Of a stretch of DNA of 39,971 nucleotides, positions 1 through 39,971 are shown one piece after another. Positions within the stretch are counted from its first letter, which is position 1. Each line of letters begins with the position of its first letter. The stretch comes from Blastococcus sp. CCUG 61487 (GTDB lineage: Bacteria; Actinomycetota; Actinomycetes; Mycobacteriales; Geodermatophilaceae): assembly GCF_005222955.1 (NCBI RefSeq), contig NZ_LWUA01000052.1, positions 1 to 39,971 on the forward strand. The letters are read 5' to 3'. The notes beneath the pieces are model-generated. The model was given only the letters and a program-made list of their open reading frames with translations, was not told where the DNA came from and did not search any database. The position numbers were made by a program, and so were the translations under genes.

Positions 1-5
1 CCCCA

Positions 6-215
6 TTAGTCCTCGACGCGGAAGCCGATCTTCATCACCACCTGGACGTGCGCGACGTCGCCGTCGGCGACCTGGCCGCGGACCTGCTGCACCTCGAACC
101 ACTCGATGTTGCGGACCGTCTGGGCCGCCTTGCGGATGCCGGTGCGGATCGCGTCGTCGACGCTGGTCGGGCTGCTGCCCACGATCTCGCTGAGCCGGTA
201 GACGTGGTTGGACAC
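6..215 (-). CDS. Dodecin family flavin-binding protein
   Basis: A 69-residue protein starting SNHVYRLSEIVG and ending in KIGFRVED, which matches the dodecin family along its full length. Dodecins form hollow dodecamers that bind and buffer flavins, and in some bacteria also CoA. The conserved SPTSVDDAI segment and the WFEV strand near the middle are visible. I chose the GTG at 213-215 because a strong GAGGAGG Shine-Dalgarno lies 5 nt upstream and the protein then begins exactly where dodecins begin; an ATG further upstream (260) would add a non-family arginine-rich tail. It follows the MFS gene by about 50 nt on the same strand and could be co-transcribed with it. Its presence beside an old yellow enzyme is consistent with flavin handling, but this link is inferred. 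Confidence 0.9.
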   Translation of the reverse strand: MSNHVYRLSEIVGSSPTSVDDAIRTGIRKAAQTVRNIEWFEVQQVRGQVADGDVAHVQVVMKIGFRVED

Positions 216-264
216 GAGCGCCTCCTCGATGGACCTGGCGCGCCGCCGGCAGGCGGCCACCCGG

Positions 265-1659
265 TCATCGTGGCGGCTCGCGCCCGTCGCCGGTAGTCGG
301 CGGTGCCGGCGGGGAGTTGTGCGCGTCGCGGATCAGCATCGCCATCGGGATGCTGAGCGCGACGCAGGCGGCGGTCAGCAGGTACACGAGGACGAACGGA
401 CCCGGCGTCGTGGCGTCCCCGGCGAGCGCGGTGAACAGCCCGATCCCGACCACCGAGCCGATCTGGGTCGCCGTCTGCTGCAGCGACGTGGCCAGCCCGA
501 AGTCGCGCTCGTCGACCGCGTGCCCCATGGCCGAGAGCAGCCCCGGCTGGGCGTGGCCGAAGGCCCACCCCGACAGCGGCAGGGCGATCGCGATGGCGAC
601 GATCGAGACCGTCGCCGCCCCCACCGACATCGACGCCATGACCACGGTCAGCGCGGTCGCGGCGACCACGACCATCCGCCGCTCCCCGAAGCGCTGACCC
701 CACCGCGAGGCGGTGGGCGCCGCGGCCACGATGAAGGTCGCGCGGGGGACGCTGAGCAGCGAGGTGAGCCCGGCGGACAGCCCCATCACCGACTGCATGA
801 GCAACGGGGTGAGCACGAAGTTGCCCATCCAGCCGGCCCCGAGGAAGAAGCTGCCGACCATCACCACCCGGGTGTTCCTCGACGACAGCACCCGCAGCGG
901 CAGCAGCGGCGAGGCCGACCGCCGCTCGATCCGGACCAGCGCCCAGAGCGCGAACGGCGCGACGGCGAGGCAGGCCAGCGGCAGCGGCGACCAGCCCCAC
1001 ACCCCGAGCCGGTTGATGCCGAACGTCACCGACAGGGTGAGCACCGCCAGCGCGAGCGCCCCGGGGAGGTCGAGCGGGACGCGCACCCGGTCCCGGGGAT
1101 CGGCGGGCAGGACGGGCAGGGCCGCGAGGAGCGCGGCGGCGCAGACGGCGGCCTGGACGACGAAGATGACCCGCCACCCGACGAGGTCGACCAGCGGCCC
1201 GCCGACCACCACCCCGACCACCGCGGCACCGGCGAGCGTGGCCGACGCCAGGGAGGAGACGCGCACCCGCTGCGCGGGCGGGTGCGCGCGGAACAGCATG
1301 GCGAACGAGCTCGGCACCGTGGCGGCCGCGCCGAGCTGGGAGATCGTGCGCGCGGTGATCAGGCTGCCCGCGTTCCACGCCACCGCCGTCATGACCGCGA
1401 AGAGCCCAGCGACGAGCATGCCGGCCAGGAACAGCCGGCGGTGCCCGCGGATGTCCCCGAGCCGGCCGAGCAGCGGCGTGCTCACGGCCGCGGCCAGCAG
1501 CGGGGCCGTGGTCACCCACAGCACCGTCGACGGCGCGGAGTCCAGGTCGAGCGCGATCGGCTGGACGGCGATCGTGAGGATCGTCGCCGGGAAGGTCGTG
1601 GCGAACATCCCGGCCAGGCAGGCCACCAGGACCCACCGGCGGCGCCGCGGGTCGAGCAC
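265..1659 (-). CDS. DHA2-type MFS transporter (probable drug efflux)
   Basis: A 464-residue major facilitator protein with about 14 hydrophobic segments, typical of the DHA2 (EmrB/QacA) drug:H+ antiporters. The first helix pair is followed by the GRLGDIRGHRR loop, the motif-A region between TM2 and TM3. A second positively charged loop (RWGQRFGERR) lies in the C-terminal half. The substrate cannot be told from sequence. I place the start at GTG 1657-1659, just before the basic DPRRRRW stretch that leads into TM1; a GGAGG is present but about 14 nt upstream, so the start is uncertain. It lies 83 nt downstream of the flavin oxidoreductase gene on the same strand and is probably co-transcribed. 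Efflux of an electrophile or quinone-like compound would suit an OYE neighbour, but this is speculation. Confidence 0.85.
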   Translation of the reverse strand: MLDPRRRRWVLVACLAGMFATTFPATILTIAVQPIALDLDSAPSTVLWVTTAPLLAAAVSTPLLGRLGDIRGHRRLFLAGMLVAGLFAVMTAVAWNAGSLITARTISQLGAAATVPSSFAMLFRAHPPAQRVRVSSLASATLAGAAVVGVVVGGPLVDLVGWRVIFVVQAAVCAAALLAALPVLPADPRDRVRVPLDLPGALALAVLTLSVTFGINRLGVWGWSPLPLACLAVAPFALWALVRIERRSASPLLPLRVLSSRNTRVVMVGSFFLGAGWMGNFVLTPLLMQSVMGLSAGLTSLLSVPRATFIVAAAPTASRWGQRFGERRMVVVAATALTVVMASMSVGAATVSIVAIAIALPLSGWAFGHAQPGLLSAMGHAVDERDFGLATSLQQTATQIGSVVGIGLFTALAGDATTPGPFVLVYLLTAACVALSIPMAMLIRDAHNSPPAPPTTGDGREPPR

Positions 1660-1742
1660 CTCGGGCGCGCCCGCCTCCGGATCCGCCGGGCCCGGGCTCG
1701 CGCCCCCCGGGGCCCGGCGCCGGAGGAGCGGGACGCGGCGCC

Positions 1743-2822
1743 TCAGGACGCGTCCGCCACGAACCCGCGCCAGTTGCGCATGTACTCGACGAACACCGGC
1801 GACAGCCCCTCGCCGGCCAGGTGGGCGGGGTCGACAGGGGTCGGCACCGGCACGAAGGCGACGTCGTCGCGCACCCGTGCGGGGAAGTCGTGGTGCAGGA
1901 TCGCCGCCCGGCCCAGCATCACGAAGTCGGCACCGCGCTCGAGCGTCTCGACCGCCTGCCGGCCGGTGCGCACCTTGCCCGCGACGCCGAGCCGGGTGGT
2001 CCCCCTGTCCAGGTCGGTGAACCAGTCCATCAGCGGCCGGCTCTGGTACTCCTCGTCCACCGGCTGCTTGGCGACGTCCCACAGCGACATGTCGAGGTAG
2101 TCGAGGTCGTCCCTGCGCAGCAGCTCCGCGGCGACGTCGCGGATCTCACCGAGGCGGAGGCCGAACCGCTCGGGCGAGAGCCGGACGCCGACCTGGAAGT
2201 CCGCGCCGCACCGCTCGCGGACCGCGTCGAGCACCTCGAACAGCAGCCGGGCGCGGTTCTCCAGCGAACCCCCGTAGCCGTCGGTCCGCCGGTTGGCCTC
2301 CGGCGACAGGAACTGGGCGAGCACGTACCCGTGCGCGCCGTGCAGTTCCACGCCGTCGAACCCGGCGCGCTCGGCCCGCTGGGCGGCGACGGCGAAGTCC
2401 TCGACCAGCCGAGCGACCTCGTCACCGGTCATCGCCCGCGCACCGGTGGCCTCGTCCTCGGACGGGCCCACCGGCTGCCCGACCAGTTCGCGCGGCGACC
2501 GGACCCCCGCGTGGTGCAGCTGCAGCGAGGCGAGCGAGCCGGCGTCCTTGACCGCGGCCGCGAGCCGGGTCAGCCCGGGCAGGTGCTCGTCGGAGAAGAC
2601 GCCGAGCTGACCGGGGAAGCCCTGCCCGCCGGCCTGCACGTGCGCCGCGCAGGTCATCGTCAGCCCGTGCCCGCCGCGGGCCCGGAGCGCCAGCCAGTGC
2701 AGCTCCTCGTCGGAGAGCGTCCCGTCGGGGTGGCTCTGCGTGTTGGTCAGGGGGGCGAGCCACAGCCGGTTGGGCGCGGCCGGGCCGTGGGCCAGCGTCA
2801 GGGGCGCGAAGAGGTCGGACAC
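1743..2822 (-). CDS. NADH:flavin oxidoreductase, old yellow enzyme family
   Basis: A 359-residue TIM-barrel flavoprotein. Clear family markers are the LFAPLTL...PNRLWLAPLTN N-terminus, the GFDGVELHGAHGYVLAQFL strand-loop and NRRTDGYGGSLENR. These segments bind FMN and carry the His pair that orients the carbonyl or quinone substrate. OYEs reduce activated C=C bonds with NAD(P)H. The length matches single-domain OYEs; it lacks the C-terminal Fe-S/FAD half of 2,4-dienoyl-CoA reductases. The GTG at 2820-2822 begins at the usual family start. There is no good Shine-Dalgarno, but TAATGT ends 7 nt before the GTG, suggesting a leaderless mRNA. It diverges from the ABC transporter genes. Confidence 0.88.
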   Translation of the reverse strand: MSDLFAPLTLAHGPAAPNRLWLAPLTNTQSHPDGTLSDEELHWLALRARGGHGLTMTCAAHVQAGGQGFPGQLGVFSDEHLPGLTRLAAAVKDAGSLASLQLHHAGVRSPRELVGQPVGPSEDEATGARAMTGDEVARLVEDFAVAAQRAERAGFDGVELHGAHGYVLAQFLSPEANRRTDGYGGSLENRARLLFEVLDAVRERCGADFQVGVRLSPERFGLRLGEIRDVAAELLRRDDLDYLDMSLWDVAKQPVDEEYQSRPLMDWFTDLDRGTTRLGVAGKVRTGRQAVETLERGADFVMLGRAAILHHDFPARVRDDVAFVPVPTPVDPAHLAGEGLSPVFVEYMRNWRGFVADAS

Positions 2823-2829
2823 CCGCTCG

Positions 2830-2835
2830 ACATTA
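2830..2835 (-). promoter_or_regulatory. -10 element of a leaderless promoter for the OYE gene
   Basis: On the minus strand TAATGT is followed by a 7-nt spacer and then the GTG start. This geometry puts the transcription start on the first base of the start codon, as in many actinobacterial leaderless genes. No convincing -35 was identified. Confidence 0.5.
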
Positions 2836-2986
2836 CGGCGGGCCGCCACGGCTCCCCGACACCCCGCGGGGCGGCGGGGCGGACGGGGTGCCACCCGGGT
2901 GCCGGCGATCACGGCGCGTCGCCGGAAAACATCTGTCGAGCCTGCCCCGGTAGTCCCTAGCCTCCAGTGCGCAGGCGACCAGTTCT

Positions 2987-3040
2987 CATCCGACCAGTGC
3001 CCATCCGACCAGCGCCCATCCGATCAGCGCTCATCCGACC
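2987..3040. repeat. 15-bp tandem repeat upstream of the ABC ATPase gene
   Basis: About 3.6 copies of a 15-bp unit, CATCCGACCAGYGCC, lie head to tail, with a degenerate extra copy at about 2972-2986. Copies differ by one or two bases (GACC/GATC, AGTG/AGCG). The array ends 11 nt before the GTG of the ABC gene, inside the 5' leader or promoter. Read in the ABC gene's frame it encodes SDQ-containing pentapeptides and contains no stop. Confidence 0.85.
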
Positions 3041-3051
3041 CTGGAGTTCCG

Positions 3052-3858
3052 GTGTCCTCCCTCCCCAGCCCGAACGGCCCCTCCCCCAGCGATCCGGCGG
3101 CCCGTGCGCGATCGCTCACCAAGGTGTACGGGGAGGGCGACACCCGGGTCGTGGCGCTGGACGGGGTGGACGTGGACTTCGGCCGCGGCCGGTTCACCGC
3201 GATCATGGGGCCGTCCGGCTCGGGCAAGTCGACGCTGATGCACTGCATGGCCGGGCTGGACTCGGTGACGCAGGGGCAGGCCTACATCGGCGACGTGGAG
3301 CTGACCACGCTCGACGACAAGGCGCTCACCGTGCTCCGGCGGGACCGGATCGGCTTCGTCTTCCAGGCCTACAACCTGCTGCCCACGCTGACCGCGCTGG
3401 AGAACATCACGCTGCCGATGGATATCGCCGGCCGCAAGCCCGACAAGCAGTGGCTCCAGCACGTCATCGACACCGTGGGCCTCGGGGACCGCCTCAACCA
3501 CCGCCCCGGCGAGCTGTCCGGCGGGCAGCAGCAGCGGGTCGCGTGCGCCCGCGCGCTGGCCAGCCGTCCGGAGATCGTCTTCGCCGACGAGCCGACCGGG
3601 AACCTCGACTCCCGCAGCGGCGCCGACGTCCTGGACTTCCTCCGCCGCTCCGTGAGCGAGATGGGCCAGACGATCGTCATGGTGACCCACGACCCCTCGG
3701 CGGCCAGCTACTCCGACCGGGTCCTCTTCCTCGCCGACGGTCGGATCGTGGACGAGATGCACGAACCGACCGCCGACCGGGTGCTGGAGCGGATGAAGGC
3801 GTTCGACCGGACGGGCACCGACGTGGCCGGCGACGGGACGCGGGCAGGGGCGCGCTGA
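3052..3858 (+). CDS. ABC transporter ATP-binding protein, MacB/LolD type
   Basis: A 268-residue ATPase. Walker A (GPSGSGKST) is at residues 53-61, the Q-loop follows FVFQAYNLLP near 102-111, the signature LSGGQQQR is at 155-162, and Walker B plus catalytic Glu (IVFADEP) at 175-181, followed by the D-loop and the H-loop (VTHD). It belongs to the MacB/LolD/FtsE-like class that powers mechanotransmission by FtsX-type permeases rather than substrate translocation across the membrane. The GTG at 3052 has GGAG 7 nt upstream. The reading frame is open well upstream, but that stretch is the tandem repeat and antisense to the OYE gene. The permease gene begins one base after the stop codon, so the two form a translationally linked pair. 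Confidence 0.93.
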   Translation: MSSLPSPNGPSPSDPAARARSLTKVYGEGDTRVVALDGVDVDFGRGRFTAIMGPSGSGKSTLMHCMAGLDSVTQGQAYIGDVELTTLDDKALTVLRRDRIGFVFQAYNLLPTLTALENITLPMDIAGRKPDKQWLQHVIDTVGLGDRLNHRPGELSGGQQQRVACARALASRPEIVFADEPTGNLDSRSGADVLDFLRRSVSEMGQTIVMVTHDPSAASYSDRVLFLADGRIVDEMHEPTADRVLERMKAFDRTGTDVAGDGTRAGAR

Positions 3859-3859
3859 C

Positions 3860-6403
3860 GTGTGGCGGACCACCTGGCGCAACCTGCTGGCGCACAAGCT
3901 GCGGCTGGCCCTGTCCGGGCTGGCGATCGTCCTCGGCGTGGCGTTCGTCGTCGGGACGCTGATCTTCACCGACACGCTCAGCAAGACCTTCAACGACCTG
4001 TTCGAGAGCACGTCGGCCGACGTCAACGTCACGCGGGCCACGGCCTTCGACCAGGGGCTGGCCGGCACCGGGGTCGGCGGCACCGCCACCTACGTCCCGG
4101 CTGATCTGGTCGACCGGATCGCCGACGTCGAGGGCGTGTCCGCCGTCGAGGGGTACGTCCAGGCCGAGGGCGTCTACATCATCGAGGACGACGGCGAGGT
4201 GCTGGACACCGGCGGGGCGCCGGGGCTCGGCATCAGCTGGGACACCGAGGAGTCGCTCTCCCCCCTCACGCTCATCGACGGGCGGGCGGCCACCGGGCCC
4301 GGCGAGGTCATGCTCGACACGAACGCCGTCGAGAAGACGGGCTACCAGGTGGGCGACACCGTCACACTCCTCACCCCGGGCCCCCGCATCGAGGCCGAAC
4401 TCGTCGGCACCTTCAGGTTCGGCGAGGAGGGCGGCCTGGCCGGCGCCACGCTCACGGCGTTCGACACGGCCACGGCCCAGGAGCTGCTCACCGAACCTGG
4501 ACAGTTCACGGCCATCGGCGTCGGCGCGGCAGAGGGGGTCGACCCGGGGGAACTGGCCGACCGGGTGGCCGCGGTGGTCGGTGACGACTACGAGGTGCGG
4601 ACAGCGACCGAGCAGGCCGAGACCCTGGCCTCGGACTTCTCCGAGGCGCTGTCGTTCTTCAACATCTTCCTGCTGGTCTTCGCCGGGATCGCGCTGTTCG
4701 TCGGCACGTTCATCATCCTCAACACCTTCTCGATGCTGGTGGCCCAGCGGACCCAGGAGCTGGCGCTGCTGCGGGCCCTCGGCGCGAGCCGGGGCCAGGT
4801 GACCCGCTCGGTGCTGGGCGAGGCGCTGGCGGTGGGCATCGTCGGGGCGACGGCGGGGCTCGCCGCCGGCTACGGCATCGCCGCCGGGCTGCGCGCGCTG
4901 TTCGGCTCCTTCGGCCTGACCCTGGACGGCGAGCTCGTCTTCGCGCTGGACACGGTGCTCTGGGCGTACGTCGTCGGCGTCCTGGTGACGCTCGTCGCCG
5001 CGTACGTCCCAGCCCGGCGGGCCGCGCAGATGCCGCCGGTGGCCGCCATGCGCGACGACGTCGTCACCCAGCAGAAGGGGCTGCGCCGGCGCACCGCGGT
5101 CGGGATCGTGCTGACCCTCGCCGGCGGTGCGGCCCTGGTCGGCGGTTCCCTCTCCGACGACGGCAGCACGGCCGCCTCGCTCGTCGGGCTCGGCGCGCTC
5201 CTGCTCATCCTCGGCGCCACGGCGCTGAGCCCGGTGCTGGCGCGCCCGTTCCTCCAGGGGGTCGGGACGCTGCTCCCCCGGATCTGGGGCACGACCGGCC
5301 GGCTGGCCCGGGAGAACGCCGTCCGGAACCCGCGGCGCACCGCCGCCACGGCGTCGGCGCTCATGATCGGCCTGGCGCTGGTGAGCGCGTTCAGCGTCAT
5401 CGGCGCCTCGACCAACGCCAGCATCGACAAGCTGATCGCGGGCTCGGTGCGCGCGGACTTCGTCGTCTCCAGCGCCGTCGGCCAGCCGTTCAGCCCCGAC
5501 GTCGCGACCCAGCTCGCCGACGTCGACGACGTCGAGTCGGTCATGCAGCTGCGCTGGGGCCAGGCGCAACTGGACGGCCAGACCACCTTCCTCACCGCCG
5601 TCGACCCCGCCGGCCTGGACCGCAGCATCGACCTCACGTGGGTCGACGGCTCCGCCGAGGGTCTCGACGGGACCGGGGTGATCGTGGACGTGGCGACCGC
5701 CGACGGCCGGGGGTGGGAGGTGGGCGACACGGTCGACGTGCTCACCCTTGACGGCCGCGAGCAGGAGCTCACCGTCTCCGGCATCTACGAGTCCAACCAG
5801 GTCATCGGCTCCACCGTCGTCTCCCTGGACACCCTCGCCGGCGTCGGGGGAGTCCCGCTGGACCGTTTCCTGTTCGTGGGCGTCGCCGACGGCGCGGCCA
5901 CGGCCGACGTGCGGTCCGACCTGGACGAGGTGCTCGCGGCGTACCCCATCGTCGAGCTCAAGGACCAGACGGAGTTCTCCGACGAGCAGAAGGGTCAGGT
6001 CGACCAGCTGCTGCTGCTCATCAACGCCATGCTGGTGCTCTCGGTGATCATCGCGGCGCTGGGGATCGTCAACACGCTCGCCATGTCGGTGATCGAGCGC
6101 ACCCGGGAGATCGGGCTGCTGCGCGCGGTCGGGCTGAGCAGGGCGCAGCTGCGCCGGATGGTGCGGCTCGAGGCGGTGGTGATCTCGATCTACGGCGCGG
6201 TGCTGGGCCTGGTGCTCGGCACGCTGTTCGGCGTCGCGCTCGCCAGGGCGCTGGAGTCACAGGGCATCACCGACGTGGTCGTGCCGCTCGGGCGGATGCT
6301 GGTGTTCCTCGTCGTGGCGGCGATCATCGGCGTGCTCGCCGCGGTCGGGCCGGCGCGCAGGGCGGCGAAGCTCAAGGTCCTCGACGCCATCGCGCACGCC
6401 TGA
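3860..6403 (+). CDS. ABC transporter permease with two FtsX domains
   Basis: An 847-residue membrane protein built from two MacB/FtsX-like repeats. Each repeat has one N-terminal membrane helix, a large extracytoplasmic (MacB-PCD-like) region of about 200 residues, and three C-terminal helices; the second repeat begins near residue 480 after a central hydrophobic stretch. The FtsX loop appears twice as RTQELALLRALGAS and RTREIGLLRAVGLS. The length and duplicated design match the common actinobacterial stand-alone permeases that pair with one ATPase. Likely roles are export of lipids or peptides, or signalling to cell-wall enzymes; the substrate is unknown. The GTG at 3860 follows the ATPase stop by one base, so coupling is expected. 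Confidence 0.92.
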   Translation: MWRTTWRNLLAHKLRLALSGLAIVLGVAFVVGTLIFTDTLSKTFNDLFESTSADVNVTRATAFDQGLAGTGVGGTATYVPADLVDRIADVEGVSAVEGYVQAEGVYIIEDDGEVLDTGGAPGLGISWDTEESLSPLTLIDGRAATGPGEVMLDTNAVEKTGYQVGDTVTLLTPGPRIEAELVGTFRFGEEGGLAGATLTAFDTATAQELLTEPGQFTAIGVGAAEGVDPGELADRVAAVVGDDYEVRTATEQAETLASDFSEALSFFNIFLLVFAGIALFVGTFIILNTFSMLVAQRTQELALLRALGASRGQVTRSVLGEALAVGIVGATAGLAAGYGIAAGLRALFGSFGLTLDGELVFALDTVLWAYVVGVLVTLVAAYVPARRAAQMPPVAAMRDDVVTQQKGLRRRTAVGIVLTLAGGAALVGGSLSDDGSTAASLVGLGALLLILGATALSPVLARPFLQGVGTLLPRIWGTTGRLARENAVRNPRRTAATASALMIGLALVSAFSVIGASTNASIDKLIAGSVRADFVVSSAVGQPFSPDVATQLADVDDVESVMQLRWGQAQLDGQTTFLTAVDPAGLDRSIDLTWVDGSAEGLDGTGVIVDVATADGRGWEVGDTVDVLTLDGREQELTVSGIYESNQVIGSTVVSLDTLAGVGGVPLDRFLFVGVADGAATADVRSDLDEVLAAYPIVELKDQTEFSDEQKGQVDQLLLLINAMLVLSVIIAALGIVNTLAMSVIERTREIGLLRAVGLSRAQLRRMVRLEAVVISIYGAVLGLVLGTLFGVALARALESQGITDVVVPLGRMLVFLVVAAIIGVLAAVGPARRAAKLKVLDAIAHA

Positions 6404-6478
6404 CCGGCGTACCGCGACGCGGAGCCTGGACCGGCGTCCCTGCCCGCTCCACAATGGGTCGCCCGTCAGGAGGCCCGC

Positions 6479-7465
6479 ATGGATCTCGGCATCGACCTGG
6501 GTACCGCCAGCACGGTGGTGAGCGACGTCCGCCGCGGCATCGTGTTCGACGAGCCGAGCGTCCTGCTGCTGCGGGACGGTGGCGGCCGCCGTCCCCGCCT
6601 GCTGGCCGTGGGCCGGGAGGCGGCCGACCTGCTCGGTCGCTCCCCAGCCCGGTACACCGCCGCCCGCCCGGTGCACGACGGCGTCGTCACCGACCTGGAG
6701 ACCGCCCGGCTCTACCTGCGGGCCGTGCTGGCCCGCGCGGGCCGGCACGTCTGGAGCCCGACCCGCGCCGTGCTCGGGGTGCCCGCCGACGCCACCGCGC
6801 TCGAGACCCGGGCCCTGGTCGAGGCGGCGGAAGAGGCGAACATCCGCCCGGTGACGGCGCTGGACGACGCCGTCGCGGGGGCCGTCGGCTGCGGCCTGGA
6901 CCCGCTCGACCGGCGGGTGCACATGGTCGTCGACGTCGGCGGCGGGAAGTCCGACGCGGTGGCGTTCTGCTACGGCGGCGTCCTCACCCAGCGGACCAGC
7001 AAGCTGGGCGGCGACGAGATGACCGTCGCCGTCGCGCGCTACCTGCGCGAGGAGCACTCGCTGCTCGTCGGCGAACTGGAGGCCGAGCGGGTGAAGACCT
7101 GTCCGACGCCGGACGAGAGCGAGCCGCTCGTGGTGCACGGGCGGGACGGCGCCTCCGGCCGTCCGCGCCTGGTCACCCTGCAGGCGACCGAGGTCGCCAC
7201 CGCGGTGCGGCCGGTCGTCACCGAGATCGTCCGGGCGCTGTCGGGCACCCTCGACGACCTGCCGCCGCAGGCGCTCGCCGACGTGCTGGCCGAGGGCGTG
7301 CTGCTGTTCGGCGGGGGATCCCTGGTCCACGGGCTCCCCGGTCTGCTGGAGCGCGAGCTCGGGCTGCCGGTCAAGCTGGCCGAGGAGCCGCTGACCTGCG
7401 TGGCCGAGGGCGCCGCCCGCGCGCTCCGCAACCGCCCGCTGCTCTCGGCGTACCGCCGGAACTGA
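6479..7465 (+). CDS. MreB-like bacterial actin
   Basis: A 328-residue actin/Hsp70-fold ATPase closest to MreB. Phosphate-1 (DLGTASTV) is at 6-13, phosphate-2 (DVGGGKSD) at 152-159, and the adenosine loop (FGGGS) at 277-281, followed by the MreB-like LPVKLAEEPLTCVAEGAARAL tail. It is a divergent member: the usual DIGGGTT is replaced by DVGGGKSD, and the N-terminal amphipathic membrane anchor is not evident. MreB filaments direct RodA-PBP2 in rod-shaped cells, and a RodA-PBP2 fusion lies convergent only 3 nt away. The ATG at 6479 has AGGAGG 6 nt upstream. Whether it polymerises, and whether it acts on wall growth, is inferred. Confidence 0.85.
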   Translation: MDLGIDLGTASTVVSDVRRGIVFDEPSVLLLRDGGGRRPRLLAVGREAADLLGRSPARYTAARPVHDGVVTDLETARLYLRAVLARAGRHVWSPTRAVLGVPADATALETRALVEAAEEANIRPVTALDDAVAGAVGCGLDPLDRRVHMVVDVGGGKSDAVAFCYGGVLTQRTSKLGGDEMTVAVARYLREEHSLLVGELEAERVKTCPTPDESEPLVVHGRDGASGRPRLVTLQATEVATAVRPVVTEIVRALSGTLDDLPPQALADVLAEGVLLFGGGSLVHGLPGLLERELGLPVKLAEEPLTCVAEGAARALRNRPLLSAYRRN

Positions 7466-7468
7466 CGG

Positions 7469-10420
7469 TCAGGGGCCGGGCACGGGGCCGGTGGCCAGGA
7501 TCCCGTCCCGGTGGGCGTAGAAGTGGTGCAGGGCGTCGTCCACGACGGCGGTGGCGCTGTTGGCCCCCCTGCCGGGGCCCTGCACCAGGGCGGTCATCAC
7601 GATCTCCGGTGCGTCCATCGGTGCGACGGCCGACATCCAGTTGTCGTACTCGTCGGCGCGCAGCCCGCCGTCCTGCGCCGTCCCGGTCTTGGCCCCGGCG
7701 GGGACGGGGAGGTCGGCGAGCCGGCCGGCGGTCCCGGCCGTGACGGCCGCCCGCATGCCGGCGCGCACCGGCCCCAGGTCGGCGGTGAACGGCAGCGGCC
7801 GCGGGGGTGGCGCGAGCAGGCCGGTGTGACCGCCCGGTCCCGTGCCGACCGCCAGGCCCAGCCGCGGGGTGACCAGCTGTCCCGTCGCGACGGCCGCGGT
7901 CCACAGCGCGTTCTGCAGCGGGGTGACCTGCAGGTCTCCCTGTCCGATGCCCAGGATGACCGTGGACCCGCCGTACCAGGCCCGCCCCTCGGCCTCGGCG
8001 GCCTGCGGCGTGCCGATGCGGCCGGCGGACTCGCCGGGGAGGTCGATGCCGGTCCGGGCCGCCACGCCGAGCGCGCGGGCGGTGTCGATGAGCCGGTCGG
8101 CGCCGAGCGCGACGGCGAGCTTGTAGAAGTAGACGTCGTTCGAGACGGCGATCGACTCCACCAGGTCCATCGGTCCCATGGGGCGCCAGTTGCCGAACGA
8201 GTGCCCGCCGTAGAGGAAGGCGGCCCCGGTCGGGATGACCTGGTCCGGCGCGTAGATCCCGTGGACCTGGTTCGCCGCGGCCGTCACGAGCTTGAAGGTG
8301 GAGCCGGGCGGCGCGACGGCCTGGGTGACGTGCTCGAGCATGGGCGATCCGGGCGCGCCGGCCAGGGCCCGCAGGGCGGCGCCGTCCACGGGTGGGCCGT
8401 AGACGTTGTTGTCGAACGACGGCGCGCTGACCAGGGCGAGGACCTGACCCGACCGGGGGTCCATCGCGACGGCGGCACCGATCTTCCCGGCCGGCCTGGG
8501 CTGCGCGGCCAGGGCGACGGCCAGGCCGGTGGCGAGCCGGCGTTGCAGGCCCAGGTCGAGCGAGAGGCGCAGGTCGGCCCCGCGCACCGGCGGGTGGTGC
8601 TCGCCGAGCGCCACCGGGACGCCCCGTGGGTCGACGTACAGGCACTGCCGCCCGTTGATGCCGCGCAGGACGGCGTCGTACTGCTGCTCGATCCCGGCGC
8701 GGCCGACGACCTCGCCGTTCGGCAGCCCCGGCCAGCGCTCCTCGTCCTCGGGCGTCGCGACGCCGACGAAGCCGAGCGCCGGCCCGAGCAGCGCGCCCTC
8801 CGGGTAGGTGCGGCGCGGCTCGGGGACCACGACGACGCCGGGGATGCCGGCCGCGGTGACCGCCTCGGAGAACGCGCGCGGGAGATCGGCCACCGGCAGG
8901 GCGAGCGTGGTCTCCTCCGCGGCCGCCAGCTGGGCGTGCAGGTCCGGGGCCGGCCGGCCGGTGAGCTGGGCCAGCCGGTCGACGTCGGCGGGCCGGGTGC
9001 GCAGCAGCGCGGGCACGACGAGCACCCGGTCGACGCCGGCACCCAGCTCCGCGGCGTCCACGGCCAGCGGGACGTCGTGCCGGTCGGTGATCTGCCCCCG
9101 GGGCGCCGGCAGCCGGAAGCACCGGGTCATCTGCTGGTCGCCGACGGCTTCGAGGGCCTCCCCCTGCGTCTCCTGCAGCCGCCAGCCGTAGACCCCGAAG
9201 GACACCAGCAGCGCCGACAGCCCGGCGGCGACGAGCCGGACCAGTCGTGGCCGCGGATTCCGCCGAGCCGGCGGCGCCCAGAGCCGGCGGCGCGCCCCGT
9301 CCCGGCGGACGGCCAGCACCACGCCCAGCGCGGCCAGGTGCACGACCAGTGCGGTGCCGCCGTAGCTCAGCAGCGGGAAGGGGACCCCGGCCAGCGGGAG
9401 CAGCCCGAGGTTGGCGCCCACCGAGACGACCGTCTCGACCCCGAGGAGGAGCGCCAGCCCGCCGGCGACCAGCGCCCCGTGCGGCGTGCGGGAGGCCCGG
9501 CTGGCCATCGCAAGGCGCCACACGAGCAGCAGCGCGGCGAGCACCACGCCCGCACCGGCGACCAGCCCCCATTGCCCGACCAGGCTGGCCAGCGCGAGGT
9601 CGGTGTCCCGCTCGGGCAGGTACTGCGCCCGCAGGAGCCGCAACGGGTCCTCGGTGCGGCCGAACAGCCCGCCGGAGCCGAGCGCGATGTGTGCCTGCCG
9701 GAGCGCCCAGCCCGAGCCGGTCGGCGACTCGTGGGCGCCGACCAGGAAGGTGCCCAGCCGCTCCACCTGGTAGGGCCGCAGCAGGCTGATGAGCAGGGGC
9801 GCGGAGACGGCCGCCGCCGCGCCGAGGGGCAGCAGGAAGCGGGCGGGGATCCGGCCGAGGAGCAGCATGCCGGCGGCCAGGACCGTCAGCAGCAGCGTCG
9901 TGCTGAGGTCCGGCTGCATGAGGGTGAGCCCGATGGGGACGACGGCGAGCAGCAGGGCGAGCCAGAACCGCTGCCACGCCGGCCGACCGGAACCCAGCAC
10001 GGCGGCGAGCACCAGCAGCATGCCGAGCTTGGCGAGCTCGGAGGGCTGGAAGGTCAGCGGGCCGACGGCGAACCAGCGCGTGGCCCCGTTCGCGGACAGG
10101 CCGGCGGCGAGGACGCCCACGAGGAGCAGGACGGCTCCTCCGTAGGCGAGCCAGGCGAGGACGCCGAGGTAGCGGACGCGCACCCGCCAGAAGGCCACCA
10201 GTGCCAGCACTCCCCCACCGGCGATGAGCGCCTGGCGGGCGGCCAGCTCGGAGGCGCCGATCAGGTGGAGGTTGGCGACCCCGAGCCCGACGAGCGCGAC
10301 GGCGGCGACCACCGCGAGCAGGTCGAAGACGGCCGCCCGCCGGTTCCGGCGCTGCTCACGCGTGCGCCGGCGCAGTCCGGACCGTCTCGTCCGGGGTCGT
10401 CCCGGGGCCTCGCGCGCCAT
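7469..10420 (-). CDS. RodA (SEDS)-PBP2 fusion: peptidoglycan polymerase plus transpeptidase
   Basis: A 983-residue single chain joining two normally separate enzymes. Residues about 30-375 form a SEDS glycosyltransferase with about ten membrane helices: FQPSELAKL at 124-132, an aspartate in DTDLA (274) at the proposed catalytic loop position, and PFPLLSYGGTAL at 347-358. After a further membrane helix (about 393-412), residues 430-983 form a class B penicillin-binding protein with a dimerisation domain and transpeptidase: SxxK (STFK) at 707-710, SxN (SND) at 760-762, KTG at 911-913. Both active sites look intact, so the protein could polymerise lipid II and crosslink it. The ATG at 10420 has GGAGGGGAG directly upstream. 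The gene for the 381-aa anchored protein ends 21 nt before it. Confidence 0.93.
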   Translation of the reverse strand: MAREAPGRPRTRRSGLRRRTREQRRNRRAAVFDLLAVVAAVALVGLGVANLHLIGASELAARQALIAGGGVLALVAFWRVRVRYLGVLAWLAYGGAVLLLVGVLAAGLSANGATRWFAVGPLTFQPSELAKLGMLLVLAAVLGSGRPAWQRFWLALLLAVVPIGLTLMQPDLSTTLLLTVLAAGMLLLGRIPARFLLPLGAAAAVSAPLLISLLRPYQVERLGTFLVGAHESPTGSGWALRQAHIALGSGGLFGRTEDPLRLLRAQYLPERDTDLALASLVGQWGLVAGAGVVLAALLLVWRLAMASRASRTPHGALVAGGLALLLGVETVVSVGANLGLLPLAGVPFPLLSYGGTALVVHLAALGVVLAVRRDGARRRLWAPPARRNPRPRLVRLVAAGLSALLVSFGVYGWRLQETQGEALEAVGDQQMTRCFRLPAPRGQITDRHDVPLAVDAAELGAGVDRVLVVPALLRTRPADVDRLAQLTGRPAPDLHAQLAAAEETTLALPVADLPRAFSEAVTAAGIPGVVVVPEPRRTYPEGALLGPALGFVGVATPEDEERWPGLPNGEVVGRAGIEQQYDAVLRGINGRQCLYVDPRGVPVALGEHHPPVRGADLRLSLDLGLQRRLATGLAVALAAQPRPAGKIGAAVAMDPRSGQVLALVSAPSFDNNVYGPPVDGAALRALAGAPGSPMLEHVTQAVAPPGSTFKLVTAAANQVHGIYAPDQVIPTGAAFLYGGHSFGNWRPMGPMDLVESIAVSNDVYFYKLAVALGADRLIDTARALGVAARTGIDLPGESAGRIGTPQAAEAEGRAWYGGSTVILGIGQGDLQVTPLQNALWTAAVATGQLVTPRLGLAVGTGPGGHTGLLAPPPRPLPFTADLGPVRAGMRAAVTAGTAGRLADLPVPAGAKTGTAQDGGLRADEYDNWMSAVAPMDAPEIVMTALVQGPGRGANSATAVVDDALHHFYAHRDGILATGPVPGP

Positions 10421-10441
10421 CTCCCCTCCCTCGCCGGTCGG

Positions 10442-11587
10442 TCACCCGGTCGGCCCGGGCGGCGAGCAGGTCCCCGTCGTCACCGGCGCGGAGGCGGCCA
10501 CCGCGGGGGCGTCGGTCACGGCGAACACCGCGGCGGCCGCGACGGCCGGGAGCTGGACGAGGCCGACGACGGTCCCCGAGTCGGCGTGCGGCGGCACGGT
10601 GACGCTCCCGCCCGGCGCCGTCGCCGCCTCGCCGGTGCACGCGTCCACGACGCGGTAGGACCACGTCACCTCCTGCGGGGCCGCCGCGGGCACGACCCGC
10701 ACCAGCACGCGGACCGAGCACAGCGCTCCCGGCGTGCAGCGCGCCAGCGGCCGCAGGTCCACGCCGGTCACGGCGCCGGCCGCCGGGGGCGCCGGTGGCG
10801 GCGGCGGTGGGACCTCGCCGGCGACCTCTCCGCCGTCCTCGCCGCCGTCCTGCTCGCGGCCGGCGTCCAGGAGGAGATGCAGGTCGCGGGTGATGTCGTC
10901 CCCCAGCAGCGCGACCCCCGAGGCCACGACGGTCCCGAGGACGGCGATCGAGACGAGCCAGGCACCGACCCGGCGTCCCGCCGAGCGCCTCCGCCGGGCG
11001 GGAACCTCCTCCGTGGCCGTACGCGACGACAGCGTCCTGCCGCTCGCGGCGCGGGGCGCTCGCCCGGTCATCTCGCCGACGGCGCGCGCGAGCGCGCCGA
11101 GTTCGGCCCGGATCACCGGGCCGTCGAGCTCCGCGGCCGCCTCCTGCAGCCTCCTGGCGGCGACGGCGAGGCTGCCCGTCCCCAGGTCGAGGACGGCCCG
11201 GTCCAGGTGGGCCAGGTACCGCTCGGCATCGGCTGCGGCACCGGGCAGCCGGGCAGCGGCCGCCACGTCGCCGAGGACGGCGGCGACGGGGCGGCCGGAA
11301 TCCGGGCGGCCGGACCGGGCCACCACCGTGCCCTCGCCGGTCACGACGGCGTCGATGACGACCTGCTCGATGCCGGCGTCGCCCACGGGGCGCCGCGCGG
11401 CAGCGGCCAGCACGCCGGCGCCCACCTCGAGCGCCTGGGCGGCCGAGAGACGGGCGAGGGCGAGCAGCCGGTCCAGCGCGACCCCGGAGGCGCTCGGCGA
11501 CGGCCCACCGGCGGGCTGCTCCTCGCCCAGCGCCGGGAGCGGACCGTCCCGGAGATCGTCGGTCCGCGGGGTGGTCAGGTCCTCCAT
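10442..11587 (-). CDS. Single-pass membrane protein with proline-rich stalk, unknown function
   Basis: A 381-residue protein I do not recognise. Residues 1-200 are an alanine-rich, probably helical cytoplasmic part. It is followed by an arginine-rich stop (ARRRRSAGRR), one membrane helix at about 208-228, an acidic linker, a run of prolines near 260-268 and an extracytoplasmic part of about 110 residues. Two or three cysteines (CTPGALC, DACTG, a C-terminal C) may form disulfides outside. It lies 21 nt upstream of the SEDS-PBP fusion on the same strand, so it is probably a co-expressed partner or regulator of that synthase; this is inferred from position. Only a weak GGGGTGA precedes the ATG. 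Confidence 0.7.
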   Translation of the reverse strand: MEDLTTPRTDDLRDGPLPALGEEQPAGGPSPSASGVALDRLLALARLSAAQALEVGAGVLAAAARRPVGDAGIEQVVIDAVVTGEGTVVARSGRPDSGRPVAAVLGDVAAAARLPGAAADAERYLAHLDRAVLDLGTGSLAVAARRLQEAAAELDGPVIRAELGALARAVGEMTGRAPRAASGRTLSSRTATEEVPARRRRSAGRRVGAWLVSIAVLGTVVASGVALLGDDITRDLHLLLDAGREQDGGEDGGEVAGEVPPPPPPAPPAAGAVTGVDLRPLARCTPGALCSVRVLVRVVPAAAPQEVTWSYRVVDACTGEAATAPGGSVTVPPHADSGTVVGLVQLPAVAAAAVFAVTDAPAVAASAPVTTGTCSPPGPTG

Positions 11588-11702
11588 CGACCGTCACCCC
11601 CGCCGGCTGCCGCCCGGGCGTCCTCCCCCCATGACCCGAGAAGCAGATGCTGAGCCTCCCGGGGCGCGCTGTCACGGGGTTCGCGCGCGGTCCGGTCCCG
11701 CG

Positions 11703-12314
11703 TCAGGACGACGAGGTCCGGACGAAGCGTCCGTCGTGCAGCCGCCAGCGCACCGTGAAGGGGATCGACGGCCCGTCGGCGCGGGAGTCCTGCGGCCCGT
11801 ACGCGAGCATCCGCGCGACGATCTCGCCGTCGTCCATCGCCAGGCCGTCGGGGTCGTACAGCGGTGGCAGGAGCGCGTCGCCCTGCAGCGTGCTCGAGCT
11901 CGGCAGGGTGCCCAGGGCACGTCCGGACGACGAGAGGACCACGACCTCCTGCAGGATGCCGTTCGAGGGTTGCGGCGAGCACTCGAGCAGCACCGCGGTC
12001 TCGGCGCCGCGCTCGCCGTCGACGTCCCCGTGGGCGGTGGAGACGACCGTGACCTCGTAGTGGTCGTAGTACGGCGGGCTGCTGCCGTCGGCGGGTACCC
12101 GGGCCCGACCGTCGACCACGGTCGCGCGGAACCCGTCCGGCGCGACGCCGTCGCACGTGACGGTGTAGGCGGTGTTGCGCCAATCCGTGTCCGCGGCGGG
12201 CGGCTCGCGTGCGCCGCCGTCGGAACCGCACCCGGTGAGGAGGACGGCGAGCAGGCCGGTGGTCGCGCCGCAGCGGCGCAGCCCCGATCCGCGGAGCTCG
12301 AGCGACAGGGACAT
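11703..12314 (-). CDS. Putative secreted lipoprotein, unknown function
   Basis: A 203-residue protein with an N-terminal signal (GLRRCGATTGLLAVLLTGC) in which LLTGC forms a lipobox, so the cysteine should be lipidated and exposed outside the membrane. The mature part contains strands around YYDHYEVTVV and TAVLLECSPQ and resembles no family I can name. The annotated ATG (12312-12314) is preceded by GAGGTGA at good distance; an ORF open further upstream is only arginine-rich shadow sequence. It stands upstream of the anchored protein and the SEDS-PBP gene on the same strand with a 115-nt gap, so it may share an envelope role or simply be a neighbour. Confidence 0.75.
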   Translation of the reverse strand: MSLSLELRGSGLRRCGATTGLLAVLLTGCGSDGGAREPPAADTDWRNTAYTVTCDGVAPDGFRATVVDGRARVPADGSSPPYYDHYEVTVVSTAHGDVDGERGAETAVLLECSPQPSNGILQEVVVLSSSGRALGTLPSSSTLQGDALLPPLYDPDGLAMDDGEIVARMLAYGPQDSRADGPSIPFTVRWRLHDGRFVRTSSS

Positions 12315-12588
12315 CGGCGTCACCTCGCCTGCGACGCGTCGGACCGGAACGCCACCGTGCCGGGAACCGAAGGGTCCCACCGGCCGGGGTCCGGGGGCGG
12401 TCGGGCGGCGGGCGGGCGGCCTCGTGCGGGAGACGACGGGCGTGCCGGTTCGCGGACGAGCCGACCGAGCGCGGACGGTGACCGCACCGGCCCGCCGCAC
12501 GACGGCAACCGATCCCATGGTGGCCGTGGCCGCCGGCGACGACACTGATCGGCGCCGGGTCTCCGTGGACCGGTGAGGAGCTGGTGAC
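12315..12588. other. Divergent intergenic region
   Basis: The 274 bases between the lipoprotein gene (minus) and the PAP2-kinase-flippase gene (plus) must hold both promoters. Apart from the two Shine-Dalgarno sequences I find no clear hairpin, operator or conserved small ORF. Confidence 0.5.
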
Positions 12589-15009
12589 GTGGGTGTGACG
12601 GTTCCGCTGCAGCGCGGCGAGTCGGAGCTGGGCCCGGCCCTCGGCGGCGCGCGTCCCCGTGTCGAGCGCTACTCGATCGACCTGGTGCGGGTGCTGCTCG
12701 GCGCGGCGGTGCTCGGACTGGGCTTCCTGGTCGCCCAGCGCGGCGAGCTGCCGGTGTTCGAGCGGGACCTGTTCCAGCTGATCAACGGGCTCCCGGCCGG
12801 GGCGTTCCCGGTGGTCTGGGTGGTCATGCAGCTGGGCAACGTCGTCGCCGTCCCGGTGGTCGCGCTGGCCGCGCTCCTGACGCGGCGGGTCCGGCTGGCC
12901 CGGGACCTGCTCGTCTCCGGCGCGCTCGCCTACGTCGCCGCCGACCTGGTCAAGCACGTGGTGCGGCGGGAGCGCCCCGGCGGCTTCGCCGTCGAGGTGA
13001 ACTTCCCCGAGGGACCTGTCACCGGGCTGGGCTTCATCTCCGGGCACACCGCGGTCGCCGCCGCCCTGGCCACGGCCGCCGTGCCGTACCTGTCCCGCCG
13101 TGCCCGCCGCGCGGTGTGGGTGCTCGCCTGGACCGTCGGGCTGGCGCGCATCTACGTCGGCGCCCACCTGCCGCTGGACGTCGTCGGGGGCGTCGCGGTG
13201 GGCTGGGCCATCGGCTCCCTGGTGCACTGGGTCTTCGGGGTGCCGCGGCCGCAGATCGCGCCCGCCCGGGTCGCGGGGATCCTCCAGCGCCTGGGGTTCG
13301 CGGTCCGCGACCTCCGCCCGGCCCCCGTCGCCGCCCGCAGCGCGCACCCCTTCGCGGGCACCGACGCCGAGGGACGACGGCTGTACGTCAAGTACCTGGA
13401 GCCGGACCGGTACGAGCGCGACTGGCTGTACCGGCTCTACCGGCTGCTGGCGGTCCGGGACGTCAAGGACGCCGACGCCGTGGCCCCCCTGGGCCAGCAG
13501 GCCGAGCACGAGGCGGTCGCGGCCATGACCGCGCGGGAGCGCGGGGTGCGCACGCCGCGCGTCCTCCTGGCCCGCGGGGGGAACCGGGACGCCGTCGTCG
13601 TGCAGGAGTTCGTCGCCGGCCGGCCGCTCGACCGGCTGCCGCCCGGTGCGCTGACACGGGACCTGCTCGACGCGACGTGGGAGCAGGTCGCGGTCTTGCG
13701 CCGCGCCCGCGTCGCGCACCACGACCTCGTGGCCGCCAACGTACTGGTGGACGACGCCGGCCGGCCGTGGATCGTCGACTTCGGCAACGCCCTCACCGGT
13801 GCCGACGACGACGCCCTGGCCCTCGACGTCGCCGAGTTGATGGCATCGCTGGCGCTCCTGACCGACGCCGCGCAGGTGGTGGCCGCCGCGGTCGAGCGGC
13901 TCGGCCGGGACGCGGTCGCGGTCGCGCTGCCCGCGCTGGCTCCGCTCGGCCTGTCCGCGGCGACCCGGGCGGGCCTGCGCGAGCACCCGGACCGGCTCGC
14001 GCTGCTGCGCGCCGAGGTGCGCCTCCGACTGGAGCTGCCCGATCCCGCCCGCCCGGAGTTCCCCCCCGCCGGGCTGCCCGCCCGGCTGTGCGTGACGGCC
14101 GGCTCGCTGCTCGCCCTCCTCGGCGTCCCGCTGCTGGCCGGGGTCGGCCCCCTGGTGGAGTCCGTCGAGCGCGGGGGCTGGCGCTGGCTGGGCGGCGCGG
14201 TCGCGCTCGCCGTCGTGGCCCGGGTGGCGGTGGCGGCCGCCGCGATGCAGACGGTGGAGCGCCGGATCGCCCTCGGCCGGACCGACGGCGCGCTGATGGT
14301 GGCTGACATCGCCTCCCTGCTGCACGGCCACGACGGCCGGCGGCGTGCCTCGGCCCGCTTCCTGGAGCGTGCCGGGGTGCTACCGGAGTCCGCGCGGGCC
14401 GCGTCGACCCGGTTCACCGCGGGGTCGGTCGTCGCCGCTGTCGTCGTCGCGCTGGTCACCTCCGTGTGGGCCCTGGTGGAGGCCCGGCTCACCGGCTGGC
14501 GGGTGCCGGAGGCGCTGCTGCGGACGGTCGCGCTCGGCCTGACCGCCTGGGCCCTCGTCCTCACCGGCCAGTGGCTGGCACGGTCGCGTGCCGGATCGGG
14601 GTCACGCGTGCCCCGCGCCGGCGTCGGTCCGGCGCTCCGCGAGTTCTGCACGCCGGGCGATGCCCCGGGCACGCGGTCGCGGCGGATCGCCCAGCTCGGT
14701 TGGGCGATCGTCGGCGTCTTCCTCGAGGCGTCGGTCCTGGCCGCCGCGCTGCACGGGGTGGGCGGGCGGGTTCCGCTGCTCGCCACCGCCGCGGTCTACG
14801 GCGTCCTGCACCTGCTGTGGTCGGTCGTGCCCGCGACCAGCGCTCCCGGTGCGGCTGAGGTCGCCCTGCTGCTGGGGCTCACCGCTCTGGGGGCGCCGCT
14901 GGCCGCCGCCTGCGCCGCCGTCCTGGTGTTCCGGGTGCTCACCTTCTGGCTGCCCGCGGCCATCGGCGCCGTGCTGACCACCAGGTTCGAGTACCGCTCC
15001 GGGCTGTGA
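12589..15009 (+). CDS. PAP2 phosphatase-kinase-like-YbhN/MprF-type flippase fusion
   Basis: An 806-residue multidomain membrane protein. Residues about 30-215 are a PAP2 phosphatase with all three motifs: K122-x6-R129P130, SGH at 151-153 and R187-x5-H193. Residues about 245-480 resemble a RIO/AarF-like kinase: Lys in YVKYLE (268), Glu in EHEAV (308), HHDLVAAN with D379 and N384, and DFG at 397-399. Residues about 495-805 form a set of membrane helices like the YbhN/UPF0104 and LPG-synthase flippase domain, ending with APGAAEVALLLGL and a final FWLPAAIGAVL helix. A role in undecaprenyl- or phospholipid-phosphate handling coupled to transport is inferred; the substrate is unknown. The GTG at 12589 has GAGGAG upstream. 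The gene ends in a GTGA overlap with a second PAP2 gene. Confidence 0.88.
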   Translation: MGVTVPLQRGESELGPALGGARPRVERYSIDLVRVLLGAAVLGLGFLVAQRGELPVFERDLFQLINGLPAGAFPVVWVVMQLGNVVAVPVVALAALLTRRVRLARDLLVSGALAYVAADLVKHVVRRERPGGFAVEVNFPEGPVTGLGFISGHTAVAAALATAAVPYLSRRARRAVWVLAWTVGLARIYVGAHLPLDVVGGVAVGWAIGSLVHWVFGVPRPQIAPARVAGILQRLGFAVRDLRPAPVAARSAHPFAGTDAEGRRLYVKYLEPDRYERDWLYRLYRLLAVRDVKDADAVAPLGQQAEHEAVAAMTARERGVRTPRVLLARGGNRDAVVVQEFVAGRPLDRLPPGALTRDLLDATWEQVAVLRRARVAHHDLVAANVLVDDAGRPWIVDFGNALTGADDDALALDVAELMASLALLTDAAQVVAAAVERLGRDAVAVALPALAPLGLSAATRAGLREHPDRLALLRAEVRLRLELPDPARPEFPPAGLPARLCVTAGSLLALLGVPLLAGVGPLVESVERGGWRWLGGAVALAVVARVAVAAAAMQTVERRIALGRTDGALMVADIASLLHGHDGRRRASARFLERAGVLPESARAASTRFTAGSVVAAVVVALVTSVWALVEARLTGWRVPEALLRTVALGLTAWALVLTGQWLARSRAGSGSRVPRAGVGPALREFCTPGDAPGTRSRRIAQLGWAIVGVFLEASVLAAALHGVGGRVPLLATAAVYGVLHLLWSVVPATSAPGAAEVALLLGLTALGAPLAAACAAVLVFRVLTFWLPAAIGAVLTTRFEYRSGL

Positions 15010-15674
15010 CGTCGATGTCCGGCCGCCGGCTGCTCGGGTCGCGCCGGCCGATCGACGTCGTCATCGCGGTGGGCGGTGCCGCGGTCACCGCGGCGTGCGC
15101 GATCGCCGTGTCCGGCGGCACGGTCGGCCGGCTCGAGCGCGGCGCGTTCGCGGCACTCAACGGCGCCGGCGAGGGGTGGCGCTGGCCGCTGTGGGGGTTC
15201 CAGCTGCAGGGCGTGCTGGCGATGCCGCTGCTGGTGGCCGCCGGAGCGCTGGCGCTGCGCCGCCCGCGGCTCGCGGCGGCCCTCGTGCTGCTGGTGCCGC
15301 TCAAGCTCGTCGTGGAGCGGGAGCTGCTCAAGGACCTGGTCCACCGGGAGCGCCCCGGGACGACGATCCCCGGCGCCGTGCTCCGCGACGTCCCGGCATC
15401 CGGCGACTCGTTCCCCTCCGGGCACGCGATCGTCGCGTTCGGCATCGCGGTCCTGCTGCTGCCGTACCTGACGCGCCGGTGGGCCGCCCTGGTGCTCGCC
15501 CTCGCCGTCCTCAACTCCGTCGCGCGGGTCTACCTCGGCGGCCATGCACCCCTGGACGTGATCGGCGGGGCGGGAGCGGGTGCGGCGATCGGCGCTCTCC
15601 TCACCCTCGTCCTCGGCGTGACGTCACCCCCGGAGCGCGGCAGGACGGGGGCCGGCCGGGTGCTGACGCGCTGA
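15006..15674 (+). CDS. PAP2-family membrane phosphatase
   Basis: A 222-residue protein with about six hydrophobic segments and a complete PAP2 signature: K109-x6-R116P117, SGH at 138-140, and R174-x5-H180 in RVYLGGHAPLD. Such enzymes dephosphorylate lipid phosphates such as undecaprenyl pyrophosphate or phosphatidic acid at the outer face of the membrane. The GTG at 15006 overlaps the stop of the preceding fusion gene (GTGA), so translation is probably coupled; an ATG three codons later is an alternative. The two PAP2 domains in one operon suggest successive or complementary lipid-phosphate reactions, which is an inference. Confidence 0.9.
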   Translation: MTSMSGRRLLGSRRPIDVVIAVGGAAVTAACAIAVSGGTVGRLERGAFAALNGAGEGWRWPLWGFQLQGVLAMPLLVAAGALALRRPRLAAALVLLVPLKLVVERELLKDLVHRERPGTTIPGAVLRDVPASGDSFPSGHAIVAFGIAVLLLPYLTRRWAALVLALAVLNSVARVYLGGHAPLDVIGGAGAGAAIGALLTLVLGVTSPPERGRTGAGRVLTR

Positions 15675-15710
15675 CCTGGTGGCGCGATGCCGGCCGCCCG
15701 ACCGGCGGAA

Positions 15711-15755
15711 CGGCCCGCGACGGCCCGCGACGGCCCGCGACGGCCCGCGACGGCC
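15711..15755. repeat. 10-bp tandem repeat (CGGCCCGCGA)
   Basis: Four perfect consecutive copies of CGGCCCGCGA occupy 15711-15750, followed by a half copy. The array lies between the PAP2 gene and the NTF2-like gene, about 70 nt upstream of the latter's start. It could be a slippage-prone variable tandem repeat within a promoter or leader. Confidence 0.9.
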
Positions 15756-15827
15756 GAGGCTGTGGGAGGTTGCCGGTGCCGCCGCGCGGACCGTCCGCTC
15801 GGCAGGCCCGGCCGAGAGGAGACCGAC

Positions 15828-16292
15828 GTGTCACGCCCCCCGCTCCCGCCGTTCACCCGCGAGACCGCCGTCCAGAAGGTGCGGATGGCCGAGGACGCCT
15901 GGAACACCCGGGACCCCGAGAAGGTCGCCGGCGCCTACACGAGCGACTCCCGGTGGCGGAACCGCGCCGAGTTCCCGACCGGGCGCGAGGAGATCGTCGC
16001 CTTCCTGACCCGCAAGTGGGCCCGCGAACTCGACTACCGGCTGATCAAGGAGCTGTGGGCCACCGACGGCGACCGGATCGCGGTGCGCTTCGCCTACGAG
16101 TGGCACGACGACTCCGGCAACTGGTTCCGCTCCTACGGCAACGAGAACTGGGAGTTCGACGAGCACGGGCTGATGCGCCGCCGGCACGCCAGCATCAACG
16201 ACCTGCGCATCGACGAGGCCGACCGGCTCTTCCACTGGCCGCAGGGCCCGCGCCCCGACGACCACCCGGGCCTGACCGACCTCGAGCTGTGA
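15828..16292 (+). CDS. NTF2-like protein, DUF1348 (SnoaL-fold) family
   Basis: A 154-residue protein of the cone-shaped NTF2/ketosteroid-isomerase fold. The opening [20 protein letters not shown], the central SRWRNRAEF and the late [11 protein letters not shown]...RLFHWPQG segments are characteristic of the DUF1348 group, whose members are conserved and small but have no assigned reaction. The GTG at 15828 has AGGAG 7 nt upstream and matches the usual family start; the longer upstream frame runs through the 10-bp tandem repeat. It is convergent with the OFA transporter gene, with only 15 nt between stops. Confidence 0.88.
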
Positions 16293-16307
16293 GCGGTCCG
16301 CCGCGGT

Positions 16308-17582
16308 TCAGCCGCGCGCCTGGGCCTCGCGGGTCCGGGACGGCACCTTGGTGATCAAGGTGAGCGCCACCGCGGCCAGCCCGATGATGCCCATCACCGT
16401 GTAGCCGAGGGTGTAGTTCTCGTCCCCGCCGATGAGGCTGGAGATGAGGATCGGGCCGAGCACCCCGCCCAGGCTCCAGCCGATCAGCATCAGGCCGTAG
16501 ATCGCCCCGGCGTACTTCACCCCGAAGTAGTCGCCGGCCGTGGCCGGCATGGTGCCGAACCCGCCGCCGTAGCAGAGGTAGATCACCGCGGCGAGGACGA
16601 AGAACAGCGCCGCGTTCGAGGCGTGCGGCAGCAGCAGGAGGCAGGCGCCCTGCAGCCCGAGCATCGCGGCGAAGGCGGGCATCCGGCCGATGAAGTCCGA
16701 CGCCGCCGCCCAGACGATCCGGCCGCCGCCGTTGAACACCGCGAGGACACCGACGACGGTGGCCGCTCCCGCTGCGGTGTACCCGGCGATGTCCTCGGCG
16801 CTGGCGGCTGCCTGCGAGATCAGCGCGATGCCGACGGCGACGTTGAGCGTGAGGATCGCGGTGAGCAGGTACCACTGCGGCGTCCGCAGGGCCTCGGCCT
16901 CGGTGTAGCTGTTGTCGGCCGCGGCGCCGCTGGAGTCGGTCACCGGCTCGTACCCGGGGACGACGTAGCCGGCGGGCGGGTTCTTGAAGAAGGACGCGCC
17001 GACCAGGGACATCACCAGGTAGGCGATGCCGAGCGGGAGGAACGCCGACGTCGGCTGGTCCGGGTCGTTGTCGATCAGCCACTGGGCCACCGGGGAGGTG
17101 AGCACCGCGCCGAAGCCGAAGCCCCCGACGGCCAGGCCGGTGATCAGCCCGCGCTTGTCGGGGAACCACTTGAGCAGCATCGCGATCGGCACGATGTAGG
17201 CGAAGCCGAGGCCGAACCCGCTGATGACTCCGTATCCGAGGACGATCAACCACAGCTGGTCGCCGCTGGTGGCGAAGGAGGCCAGGACGACGCCGACGGC
17301 GTAGACGATCCCGCCGACGAGGGCCACGATGCGCGGGCCGCGCTGGTCCTGGATCCGCCCGCCGAGGTAGCTGCCGATGAAGATCATCCCGATGGTGACC
17401 GTGAAGGGCAGCGAGGCCTCCACCGTGCTCAGCTGGAACTCCGGGGCGTCCTGCAGCGCCTTCGCGAAGACGCTCCACGCGTAGACCGCCCCGATGGAGA
17501 ACTGGAGCAGCAGCGCGGCTGCGACCAGGACCCACCTGGTGGAGCCCGGAGTCGTCCGGGTGTCGTCCTGCGCCTGCGCCAT
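16308..17582 (-). CDS. OFA-family MFS transporter (oxalate/formate antiporter-like)
   Basis: A 424-residue, 12-helix major facilitator. The first helix, FSIGAVYAWSVF, and the loops GRIQDQRGPR and KWFPDKRGLITG are typical of the OFA (oxalate/formate antiporter) family, which exchanges or takes up small mono- and dicarboxylates. The exact substrate cannot be assigned; oxalate/formate is only the family name. The ATG at 17582 has GGAGG about 8 nt upstream. No oxalate-specific enzyme is adjacent, although a class III CoA-transferase lies 2 kb away on the same strand, a family that includes formyl-CoA:oxalate transferases. Confidence 0.88.
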   Translation of the reverse strand: MAQAQDDTRTTPGSTRWVLVAAALLLQFSIGAVYAWSVFAKALQDAPEFQLSTVEASLPFTVTIGMIFIGSYLGGRIQDQRGPRIVALVGGIVYAVGVVLASFATSGDQLWLIVLGYGVISGFGLGFAYIVPIAMLLKWFPDKRGLITGLAVGGFGFGAVLTSPVAQWLIDNDPDQPTSAFLPLGIAYLVMSLVGASFFKNPPAGYVVPGYEPVTDSSGAAADNSYTEAEALRTPQWYLLTAILTLNVAVGIALISQAAASAEDIAGYTAAGAATVVGVLAVFNGGGRIVWAAASDFIGRMPAFAAMLGLQGACLLLLPHASNAALFFVLAAVIYLCYGGGFGTMPATAGDYFGVKYAGAIYGLMLIGWSLGGVLGPILISSLIGGDENYTLGYTVMGIIGLAAVALTLITKVPSRTREAQARG

Positions 17583-17899
17583 CGTGTGTCCCTCCGCAGC
17601 AGCGTGCGCCGGCTGACCGGCGCCCGGGTCTGGCCTGGTACCGACCGCGCCCCCCGAACAGCGGCACGACGGCGTACCTCGGTCTGTGCCGGAGTATGGC
17701 GCGGGTCACAGCGCCCCGCACCCGCAACGGAACGGCAGCGGTACGGGATGCGCGGTACGGGATGCGGGGTGCCGATGGACCGTCCCGACCACGGGTAGGG
17801 CAGGCTCGGTCCTGACCGGCCGGAGCTCGCGGAGGCGCAGCTCACCGGCCCACGGCACGGGCGCCTCGAGCGGCGTCCCCGCACCGACGGAGGTAGGCG
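17583..17899. other. Divergent intergenic region with a 14-bp direct repeat
   Basis: A 317-bp gap between the OFA transporter (minus) and the first universal stress protein (plus). It holds two tandem copies of a 14-bp unit, GGTACGGGATGCGS, at 17740-17767, followed by a degenerate third (GGTGCCGATGG). No ORF with coding character or obvious DosR-type palindrome was found. The repeats could be regulator sites for the stress-protein genes. Confidence 0.5.
17740..17767. repeat. 14-bp tandem direct repeat
   Basis: Two adjacent copies of GGTACGGGATGCG plus one base, followed by a partial third copy. The position, about 130-160 nt upstream of the universal stress protein start, would suit a direct-repeat regulator site. 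Confidence 0.7.
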
Positions 17900-18793
17900 A
17901 TGACGGAGTCCCGGACGTCCGCGGCCGGACGGGTGGTGGTCGGCGTCGACGGCTCGGAGTCGTCGCTGGGGGCCGCCGTGTACGCGGCGGGGGTGGCCCG
18001 ACGTCGTGAGGTGGGGCTGCTGGTGGTGCACGCGACCCCGTGGCGGGGGGTCGACGACGCGCTGCCGATGACCGACCCGGACATTCGGGCCGAGTACGAC
18101 GAGAGCGCCACGACGCTGGTGCGATCGGCGGCGGATACCGTGCGCGAGACGACCGGCCTCGACGACGTGACCGCCGAGGTGATCCAGGACCACCCGGTCG
18201 ACGCGCTGGTCGCGCTCTCGGCCACGGCGTCGGTGCTGGTGATCGGCCGTCGCGGCCTGGGCGGGGTGCCCGGCCTCCTCCTCGGTTCCACCGCCGGCGC
18301 CGTGGTGCAGCGCTCGGACTGCCCCGTGATCGCGTTGCCTGACGAGCCCGCGGCCGACGACCTGGACCGCCGGCCGGTGGTCGTCGGGGTCGAGGGACGC
18401 GAGGGCGACGGGGAGGTGCTCGCCTTCGCCGTCACCGAGGCGCGGGCCCGCGGCACCGAGCTGGTCGCCGTCCACGCCTGGCGCGAGGTCGGCATGGAGG
18501 CCGCGCTGGGCGGCTTCGGCCCGTACGTGGACTGGACCACCGTCGAGGCGAAGGCGCAGCAGCTGCTGTCCGAGGCGGTCGCCCGCTGGGGCACCGAGGC
18601 AGCGGACGTGGTGATCAGGGAGACGGTGGCGCGCGACCGTGCCACGCCGGCCCTGCTCACCGCCTCCGAGACCGCCGGCGTGCTCGTCGTCGGGCACCGG
18701 CACCGCGGCCGGCTGGCCCGGCTGGGCTCGACCATGCACGGCGTGCTCCACCGGGCGTCCTGCCCGGTCGCCGTCGTCCCGCTGCAGCAGTGA
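17900..18793 (+). CDS. Universal stress protein with two UspA domains
   Basis: A 297-residue protein made of two UspA domains (about 12-148 and 155-295). Each carries an ATP-binding signature of the G-x2-G-x9-G(S/T) kind: GRRGLGG...LLLGST in the first and a degenerate GHRHRGR...LGST in the second, so nucleotide binding may be stronger in the first. The first domain starts with VVVGVDGSESS. Tandem-Usp proteins are common in actinobacteria and are often induced by low oxygen or nutrient stress. The ATG at 17900 follows GGAGG at 6-7 nt. A single-domain Usp gene follows 42 nt downstream, probably in one transcript. Confidence 0.93.
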   Translation: MTESRTSAAGRVVVGVDGSESSLGAAVYAAGVARRREVGLLVVHATPWRGVDDALPMTDPDIRAEYDESATTLVRSAADTVRETTGLDDVTAEVIQDHPVDALVALSATASVLVIGRRGLGGVPGLLLGSTAGAVVQRSDCPVIALPDEPAADDLDRRPVVVGVEGREGDGEVLAFAVTEARARGTELVAVHAWREVGMEAALGGFGPYVDWTTVEAKAQQLLSEAVARWGTEAADVVIRETVARDRATPALLTASETAGVLVVGHRHRGRLARLGSTMHGVLHRASCPVAVVPLQQ

Positions 18794-18835
18794 CGCCGTC
18801 CGTCGTACGCGTCCGTACCGAGGAGGAACCCGCCC

Positions 18836-19309
18836 GTGAGCACCGAGACCGCCGGCCCCACGCCCGAGCCCCAGCCCCAGCCCCAGCCCGGCAGCATCGT
18901 CGTGGGGGTGGACGGCTCCGCGCACTCCGCGCAGGCCCTGCTATGGGCCGTCGGCCAGGCGCGGCTCACCGGCCAGCAGGTGCAGGCCGTCACCACCTGG
19001 CAGGTGCCGGTGAGCTGGGGTGAGGCGGCTGCCGTCATCGGGACCGTCGACTGGGAGGAGGCCGCACGGGAGACGCTCGCGGCCACCGTCGCGGACGTCG
19101 TGCCCGCCGCGGACGCCGACCGGGTCGTGCAGCGGGTGCTGATGGGCCATCCCGCGCACACCCTGCTGGAGGTCGCCGACGGCGCCGCGCTGCTCGTCGT
19201 CGGCAGCCGGGGCCGCGGGGGCTTCGCCGGGCTGCTGCTGGGTTCGGTGAGCCAGCACGTCATCTCCAGCGCCACCTGCCCGGTCGTGGTGATCCGCGCC
19301 CAGGACTGA
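18836..19309 (+). CDS. Universal stress protein, single UspA domain
   Basis: A 157-residue protein. After a PQPQPQPG-rich N-terminus the UspA domain begins at VVGVDGSAHS. The ATP-binding loop GSRGRGGFAGLLLGS is canonical, followed by the C-terminal strand CPVVVIR. The GTG at 18836 has GAGGAGG about 9 nt upstream. It lies just after a tandem-domain Usp gene, making a two-gene stress-protein cluster. Confidence 0.93.
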   Translation: MSTETAGPTPEPQPQPQPGSIVVGVDGSAHSAQALLWAVGQARLTGQQVQAVTTWQVPVSWGEAAAVIGTVDWEEAARETLAATVADVVPAADADRVVQRVLMGHPAHTLLEVADGAALLVVGSRGRGGFAGLLLGSVSQHVISSATCPVVVIRAQD

Positions 19310-19398
19310 GGCCGCGCGGGCCGGAGCACTGGCGCGGGACGGGCCCGAGGCGGACCATCGGGGCACGGCACCAGCGCACCCTCCGAAGGAGGCCGATC

Positions 19399-19695
19399 AT
19401 GTCGGCTCCGACCCCCCGCCGCTCCGCCGAGCGCGCCCCCTCCCCCGTCGAGATGACCCTCGCCGAGAAGCTCGCGTGCGAGTGGGAGGCCCGCCACGAC
19501 GTCGTCGCCCGTGGGCGGGTGGGCGACGCCGCCCCGCTCCAGCACTACCTCTCCCATGCCCGCTGCGAGGACGCCCGGCGCGCGCCCACCCCGGCCCGAT
19601 CCCCTGCCGCCCGGCGGCGGGACGAGGCACGCCTCGGTGAGATCTCCCCCGCCCTGCGGCACTGGCTGCGGTGGGGCGAGGACGCCGGGGCCTAG
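19399..19695 (+). CDS. Small conserved-looking protein, unknown function
   Basis: A 98-residue basic protein I do not recognise. The N-terminus is proline- and arginine-rich, then a helical part runs MTLAEKLACEWEARHDVVARG, and the C-terminus ends HWLRWGEDAGA. AAGGAGG sits 6 nt before the ATG, which strongly supports translation, and codon use is GC-rich at third positions. It ends in TAG. It follows the universal stress genes by 89 nt and may belong to the same stress transcript. Confidence 0.7.
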   Translation: MSAPTPRRSAERAPSPVEMTLAEKLACEWEARHDVVARGRVGDAAPLQHYLSHARCEDARRAPTPARSPAARRRDEARLGEISPALRHWLRWGEDAGA

Positions 19696-19738
19696 CGCCC
19701 GTGCTGCCGACGCCGACGGCCGCTGGTTGACTGGCGCC

Positions 19739-19909
19739 ATGGTCTCGCCCCTGCCGGAACCGCACCGGGAGATCGACCCCGAGGAGCCGGTTCCCGACGA
19801 CCCCGGTGAGCTGCTGCCCGGCTCCCCGGTGGAGCTCCCACCGCCCCCCATCGAGCCGACACCGGACGACCCGGGTGGCGACCCCGGCGGCGTGCCCGAG
19901 CCGGCCTGA
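19739..19909 (+). CDS. Possible 56-aa acidic proline-rich peptide
   Basis: An ORF of 56 codons from ATG 19739 to TGA, rich in Pro, Glu and Asp (for example PEEPVPDDPGELLPG and PPPPIEPTPDDPGG). Such acidic proline-rich tails occur in small actinobacterial proteins of unknown function. No strong Shine-Dalgarno precedes it and no family was recognised, so it may not be translated. It is convergent with the CoA-transferase gene, one base apart. Confidence 0.4.
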   Translation: MVSPLPEPHREIDPEEPVPDDPGELLPGSPVELPPPPIEPTPDDPGGDPGGVPEPA

Positions 19910-19910
19910 G

Positions 19911-21119
19911 TCAGCGAGGGCCGGGCGGGTCCGCCTGCCGGGCCACGCCCCGGCGGATCGCGTCGCGCGCCGCCTCGGGCTCCAGGCCGGACTCCACCAG
20001 CAGGGCCAGCGTGTGCTGGCCGAGCGCGGGGACGTCGCCCATCGCGGCCTCGACGTCGGCGAACGTCGCCGGCGGGAGCAGCGCCTGGGCCGGCGCGTGC
20101 TCGGTGCCGACCGTCCGCCACCGCTCCCGGGCCTTCAACTGCGGGTGGTCGACCACCTGGGCGACGTCCTTGATCTGCGCGGCGGGGATGCCGGCGGCGG
20201 CCAGGCGGGCGTCGAGGTCGGCGGTCTTCCAGCGGGCCGTCCGCACCGTGACCTCGGCGTCGCACAGCTCCCGGTTCCGCACCCGCTGGACGTTGGTGGC
20301 GAACCGCGGGTCGTCGGCGAGTTCGGGCGCGCCGAGCACGTCGGTGACCAGGGTCCGCCAGCCGCTGTCGTTCTGGACGCCGATGAGGACCTGCCCGTCC
20401 TCGGTGGGATAGGCGTCGTACGGCGCGATCGCCGCGTGCCCCAGGCCCATCCGGGGTGGCTGGCTGCCGGTGTGCATCTGCGTGTACAGCGCATGCCCCA
20501 GCCACTCGACGGTGGCCTCGAGCATCGTCACCTCGACGGCCGCCCCCTCCCCCGTGCGCGCCCGGCGGACCAGGGCGGCCAGGACCGCCTGGGCGCAGTA
20601 CATGCCCGACGCGATGTCCGCCGTCGGGATGCCGGTCTTCACCGGCGTCTCAGGGGTGCCGGTGATCGAGATGAGCCCGGACTCGGCCTGGATGAGCATG
20701 TCGTAGGACTTGCGGTCGGCCAGCGGGCCACCGGGACCGAAGCCGGACATGTCGACGACGACGAGCTCCGGGTGGTCCCGGCGCAGCTCCTCGGCGCCGA
20801 GCCCCAGCCGCGCCGCCGCTCCGGGCGCGAGGTTCTGCACGAAGACGTCGGCGGCGTCGACCAGCCGCCGGACGACGGCGCGGCCCTCCGCGGTCTTCAG
20901 GTCGACGGCGAGGGACTCCTTGCCCCGGTTGAGCCAGACGAAGTGCGCGCCGGTGCCGTGCACGACGTGGTCGTACTCGCGCGCGAAGTCGCCCCCGTCG
21001 ACCTTCTCGACCTTGATGACGCGGGCACCGAGGTCGGCGAGGTTGCGGGTGGCCAGCGGCGCAGCCACCGCCTGCTCGAGGGCGACGACGGTGACGCCGT
21101 CCAGGGGGAGCGAGGACAT
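19911..21119 (-). CDS. CaiB/BaiF-type class III CoA-transferase
   Basis: A 402-residue protein of the class III CoA-transferase family, which swaps CoA between carboxylic acids without a ping-pong acyl intermediate on Glu. Markers are the VVALEQAVAAPLATRNLADLGARVIKVE N-terminus, WLNRGKESLAVDLK, and the catalytic aspartate, D168 in TADIASGMYCAQ. The C-terminal domain with DVAQVVDHPQL is intact. The acid substrate is unknown. There is no Shine-Dalgarno; TACGTT ends 7 nt before the ATG, so I predict a leaderless mRNA. The DODA-type dioxygenase gene ends 38 nt upstream on the same strand, so both could act on aromatic or dicarboxylic acid breakdown. Confidence 0.9.
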   Translation of the reverse strand: MSSLPLDGVTVVALEQAVAAPLATRNLADLGARVIKVEKVDGGDFAREYDHVVHGTGAHFVWLNRGKESLAVDLKTAEGRAVVRRLVDAADVFVQNLAPGAAARLGLGAEELRRDHPELVVVDMSGFGPGGPLADRKSYDMLIQAESGLISITGTPETPVKTGIPTADIASGMYCAQAVLAALVRRARTGEGAAVEVTMLEATVEWLGHALYTQMHTGSQPPRMGLGHAAIAPYDAYPTEDGQVLIGVQNDSGWRTLVTDVLGAPELADDPRFATNVQRVRNRELCDAEVTVRTARWKTADLDARLAAAGIPAAQIKDVAQVVDHPQLKARERWRTVGTEHAPAQALLPPATFADVEAAMGDVPALGQHTLALLVESGLEPEAARDAIRRGVARQADPPGPR

Positions 21120-21126
21120 GGGACGC

Positions 21127-21132
21127 AACGTA
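21127..21132 (-). promoter_or_regulatory. -10 element of a leaderless promoter for the CoA-transferase
   Basis: On the minus strand TACGTT is followed by a 7-nt spacer and the ATG. The same hexamer and spacing recur before the TRIC gene at 27918. This suggests that the CoA-transferase has its own promoter even though the dioxygenase gene lies just upstream. Confidence 0.5.
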
Positions 21133-21157
21133 GCGACCCACGGTCCGGTGTCCGGCG

Positions 21158-22066
21158 TCAGGCCGCCTGCACCGAGCGGCGGGAGAAGCCGACGGAGTAG
21201 CCCTCGACGGTGGTGACCACCGGGGCGGTGGGGTCGGTGGCGGCGCCCAGCGTGACGAACAGCGGCGTGAAGTGCTCCACCGTCGGGTGCGCGTAGGGCA
21301 TGCCCGGCGCCCGGGAGCGGAAGGAGGCCAGCTCGTCGACGTCGCCGCGGGCCAGCGCGTCGGCCGCCCAGGCGTCGAAGTCCGACGACCAGCCGGGCAC
21401 CCGGTTCTCGGTGAACATCTCCCGGGTGAGGAACGGCAGCCCGTGGGTCATGTGGCCGGAGCCCACGACCAGCACGCCCTGCTCGCGCAGCGGACGCAGC
21501 CGCCGGCCGAGCGCCAGGAGGGCGTCGGGGTCGTCGGTGGGCAGGCTCAGCTGCAGCACCGGGATGTCCGCCGCCGGGTACATGATCTTCAACGGCACCC
21601 AGGCGCCGTGGTCCAGGCCGCGGCGGGTGTGCTCGTGCACGTCCGCGGTGTCGGGCATCAGGCCGGCCACCTGGCGGGCGAGGTCGCCGGCGTCGGGGGT
21701 GTCGTACCTGAACGTGTAGTACAGCGGGTCGAAGCCGCCGAAGTCGTAGACCAGCTCGTCGGGGCGGGCGGCGCTCAGCGACAGGGGCGCGGACTCCCAA
21801 TGGGCCGACACGACCAGGATGGCCTTCGGCTTGGGCAGCTCCCGCGCCCAGTCGTGCAGCGGGGAGAGCCACTCGTCGTCCTCGAACGGCAACGGCCCGC
21901 CGCCGTGGGAGATGTAGAGAGTGGGCAGCGGCCCGTCGTCCGGCGTCCAGAGCCGGTGCGGCGCGGCGGCCTCGGCGGCCGCGGCACGTCGGAGGTGCTC
22001 CGCGAACGGGTGCCGGTCCGGGATGCGGGCGTCGGCGAGCGCGGTGGTGGAGGCGGGCGTGGTCAT
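21158..22066 (-). CDS. LigB/DODA-type extradiol ring-opening dioxygenase family protein
   Basis: A 302-residue protein of the class III extradiol dioxygenase (LigB) superfamily, closest in pattern to the DODA/YgiD group. Candidate metal ligands are H54 in YISHGGGP, H89 in VVSAHWES and H205/H208 in GSGHMTHGL; H153 in LDHGAW and the late HPTVEHFTPLF are also conserved-looking. Members cleave catechol-type rings, DOPA or related compounds using one non-haem metal; the substrate here is not known. The ATG at 22066 has GAGGGAG at 5-6 nt. An 18-bp palindrome 70-88 nt upstream is a good candidate operator. It precedes the CoA-transferase gene on the same strand. Confidence 0.88.
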   Translation of the reverse strand: MTTPASTTALADARIPDRHPFAEHLRRAAAAEAAAPHRLWTPDDGPLPTLYISHGGGPLPFEDDEWLSPLHDWARELPKPKAILVVSAHWESAPLSLSAARPDELVYDFGGFDPLYYTFRYDTPDAGDLARQVAGLMPDTADVHEHTRRGLDHGAWVPLKIMYPAADIPVLQLSLPTDDPDALLALGRRLRPLREQGVLVVGSGHMTHGLPFLTREMFTENRVPGWSSDFDAWAADALARGDVDELASFRSRAPGMPYAHPTVEHFTPLFVTLGAATDPTAPVVTTVEGYSVGFSRRSVQAA

Positions 22067-22130
22067 GCGGACTCCCTCGTCGGCGGCCGTCGCGCCGCCG
22101 GGCCTGGCGGTCGATCGGCACTCGCGAGGA

Positions 22131-22787
22131 TCAAGTTACTTGATCGTTCAAGTATTCCGTCTGCTCGAGGTGCGCGGTCTCGTCCAGTGTCAGCACCGCC
22201 CGGTTGGCGAAGAAGTCGTCCTGCTCCAGGACGGTGATCCCGCCGCTGCGCGCCCGGAGGTTGACCAGCCCCGCCGCGTCCAAGGGCATCCCGATCCAGG
22301 CGGCGACGACGAACGTGAGCGCGAAGCCGTGGGTGACGACGACGTGGTGGGCGGCGGGGTCGGCCAGGATCTCCGCCACGGCGGCGTAGACGCGGGCCGC
22401 GAACTGCGCCTTGGTCTCGGCTCCCGCGATGCCCTCGTCGTGGTGCAGCCGGTCGCCGTCCGGCGGCGGGGGCACGAAGACCGCGTCGAGCTCCCCCTGC
22501 GGCCGCCCTTCGAGCACGCCGTAGGACTTCTCCCGCAGCGCGGGCAGCAGGGTGGGGCGCACCCCGAGCCGCGCGCCGACCACCTCGGCCGTCTGCGCGG
22601 CCCGGGCGAGGTCGGAGGTCCAGAGCCGGACGTCGGCGTCCGCGGGGACGTGCTGCCGCACGCGCGCGGCGATGGCGGCGGCCTGCCGGCGGCCGCGATC
22701 GGTGAGCTCGGAGTCGAACCAGCCGCCGACGAGGCCGGCGACGTGGTGGGTCGCCTCGGGATGGGTGACGACGACGATCCGGCGCAC
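22131..22787 (-). CDS. Histidine phosphatase family protein with altered RHG motif
   Basis: A 218-residue protein with the phosphoglycerate-mutase-like fold: IVVVTHPEATHH at the N-terminus, FDSELTDRGRRQA, DLARAAQTAEVV, a REKSYGVLEG segment and the second catalytic histidine in VVVTHGFA. The usual Arg-His-Gly is Thr-His-Pro (residues 8-10), so the nucleophile His is kept but the phosphate-binding Arg is missing. This could mean altered substrate or weak phosphatase activity. The GTG at 22787 has GGAGGAGGG just upstream. Its last codons contain the palindrome assigned to the downstream dioxygenase promoter. Confidence 0.87.
   Translation of the reverse strand: MRRIVVVTHPEATHHVAGLVGGWFDSELTDRGRRQAAAIAARVRQHVPADADVRLWTSDLARAAQTAEVVGARLGVRPTLLPALREKSYGVLEGRPQGELDAVFVPPPPDGDRLHHDEGIAGAETKAQFAARVYAAVAEILADPAAHHVVVTHGFALTFVVAAWIGMPLDAAGLVNLRARSGGITVLEQDDFFANRAVLTLDETAHLEQTEYLNDQVT
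22137..22154. promoter_or_regulatory. Palindromic operator, MarR-like, upstream of the dioxygenase gene
   Basis: TACTTGATCGTTCAAGTA is an inverted repeat with 7-bp arms around a 4-bp centre. A second, overlapping inverted repeat (GATCAAGT-T-ACTTGATC, 22129-22145) shares its left arm. Both sit 63-88 nt upstream of the dioxygenase start and lie within the last codons of the phosphatase gene. The arm length and AT-rich character stand out from the local GC-rich sequence and resemble MarR-family sites. No regulator gene is adjacent. Confidence 0.65.
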
Positions 22788-22984
22788 GCGCCCTCCTCCG
22801 CTCGGGGATCCGGTGCCGATGGGACCACGACGGGCGGACCCGCCGCGACCCCCGGGCGGAACCGGCTCCGACTGCCGACCACCGGCAAGGTCGGGCCACC
22901 TCAGGTCACCGGCCGACGCCGTGGTGGCCGCCGCCGCGCTCGTCCACCCTGGACGGGACCGCAGCACGAAGGAGGAGGCACTCG

Positions 22985-23116
22985 ATGGGTGACAAGTCCC
23001 CCGGACGCTCGACGAAGAAGGCCGGGAAGTCGATCAAGGAGAAGCGCGCCGAGCGCCGGGCCCGCGCCAGCGGCTCCGGCTCGGTCGAGGAGCTGACGTC
23101 CCGCAAGAAGAGCTGA
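22985..23116 (+). CDS. 43-aa basic protein (MGDKSP type)
   Basis: A 43-residue lysine/arginine-rich peptide beginning MGDKSPGRSTKKAGKSIKEK and ending TSRKKS. AAGGAGG lies 7 nt before the ATG and a strong terminator follows 10 nt after the stop, so it looks like a complete small transcription unit. Small MGDKSP-type basic proteins are widespread in actinobacteria and have no known function; nucleic-acid binding is possible from charge alone. It diverges from the phosphatase gene. Confidence 0.8.
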   Translation: MGDKSPGRSTKKAGKSIKEKRAERRARASGSGSVEELTSRKKS

Positions 23117-23125
23117 CGAGCTCTC

Positions 23126-23171
23126 CCCGGCCCCCGCTGGACCCCGTTCTCCCGGGGTCGCGGGGGCCGGG
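23126..23171 (+). terminator. Rho-independent-like terminator after the 43-aa gene
   Basis: A 12-bp GC-only stem (CCCGGCCCCCGC at 23126-23137 with its exact complement at 23160-23171) is extended by an inner ACCCCG/CGGGGT stem and a short loop. It is followed by only a weak T-containing tract (TCGTCTCC), as is usual in high-GC actinobacteria. Confidence 0.7.
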
Positions 23172-23282
23172 TCGTCTCCGCACCCGGCAGGATCCGCGCA
23201 CGGCCGACTTGACGCTGCCGACGTCCGGCAAGGATGGTCGTCCCGTGCGCGGCCGCCGCGGCCGCCGCGGTGAGGAGATCAG

Positions 23283-24494
23283 GTGCCGGCCCGCCGACGA
23301 CCTCCCGGGCCTCCGGACACGGGACCCGAGGCCTGGCTGGACGCCGTCGGAGCGGCCGCGGCGAAGGAGGCCCGCGCTCCCCTCGAGCTGCTCAGCGACT
23401 ACCTCCCCCTGCTGGCCGACGCCGCCGTCGCCGGCCGCCGGCCCGAGCCCTGGGAGCTCGACGCGGTGCGCGAGCTCGGCCGGCGGGCGGCCGCCGAGGG
23501 CGTCGGGGCCCGGCGCGCGGTGGACCTGTACCTGTCGGCGGCGTGGCGGCTGTGGCGGGCGCTGCCCGTGGACGGGCGCTCCAGCGACCCGGAGAAGGTG
23601 CGCCGCTCGGCGGAGGCGGTGCTGCGCTGCGTCGACGACGCCGTCGGTGCCCTGGTCGCCGGTCACCAGGCCGAGCGCCAGGACCTGATCCGGCACGAGG
23701 AGTCCCTCCGGCGCGAGTTCGTCGACGACCTGCTCCGGGGCGACGCCGACGTCGCCCAGATGGTGCTGCGCGCCGAACCGTTCGGGATCGACCTGGGCAA
23801 GTCGCACCGGGTCGCGATCGCCGGCCTGCGGGACGCCGACGGCGACGTCGGCAGGTCGGCGATCCTGCTCGAGCGGGCGGTCGTCGACAGGTTCGGCGAC
23901 CGGGACGTGCTGGTCGCGACCAAGGACGGGCGGGTGGTCGTCGTCGTCCCCAGCCGCCCCCCGTCGCCCGGCCCGGCCGAGCCGGAGCTGGGCGCCGTCC
24001 TGCAGGCCGAGCTCGCGCGGCTGGACCCGGCCCGCAGGTGGCGGGTGGCCGCCGGCCGGCCCTTCCCCGGCGCCTACGGGGTGGCGCGCTCCTACGAGGA
24101 GGCGCGCGAGGCGCTGGAGTTCGCCGAGCGGCTCGACCCGGAGGCCGACGTCGTCGGCTCCCGGGAGCTGCTCGTCTACCGCCTGCTCGGCCGCGACCAG
24201 GCGGCGATCATCGACCTCGTGCGCGACGTGCTCGGGCCGCTCGAGGCGGTGCGGGGCGGGCCCGAGCCGCTGCTGCAGACGCTCTACCAGTACTTCGCCG
24301 CGGGCGAGGTCGCCACCGAAGCAGCCCGGCGGCTGCACGTCTCGGTCCGCACCGTCACCTACCGGCTCGCCCGGATCCGGCAGCTGACGGGGTACTCCGT
24401 GGCGCAGCCGCAGGACAGGTTCGCGCTGCAGGCCGCGGTGCTCGGTGCCCGGCTGCTGGACTGGCCGGCGCGCGAGCTACCCGTCGAGGTCTGA
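23283..24494 (+). CDS. PucR/CdaR-family transcriptional regulator
   Basis: A 403-residue regulator. The N-terminal about 130 residues are helical, the middle (about 165-290) is the degenerate GGDEF-like CdaR domain, and the C-terminus (about 335-395) is the PucR winged-helix-turn-helix. The latter shows LYQYFAAGEVATEAARRLHVSVRTVTYRLARI, the characteristic recognition segment. Family members respond to small metabolites and usually activate catabolic genes. The GTG at 23283 has GAGGAG 5-6 nt upstream. It is not next to an obvious target operon; its end overlaps the CBS protein's end by 18 bp on the opposite strand. Confidence 0.92.
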   Translation: MPARRRPPGPPDTGPEAWLDAVGAAAAKEARAPLELLSDYLPLLADAAVAGRRPEPWELDAVRELGRRAAAEGVGARRAVDLYLSAAWRLWRALPVDGRSSDPEKVRRSAEAVLRCVDDAVGALVAGHQAERQDLIRHEESLRREFVDDLLRGDADVAQMVLRAEPFGIDLGKSHRVAIAGLRDADGDVGRSAILLERAVVDRFGDRDVLVATKDGRVVVVVPSRPPSPGPAEPELGAVLQAELARLDPARRWRVAAGRPFPGAYGVARSYEEAREALEFAERLDPEADVVGSRELLVYRLLGRDQAAIIDLVRDVLGPLEAVRGGPEPLLQTLYQYFAAGEVATEAARRLHVSVRTVTYRLARIRQLTGYSVAQPQDRFALQAAVLGARLLDWPARELPVEV

Positions 24495-25019
24495 GGCCGC
24501 CGGCTCCTCCGCCCGGGCCGCGAGCTCGGCGAAGTGCCACAGGGTGATCAGGCCGAACAGCCGTCCCGCCCTGTCGACGACGGGCACGGCATCGGTCCCG
24601 GCGCCGACCAGCACGCGGGCGACGGCCGGCAGGGAGTCGGTGCTGCGCACCCGCGGCCGCGGGCGCCCGCGGAGCAGCGTGTGCACCGGGGTCCGTTGCG
24701 CCGCCAGCGGCCCGGCCGGCCACTCCATCGCGAGCGTGCGGTCGTCCAGCACGCCGACCGGGCGGCGGTGGTCGTCGACCACGACCAGGTGCCGGTCGGG
24801 GGCTCCGGAGATCCGGTCCCACGCCGTCCACATCGAGTCGCCGTGGTGCACGGTCAGGGGGAAGCGGGTCATGACGTCGGCCGCCGTGCGCGGGGTCCGG
24901 CGGACCCGCACGGGGGCGGGCACGGTGAGCGGGCGGACGGTGCCCACCTTGCTCCGCGGTCGCGGCGCCAGCTCGGCGCCGGTTCCCGCGGTGGTGTTCC
25001 GATCGACCGAGGCTGTCAT
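24477..25019 (-). CDS. CBS-domain pair protein
   Basis: A 180-residue protein with two CBS motifs after a disordered basic N-terminus. The first runs from TAADVMTRFPLTVHHGDS to DRHLVVVDDHRRPVGVLDD; the second from VRSTDSLPAVARVLVGAGTDAVPVVDRAGRLFGLITLWH. CBS pairs bind adenine nucleotides and sense energy or stress. The ATG at 25017-25019 has GGAGGGG 5-6 nt upstream; an ORF continuing upstream is only shadow. Several actinobacterial CBS proteins are co-regulated with universal stress proteins, but no such link can be shown here. Confidence 0.9.
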   Translation of the reverse strand: MTASVDRNTTAGTGAELAPRPRSKVGTVRPLTVPAPVRVRRTPRTAADVMTRFPLTVHHGDSMWTAWDRISGAPDRHLVVVDDHRRPVGVLDDRTLAMEWPAGPLAAQRTPVHTLLRGRPRPRVRSTDSLPAVARVLVGAGTDAVPVVDRAGRLFGLITLWHFAELAARAEEPAASDLDG

Positions 25020-25317
25020 CGCGTCCCCTCCCACTGCACGCCCTCTCCCGGGCTCTCCTGTCTCGACTCCGAGAGTGCCCGGTGTCGGGCTCGGGGTCGC
25101 CTGCCGCCGCCGGACACCTCGGCCGCACCACCTTGCCGGTGCGCGGCAAGCGGCCGGGAGGTCGGCGAGGTCTGCGCCGGTCACGGGACCGGTCGGGCAG
25201 GTGGGCTTGCCGGGCACCGGCAGGAGGCCGTACCCCGGATGGCCGGTGGCCGCCCTGGATGACCGCGCCCGCCGGGGCCACCCTGGGGTGACCGACCGCC
25301 GAGCCGAAGGAGGCCCC

Positions 25318-25494
25318 GTGCCCACCCCCGCCGCCACCGCCGAGCGCCCGGCCGCCCGCACCACGCCGGTCGTGTCCGCCCCTGGCTGCGATGCCTGCCC
25401 CCACCCCGTCACCGACCACGACGCCGTCAGCGCGCGCTACTGCCGGGCCACCGTGGCCTCCGGCCTCGAGCGCGGCTGCATCTGCCAGGTCTGA
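25318..25494 (+). CDS. 58-aa Cys-rich protein with RGCIC motif
   Basis: A 58-residue protein with a disordered Ala/Pro-rich front and a compact C-terminus: CDACPHPVTDHD, a later RYC and a terminal RGCIC. The CxxC, CxC and His residues suggest a metal (zinc) site. GAAGGAGG is 5 nt before the GTG, so translation is well supported. I recall similar short RGC-C-ending proteins in actinobacteria but no function. It stands alone between the CBS gene (divergent) and the LLM monooxygenase gene. Confidence 0.75.
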   Translation: MPTPAATAERPAARTTPVVSAPGCDACPHPVTDHDAVSARYCRATVASGLERGCICQV

Positions 25495-25540
25495 CCGCCG
25501 GGCGCGGAACACCCCTCGCCCACCGGGCGCTGGACCCGGC

Positions 25541-26578
25541 GTGACCGATCCCGAGCCCCGCCTGTCGTTGCTGGACCGCTCGCGCACCCGCGCCGGCGAG
25601 ACCGACGCGGCGGCGCTCACCGGGACCGTCGCGCGGGCCGTCGAGGCCGAGCGGCTGGGCTTCGGCCGCTTCTGGGTGGCCGAGCACCACGCCGTCCCCG
25701 GCGTCGCCGGCTCCGCGCCCGCGGTGCTGCTGGCGGCCATCGCCGGCGTGACCTCGACCATCCGGCTGGGGTCGGCCGGGGTGATGCTCCCCCACCACCA
25801 GCCGCTCGTCGTCGCCGAGCAGTTCGCCGTCCTGTCGGCGTTCGCGCCCGGACGGGTGGACCTCGGCCTGGGCCGCTCCTCCGGCTTCACCGCGCCCGGG
25901 CGCAGGGCGCTGCGGGAGACCGAACGCGACTTCCCGGCCGACCTCGCCGAGCTGCGGGATCACCTGAGCGGCACCGCGGAGATCACCCTGCGCCCCCGGC
26001 CGACCGCGCCCGTCCCGATGCACGTGCTGGCCACCGGCGCGGGGCTGGAGGTGGCCGCCGAGCTGGGGCTGCCCGTGCTCGTCGGTGGCCCGGTGCTCGG
26101 CGTGGGCGGCGATCCGGAGCCGGGCAGGGCGGCGCTGGCCCGGTACCGGCGGACCTTCCGGCCCTCGGCGCAGCAGCCGGAACCACGGGTGTCGATCAGC
26201 CTCGACGTGCTGATCGCCGACACCGAGGAGGAGGCCGCCGACCTGCTGCTCCCCGAGGCCTGGGCGATGGCCGTCGCCCGCACCACCGGGGTCTTCCCGC
26301 CGCTGGAGCCCGTCGCCGCCGTCCGGGCTGCGCGGCGCACCGCCCGGCAGCAGGAATACCTCGAGCGCACCGCCGCGGCGGCGATCTCCGGCACCGCGAC
26401 GACGGTGGAGAGCCGGCTGGCGGAGCTGCTCGAGCGCACCGGCGCAGCGGAGCTCGTCGCGAGCAGCAGCACCTTCGACCGGGCCGCCCTCGCCGCGTCC
26501 GACGCGGCGCTGGCCGCGCTCTTCGACCAGGGAGCGCTCGCCCGGCCACGGGCAGGAGCCGGGGTCAGCTCCGCGTGA
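25541..26578 (+). CDS. LLM-class flavin-dependent oxidoreductase
   Basis: A 345-residue TIM-barrel protein of the luciferase-like monooxygenase family, which uses FMN or F420. The RLSLLDRSRT N-terminus, RFWVAEHHAVPG, and IRLGSAGVMLPHHQPLVVAEQFAVL...DLGLGRSSG are characteristic of the MsnO8-like sub-group. The typical substrate is not defined. I take GTG 25541 because the protein then begins where homologues do, but the Shine-Dalgarno is poor. Its stop overlaps by 14 bp the end of the convergent MFS gene. Confidence 0.88.
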   Translation: MTDPEPRLSLLDRSRTRAGETDAAALTGTVARAVEAERLGFGRFWVAEHHAVPGVAGSAPAVLLAAIAGVTSTIRLGSAGVMLPHHQPLVVAEQFAVLSAFAPGRVDLGLGRSSGFTAPGRRALRETERDFPADLAELRDHLSGTAEITLRPRPTAPVPMHVLATGAGLEVAAELGLPVLVGGPVLGVGGDPEPGRAALARYRRTFRPSAQQPEPRVSISLDVLIADTEEEAADLLLPEAWAMAVARTTGVFPPLEPVAAVRAARRTARQQEYLERTAAAAISGTATTVESRLAELLERTGAAELVASSSTFDRAALAASDAALAALFDQGALARPRAGAGVSSA

Positions 26579-27821
26579 CCTCCGCGCGCTCCTCGGCGAG
26601 GCGGCGGTGGTGCTCGCGCACCATCGCCGGCGTCGCGTAGTCGGAGTAGCGCGGCACCCACCGCGCGAGGCCGGCCGCGCCCAGCAGGGCGATTCCGCCC
26701 ACCGCGGAGATCCCCAGCGCCAGCGTGGCCACGCTGGCGATCACCGCCGGGATGACCGGCCCCAGGGAGGTGCCCACGTCGCTGAGCAGCCGGAAGACGG
26801 CCAGGAAGGAGCGCCGGTCCTCGGCGGGTGAGACGTCGGCACCGAGCGTCATGACGATGCCCGAGCCGATCCCGTTGCCGAACGCCATGACCATCGCGAC
26901 GGCGGTGAGGGTCGCCGCGCTCCCGGACAGCGGCAGCGCCGCCGTGCCCAGACCGAGGACCACCATGCAGGGGACGGCGATCCACAGCCGCCCCAGCCGG
27001 TCCATCACGTGGCCGGAGGGATAGAACAGCGCCATGTCCACGAAGTTGGCGATGCCGAAGATCAGGCTGGTCGTCGCCGCGTCGAGCCCGATGTGCTCGG
27101 CCCACAGCGGGATCACGGCCACCCGCGCCGCACGGACCGCGCCGATCGAGGCCACCGCGATGCCGAGGGTGAGGAACAGGCGCCGGTAGCGGGTGAACAT
27201 CCGCCGCACGCCGACCGGACCGGCGTGGACGCCCACAGCCGCGCCGCCCGAGCCCCCGGCCACCGGGACGAGCGCGAGGATCACCGCCGCCAGCAGCGAC
27301 GCGGCGACCGCGACCGCGAACGCCGACCGCGTGCCCCAGACCGAGATGACGGCCGCGCCGACGAAGGGCCCGATGAACAGTCCGATCCGGAACACCCCGC
27401 CCAAGGTCGACATCGCGCGGGCCCGGTGGTGGACGGCGACGACGTCGGCCACGTAGGACTGGCGGGCCAGGTGCATGGTGGCCGCGCACGCCCCCATGAC
27501 CAGCAGCGCCACCGCCAGCGCCGCGACCGAGTCGGTGAGCAGGCACGACAGCATCGCGAGGGCCGAGACGACCATCGCCGTGAGCATCGCGCCCTTCTCC
27601 CCCAGCCGGTGGGACAGCCAGGCTGCGGGGAGGTCGCCGAGGATAGTGCCGATCCCGATGGCGGCGACCATCAGACCGGCCACCGTCGTCGACGCACCGG
27701 CGTCGAGCGCGACGAGGGCGATCACCGGCATGACCGCGCCGTGCCCGATCTCGTACACCAGCAGCGGCGCCATGATCGACGGCCCGATCTGCCGCAGCAC
27801 GATGCGCATCGTCGAACTCAT
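26565..27821 (-). CDS. MFS transporter, unknown substrate
   Basis: A 418-residue, 12-helix major facilitator. The TM2-TM3 loop is GDLPAAWLSHRLGEKGA, and the equivalent C-terminal loop is GHVMDRLGRLW. The mid-chain loop (about 195-215) separates two six-helix halves. It looks like a small-molecule exporter but the substrate is not evident. The ATG at 27821 is preceded by GAGGGA about 10 nt upstream. It is divergent from the TRIC channel gene with a 109-nt gap. Confidence 0.88.
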   Translation of the reverse strand: MSSTMRIVLRQIGPSIMAPLLVYEIGHGAVMPVIALVALDAGASTTVAGLMVAAIGIGTILGDLPAAWLSHRLGEKGAMLTAMVVSALAMLSCLLTDSVAALAVALLVMGACAATMHLARQSYVADVVAVHHRARAMSTLGGVFRIGLFIGPFVGAAVISVWGTRSAFAVAVAASLLAAVILALVPVAGGSGGAAVGVHAGPVGVRRMFTRYRRLFLTLGIAVASIGAVRAARVAVIPLWAEHIGLDAATTSLIFGIANFVDMALFYPSGHVMDRLGRLWIAVPCMVVLGLGTAALPLSGSAATLTAVAMVMAFGNGIGSGIVMTLGADVSPAEDRRSFLAVFRLLSDVGTSLGPVIPAVIASVATLALGISAVGGIALLGAAGLARWVPRYSDYATPAMVREHHRRLAEERAEVTRS

Positions 27822-27917
27822 CCGGCCGTCGTCCCTCGATCCCGCTCGTCGTCGTCCGCCGACCATCAGACATGCCCGGGCACCCGGCTCGGCGTCCGGG
27901 TCGGCGGTACCGGAGGC

Positions 27918-27923
27918 TACGTT
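27918..27923 (+). promoter_or_regulatory. -10 element of a leaderless promoter for the TRIC gene
   Basis: TACGTT is followed by 7 nt (CCCCGCC) and then ATG. The hexamer and spacer match those before the CoA-transferase gene. A GGAGG further upstream (27912-27916) is too distant to serve that ATG well. Confidence 0.55.
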
Positions 27924-27930
27924 CCCCGCC

Positions 27931-28566
27931 ATGGCCACGACGGCGCTGCTCGTGCTCGACCTCATCGGCACGTTCGCCTTCGCGCTCAACGGCGCCCTCA
28001 CCGCGCTGCGCGCCACCCGCCTCGACATCGTCGGCGTCGTCACCCTGGGGATGATCACCGCGCTCGGCGGCGGGACGATCCGCGACGTCTTCCTCGACGC
28101 CCTGCCGCCGGCCACCTTCCTGGACTGGCGCTACCTCGCAGTGGCCGCCGGCGGCGGCCTGCTGGCGTTCTTCCTCTGGTCCTACCTGGTGAGGATCAAC
28201 CGGGCGATCAACGTGCTGGACGCCGTGGGGTTGAGCCTGTTCGCGGTCACCGGCGCGCTCAAGGCGGTCGACCTCGGGTTCGGGCCCGCGCAGTCGGCGC
28301 TGGTCGGGGCGATCACCGCGGTCGGCGGCGGCACGCTGCGCGACGTGCTGGTCCGCCAGGTGCCGACGGTGCTCAGCAGCGGGCTCTACGCCGTCCCGGC
28401 GCTGGTCGGCGCCACCGCCGTCGTCGTCACCGACCTGGTGGGGATCCGGGGACCGGTGGCCGGGGTGGGTGCGGCCGCGCTGTGCTTCGCGATCCGGCTG
28501 GTCGGCATCCACTTCGACGTCGACGCGCCGCTGCCGCCGGGCACCCGGCCGCGCGAGGACGAGTAG
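27931..28566 (+). CDS. TRIC-type cation channel family protein (YicG/UPF0126)
   Basis: A 211-residue membrane protein made of two homologous halves of three helices plus a seventh helix. Each half carries a glycine-rich GGGTxRD signature: ALGGGTIRDVF and AVGGGTLRDVL. These bind lipid or line the pore in the trimeric intracellular cation (TRIC) channel family, whose prokaryotic members pass K+ and Na+. The ATG at 27931 is probably the first transcribed base. The gene ends in TAG. Confidence 0.92.
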   Translation: MATTALLVLDLIGTFAFALNGALTALRATRLDIVGVVTLGMITALGGGTIRDVFLDALPPATFLDWRYLAVAAGGGLLAFFLWSYLVRINRAINVLDAVGLSLFAVTGALKAVDLGFGPAQSALVGAITAVGGGTLRDVLVRQVPTVLSSGLYAVPALVGATAVVVTDLVGIRGPVAGVGAAALCFAIRLVGIHFDVDAPLPPGTRPREDE

Positions 28567-28582
28567 CCGGCGCGCCCTCGGG

Positions 28583-29850
28583 TCAGGGCGCGGGGGCGAG
28601 CCAGGCGAGCGCGGCGACCACGAGCGCCTCGGTGCCGGTGTCGAGGGTCGGCTGGATCACCGGCGCGAAGGCGGCCGAGTGGTTGACCGGCACGTCCTCG
28701 GCGATCCGGCCCGCGCGGGCCGCCCTGGCGTACAGGTCGGGATCGACGCCCCCGACGAACAAGTAGGTGTACGGGACGCCGAGCGCGACGGGGACGTGGC
28801 TGAAGTCCTCGCTCGCCGACTGCTGCTCCGCCGGGCCGGCCCGGTCGCCGACGTGGCCGGCGAACGCTCCGGCGACCCGCGCGGTGGCGTCCTCGTCGTT
28901 GTCGGTGAGCGGATAGCGGTCGAAGAGCTCGAACTCCGGCTCGCGCGGGCTGCCGGAGGCCGCGCACTCGCCCCGCACGATCCGCTCGACCGCGGCCAGC
29001 ACCGTGCCCCGGGTGGCCTCGGAGTACGTGCGGACGTTGAGCTGCAGCACCGCGGTGTCGGGGATGACGTTGCTCGTGGTGCCGGCCTGGATGCTGCCCA
29101 CCGTCAGCACGGCGGTCTCCCCCGGCGGGGCCTCGCGGGCGAAGACGGTCTGCAGCCGGACGACGATCATCGCCGCGAGCACCACCGGATCGACCGCGGC
29201 GTGCGGCATCGAGCCGTGGGCGCCGCGGCCGTGCACGGTGATCCGCATGCTGTCTGCTGCCGACAGCACGGGTCCGGAGCGGGTGACGACTGCCCCGCGG
29301 GCAGCGCCATCACGTGCTGGGCCAGCGCGACCGTCGGTGGAGGGATCAACCCGGCCAGGCCGTCGGCGACCATCGCGCGGGCGCCGTCGCCGGCCTCCTC
29401 GGCGGGCTGGAAGAGCGCGACGACGGTGCCGGTCCAGTGCTCCCTGCCCTCCGCGAGCAGGTGGGCGGCGCCCGCCAGGCAGGCGACGTGGGCGTCGTGG
29501 GCGCACGCGTGCATCACCGGCACCTCGGCGCCGGTGGCGTCGGTCGCGGTGACCGCGCTGGCGTAGGGCAGGCCGGTCGCCTCCCGCACGGGCAGGGCGT
29601 CCATGTCCGCCCGCAGCAGCACCACCGGGCCCTCCCCGTTCGCCAGGACGCCGACGACGCCGGTGCCCCCCACACCCTCGTGCACCTGGTAGCCGGCCGA
29701 GCGCAGCCGCTCGGCGACCAGGGCCGCGGTGCGGTGCTCCTGGTGCGGCAGTTCGGGGTGCCGGTGGACGTCGCGGTACAGCTCCTCCTGCCACGACCGG
29801 CTGTGCTCGAGCCCGGCGAGGACCGCGCGGACGGCCTGCGACGAGGTCAT
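28583..29850 (-). pseudogene. M20 amidohydrolase (AbgB/HipO-like) broken by a frameshift
   Basis: The two halves of an M20 metallopeptidase/amidohydrolase lie in different frames. The first (ATG 29848-29850, with AAGGA upstream) carries the metal-site region HACAHDAH and LFQPAEEAGDGA, then runs to ...ALPAGQ and goes out of frame. The second frame picks up at VVTRSGPVLSAADSM, then the dimerisation domain with RGAHGSMPHAAVDP and the end LVVAALAWL. A one-base loss near 29290-29291 joins them to give PAGQVVTRSG, so a single deletion explains the break. It may be a real recent mutation or a sequencing error in a G/C run. The usual HACGHD is HACAHD here. Intact enzymes hydrolyse N-acyl amino acids or aminobenzoyl-glutamate. 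Confidence 0.87.
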
Positions 29851-30080
29851 GGCGATGTCCTTCCCGCTGGACTCCTGGGCGGTGCCAGTCTGCCGGGCCG
29901 CCCGCCTCCCGGCGCGGCGCTGCAGGTCCCGCTCCCGCTTCCGGGCGCCGGTGAGCCCGGTCACCACCGCCGCTCGATCGGCTGTGCGCTCGGCCACTCC
30001 GGACGGCAGTGGGCGCGGAAGGGGGCCATGCTCGGGGGGTTGAGTTCGCCGCCTCGTCGCAGACTTCCGGAGTTCCCGCC

Positions 30081-31133
30081 GTGAGATTGACCCGATCGTC
30101 CATCGCCCTGGCCCTGGTGGGTGTGCTGCTGATCGCCGCCGCCGCGGTCGTCCGCTTCGTCGTCGTCCCGTCGGTCACCAAGCTGCCCACCGACCTCGAC
30201 GTGACCCTCGAGTTCGAGGGCACCTACAACGGCATCAACCCGGGCGTGATCACCGGCGCCTCGACCGAGGTGCTCCTGCAGGACGTCCCCATCGAGGCGA
30301 CCCGCACGGTCTCGGCCGAGCGGGTGGACGGCGACACGGAGATCGTCCAGCGTCGCGACCTCCGGACGATCGGCGACCGGCCGCCGGCGGTGTCCGACGT
30401 CGTCTTCGCCGTCGACCGCGAGACCGCCGAGGCCCTGCCCGCCCCGGACGGCGCTGACGACGTCACCTCGGCCGAGGGCCTGGTGTTCACCCTCCCCGTC
30501 GGCCCCTCCACCGAGGAGGGCGCCTACACGTACTGGGACCAGTACACGCTGCAGGCCACCCCGCTGGAGTTCTACGACGAGGACACCCTGGGCGGCCGCG
30601 ACGTATACCGGTACCGGTCGGTCGCCGAGGGCGAGCTCGCCGACCCGCCGGGGCTGGGCCTGCCGACCTTCCTGCCGAAGGCGCAGCTGGCCGCGCTGGC
30701 ACCCGGCCTCGAGGGCCTCGTCGCTCCCGAACTGATCGCCGCGCTGCCGGCCGTGCTGCCGTCGCTCCCCACCTCGATCCCGATCGAGTGGACGTCCCGG
30801 ACCACCACCCTCGTCGACGCCGACGCCGAGCTCGGCGCCACCGTCGCCGGCGGCAGCACCCAGGAGGTCATCGGCTCGCTCGACCTGGGCGTGACGACGG
30901 TCGAGGTGCCGTTCGCGACCATCGACCTGTACTCCACCGACGACTCGATCGACGACCGCGGCGACGCCGTGGCGTCCGACGCGCAGTTGCTGAACCTCGT
31001 CGGGACGGTGCTGCCGATCGTGGCCGTCGTGCTCGGCGTGCTGGCCCTCGTGGCCGCGCTCCTGCTGGCCCGCCGGGCGGCCACGCGGACCGCCGCCGCC
31101 CAGCCGGCGGAGAAGGAATCCTCGGCCGTCTGA
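30081..31133 (+). CDS. DUF3068 family membrane protein (PorA-like annotation)
   Basis: A 350-residue protein with an N-terminal membrane helix (about 6-28), a long extracytoplasmic part with repeated beta strands, and a C-terminal membrane helix (about 310-335) followed by a basic tail. The order and features such as the TYWDQYTLQATPLEF segment match DUF3068, an actinobacterial family sometimes annotated as porin PorA. A true porin function is not supported by anything I can see. The GTG at 30081 has GGAG about 9 nt upstream. A strong palindromic terminator follows. Confidence 0.85.
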   Translation: MRLTRSSIALALVGVLLIAAAAVVRFVVVPSVTKLPTDLDVTLEFEGTYNGINPGVITGASTEVLLQDVPIEATRTVSAERVDGDTEIVQRRDLRTIGDRPPAVSDVVFAVDRETAEALPAPDGADDVTSAEGLVFTLPVGPSTEEGAYTYWDQYTLQATPLEFYDEDTLGGRDVYRYRSVAEGELADPPGLGLPTFLPKAQLAALAPGLEGLVAPELIAALPAVLPSLPTSIPIEWTSRTTTLVDADAELGATVAGGSTQEVIGSLDLGVTTVEVPFATIDLYSTDDSIDDRGDAVASDAQLLNLVGTVLPIVAVVLGVLALVAALLLARRAATRTAAAQPAEKESSAV

Positions 31134-31143
31134 CGCTTCGGCG

Positions 31144-31189
31144 GACGGCAGCGGCCCCGGGTGCTCGAGCACCCGGGGCCGCTGCCGTC
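31144..31189. terminator. Perfect 46-bp palindrome, bidirectional terminator
   Basis: A 23-bp arm meets its exact complement at a CTCGAG centre with no unpaired base. It lies 10 nt after the DUF3068 stop and 12 nt before the stop of the convergent acyl-CoA dehydrogenase gene. The arms are GC-rich and there is little T tract, so it should act in both directions through its stem. Confidence 0.85.
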
Positions 31190-31201
31190 TCTGCGTACCT
31201 G

Positions 31202-32323
31202 TCAGCCGACCGGTGCGGGGAGGTCCACCATCCCGGCCAGCCGGGCCCGGTGCGCGGCCGGGGTGCCCAGCGCGATCTGGTCCGCCTTGGCCCGCTTGAG
31301 GTAGAGGTGGGCCGGGTGCTCCCACGTCATGCCGATGCCGCCGTGCAGCTGGACCGCCTCCTCGGCCGCCTTGACCGCGACGTCGGAGCAGAACGACTGC
31401 GCCACGGCGGTCGCGATCGCGCTGTCCGGGTCGCCCTCGGCCGTGCTGGCCGCCGCGTTCCGGGCCGCCGCGGCGGCGGACTCGACCGCCGCGTAGAGGT
31501 CGGCGAGCCGGTGCTTGAGCGCCTGGTAGCCGCCGACCACGCGGCCGAACTGCCGGCGGTCCTTGAGGTAGGCGATCGTCGTGGTCAGGCACCACTGGGC
31601 GACGCCGAGCTGCTCGGAGGTCAGCAGGGCCGCGCCGGTCTCCAGACCGCGCTGCACGGCGTCGGCCCCGGACGCCGCCGGGAGGACCTCCTCGCCCGCC
31701 GCGCCCTCGAGGGTCACGTCGGCGAGCTGACGGGTCATGTCCAGGGAGACGACCGGGTCGATGCGCGCGGCATCGGCGGGGACGGCATGCACGGCGATGC
31801 CCCCGCCGTCGGCGACCGGCACGAGCAGGACGTCGGCCTCCAGCGCGCCGGCGACGCTCCGCGCGCTGCCGCTGATCCGCCCGTTCCCGTCACGGGTGAA
31901 CGCGGCGACCTCGTCGCCCGGCCCGACGGAGAGCGGGACGACCAGGGCCGCGGTCCGCTCCCCCGCGGCCAGCCCGGCGAGCAGTGCGTCGGCCGCACCA
32001 CCCGGCGCGGCGGCGAGCAGCACCGTCGTCGCGACGACGCTGCTGGTGAAGAACGGCACCGGGGCCGCGGCGCGCCCGAGCTCCTCGAGCACCACGGCGA
32101 CCTCGCGCGCGGAGGCGCCGGCGCCGCCGCGCTCCTCGGGCACCAGCAGCCCGGCCAGACCGAGCTCGGTGGCCAGGGCCCGCCACAGCGGCTCCACCAG
32201 CGACCTGTCGCCGTCGTAGATGCCGACGACGGCGTTGGGCTCGCACCGGGCCGCCATGAGGTCCCGGACGCTGGCGCGCAGGTCGTCCTCGACGTCTGTG
32301 TAGAGCAGGTTGAGGTCGCTCAT
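31202..32323 (-). CDS. Acyl-CoA dehydrogenase, smaller subunit-like
   Basis: A 373-residue acyl-CoA dehydrogenase: helical N-terminal domain (about 1-115), beta domain, and C-terminal helical domain with YLKDRRQFGRVVGGYQALKH and HGGIGMTWEHPAHLYLKRA. The middle beta domain is degenerate and lacks the usual SEPGAGSD FAD/substrate loop, which is present in the gene upstream. Its ATG overlaps that gene's stop (ATGA). Coupled unequal pairs like this form alpha2beta2 enzymes in steroid and branched-chain side-chain catabolism (for example the FadE26-FadE27 type), so I infer a heteromer. Confidence 0.9.
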   Translation of the reverse strand: MSDLNLLYTDVEDDLRASVRDLMAARCEPNAVVGIYDGDRSLVEPLWRALATELGLAGLLVPEERGGAGASAREVAVVLEELGRAAAPVPFFTSSVVATTVLLAAAPGGAADALLAGLAAGERTAALVVPLSVGPGDEVAAFTRDGNGRISGSARSVAGALEADVLLVPVADGGGIAVHAVPADAARIDPVVSLDMTRQLADVTLEGAAGEEVLPAASGADAVQRGLETGAALLTSEQLGVAQWCLTTTIAYLKDRRQFGRVVGGYQALKHRLADLYAAVESAAAAARNAAASTAEGDPDSAIATAVAQSFCSDVAVKAAEEAVQLHGGIGMTWEHPAHLYLKRAKADQIALGTPAAHRARLAGMVDLPAPVG

Positions 32324-33519
32324 CGGGGCAGGTCCTTCCACGGGATGCCGGTGTCCACGCGCGGCTCGGAGGGCAGGCCGAGCACGCGCTCGGAGATGAC
32401 GTTGCGCAGGATCTCCGAGGTGCCGCCCTCGATGGAGTTGCCCTTGGCGCGCAGGTAGCGGTAGCCGGCGTCACGGCCGGTGAAGTCGACGTGCTCGGGA
32501 CGCCGCAGCGTCCAGTCGGAGTAGCGCAGCCCGTCCTCGCCGAGCAGCTCGAGCTCCATGCCGCTGGCCTCCTGGGCGATGCGGGCGAAGGTCAGCTTCA
32601 TCGCCGAGCCCTCCGGGCCGGGCTCCCCCGCGGCCAGCTTCTGCCGCAGCCGCTGGCCGGTCACCCGGGCCACCTCGGCGTCCACCCAGAGCCGCAGGAG
32701 CTTGTCGTGCTGCCCGACGCCCCGGCGCTCGGGGTGCTCCCGCCACGACTTCGCGAGGACACCGACCATCCCGCTCTCCCGGCCGCCGCCTCCGCCGCCG
32801 ATCGCGACGCGCTCGTTGTTCAGCGTGGCCGTGGCGACCTTCCAGCCCTGCCCCTCGTCACCGAGCCGCTGGCTGTCCGGGATGTGCACGTCGGTGAGGA
32901 AGACCTCGTTGAACTCGGCCTCACCGGTGATCTGCCGCAGCGGCCGCACCTCGACGCCGGGCACGGTCATGTCGCAGAGGAAGTAGGTGAGGCCGGCGTG
33001 CTTGGCCACCTCGGGGTTGGTCCGGGCGACGAGGATGGCCATCTGCGCCTTGTGCGCCGACGACGTCCACACCTTCTGGCCGTTGACGACCCAGTCGCTG
33101 CCCTCGCGGACGGCGCGGGTGCTGACGGCGGCGAGGTCGGAGCCGGCCCCGGGCTCGCTGAACAGCTGGCACCAGATCTGCTCGCCGGTCCACAGCGGGC
33201 GGAGGAACTTCTTCTTCTGCTCCTCGGTGCCGAAGGCGAGGATCGTCGGCGCGGCCATGCCCAGGCCGATGCCGTTGCCCCTGGGGTTGTTGTCGGGGGC
33301 GCCGGCCTTCGCGAACTGGACCTCCACCTGGGTCTGGAACGAGCGGGGCAAGCCCAGCCCGCCGTGCCCGACCGGGAAGTTCACCCAGGCCAGGCCGGCG
33401 TCGTAGCGGGCCCGGAGGAAGTCGAGCCGGTCCATGGTCGTGTGGTCGTGCGCCGCGAGGAAGTCGGTGACCCGCTGACGCAGGTCCTCCTCCACGGCTC
33501 GGGTGTCGGTCGCGGTCAT
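32320..33519 (-). CDS. Acyl-CoA dehydrogenase, larger subunit-like
   Basis: A 399-residue flavoprotein with a full ACAD layout. SEPGAGSDLA is at 121-130, NGQKVWTS at 146-153, a glycine-rich AIGGGGGGRESG loop lies in the middle and NSIEGGTSEILRN near the C-terminus. It probably oxidises an acyl-CoA and passes electrons to ETF. It is translationally coupled to the smaller dehydrogenase downstream and lies about 45 nt after the CoA-ligase gene. Together the three genes look like one acyl-CoA catabolic operon. The ATG at 33519 has GGAG about 8 nt upstream. The acyl chain is unknown. Confidence 0.92.
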   Translation of the reverse strand: MTATDTRAVEEDLRQRVTDFLAAHDHTTMDRLDFLRARYDAGLAWVNFPVGHGGLGLPRSFQTQVEVQFAKAGAPDNNPRGNGIGLGMAAPTILAFGTEEQKKKFLRPLWTGEQIWCQLFSEPGAGSDLAAVSTRAVREGSDWVVNGQKVWTSSAHKAQMAILVARTNPEVAKHAGLTYFLCDMTVPGVEVRPLRQITGEAEFNEVFLTDVHIPDSQRLGDEGQGWKVATATLNNERVAIGGGGGGRESGMVGVLAKSWREHPERRGVGQHDKLLRLWVDAEVARVTGQRLRQKLAAGEPGPEGSAMKLTFARIAQEASGMELELLGEDGLRYSDWTLRRPEHVDFTGRDAGYRYLRAKGNSIEGGTSEILRNVISERVLGLPSEPRVDTGIPWKDLPR

Positions 33520-33565
33520 GCCAGGGCTCCAGTCGGATCGGGGGTACGGGTCGGGGCGGGCGGCG

Positions 33566-35065
33566 CTACGTCGCGGGCGGCACCCGGTCGGCCAGGAGCT
33601 GGGAGCGGCGCACCTTGCCGGCCTCGTCGCGCAGGGGCTCGGCGACCAACTCGAAGGTGCGCGGCTGCTTGTAGCGGACCAGCCGCTCGGCGAGGTGCCG
33701 GCGGAGGTCGTCGAGGTCGACGTCGTCGATACCGGGGGCGGGCTGCACGATCGCGTGCACCACCTGCCCGAGGTCGTCGTCCGGCAGCCCGATGACGGCG
33801 CTGGACGCGACCTGCGGGTGCTCGTCGAGCGCGGCCTCGACCTCGGCGGGGTACACGTTCGACCCGCCGACGAGGATCATGTCGGTGCGCCGGTCGGCCA
33901 GGTAGAGGTAGCCGTCCTCGTCCATCCAGCCGACGTCGCCGAGGGACTCCCAGTCGCCACGGGTGCGCGCCTCCGCCCCGATGTAGCGGTAGGACGGGGC
34001 CTGGCCCGGCCCGCGGCGCAGGAACACCTCGCCGACGGTGCCCGGCGGGAGCTGCTCGCCGTCCGGGCCCAGGATCGTCATCTCGCCGTACAGCACCTTG
34101 CCCACCGAGCCGCGGTGCTCCAGCCACTCGGCGCCGCTGATGATCGTGCCGGCCTGCGCCTCGGTGCCGGCGTAGAGCTCCATGAGCACCTCGGGGCCGA
34201 CCCAGTCGATCCAGGCCTCCTTGAGCCACGGCGGGCAGGGGGCGGCCAGGTGCCAGACGGTCTCGAGCGAGGAGATGTCGTACCGGGTGCGGACGTCGTC
34301 GGGCAGCCGCCAGATGCGGCTCATCATGGCGGGCACGAGGTAGAGCCAGGTGGCGCGGTGCCGCTCGACGGTGGCGAGGACGCCCTCGGCGTCGAACTTC
34401 GGCATGAGCACCAGGGTGGAGCCGTCCAGCAGGCCCGCCATCGCGCTGGTGAACGGGCCGTTGTGGTACATCGGCCCCGGCATCACGAGGACCCCGCCGG
34501 GGCGGTGCTTCCACACCAGCGCGCCGAACGGCTCGACGACGCCGGTCTGCCCGGAGACGATCAGCTTGGGGCGTCCGGTGCTGCCACCGGAGGTGGGCGC
34601 CTTGTAGGCCGGCGAGACGACGGGTGGCAGCGGGGCGTCGTCTTCGACGCCGGCGAGCAGCTCCTCGACGTCGGCGATCGGCCGGTCGAGCGGGATGTCG
34701 CCGCGGGCGACGACGAGCGGCGGGTCGGCGAGCTCGACCACGCCCTGGAGCTCCAGCGGCGGCAGCGCCGCCGACACCGGCTGCGGGACCGCGCCGACCT
34801 TCCAGGCGGCGATGCACGCCTCGACGAACTCCACGCTGTTGGGCAGGCCGATGGTCAGCAGGTCGCCGTGGGCGACGCCGCGCGCGAGCAGCCCTCTGGC
34901 CAGGCGGTTCGTGCGGCGCTCGAGCTCGGCCCAGCTGCGGGTGGTGCCCTCGCAGACCACGGCCGGGGTGTCCCCGTACCGGCCCGCGAGTTCGCCGACG
35001 CGGACCCCGATGGGCGGCGGCGGAGGCTCGGCGAGCGTCGGTGTGCCGGGCGCGGTGTCGGTCAA
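33566..35065 (-). CDS. AMP-dependent acyl-CoA ligase (FadD-like)
   Basis: A 499-residue adenylate-forming enzyme that activates a carboxylic acid to acyl-CoA. The P-loop-like TSGGSTGRPK is at 158-167, YAGTE at 298-302, GDVG at 377-380, the hinge DRRTDMILVGG at 391-401 and the catalytic lysine K484 in EAGKVRR. The TSGGSTG form of the motif is typical of the cholate/steroid-CoA-ligase-like group, so a steroid, bile-acid or aromatic substrate is possible but not shown. The start is a TTG (35063-35065) with GGGAGG 5-6 nt upstream; no ATG or GTG is suitably placed. It heads the operon with the two acyl-CoA dehydrogenases. Confidence 0.9.
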   Translation of the reverse strand: MTDTAPGTPTLAEPPPPPIGVRVGELAGRYGDTPAVVCEGTTRSWAELERRTNRLARGLLARGVAHGDLLTIGLPNSVEFVEACIAAWKVGAVPQPVSAALPPLELQGVVELADPPLVVARGDIPLDRPIADVEELLAGVEDDAPLPPVVSPAYKAPTSGGSTGRPKLIVSGQTGVVEPFGALVWKHRPGGVLVMPGPMYHNGPFTSAMAGLLDGSTLVLMPKFDAEGVLATVERHRATWLYLVPAMMSRIWRLPDDVRTRYDISSLETVWHLAAPCPPWLKEAWIDWVGPEVLMELYAGTEAQAGTIISGAEWLEHRGSVGKVLYGEMTILGPDGEQLPPGTVGEVFLRRGPGQAPSYRYIGAEARTRGDWESLGDVGWMDEDGYLYLADRRTDMILVGGSNVYPAEVEAALDEHPQVASSAVIGLPDDDLGQVVHAIVQPAPGIDDVDLDDLRRHLAERLVRYKQPRTFELVAEPLRDEAGKVRRSQLLADRVPPAT

Positions 35066-35103
35066 GGCTGCCTCCCCGGAGGCGTGGGCGCCCCCGGTTT
35101 CGG

Positions 35104-35132
35104 ACTGTAACGCAGGCCATGTTCTGCCTGCG
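35104..35132 (-). promoter_or_regulatory. Promoter and palindromic operator of the acyl-CoA operon
   Basis: CGCAGGC (35111-35117) and GCCTGCG (35126-35132) form an inverted repeat with an 8-nt AT-richer centre. Directly downstream on the minus strand is TACAGT (35104-35109), a good -10 that would start transcription about 30 nt before the TTG start. The palindrome covers the spacer and -35 region, where a TetR- or FadR-type repressor would block transcription. No regulator gene is adjacent. Confidence 0.45.
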
Positions 35133-35166
35133 GGCGGTCGCCCGAGCCCGGCGGCCGCCCGGGTGG

Positions 35167-35418
35167 CTAGGACCCGCGGCGCAGCGGCACGGGCGCGTGC
35201 CCGGGGTCCGCGGGCTCCTCGACGACACCGGTCCGCGACCGGCCGTCCAGCCAGGAGAGCCACTCGGACGACTCGCTGTCGTCGTGGCCGGCCGCTCGGA
35301 CCACGAGGTAGCCGACGCCGACGACGACGGCGAGCACGAGCAGGGCCGCGATCCCCAGCCAGCCGTGCAGCGGCGGAACCGTGAGACTGCCGGGCAGCGG
35401 CGAGGAATCGGTGGGCAT
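35167..35418 (-). CDS. Small single-pass membrane protein, unknown
   Basis: An 83-residue protein with a short Pro/Ser-rich N-terminus, a membrane helix at about 22-42 (GIAALLVLAVVVGVGYLVV), then an acidic stretch DDSESSEWLSWLD and a basic tail. Similar small anchors occur in actinobacteria without known function. The ATG at 35416-35418 lacks a clear Shine-Dalgarno; an ATG 19 codons upstream is an alternative. It ends in TAG. Confidence 0.6.
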   Translation of the reverse strand: MPTDSSPLPGSLTVPPLHGWLGIAALLVLAVVVGVGYLVVRAAGHDDSESSEWLSWLDGRSRTGVVEEPADPGHAPVPLRRGS

Positions 35419-35690
35419 GGGCACCAGGGTGCGCGTGGATGGCGGTGCCCAAACCCGCCGCAGCACGGGCCTCACCCGGTCGGGTCAGCACGCCTGTCCG
35501 GCGTCGTCGCCGCCGACCCTCCCCATCCGGGTGACCACCCACCGTGACGACAGGACTACAGCAGTGCGTCGCCGTAGCGTTCGTTCTCGTGCCGGAACAG
35601 CAGCGAGAGGTGGGTGGGATGGGCGTCGAGCCGCATGTCGACGGCGAGGTCGTCGCAGCTCCACAGGGCCAGGTGGCCCGCCCCGCTGCG

Positions 35691-36611
35691 GTGCGCCGTC
35701 GTCCGAACGTCTCCGGTGACCTGCCCACCGTCTTCGAGACCGCGCCGATGTTCCGGCGGACGCTGGCCGGCTACGACCGCTTCCAGGTCGACTCCTACGT
35801 CCAGTGGGCGGAGGACGAGCTGGCCACCGCCGACCGGGAGCGCGAGCACCTGACCGAGCGGCACCTCCGCACCGAGGCCGAGCTGGCCGAGGCCCGCGAG
35901 CTGCTCGCGCACTCCTCGGCGGGGGGCGAGTTCCTCCAGCTCTCCCGCCGGCTCGGCACCCTGCTCGCCACCGCGGCCGACGAGGCCGACGGGATGCTCG
36001 GCGAGGCCGACGCCGACCGCCGTGCCGCCGTCGCCGAGCTCGACCGGGCGGCCTCCGAGGCACGCGCGATGACCGCGCAGGCCGTGGCCCAGGCCGAGCT
36101 GACGACCGCGGCCGCCGCGTCCGAGGCCGCCGGCCTGCTGGCCGAGGCCCGCCGGTTCGTGGCGGAGGCCGAGGTGACCCGGGCCCGGGCGGCGACGGAC
36201 GCCGAGGCGGTCCGCGCGGAGCTGCGGGCCCTGGAGTCGCGCGCCGTCGAGGCGGCGGAGCGACTGCGGCAGCAGGCCGCCGACGAGGTGGCCGCGGCAC
36301 GGCTGCAGGTGCGCGAGGAGATCGTGGGCATGCTGGCCACCGCGCGAGCGGAGCGACAGCGGGCCGACGCCGACGCCGCCCGGGACCGCGCACGCCGGGA
36401 CGAGGCCGCGGATCGCCACCGGTCCGCGCTGCTCGGCGAGGTGACGGCGCTCGAGGGCCGCCGCGACGCGCTGCGCCGCGAGGTCGACGGCCTGGCCCGG
36501 CGACTCGCCCGGCCGGCCGCCGACACGCCGGTGCCCGCCCAGCGGTCGGTGCTCGCGTGGCTGGGCCGGCCGCCCCGGCTCAGGAAGCCGGTGTCGATCC
36601 CGGAGCGGTGA
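35691..36611 (+). CDS. DivIVA-like coiled-coil protein
   Basis: About 306 residues, mostly heptad-like helix rich in Ala, Glu and Arg. The N-terminal FRRTLAGYDRFQVDSYVQWAEDEL resembles the membrane-binding DivIVA/GpsB start (the FRRxxxGYDxxQVDxYV pattern), and the remainder is long coiled coil with a basic tail. Such proteins mark poles or septa and recruit wall-growth or chromosome factors. The start is uncertain: GTG 35691 is used here, with ATG 35748 (just before FRRTL) and ATG 35619 (preceded by GAGAGG) as alternatives. The 3' end overlaps by 32 bp the end of the convergent UGSC gene. Confidence 0.75.
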   Translation: MRRRPNVSGDLPTVFETAPMFRRTLAGYDRFQVDSYVQWAEDELATADREREHLTERHLRTEAELAEARELLAHSSAGGEFLQLSRRLGTLLATAADEADGMLGEADADRRAAVAELDRAASEARAMTAQAVAQAELTTAAAASEAAGLLAEARRFVAEAEVTRARAATDAEAVRAELRALESRAVEAAERLRQQAADEVAAARLQVREEIVGMLATARAERQRADADAARDRARRDEAADRHRSALLGEVTALEGRRDALRREVDGLARRLARPAADTPVPAQRSVLAWLGRPPRLRKPVSIPER

Positions 36612-37113
36612 CCGCGGCGACGACGGCGGCGTACGCGTCGTCGGCGACGGCGCGCAGCTCCTCGTCGGTCCGGTCCTGCACGGGGTGCGGGACCAGGACG
36701 AACGGCGCGGGGAACCCGAGCGCCTCGCCCTGCATGCGGGCGGCGTCGGCGAACACCTCGCTGGCCAGGAAGACCCCCACCACGCCACGGCGCTCGAGGT
36801 CGGCGATGTCGTGCACACTGCACGACGTGCACGAGCCCTAATCGGCGAGCGCCTCGATGACCACCTCGCACCGCTCGGCGATCTCGTGCCGCAGGTCCAC
36901 CGGCGCCGTACGGGTGAACGTGGGCTTGCGGTAGCGGCGCACGATCACGCCGTCGGCGGTGAGCAGCTCCTCGAGCCGGTTCAGGACGACGTCACCGCGG
37001 GCCTTGCTGATGTCGAGCAGCCCGACGGTGCGGCCGCGCAGCTCGGCGGGGCGGGGCAGCAGCTCCCGCTCCGTCGTCCGCTGCTCGCCGGTCGGGTCCA
37101 GGACTGTTCTCAT
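36580..37113 (-). CDS. UGSC-family selenoprotein with an in-frame UAG (Sec) codon
   Basis: One 178-codon gene from ATG 37111-37113 to TGA 36580-36582, interrupted at codon 92 by TAG (36838-36840). Residues 1-91 match the UGSC N-terminus, including RPAELRGRTVGLLDISKARGD and RYRKPTFTR. After the TAG the same frame continues GSCTSCSVHDIADLERRGVVGVF...VPHPVQDRT, the rest of the family. TAG stands exactly at the U (or Cys) of [UC]GSC. A SECIS-like hairpin starts 11 nt downstream. UAG-coded selenocysteine is known in Geodermatophilus and Blastococcus, so I read this as full-length, 177 aa. The gene overlaps the thioredoxin-domain gene's stop (ATGA). Family function is unknown; a redox role is likely from the Sec, the nearby CxxC and the partner. 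Alternatives are a pseudogene or two separate ORFs. Confidence 0.88.
36808..36826 (-). promoter_or_regulatory. Candidate bacterial SECIS hairpin
   Basis: In the mRNA, GUCGUGCA-GUG-UGCACGAC is a perfect 8-bp stem with a 3-nt loop that begins with GU, the bases SelB-recognised bacterial SECIS loops usually show. The stem begins 11 nt after the UAG and the loop 19 nt after it, within the usual window. It lies in codons for TSCSVHD, so the element is inside the coding sequence, as in bacterial selenoprotein mRNAs. Confidence 0.75.
36838..36840 (-). other. In-frame TAG, predicted selenocysteine codon
   Basis: The codon is TAG, not TGA, and is followed by GGC TCG TGC (GSC). From a Cys codon or from TGA two base changes would be needed, so a single sequencing error is unlikely. 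Other genes in the window also end in TAG, so readthrough must depend on the SECIS. Confidence 0.82.
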
Positions 37114-38507
37114 GCGTGCACCTCTCGAGTCACCGGGGCGCTCCCCGTGTCACCGGACACCCAGCCGCCGACGATGGCGCTGAACAGGCCGGCGTCGCCG
37201 CCGGCGTGGGCGACCAGCAGACCGCCCGGTCGGAACTTCGGCAGCTCGATCCCCGCGAGCCCCTCGTGGATGCCCTCGGCGATGCCGTTCGCGCCGCGCA
37301 GCAGCTCGTCCGACGGGAGGGTGAGCAGCGTGGTCAGCTCGGCGATCAGCCGGGCGCGGTCCCAGCCGGCCTCGCGGAACACCCGGCCGTGCTCCGGGGA
37401 GACGATGAGGAGCGCGTCGAACGCCATGGGCAGCTTCGGGTGCCCGTTGACTCGGAGGCAGGCGGCGAAGGTGCGCGCCAGCGACTCGGCCGTCCGGCTG
37501 AGCTGGTCGACGACGGGCTGCACACCGGAGCCGGCGAAGAGGGTGACCGCGTCGCCCGGGACTCCGCGGTCGGCGCTCAGGGGCGCGAACGGGCTGCCCT
37601 CCTCGCGCTCGGCGAAGCAGAAGGTGAGCTTGCCGGGGTTGCCGAGGGTGGCCCGGTCGATCCCGCCGGGCCGGCCGCCACCGACGTTGCGGACGACGAG
37701 CTGCAGCGCCCGGCCGATCGTGGCGTTCGCGCGGTTGCCCTGCCCCAGGGCGTTGACCCCGCTGTTCATGCCGATCCGGCGCGCGATGGGGCCGTTGACG
37801 ACGACCACCGGTCCGGAGAAGTACGTCGTCGCCAGCAGGCCGTGGAGGGCGAACTCCTCGGTGCAGGCGGCCTCGAGGGCGGCCAGCACGACCGGCAGGT
37901 GCTCGGGCAGGCAGCCGGCCATGACCGCGTTGACCGCCACCTTCTCGACGGTGCACTCGACGAGGTCGGGCGGGACGACGGCGACGACGTCCTGAGGGTC
38001 GCGGGTGGTGCCGCGCAGCATCCGCAGGACCCGCTCGGGAGTGGGCGGAACGACGGGGAGGCCGTCGGTCCAGCCGCGGTCGAAGAGCGCCTCGTGCTCG
38101 TCCTCGAGGTCGGCGAGCTCGACGCGGCGGCTGCTCAGGCCGGTGCCGCCGTAGCGCGCCTCGAGGGCGTCGATCCGGAACGGGTCGACCGAGAGCGAGC
38201 CACAGCCGGGGCGGTGCTCGGGGAGGTCGGGGCCCAGGCCGGTGCGGCCGGTCAGCTCCTCCCACTGCTCGCGGCTCCAGCCGACGACGCGGGCTGTCTC
38301 CTCGCCATCGGTTATCCGCATCAGGGTGGGGACCGTCTCGATGCCGAGCCGGTAGGAGAGCTCGAGCTCGGTGTCGTCGTGGTCGAACCACTCGGGGTCG
38401 TCCTGGGACCAGACCGCGGCGCCCAGGTCACGCAGGACCGGTTCGACGAGGACGCAGGTGGGGCAGTCGCGCTTCACCACGGCCACGAGACCGTCGGGCA
38501 GCTGCAT
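37110..38507 (-). CDS. Thioredoxin-domain protein partnered with the UGSC selenoprotein
   Basis: A 465-residue protein. Residues 1-100 form a thioredoxin-like domain with a C15-P-T-C18 active site, a later TVPTLMRI (cis-Pro) strand, and GWSREQWEELTG. The larger part, about 130-460, is a conserved domain of unknown function that begins DRGWTDGLPVVPPTPERV and contains SGVNALGQGNRANATIGRA and GNPGKLTFCFAE; I know it as a frequent neighbour of UGSC proteins. The ATG at 38505-38507 has no Shine-Dalgarno but TACGGT lies 7 nt upstream, so a leaderless mRNA is likely. Its stop overlaps the UGSC start (ATGA). A thiol/selenol electron transfer between the two proteins is inferred. Confidence 0.87.
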   Translation of the reverse strand: MQLPDGLVAVVKRDCPTCVLVEPVLRDLGAAVWSQDDPEWFDHDDTELELSYRLGIETVPTLMRITDGEETARVVGWSREQWEELTGRTGLGPDLPEHRPGCGSLSVDPFRIDALEARYGGTGLSSRRVELADLEDEHEALFDRGWTDGLPVVPPTPERVLRMLRGTTRDPQDVVAVVPPDLVECTVEKVAVNAVMAGCLPEHLPVVLAALEAACTEEFALHGLLATTYFSGPVVVVNGPIARRIGMNSGVNALGQGNRANATIGRALQLVVRNVGGGRPGGIDRATLGNPGKLTFCFAEREEGSPFAPLSADRGVPGDAVTLFAGSGVQPVVDQLSRTAESLARTFAACLRVNGHPKLPMAFDALLIVSPEHGRVFREAGWDRARLIAELTTLLTLPSDELLRGANGIAEGIHEGLAGIELPKFRPGGLLVAHAGGDAGLFSAIVGGWVSGDTGSAPVTREVHA

Positions 38508-38514
38508 GCGTCGG

Positions 38515-38520
38515 ACCGTA
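38515..38520 (-). promoter_or_regulatory. -10 element of a leaderless promoter for the thioredoxin-UGSC operon
   Basis: On the minus strand TACGGT is followed by 7 nt (CCGACGC) and ATG. This supports a two-gene leaderless operon, so both products would be made from one transcript starting at 38507. Confidence 0.5.
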
Positions 38521-38644
38521 GCGCATGGGGCGGCAATCATCGGCTGCCTGGCGGCCGACTACCTGTCCGCGTCAAGCCCCGTCCCGCATCTGTGGACAGG
38601 CGTCTGACCTGGGGATTCAGGTGGTCGAGGCGTGCTTGCTGCGG

Positions 38645-38650
38645 TAGTAT
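38645..38650 (+). promoter_or_regulatory. -10 element of the DUF222/HNH gene
   Basis: TAGTAT ends 6 nt before the ATG at 38657, so transcription should start at or next to the start codon. The hexamer is immediately followed by the LexA-like box. Confidence 0.55.
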
Positions 38651-38666
38651 TCGTACATGTGTTCGA
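38651..38666. promoter_or_regulatory. Candidate LexA (SOS) box
   Basis: TCGTACATGTGTTCGA differs at one position from the mycobacterial/actinobacterial LexA consensus TCGAAC-N4-GTTCGA. It covers the predicted transcription start and the first three codons. LexA binding there would repress this gene until DNA damage. Some 13E12-family genes of mycobacteria are known to be LexA-controlled. Confidence 0.6.
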
Positions 38667-39895
38667 CCGGATGTGAGACGCCGCTGGAGTGCCTGACCGG
38701 TGCTCTGGAGGCGTTGGCCGGTCAGGAGCTGACGTCGTCGTTCGGGCCGGCGATGCTGGAGCGGGCCGGGGTGCTGGTCCGCGCGCGGAACACGCTGGTC
38801 GCCGATCTGGCCCGCACCGTGCGGGAGTGCGAGCTCACCCAGGCACCGGAGCACGACGGCAAAGCCACGATGGCCTCCTGGCTGCGCGGGCACCACCGGC
38901 TGCCGCAGGCCGTCGCCTCGCAGCTGGTCCGCACCGGCCGCGCCCTGCAGCAGCTGCCGGCGCTGGCCGCCGCGGCTGCGGCGGGCGTGGTGCCGCCCGA
39001 GGCGGTGACGGTGATCGCCCCGATCGCGTCGGAGGTCAATGTTGCCCGGGCGCAGGCGCAGGGGGTGGAGCTCGCCGAGATCGACGCCCTGCTCACCGAG
39101 GTCGCCGCCACCCGGCCACACGCCGACCTCCGCCAAGCCGTCGGGCACTACCTGGACCGGCTGGACCCCGACGGACCCGAACCCGACCCCACCGAGCAGC
39201 GCAGCCTCACGGTCACCCGGGACAGCAACGGCCTGGTGGTCGGCCGGTTCGTCCTGGACGCGATCGGCGGGGAGAAGCTGCAGGCCGCGATCGAGTCGAT
39301 CCTGCAGGCCTCCCGCCCCGCCGGTGACCTGCGGACCCGCGCCCAGCAGGCCGGTGACGCCCTCGTCCAGCTCGTCGACAACGCCCTGGCCTCCGGCGGG
39401 CTGCCGATCCTGCGCGGCCACAAGCCCCACGTGGTGGTCACCATCGACCTCGACGACCTGGTCGACCCCCACACCGGGGCCGGAGCTGCCCGTACCGGGT
39501 TCGGCGGCGTCATCTCCGCCGCCAAGGCCCGCTGGCTGGCGTGTGACGGCAACGTCACCCGCATCGTCATCGGCCCCGACGGCCAACCCCTGGACGTCGG
39601 CCGCACCAAGCGGCTGTTCCCGCCGCACCTGCGCCGCGCGGTGGAGATCCGCGACCAGCACTGCGTCTTCGCCGGCTGCGACGCCCCCTCCTGGTGGTGC
39701 GACGTCCACCACCTCGTGCACTGGGCCGACGGCGGAGACACCTCACTGGAGAACTCAGGGCTCCTGTGCGAACGGCACCACACCAAGGTCCACCACGGCT
39801 TCCGGATCGAACGACAACCCGACGGCCGATGGCGCACCTACCGCCCCGACGGCACCGAGATCCTCGTCCTCGAACCGTTCCTCATCCCCGCCTGA
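38657..39895 (+). CDS. DUF222 (13E12 repeat-type) protein with C-terminal HNH nuclease domain
   Basis: A 412-residue protein. DUF222 spans about 40-300, with SWLRGHHRLPQAVASQLVR and EAVTVIAPIAS. The HNH domain is near 330-380, with the zinc-holding CVFAGC and the catalytic WCDVHHLVHWADGG...LLCERHH. These proteins are multicopy in actinobacterial genomes and may be tied to mobile DNA or DNA-damage responses, but their role is unclear. The ATG at 38657 is preceded by TAGTAT at 6 nt, so the mRNA is likely leaderless. The nuclease motifs look intact. A strong terminator follows. Confidence 0.93.
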   Translation: MCSTGCETPLECLTGALEALAGQELTSSFGPAMLERAGVLVRARNTLVADLARTVRECELTQAPEHDGKATMASWLRGHHRLPQAVASQLVRTGRALQQLPALAAAAAAGVVPPEAVTVIAPIASEVNVARAQAQGVELAEIDALLTEVAATRPHADLRQAVGHYLDRLDPDGPEPDPTEQRSLTVTRDSNGLVVGRFVLDAIGGEKLQAAIESILQASRPAGDLRTRAQQAGDALVQLVDNALASGGLPILRGHKPHVVVTIDLDDLVDPHTGAGAARTGFGGVISAAKARWLACDGNVTRIVIGPDGQPLDVGRTKRLFPPHLRRAVEIRDQHCVFAGCDAPSWWCDVHHLVHWADGGDTSLENSGLLCERHHTKVHHGFRIERQPDGRWRTYRPDGTEILVLEPFLIPA

Positions 39896-39898
39896 CCG

Positions 39899-39942
39899 AG
39901 CACGACCGGCCCGCACGGAACCCCGTGTGGGCCGGTCGTGCT
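39899..39942 (+). terminator. Strong hairpin terminator after the DUF222/HNH gene
   Basis: A 20-bp stem (19 Watson-Crick pairs and one G-U) closed by an AACC loop lies 3 nt after the stop codon. The arms run 39899-39918 and 39923-39942. There is no real T tract. Confidence 0.85.
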
Positions 39943-39971
39943 GCACGCATGGATGCTCCTATGGATCGTCA

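Follow-up and report, generated by a model that had tools for sequence, protein, structure and literature searches.

The window analysed here is a 39,971-nucleotide stretch (contig NZ_LWUA01000052.1) of Blastococcus sp. CCUG 61487, whose genome is a 4.1 Mb draft in 296 contigs. On its minus strand, a candidate UGSC-family selenoprotein gene (36580..37113) is predicted to encode 177 residues with a selenocysteine (Sec) at position 92, U92, specified by UAG. A partner gene encoding 476 residues precedes it on the same strand (37110..38540) and, according to the sequence and the ORF coordinates, the stop of the partner gene and the start of the UGSC gene overlap in an ATGA (37110..37113, minus strand). 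A SECIS-like hairpin follows the UAG codon (36808..36826, minus strand). A gene for a DUF222 protein lies at 38657-39895, divergent to the partner gene.

The reading frame of the UGSC gene runs from 37113 to 36580 and comprises M1 to D91, a TAG (36840-36838), the sequence GSCTSCS and the remainder of the protein up to a terminal stop, with the TAG as the sole interruption. A reading made from the sequence alone had described two same-frame ORFs split only by TAG as one UGSC-family protein. The ORF observation holds; the strand was missing from that reading, and the gene actually lies on the minus strand. The joined protein matches PF24696 over profile positions 1-171 of 172 (E 3e-43, 148 bits, cut-off 25) and passes the NCBIfam cut-off of 125 for NF041046, 'UGSC family (seleno)protein', with 140 bits. 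The two halves also match PF24696 separately and contiguously, at profile positions 1-92 (E 3.1e-16) and 94-171 (E 2.7e-18), so that the TAG stands for profile position 93. Alignment to UGA and Cys homologues places the TAG (36838..36840, minus strand) exactly at the U/C position of [UC]GSC, where the sequence-only reading had put it; the column is TGA in other bacteria and TGC or TGT in Cys homologues. The median pN/pS is 0.262 downstream of the TAG, with a maximum of 1.04, and 0.339 upstream (666 pairs from 37 distinct genes). Both parts of the gene thus seem to be maintained as protein. The part after the TAG is, as far as these ratios indicate, under purifying selection, and the gene looks intact.

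A census of the family Geodermatophilaceae covered 112 genomes from the window's family group, of which 54 contain UGSC matches, 95 in all as counted from the table. Exactly one TAG is present in 72 of these matches, no stop in 23, and TGA in none. An alignment of 122 distinct sequences from the family and a class sample, limited to matches that start by profile position 30, has each of the 72 TAGs in the U column. With one TAG in 72 of 95 matches and the aligned ones on the U column, a chance placement is very unlikely.

The genome of the Blastococcus strain also encodes the Sec machinery. Two tRNAs pass the Rfam gathering score for tRNA-Sec. One has a CUA anticodon, scores 64.2 bits and is the single match of the genome at E 1e-9; the other scores 48.8 bits and is typed by ARAGORN as tRNA-Ser(UGA). 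No UCA tRNA-Sec was found in the genome among ten matches at a weaker threshold, eight of which were typed and the lowest two (32.1 and 30.6 bits) left untyped. The selC gene with a CUA anticodon, which the sequence-only reading had named as the gene to look for, shares one contig with selD, selA and selB. The profile scores on this contig are 387 bits for selD (TIGR00476), 424 bits for selA (TIGR00474) and 265 bits for selB (TIGR00475), of which the first 322 residues are present and the rest is cut by the contig end. ARAGORN labels the CUA tRNA-Sec (L009 8348-8439, G000:C50) as 'tRNA-Pyl', a label that may mislead automatic annotation. On another contig, a formate dehydrogenase (FDH) gene contains a TAG at its Sec site, reading ARI-U-HSSTVPGL.

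Across the family, tRNA-Sec is found at E 1e-9 in 108 of the 112 genomes. These searches gave 110 tRNA-Sec rows, all with a readable anticodon: 102 are CUA and 8 are UCA. CUA copies occur in 101 of the 108 genomes and share an identical anticodon-arm sequence, GCGGCCTCTAAAGCCGAC, in all 102 rows. Of the eight UCA rows, seven come from seven genomes of the three genera g5, g6, and g7, and one is a second copy in genome G058. UAG-type UGSC genes are absent from the seven family genomes in which only a UCA tRNA-Sec was found. Codon and anticodon co-vary in the family.

FDH matches at E 1e-40 are present in 101 of the 112 family genomes, and those that cover the full query carry one TAG each. Partial matches in G033, G096, and G098 stop short of the Sec site and have no TAG. 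G079 is an exception with fragments only: one of them covers the Sec site (query 1-164) and has no stop, and another has two TGA. No match to UAG-type FDH at E 1e-40 was found in genomes of the UCA genera g5, g6, and g7.

Several features of the tRNA set are of separate interest. Among the selC copies (L001, L050-L079, L342-L420), the anticodon arm of the CUA copies differs from that of six of the eight UCA copies also by one compensated stem pair, U-A to C-G. Genera g5, g6, and g7 (L051-L056, L059) have kept the UCA tRNA-Sec and delimit the codon swap. The UCA tRNA-Sec of G058 scores 81.8 bits and exists besides the usual CUA copy (L132, G058:C17 1169-1263; also L050). It lies near ORFs that we read as transposase-like, and the genome has a single SelA match. 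Provided that this tRNA is genuine rather than a contaminant, UGA and UAG could both be read as Sec in the same cell.

Beyond the family, UGSC genes were sampled in the class and the phylum. UGSC matches occur in 23 of 394 genomes of the class sample, where one TGA gene was found (G197); the other rows from beyond Geodermatophilaceae contain no stop among the matches listed. In the phylum sample, 29 of 396 genomes have a match, which exceeds the cut-off in 27, and one TGA is present in most strong rows. The Sec column of the 37 aligned phylum rows is TGA in 34 and Cys in 3. Among 70 named loci, 27 rows have TAG, all in Blastococcus or Geodermatophilus records, 10 have TGA and 33 have Cys. This alignment and later ones dropped matches starting after profile position 30 or ending before 130; L223, removed by this length filter, reads TGA. 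The window's own subfamily (ALADUGSC-SCS) contained no Cys member among the sequences scanned. Of 12 genomes with a TGA-type UGSC gene, 11 yielded a tRNA-Sec, every one UCA, and the L207 genome gave none. Three TAG-type genomes searched alongside them have a CUA tRNA-Sec.

Counted from the first base of the UAG codon, the SECIS-like hairpin, GUCGUGCA-GUG-UGCACGAC, begins at 14 nt, and its apical loop is located at about 22 nt. At fixed offsets, a full set of the inner six pairs occurs in 46 of 46 distinct UAG genes and 37 of 44 distinct UGA genes, but in only 3 of 83 distinct Cys genes. With slid offsets as a control, 0 to 3 genes per group have all six pairs. UAG genes show 7.57 observed pairs against 4.8 in synonymous-codon shuffles, the highest of 500 shuffles reaching 5.37. 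Cys genes show a slight excess, with 4.83 pairs against 4.43. Compensating changes are seen in four of the eight pairs, with 7 cells against 1.4 in shuffles, in a set of ten sequences that was picked by hand and includes three rows beginning a few bases off the codon. Against this, the folding energy of the single sequence from the window's gene is no better than that of shuffles. Pairs of UGA and UAG orthologues with nearly equal SECIS elements constitute a natural experiment on swapping a Sec codon.

The evolution of the swap was followed in a UGSC tree of 123 rows. The U column was masked for this tree, its rows had been reduced by an identity filter, and 11 loci whose rows were long or odd were excluded. 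With supports of 99/89 and 97/97, the window's clade is nested within one formed by UGA genes. Two other UAG clades, with the motifs VGDUGSCSA and IGDUGSCSA, are located in a group (100/95) made up mainly of Cys genes. Six changes of the UAG label are required on this tree, and at least five, whether gains or losses, are forced by the starred branches. A second tree combined partner and UGSC sequences, likewise thinned by identity and without L207, where a full partner gene is missing. In this tree, two Frankineae-type metagenome genomes, one from Frankiaceae and one from Frankineae, have UGA genes that group (99/95) with a UAG clade of the window's subfamily, which includes Geodermatophilus obscurus DSM 43161 and others. 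A single UAG clade is not rejected by the AU test (p 0.238). We tentatively suggest, as a scenario that has somewhat less than even chances, that the tRNA-Sec anticodon switched once and that UGSC genes became UAG several times, with genes that entered the family or derived from Cys forms being rewritten one by one. The single switch is suggested by the one anticodon-arm sequence shared by all CUA rows. If entered or Cys-derived selenoprotein genes were rewritten to the local Sec codon, the swapped codon would be a transfer barrier that has been crossed repeatedly.

The partner protein consists of a thioredoxin-like domain with a CPTC motif (approximately residues 10-99) and an unclassified second domain (approximately 150-476, about 350 residues), for which no Pfam or NCBIfam match was found at E 5. 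The gene adjoins UGSC in other loci as well. All 69 counted rows of the named loci have a homologue close to UGSC and on its strand. This count took plus-strand rows, and a further UGSC row of L243, on the opposite strand, lies outside it. The partner is an upstream, separate ORF in 27 of 27 UAG rows and 10 of 10 UGA rows. In the 32 Cys rows it is fused to UGSC in 21, downstream and separate in 3, and upstream and separate in 8. In a wider set, a homologue is present on the same strand at most loci and was not found at L031/L131, L181, and L185. In the fusions, Cys-UGSC and the unclassified partner domain share one ORF (L226, L227, L228, L230, L231, L233, and 15 others); such fusions occur in actinomycetes, Sphingomonads and others.

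The AlphaFold2 model of the UGSC protein (pLDDT 91.2) is of α/β type with alternating strands and helices, and the UGSC motif is situated between strand 84-90 and helix 93-108. Structure searches returned common folds only; the matches listed for the UGSC model are flavodoxin-like, receiver-like, and Rossmann-like. The fold of the model looks α/β and Rossmann-like. The partner was modeled with a pLDDT of 84.7. In the UGSC model, the selenol of U92 would be positioned just before the helix and could pair with C95 as a UxxC redox couple. The UGSC protein and its partner may then form one enzyme, in which the partner domain would hold the substrate, U92 would attack or reduce it, and the CPTC domain of the partner would reduce the resulting U92-C95 bond. 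A two-protein selenol redox enzyme of this kind is the reading we favor by a small degree. The alternative that UGSC acts by itself, as a thiol peroxidase or a general antioxidant, with the neighbour outside the enzyme, has support in the literature, where a passage groups UGSC with thiol-oxidoreductase-like UxxC selenoproteins (PMC2398784). We consider it rather unlikely, as the same-family neighbour accompanies UGSC on the same strand in every counted row and is fused to it in the Cys rows described above. The constant and sometimes fused partner offers a route to the function of UGSC proteins.

The UAG in the UGSC gene is almost certainly decoded as Sec, judging from the sequences compared here. 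UAG 92 would be read by the CUA tRNA-Sec; the tRNA sequences suggest a single origin of this tRNA from the UCA form, in an ancestor shared by most Geodermatophilaceae. Sec would be delivered by SelB, which the hairpin just downstream of the codon would guide, and UAG elsewhere would still end genes. The sequence-only reading had proposed a natural stop-codon-swapped selenoprotein, and the CUA selC, the accompanying selA, selB, and selD, the TAG of FDH and the TAG at the U/C site all argue for it. Together, UAG-Sec decoding and a two-protein redox enzyme very likely make up the best explanation of the locus.

Two other readings of the codon have to be weighed against Sec. UAG is indeed an ordinary stop in these genomes: rough calls of gene ends near the family UGSC genes gave 301 TGA, 89 TAG, and 1 TAA (391 calls in 64 stretches), and 2 of 26 rough gene calls in the window end in TAG. 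Since UAG still serves as an ordinary stop, its use in UGSC looks like recoding in context, not reassignment, and termination will compete with Sec insertion. That the TAG is nothing but a real stop or a pseudogenising mutation, leaving a 91-residue fragment as the product, is nevertheless very improbable, because the TAG is kept in most of the family matches at the same codon throughout the aligned set, the sequence after it appears to be under purifying selection, and the position is occupied by UGA or a Cys codon in other bacteria. Slightly less probable still is that a suppressor tRNA reads UAG as pyrrolysine or a standard amino acid. The ARAGORN call of tRNA-Pyl would fit this idea, but the same CUA tRNA scores above the Rfam tRNA-Sec cut-off and adjoins selA, selB, and selD, and in both UGSC and FDH the Sec site is a UAG. 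Decoding as Sec supports a natural case of a stop codon other than UGA meaning selenocysteine. Standard annotation likely splits the UAG-type UGSC genes.

UAG-encoded selenoproteins in Geodermatophilaceae were reportedly described by Mukai et al. in 2016, probably the work cited as reference 56 in PMC5330540. A passage of PMC5330540 credits its reference 56 with UAG-type FDHs and UGSC-motif selenoproteins accompanied by a CUA tRNA-Sec in this family, and adds AhpC to the UAG selenoproteins (PMC5330540). Sec specified by UAG is likewise stated for Blastococcus in a passage of PMC5133445. The sequence-only reading had mentioned UAG-directed Sec in Geodermatophilus and Blastococcus, and the codon swap in this bacterial family was already published in 2016-2017. 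As UAG-encoded UGSC selenoproteins of Geodermatophilaceae are in print, the Blastococcus gene is a further member. No later family-wide study was found in the literature searched, which covered few subscription papers. The present analysis adds a family map of the swap, the finding that UGA and UAG genes have a conserved SECIS element in common, a gene tree in which the UAG label changes at least five times, and a constant CPTC neighbour gene that is fused in 21 Cys rows.

The locus can be compared with three known systems. It shares with the UAG-Sec selenoproteins of Geodermatophilaceae, as far as the passages cited above describe them, the organism family, the CUA tRNA-Sec and the presence of UAG at the Sec site of both FDH and UGSC; it comes from another genome and is otherwise of the same kind. 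As in bacterial SECIS elements, a stem-loop in the coding region lies directly 3' of the Sec codon, with its apical loop at the distance given above. However, it follows UAG here, and its sequence is in most cases identical to that of UGA orthologues in the window's subfamily. A passage of the GOS survey calls UGSC an abundant selenoprotein, and in 2008 this survey also reported a fusion of UGSC with a domain named 'Unknown_1' (PMC2398784); this domain is possibly the partner domain found here. The same source considers a Trx-like fold likely for UGSC, whereas the model obtained here looks Rossmann-like. The Blastococcus protein matches the UGSC family (PF24696, NF041046) over its full length and contains the UGSC motif, but its Sec codon is UAG instead of UGA.
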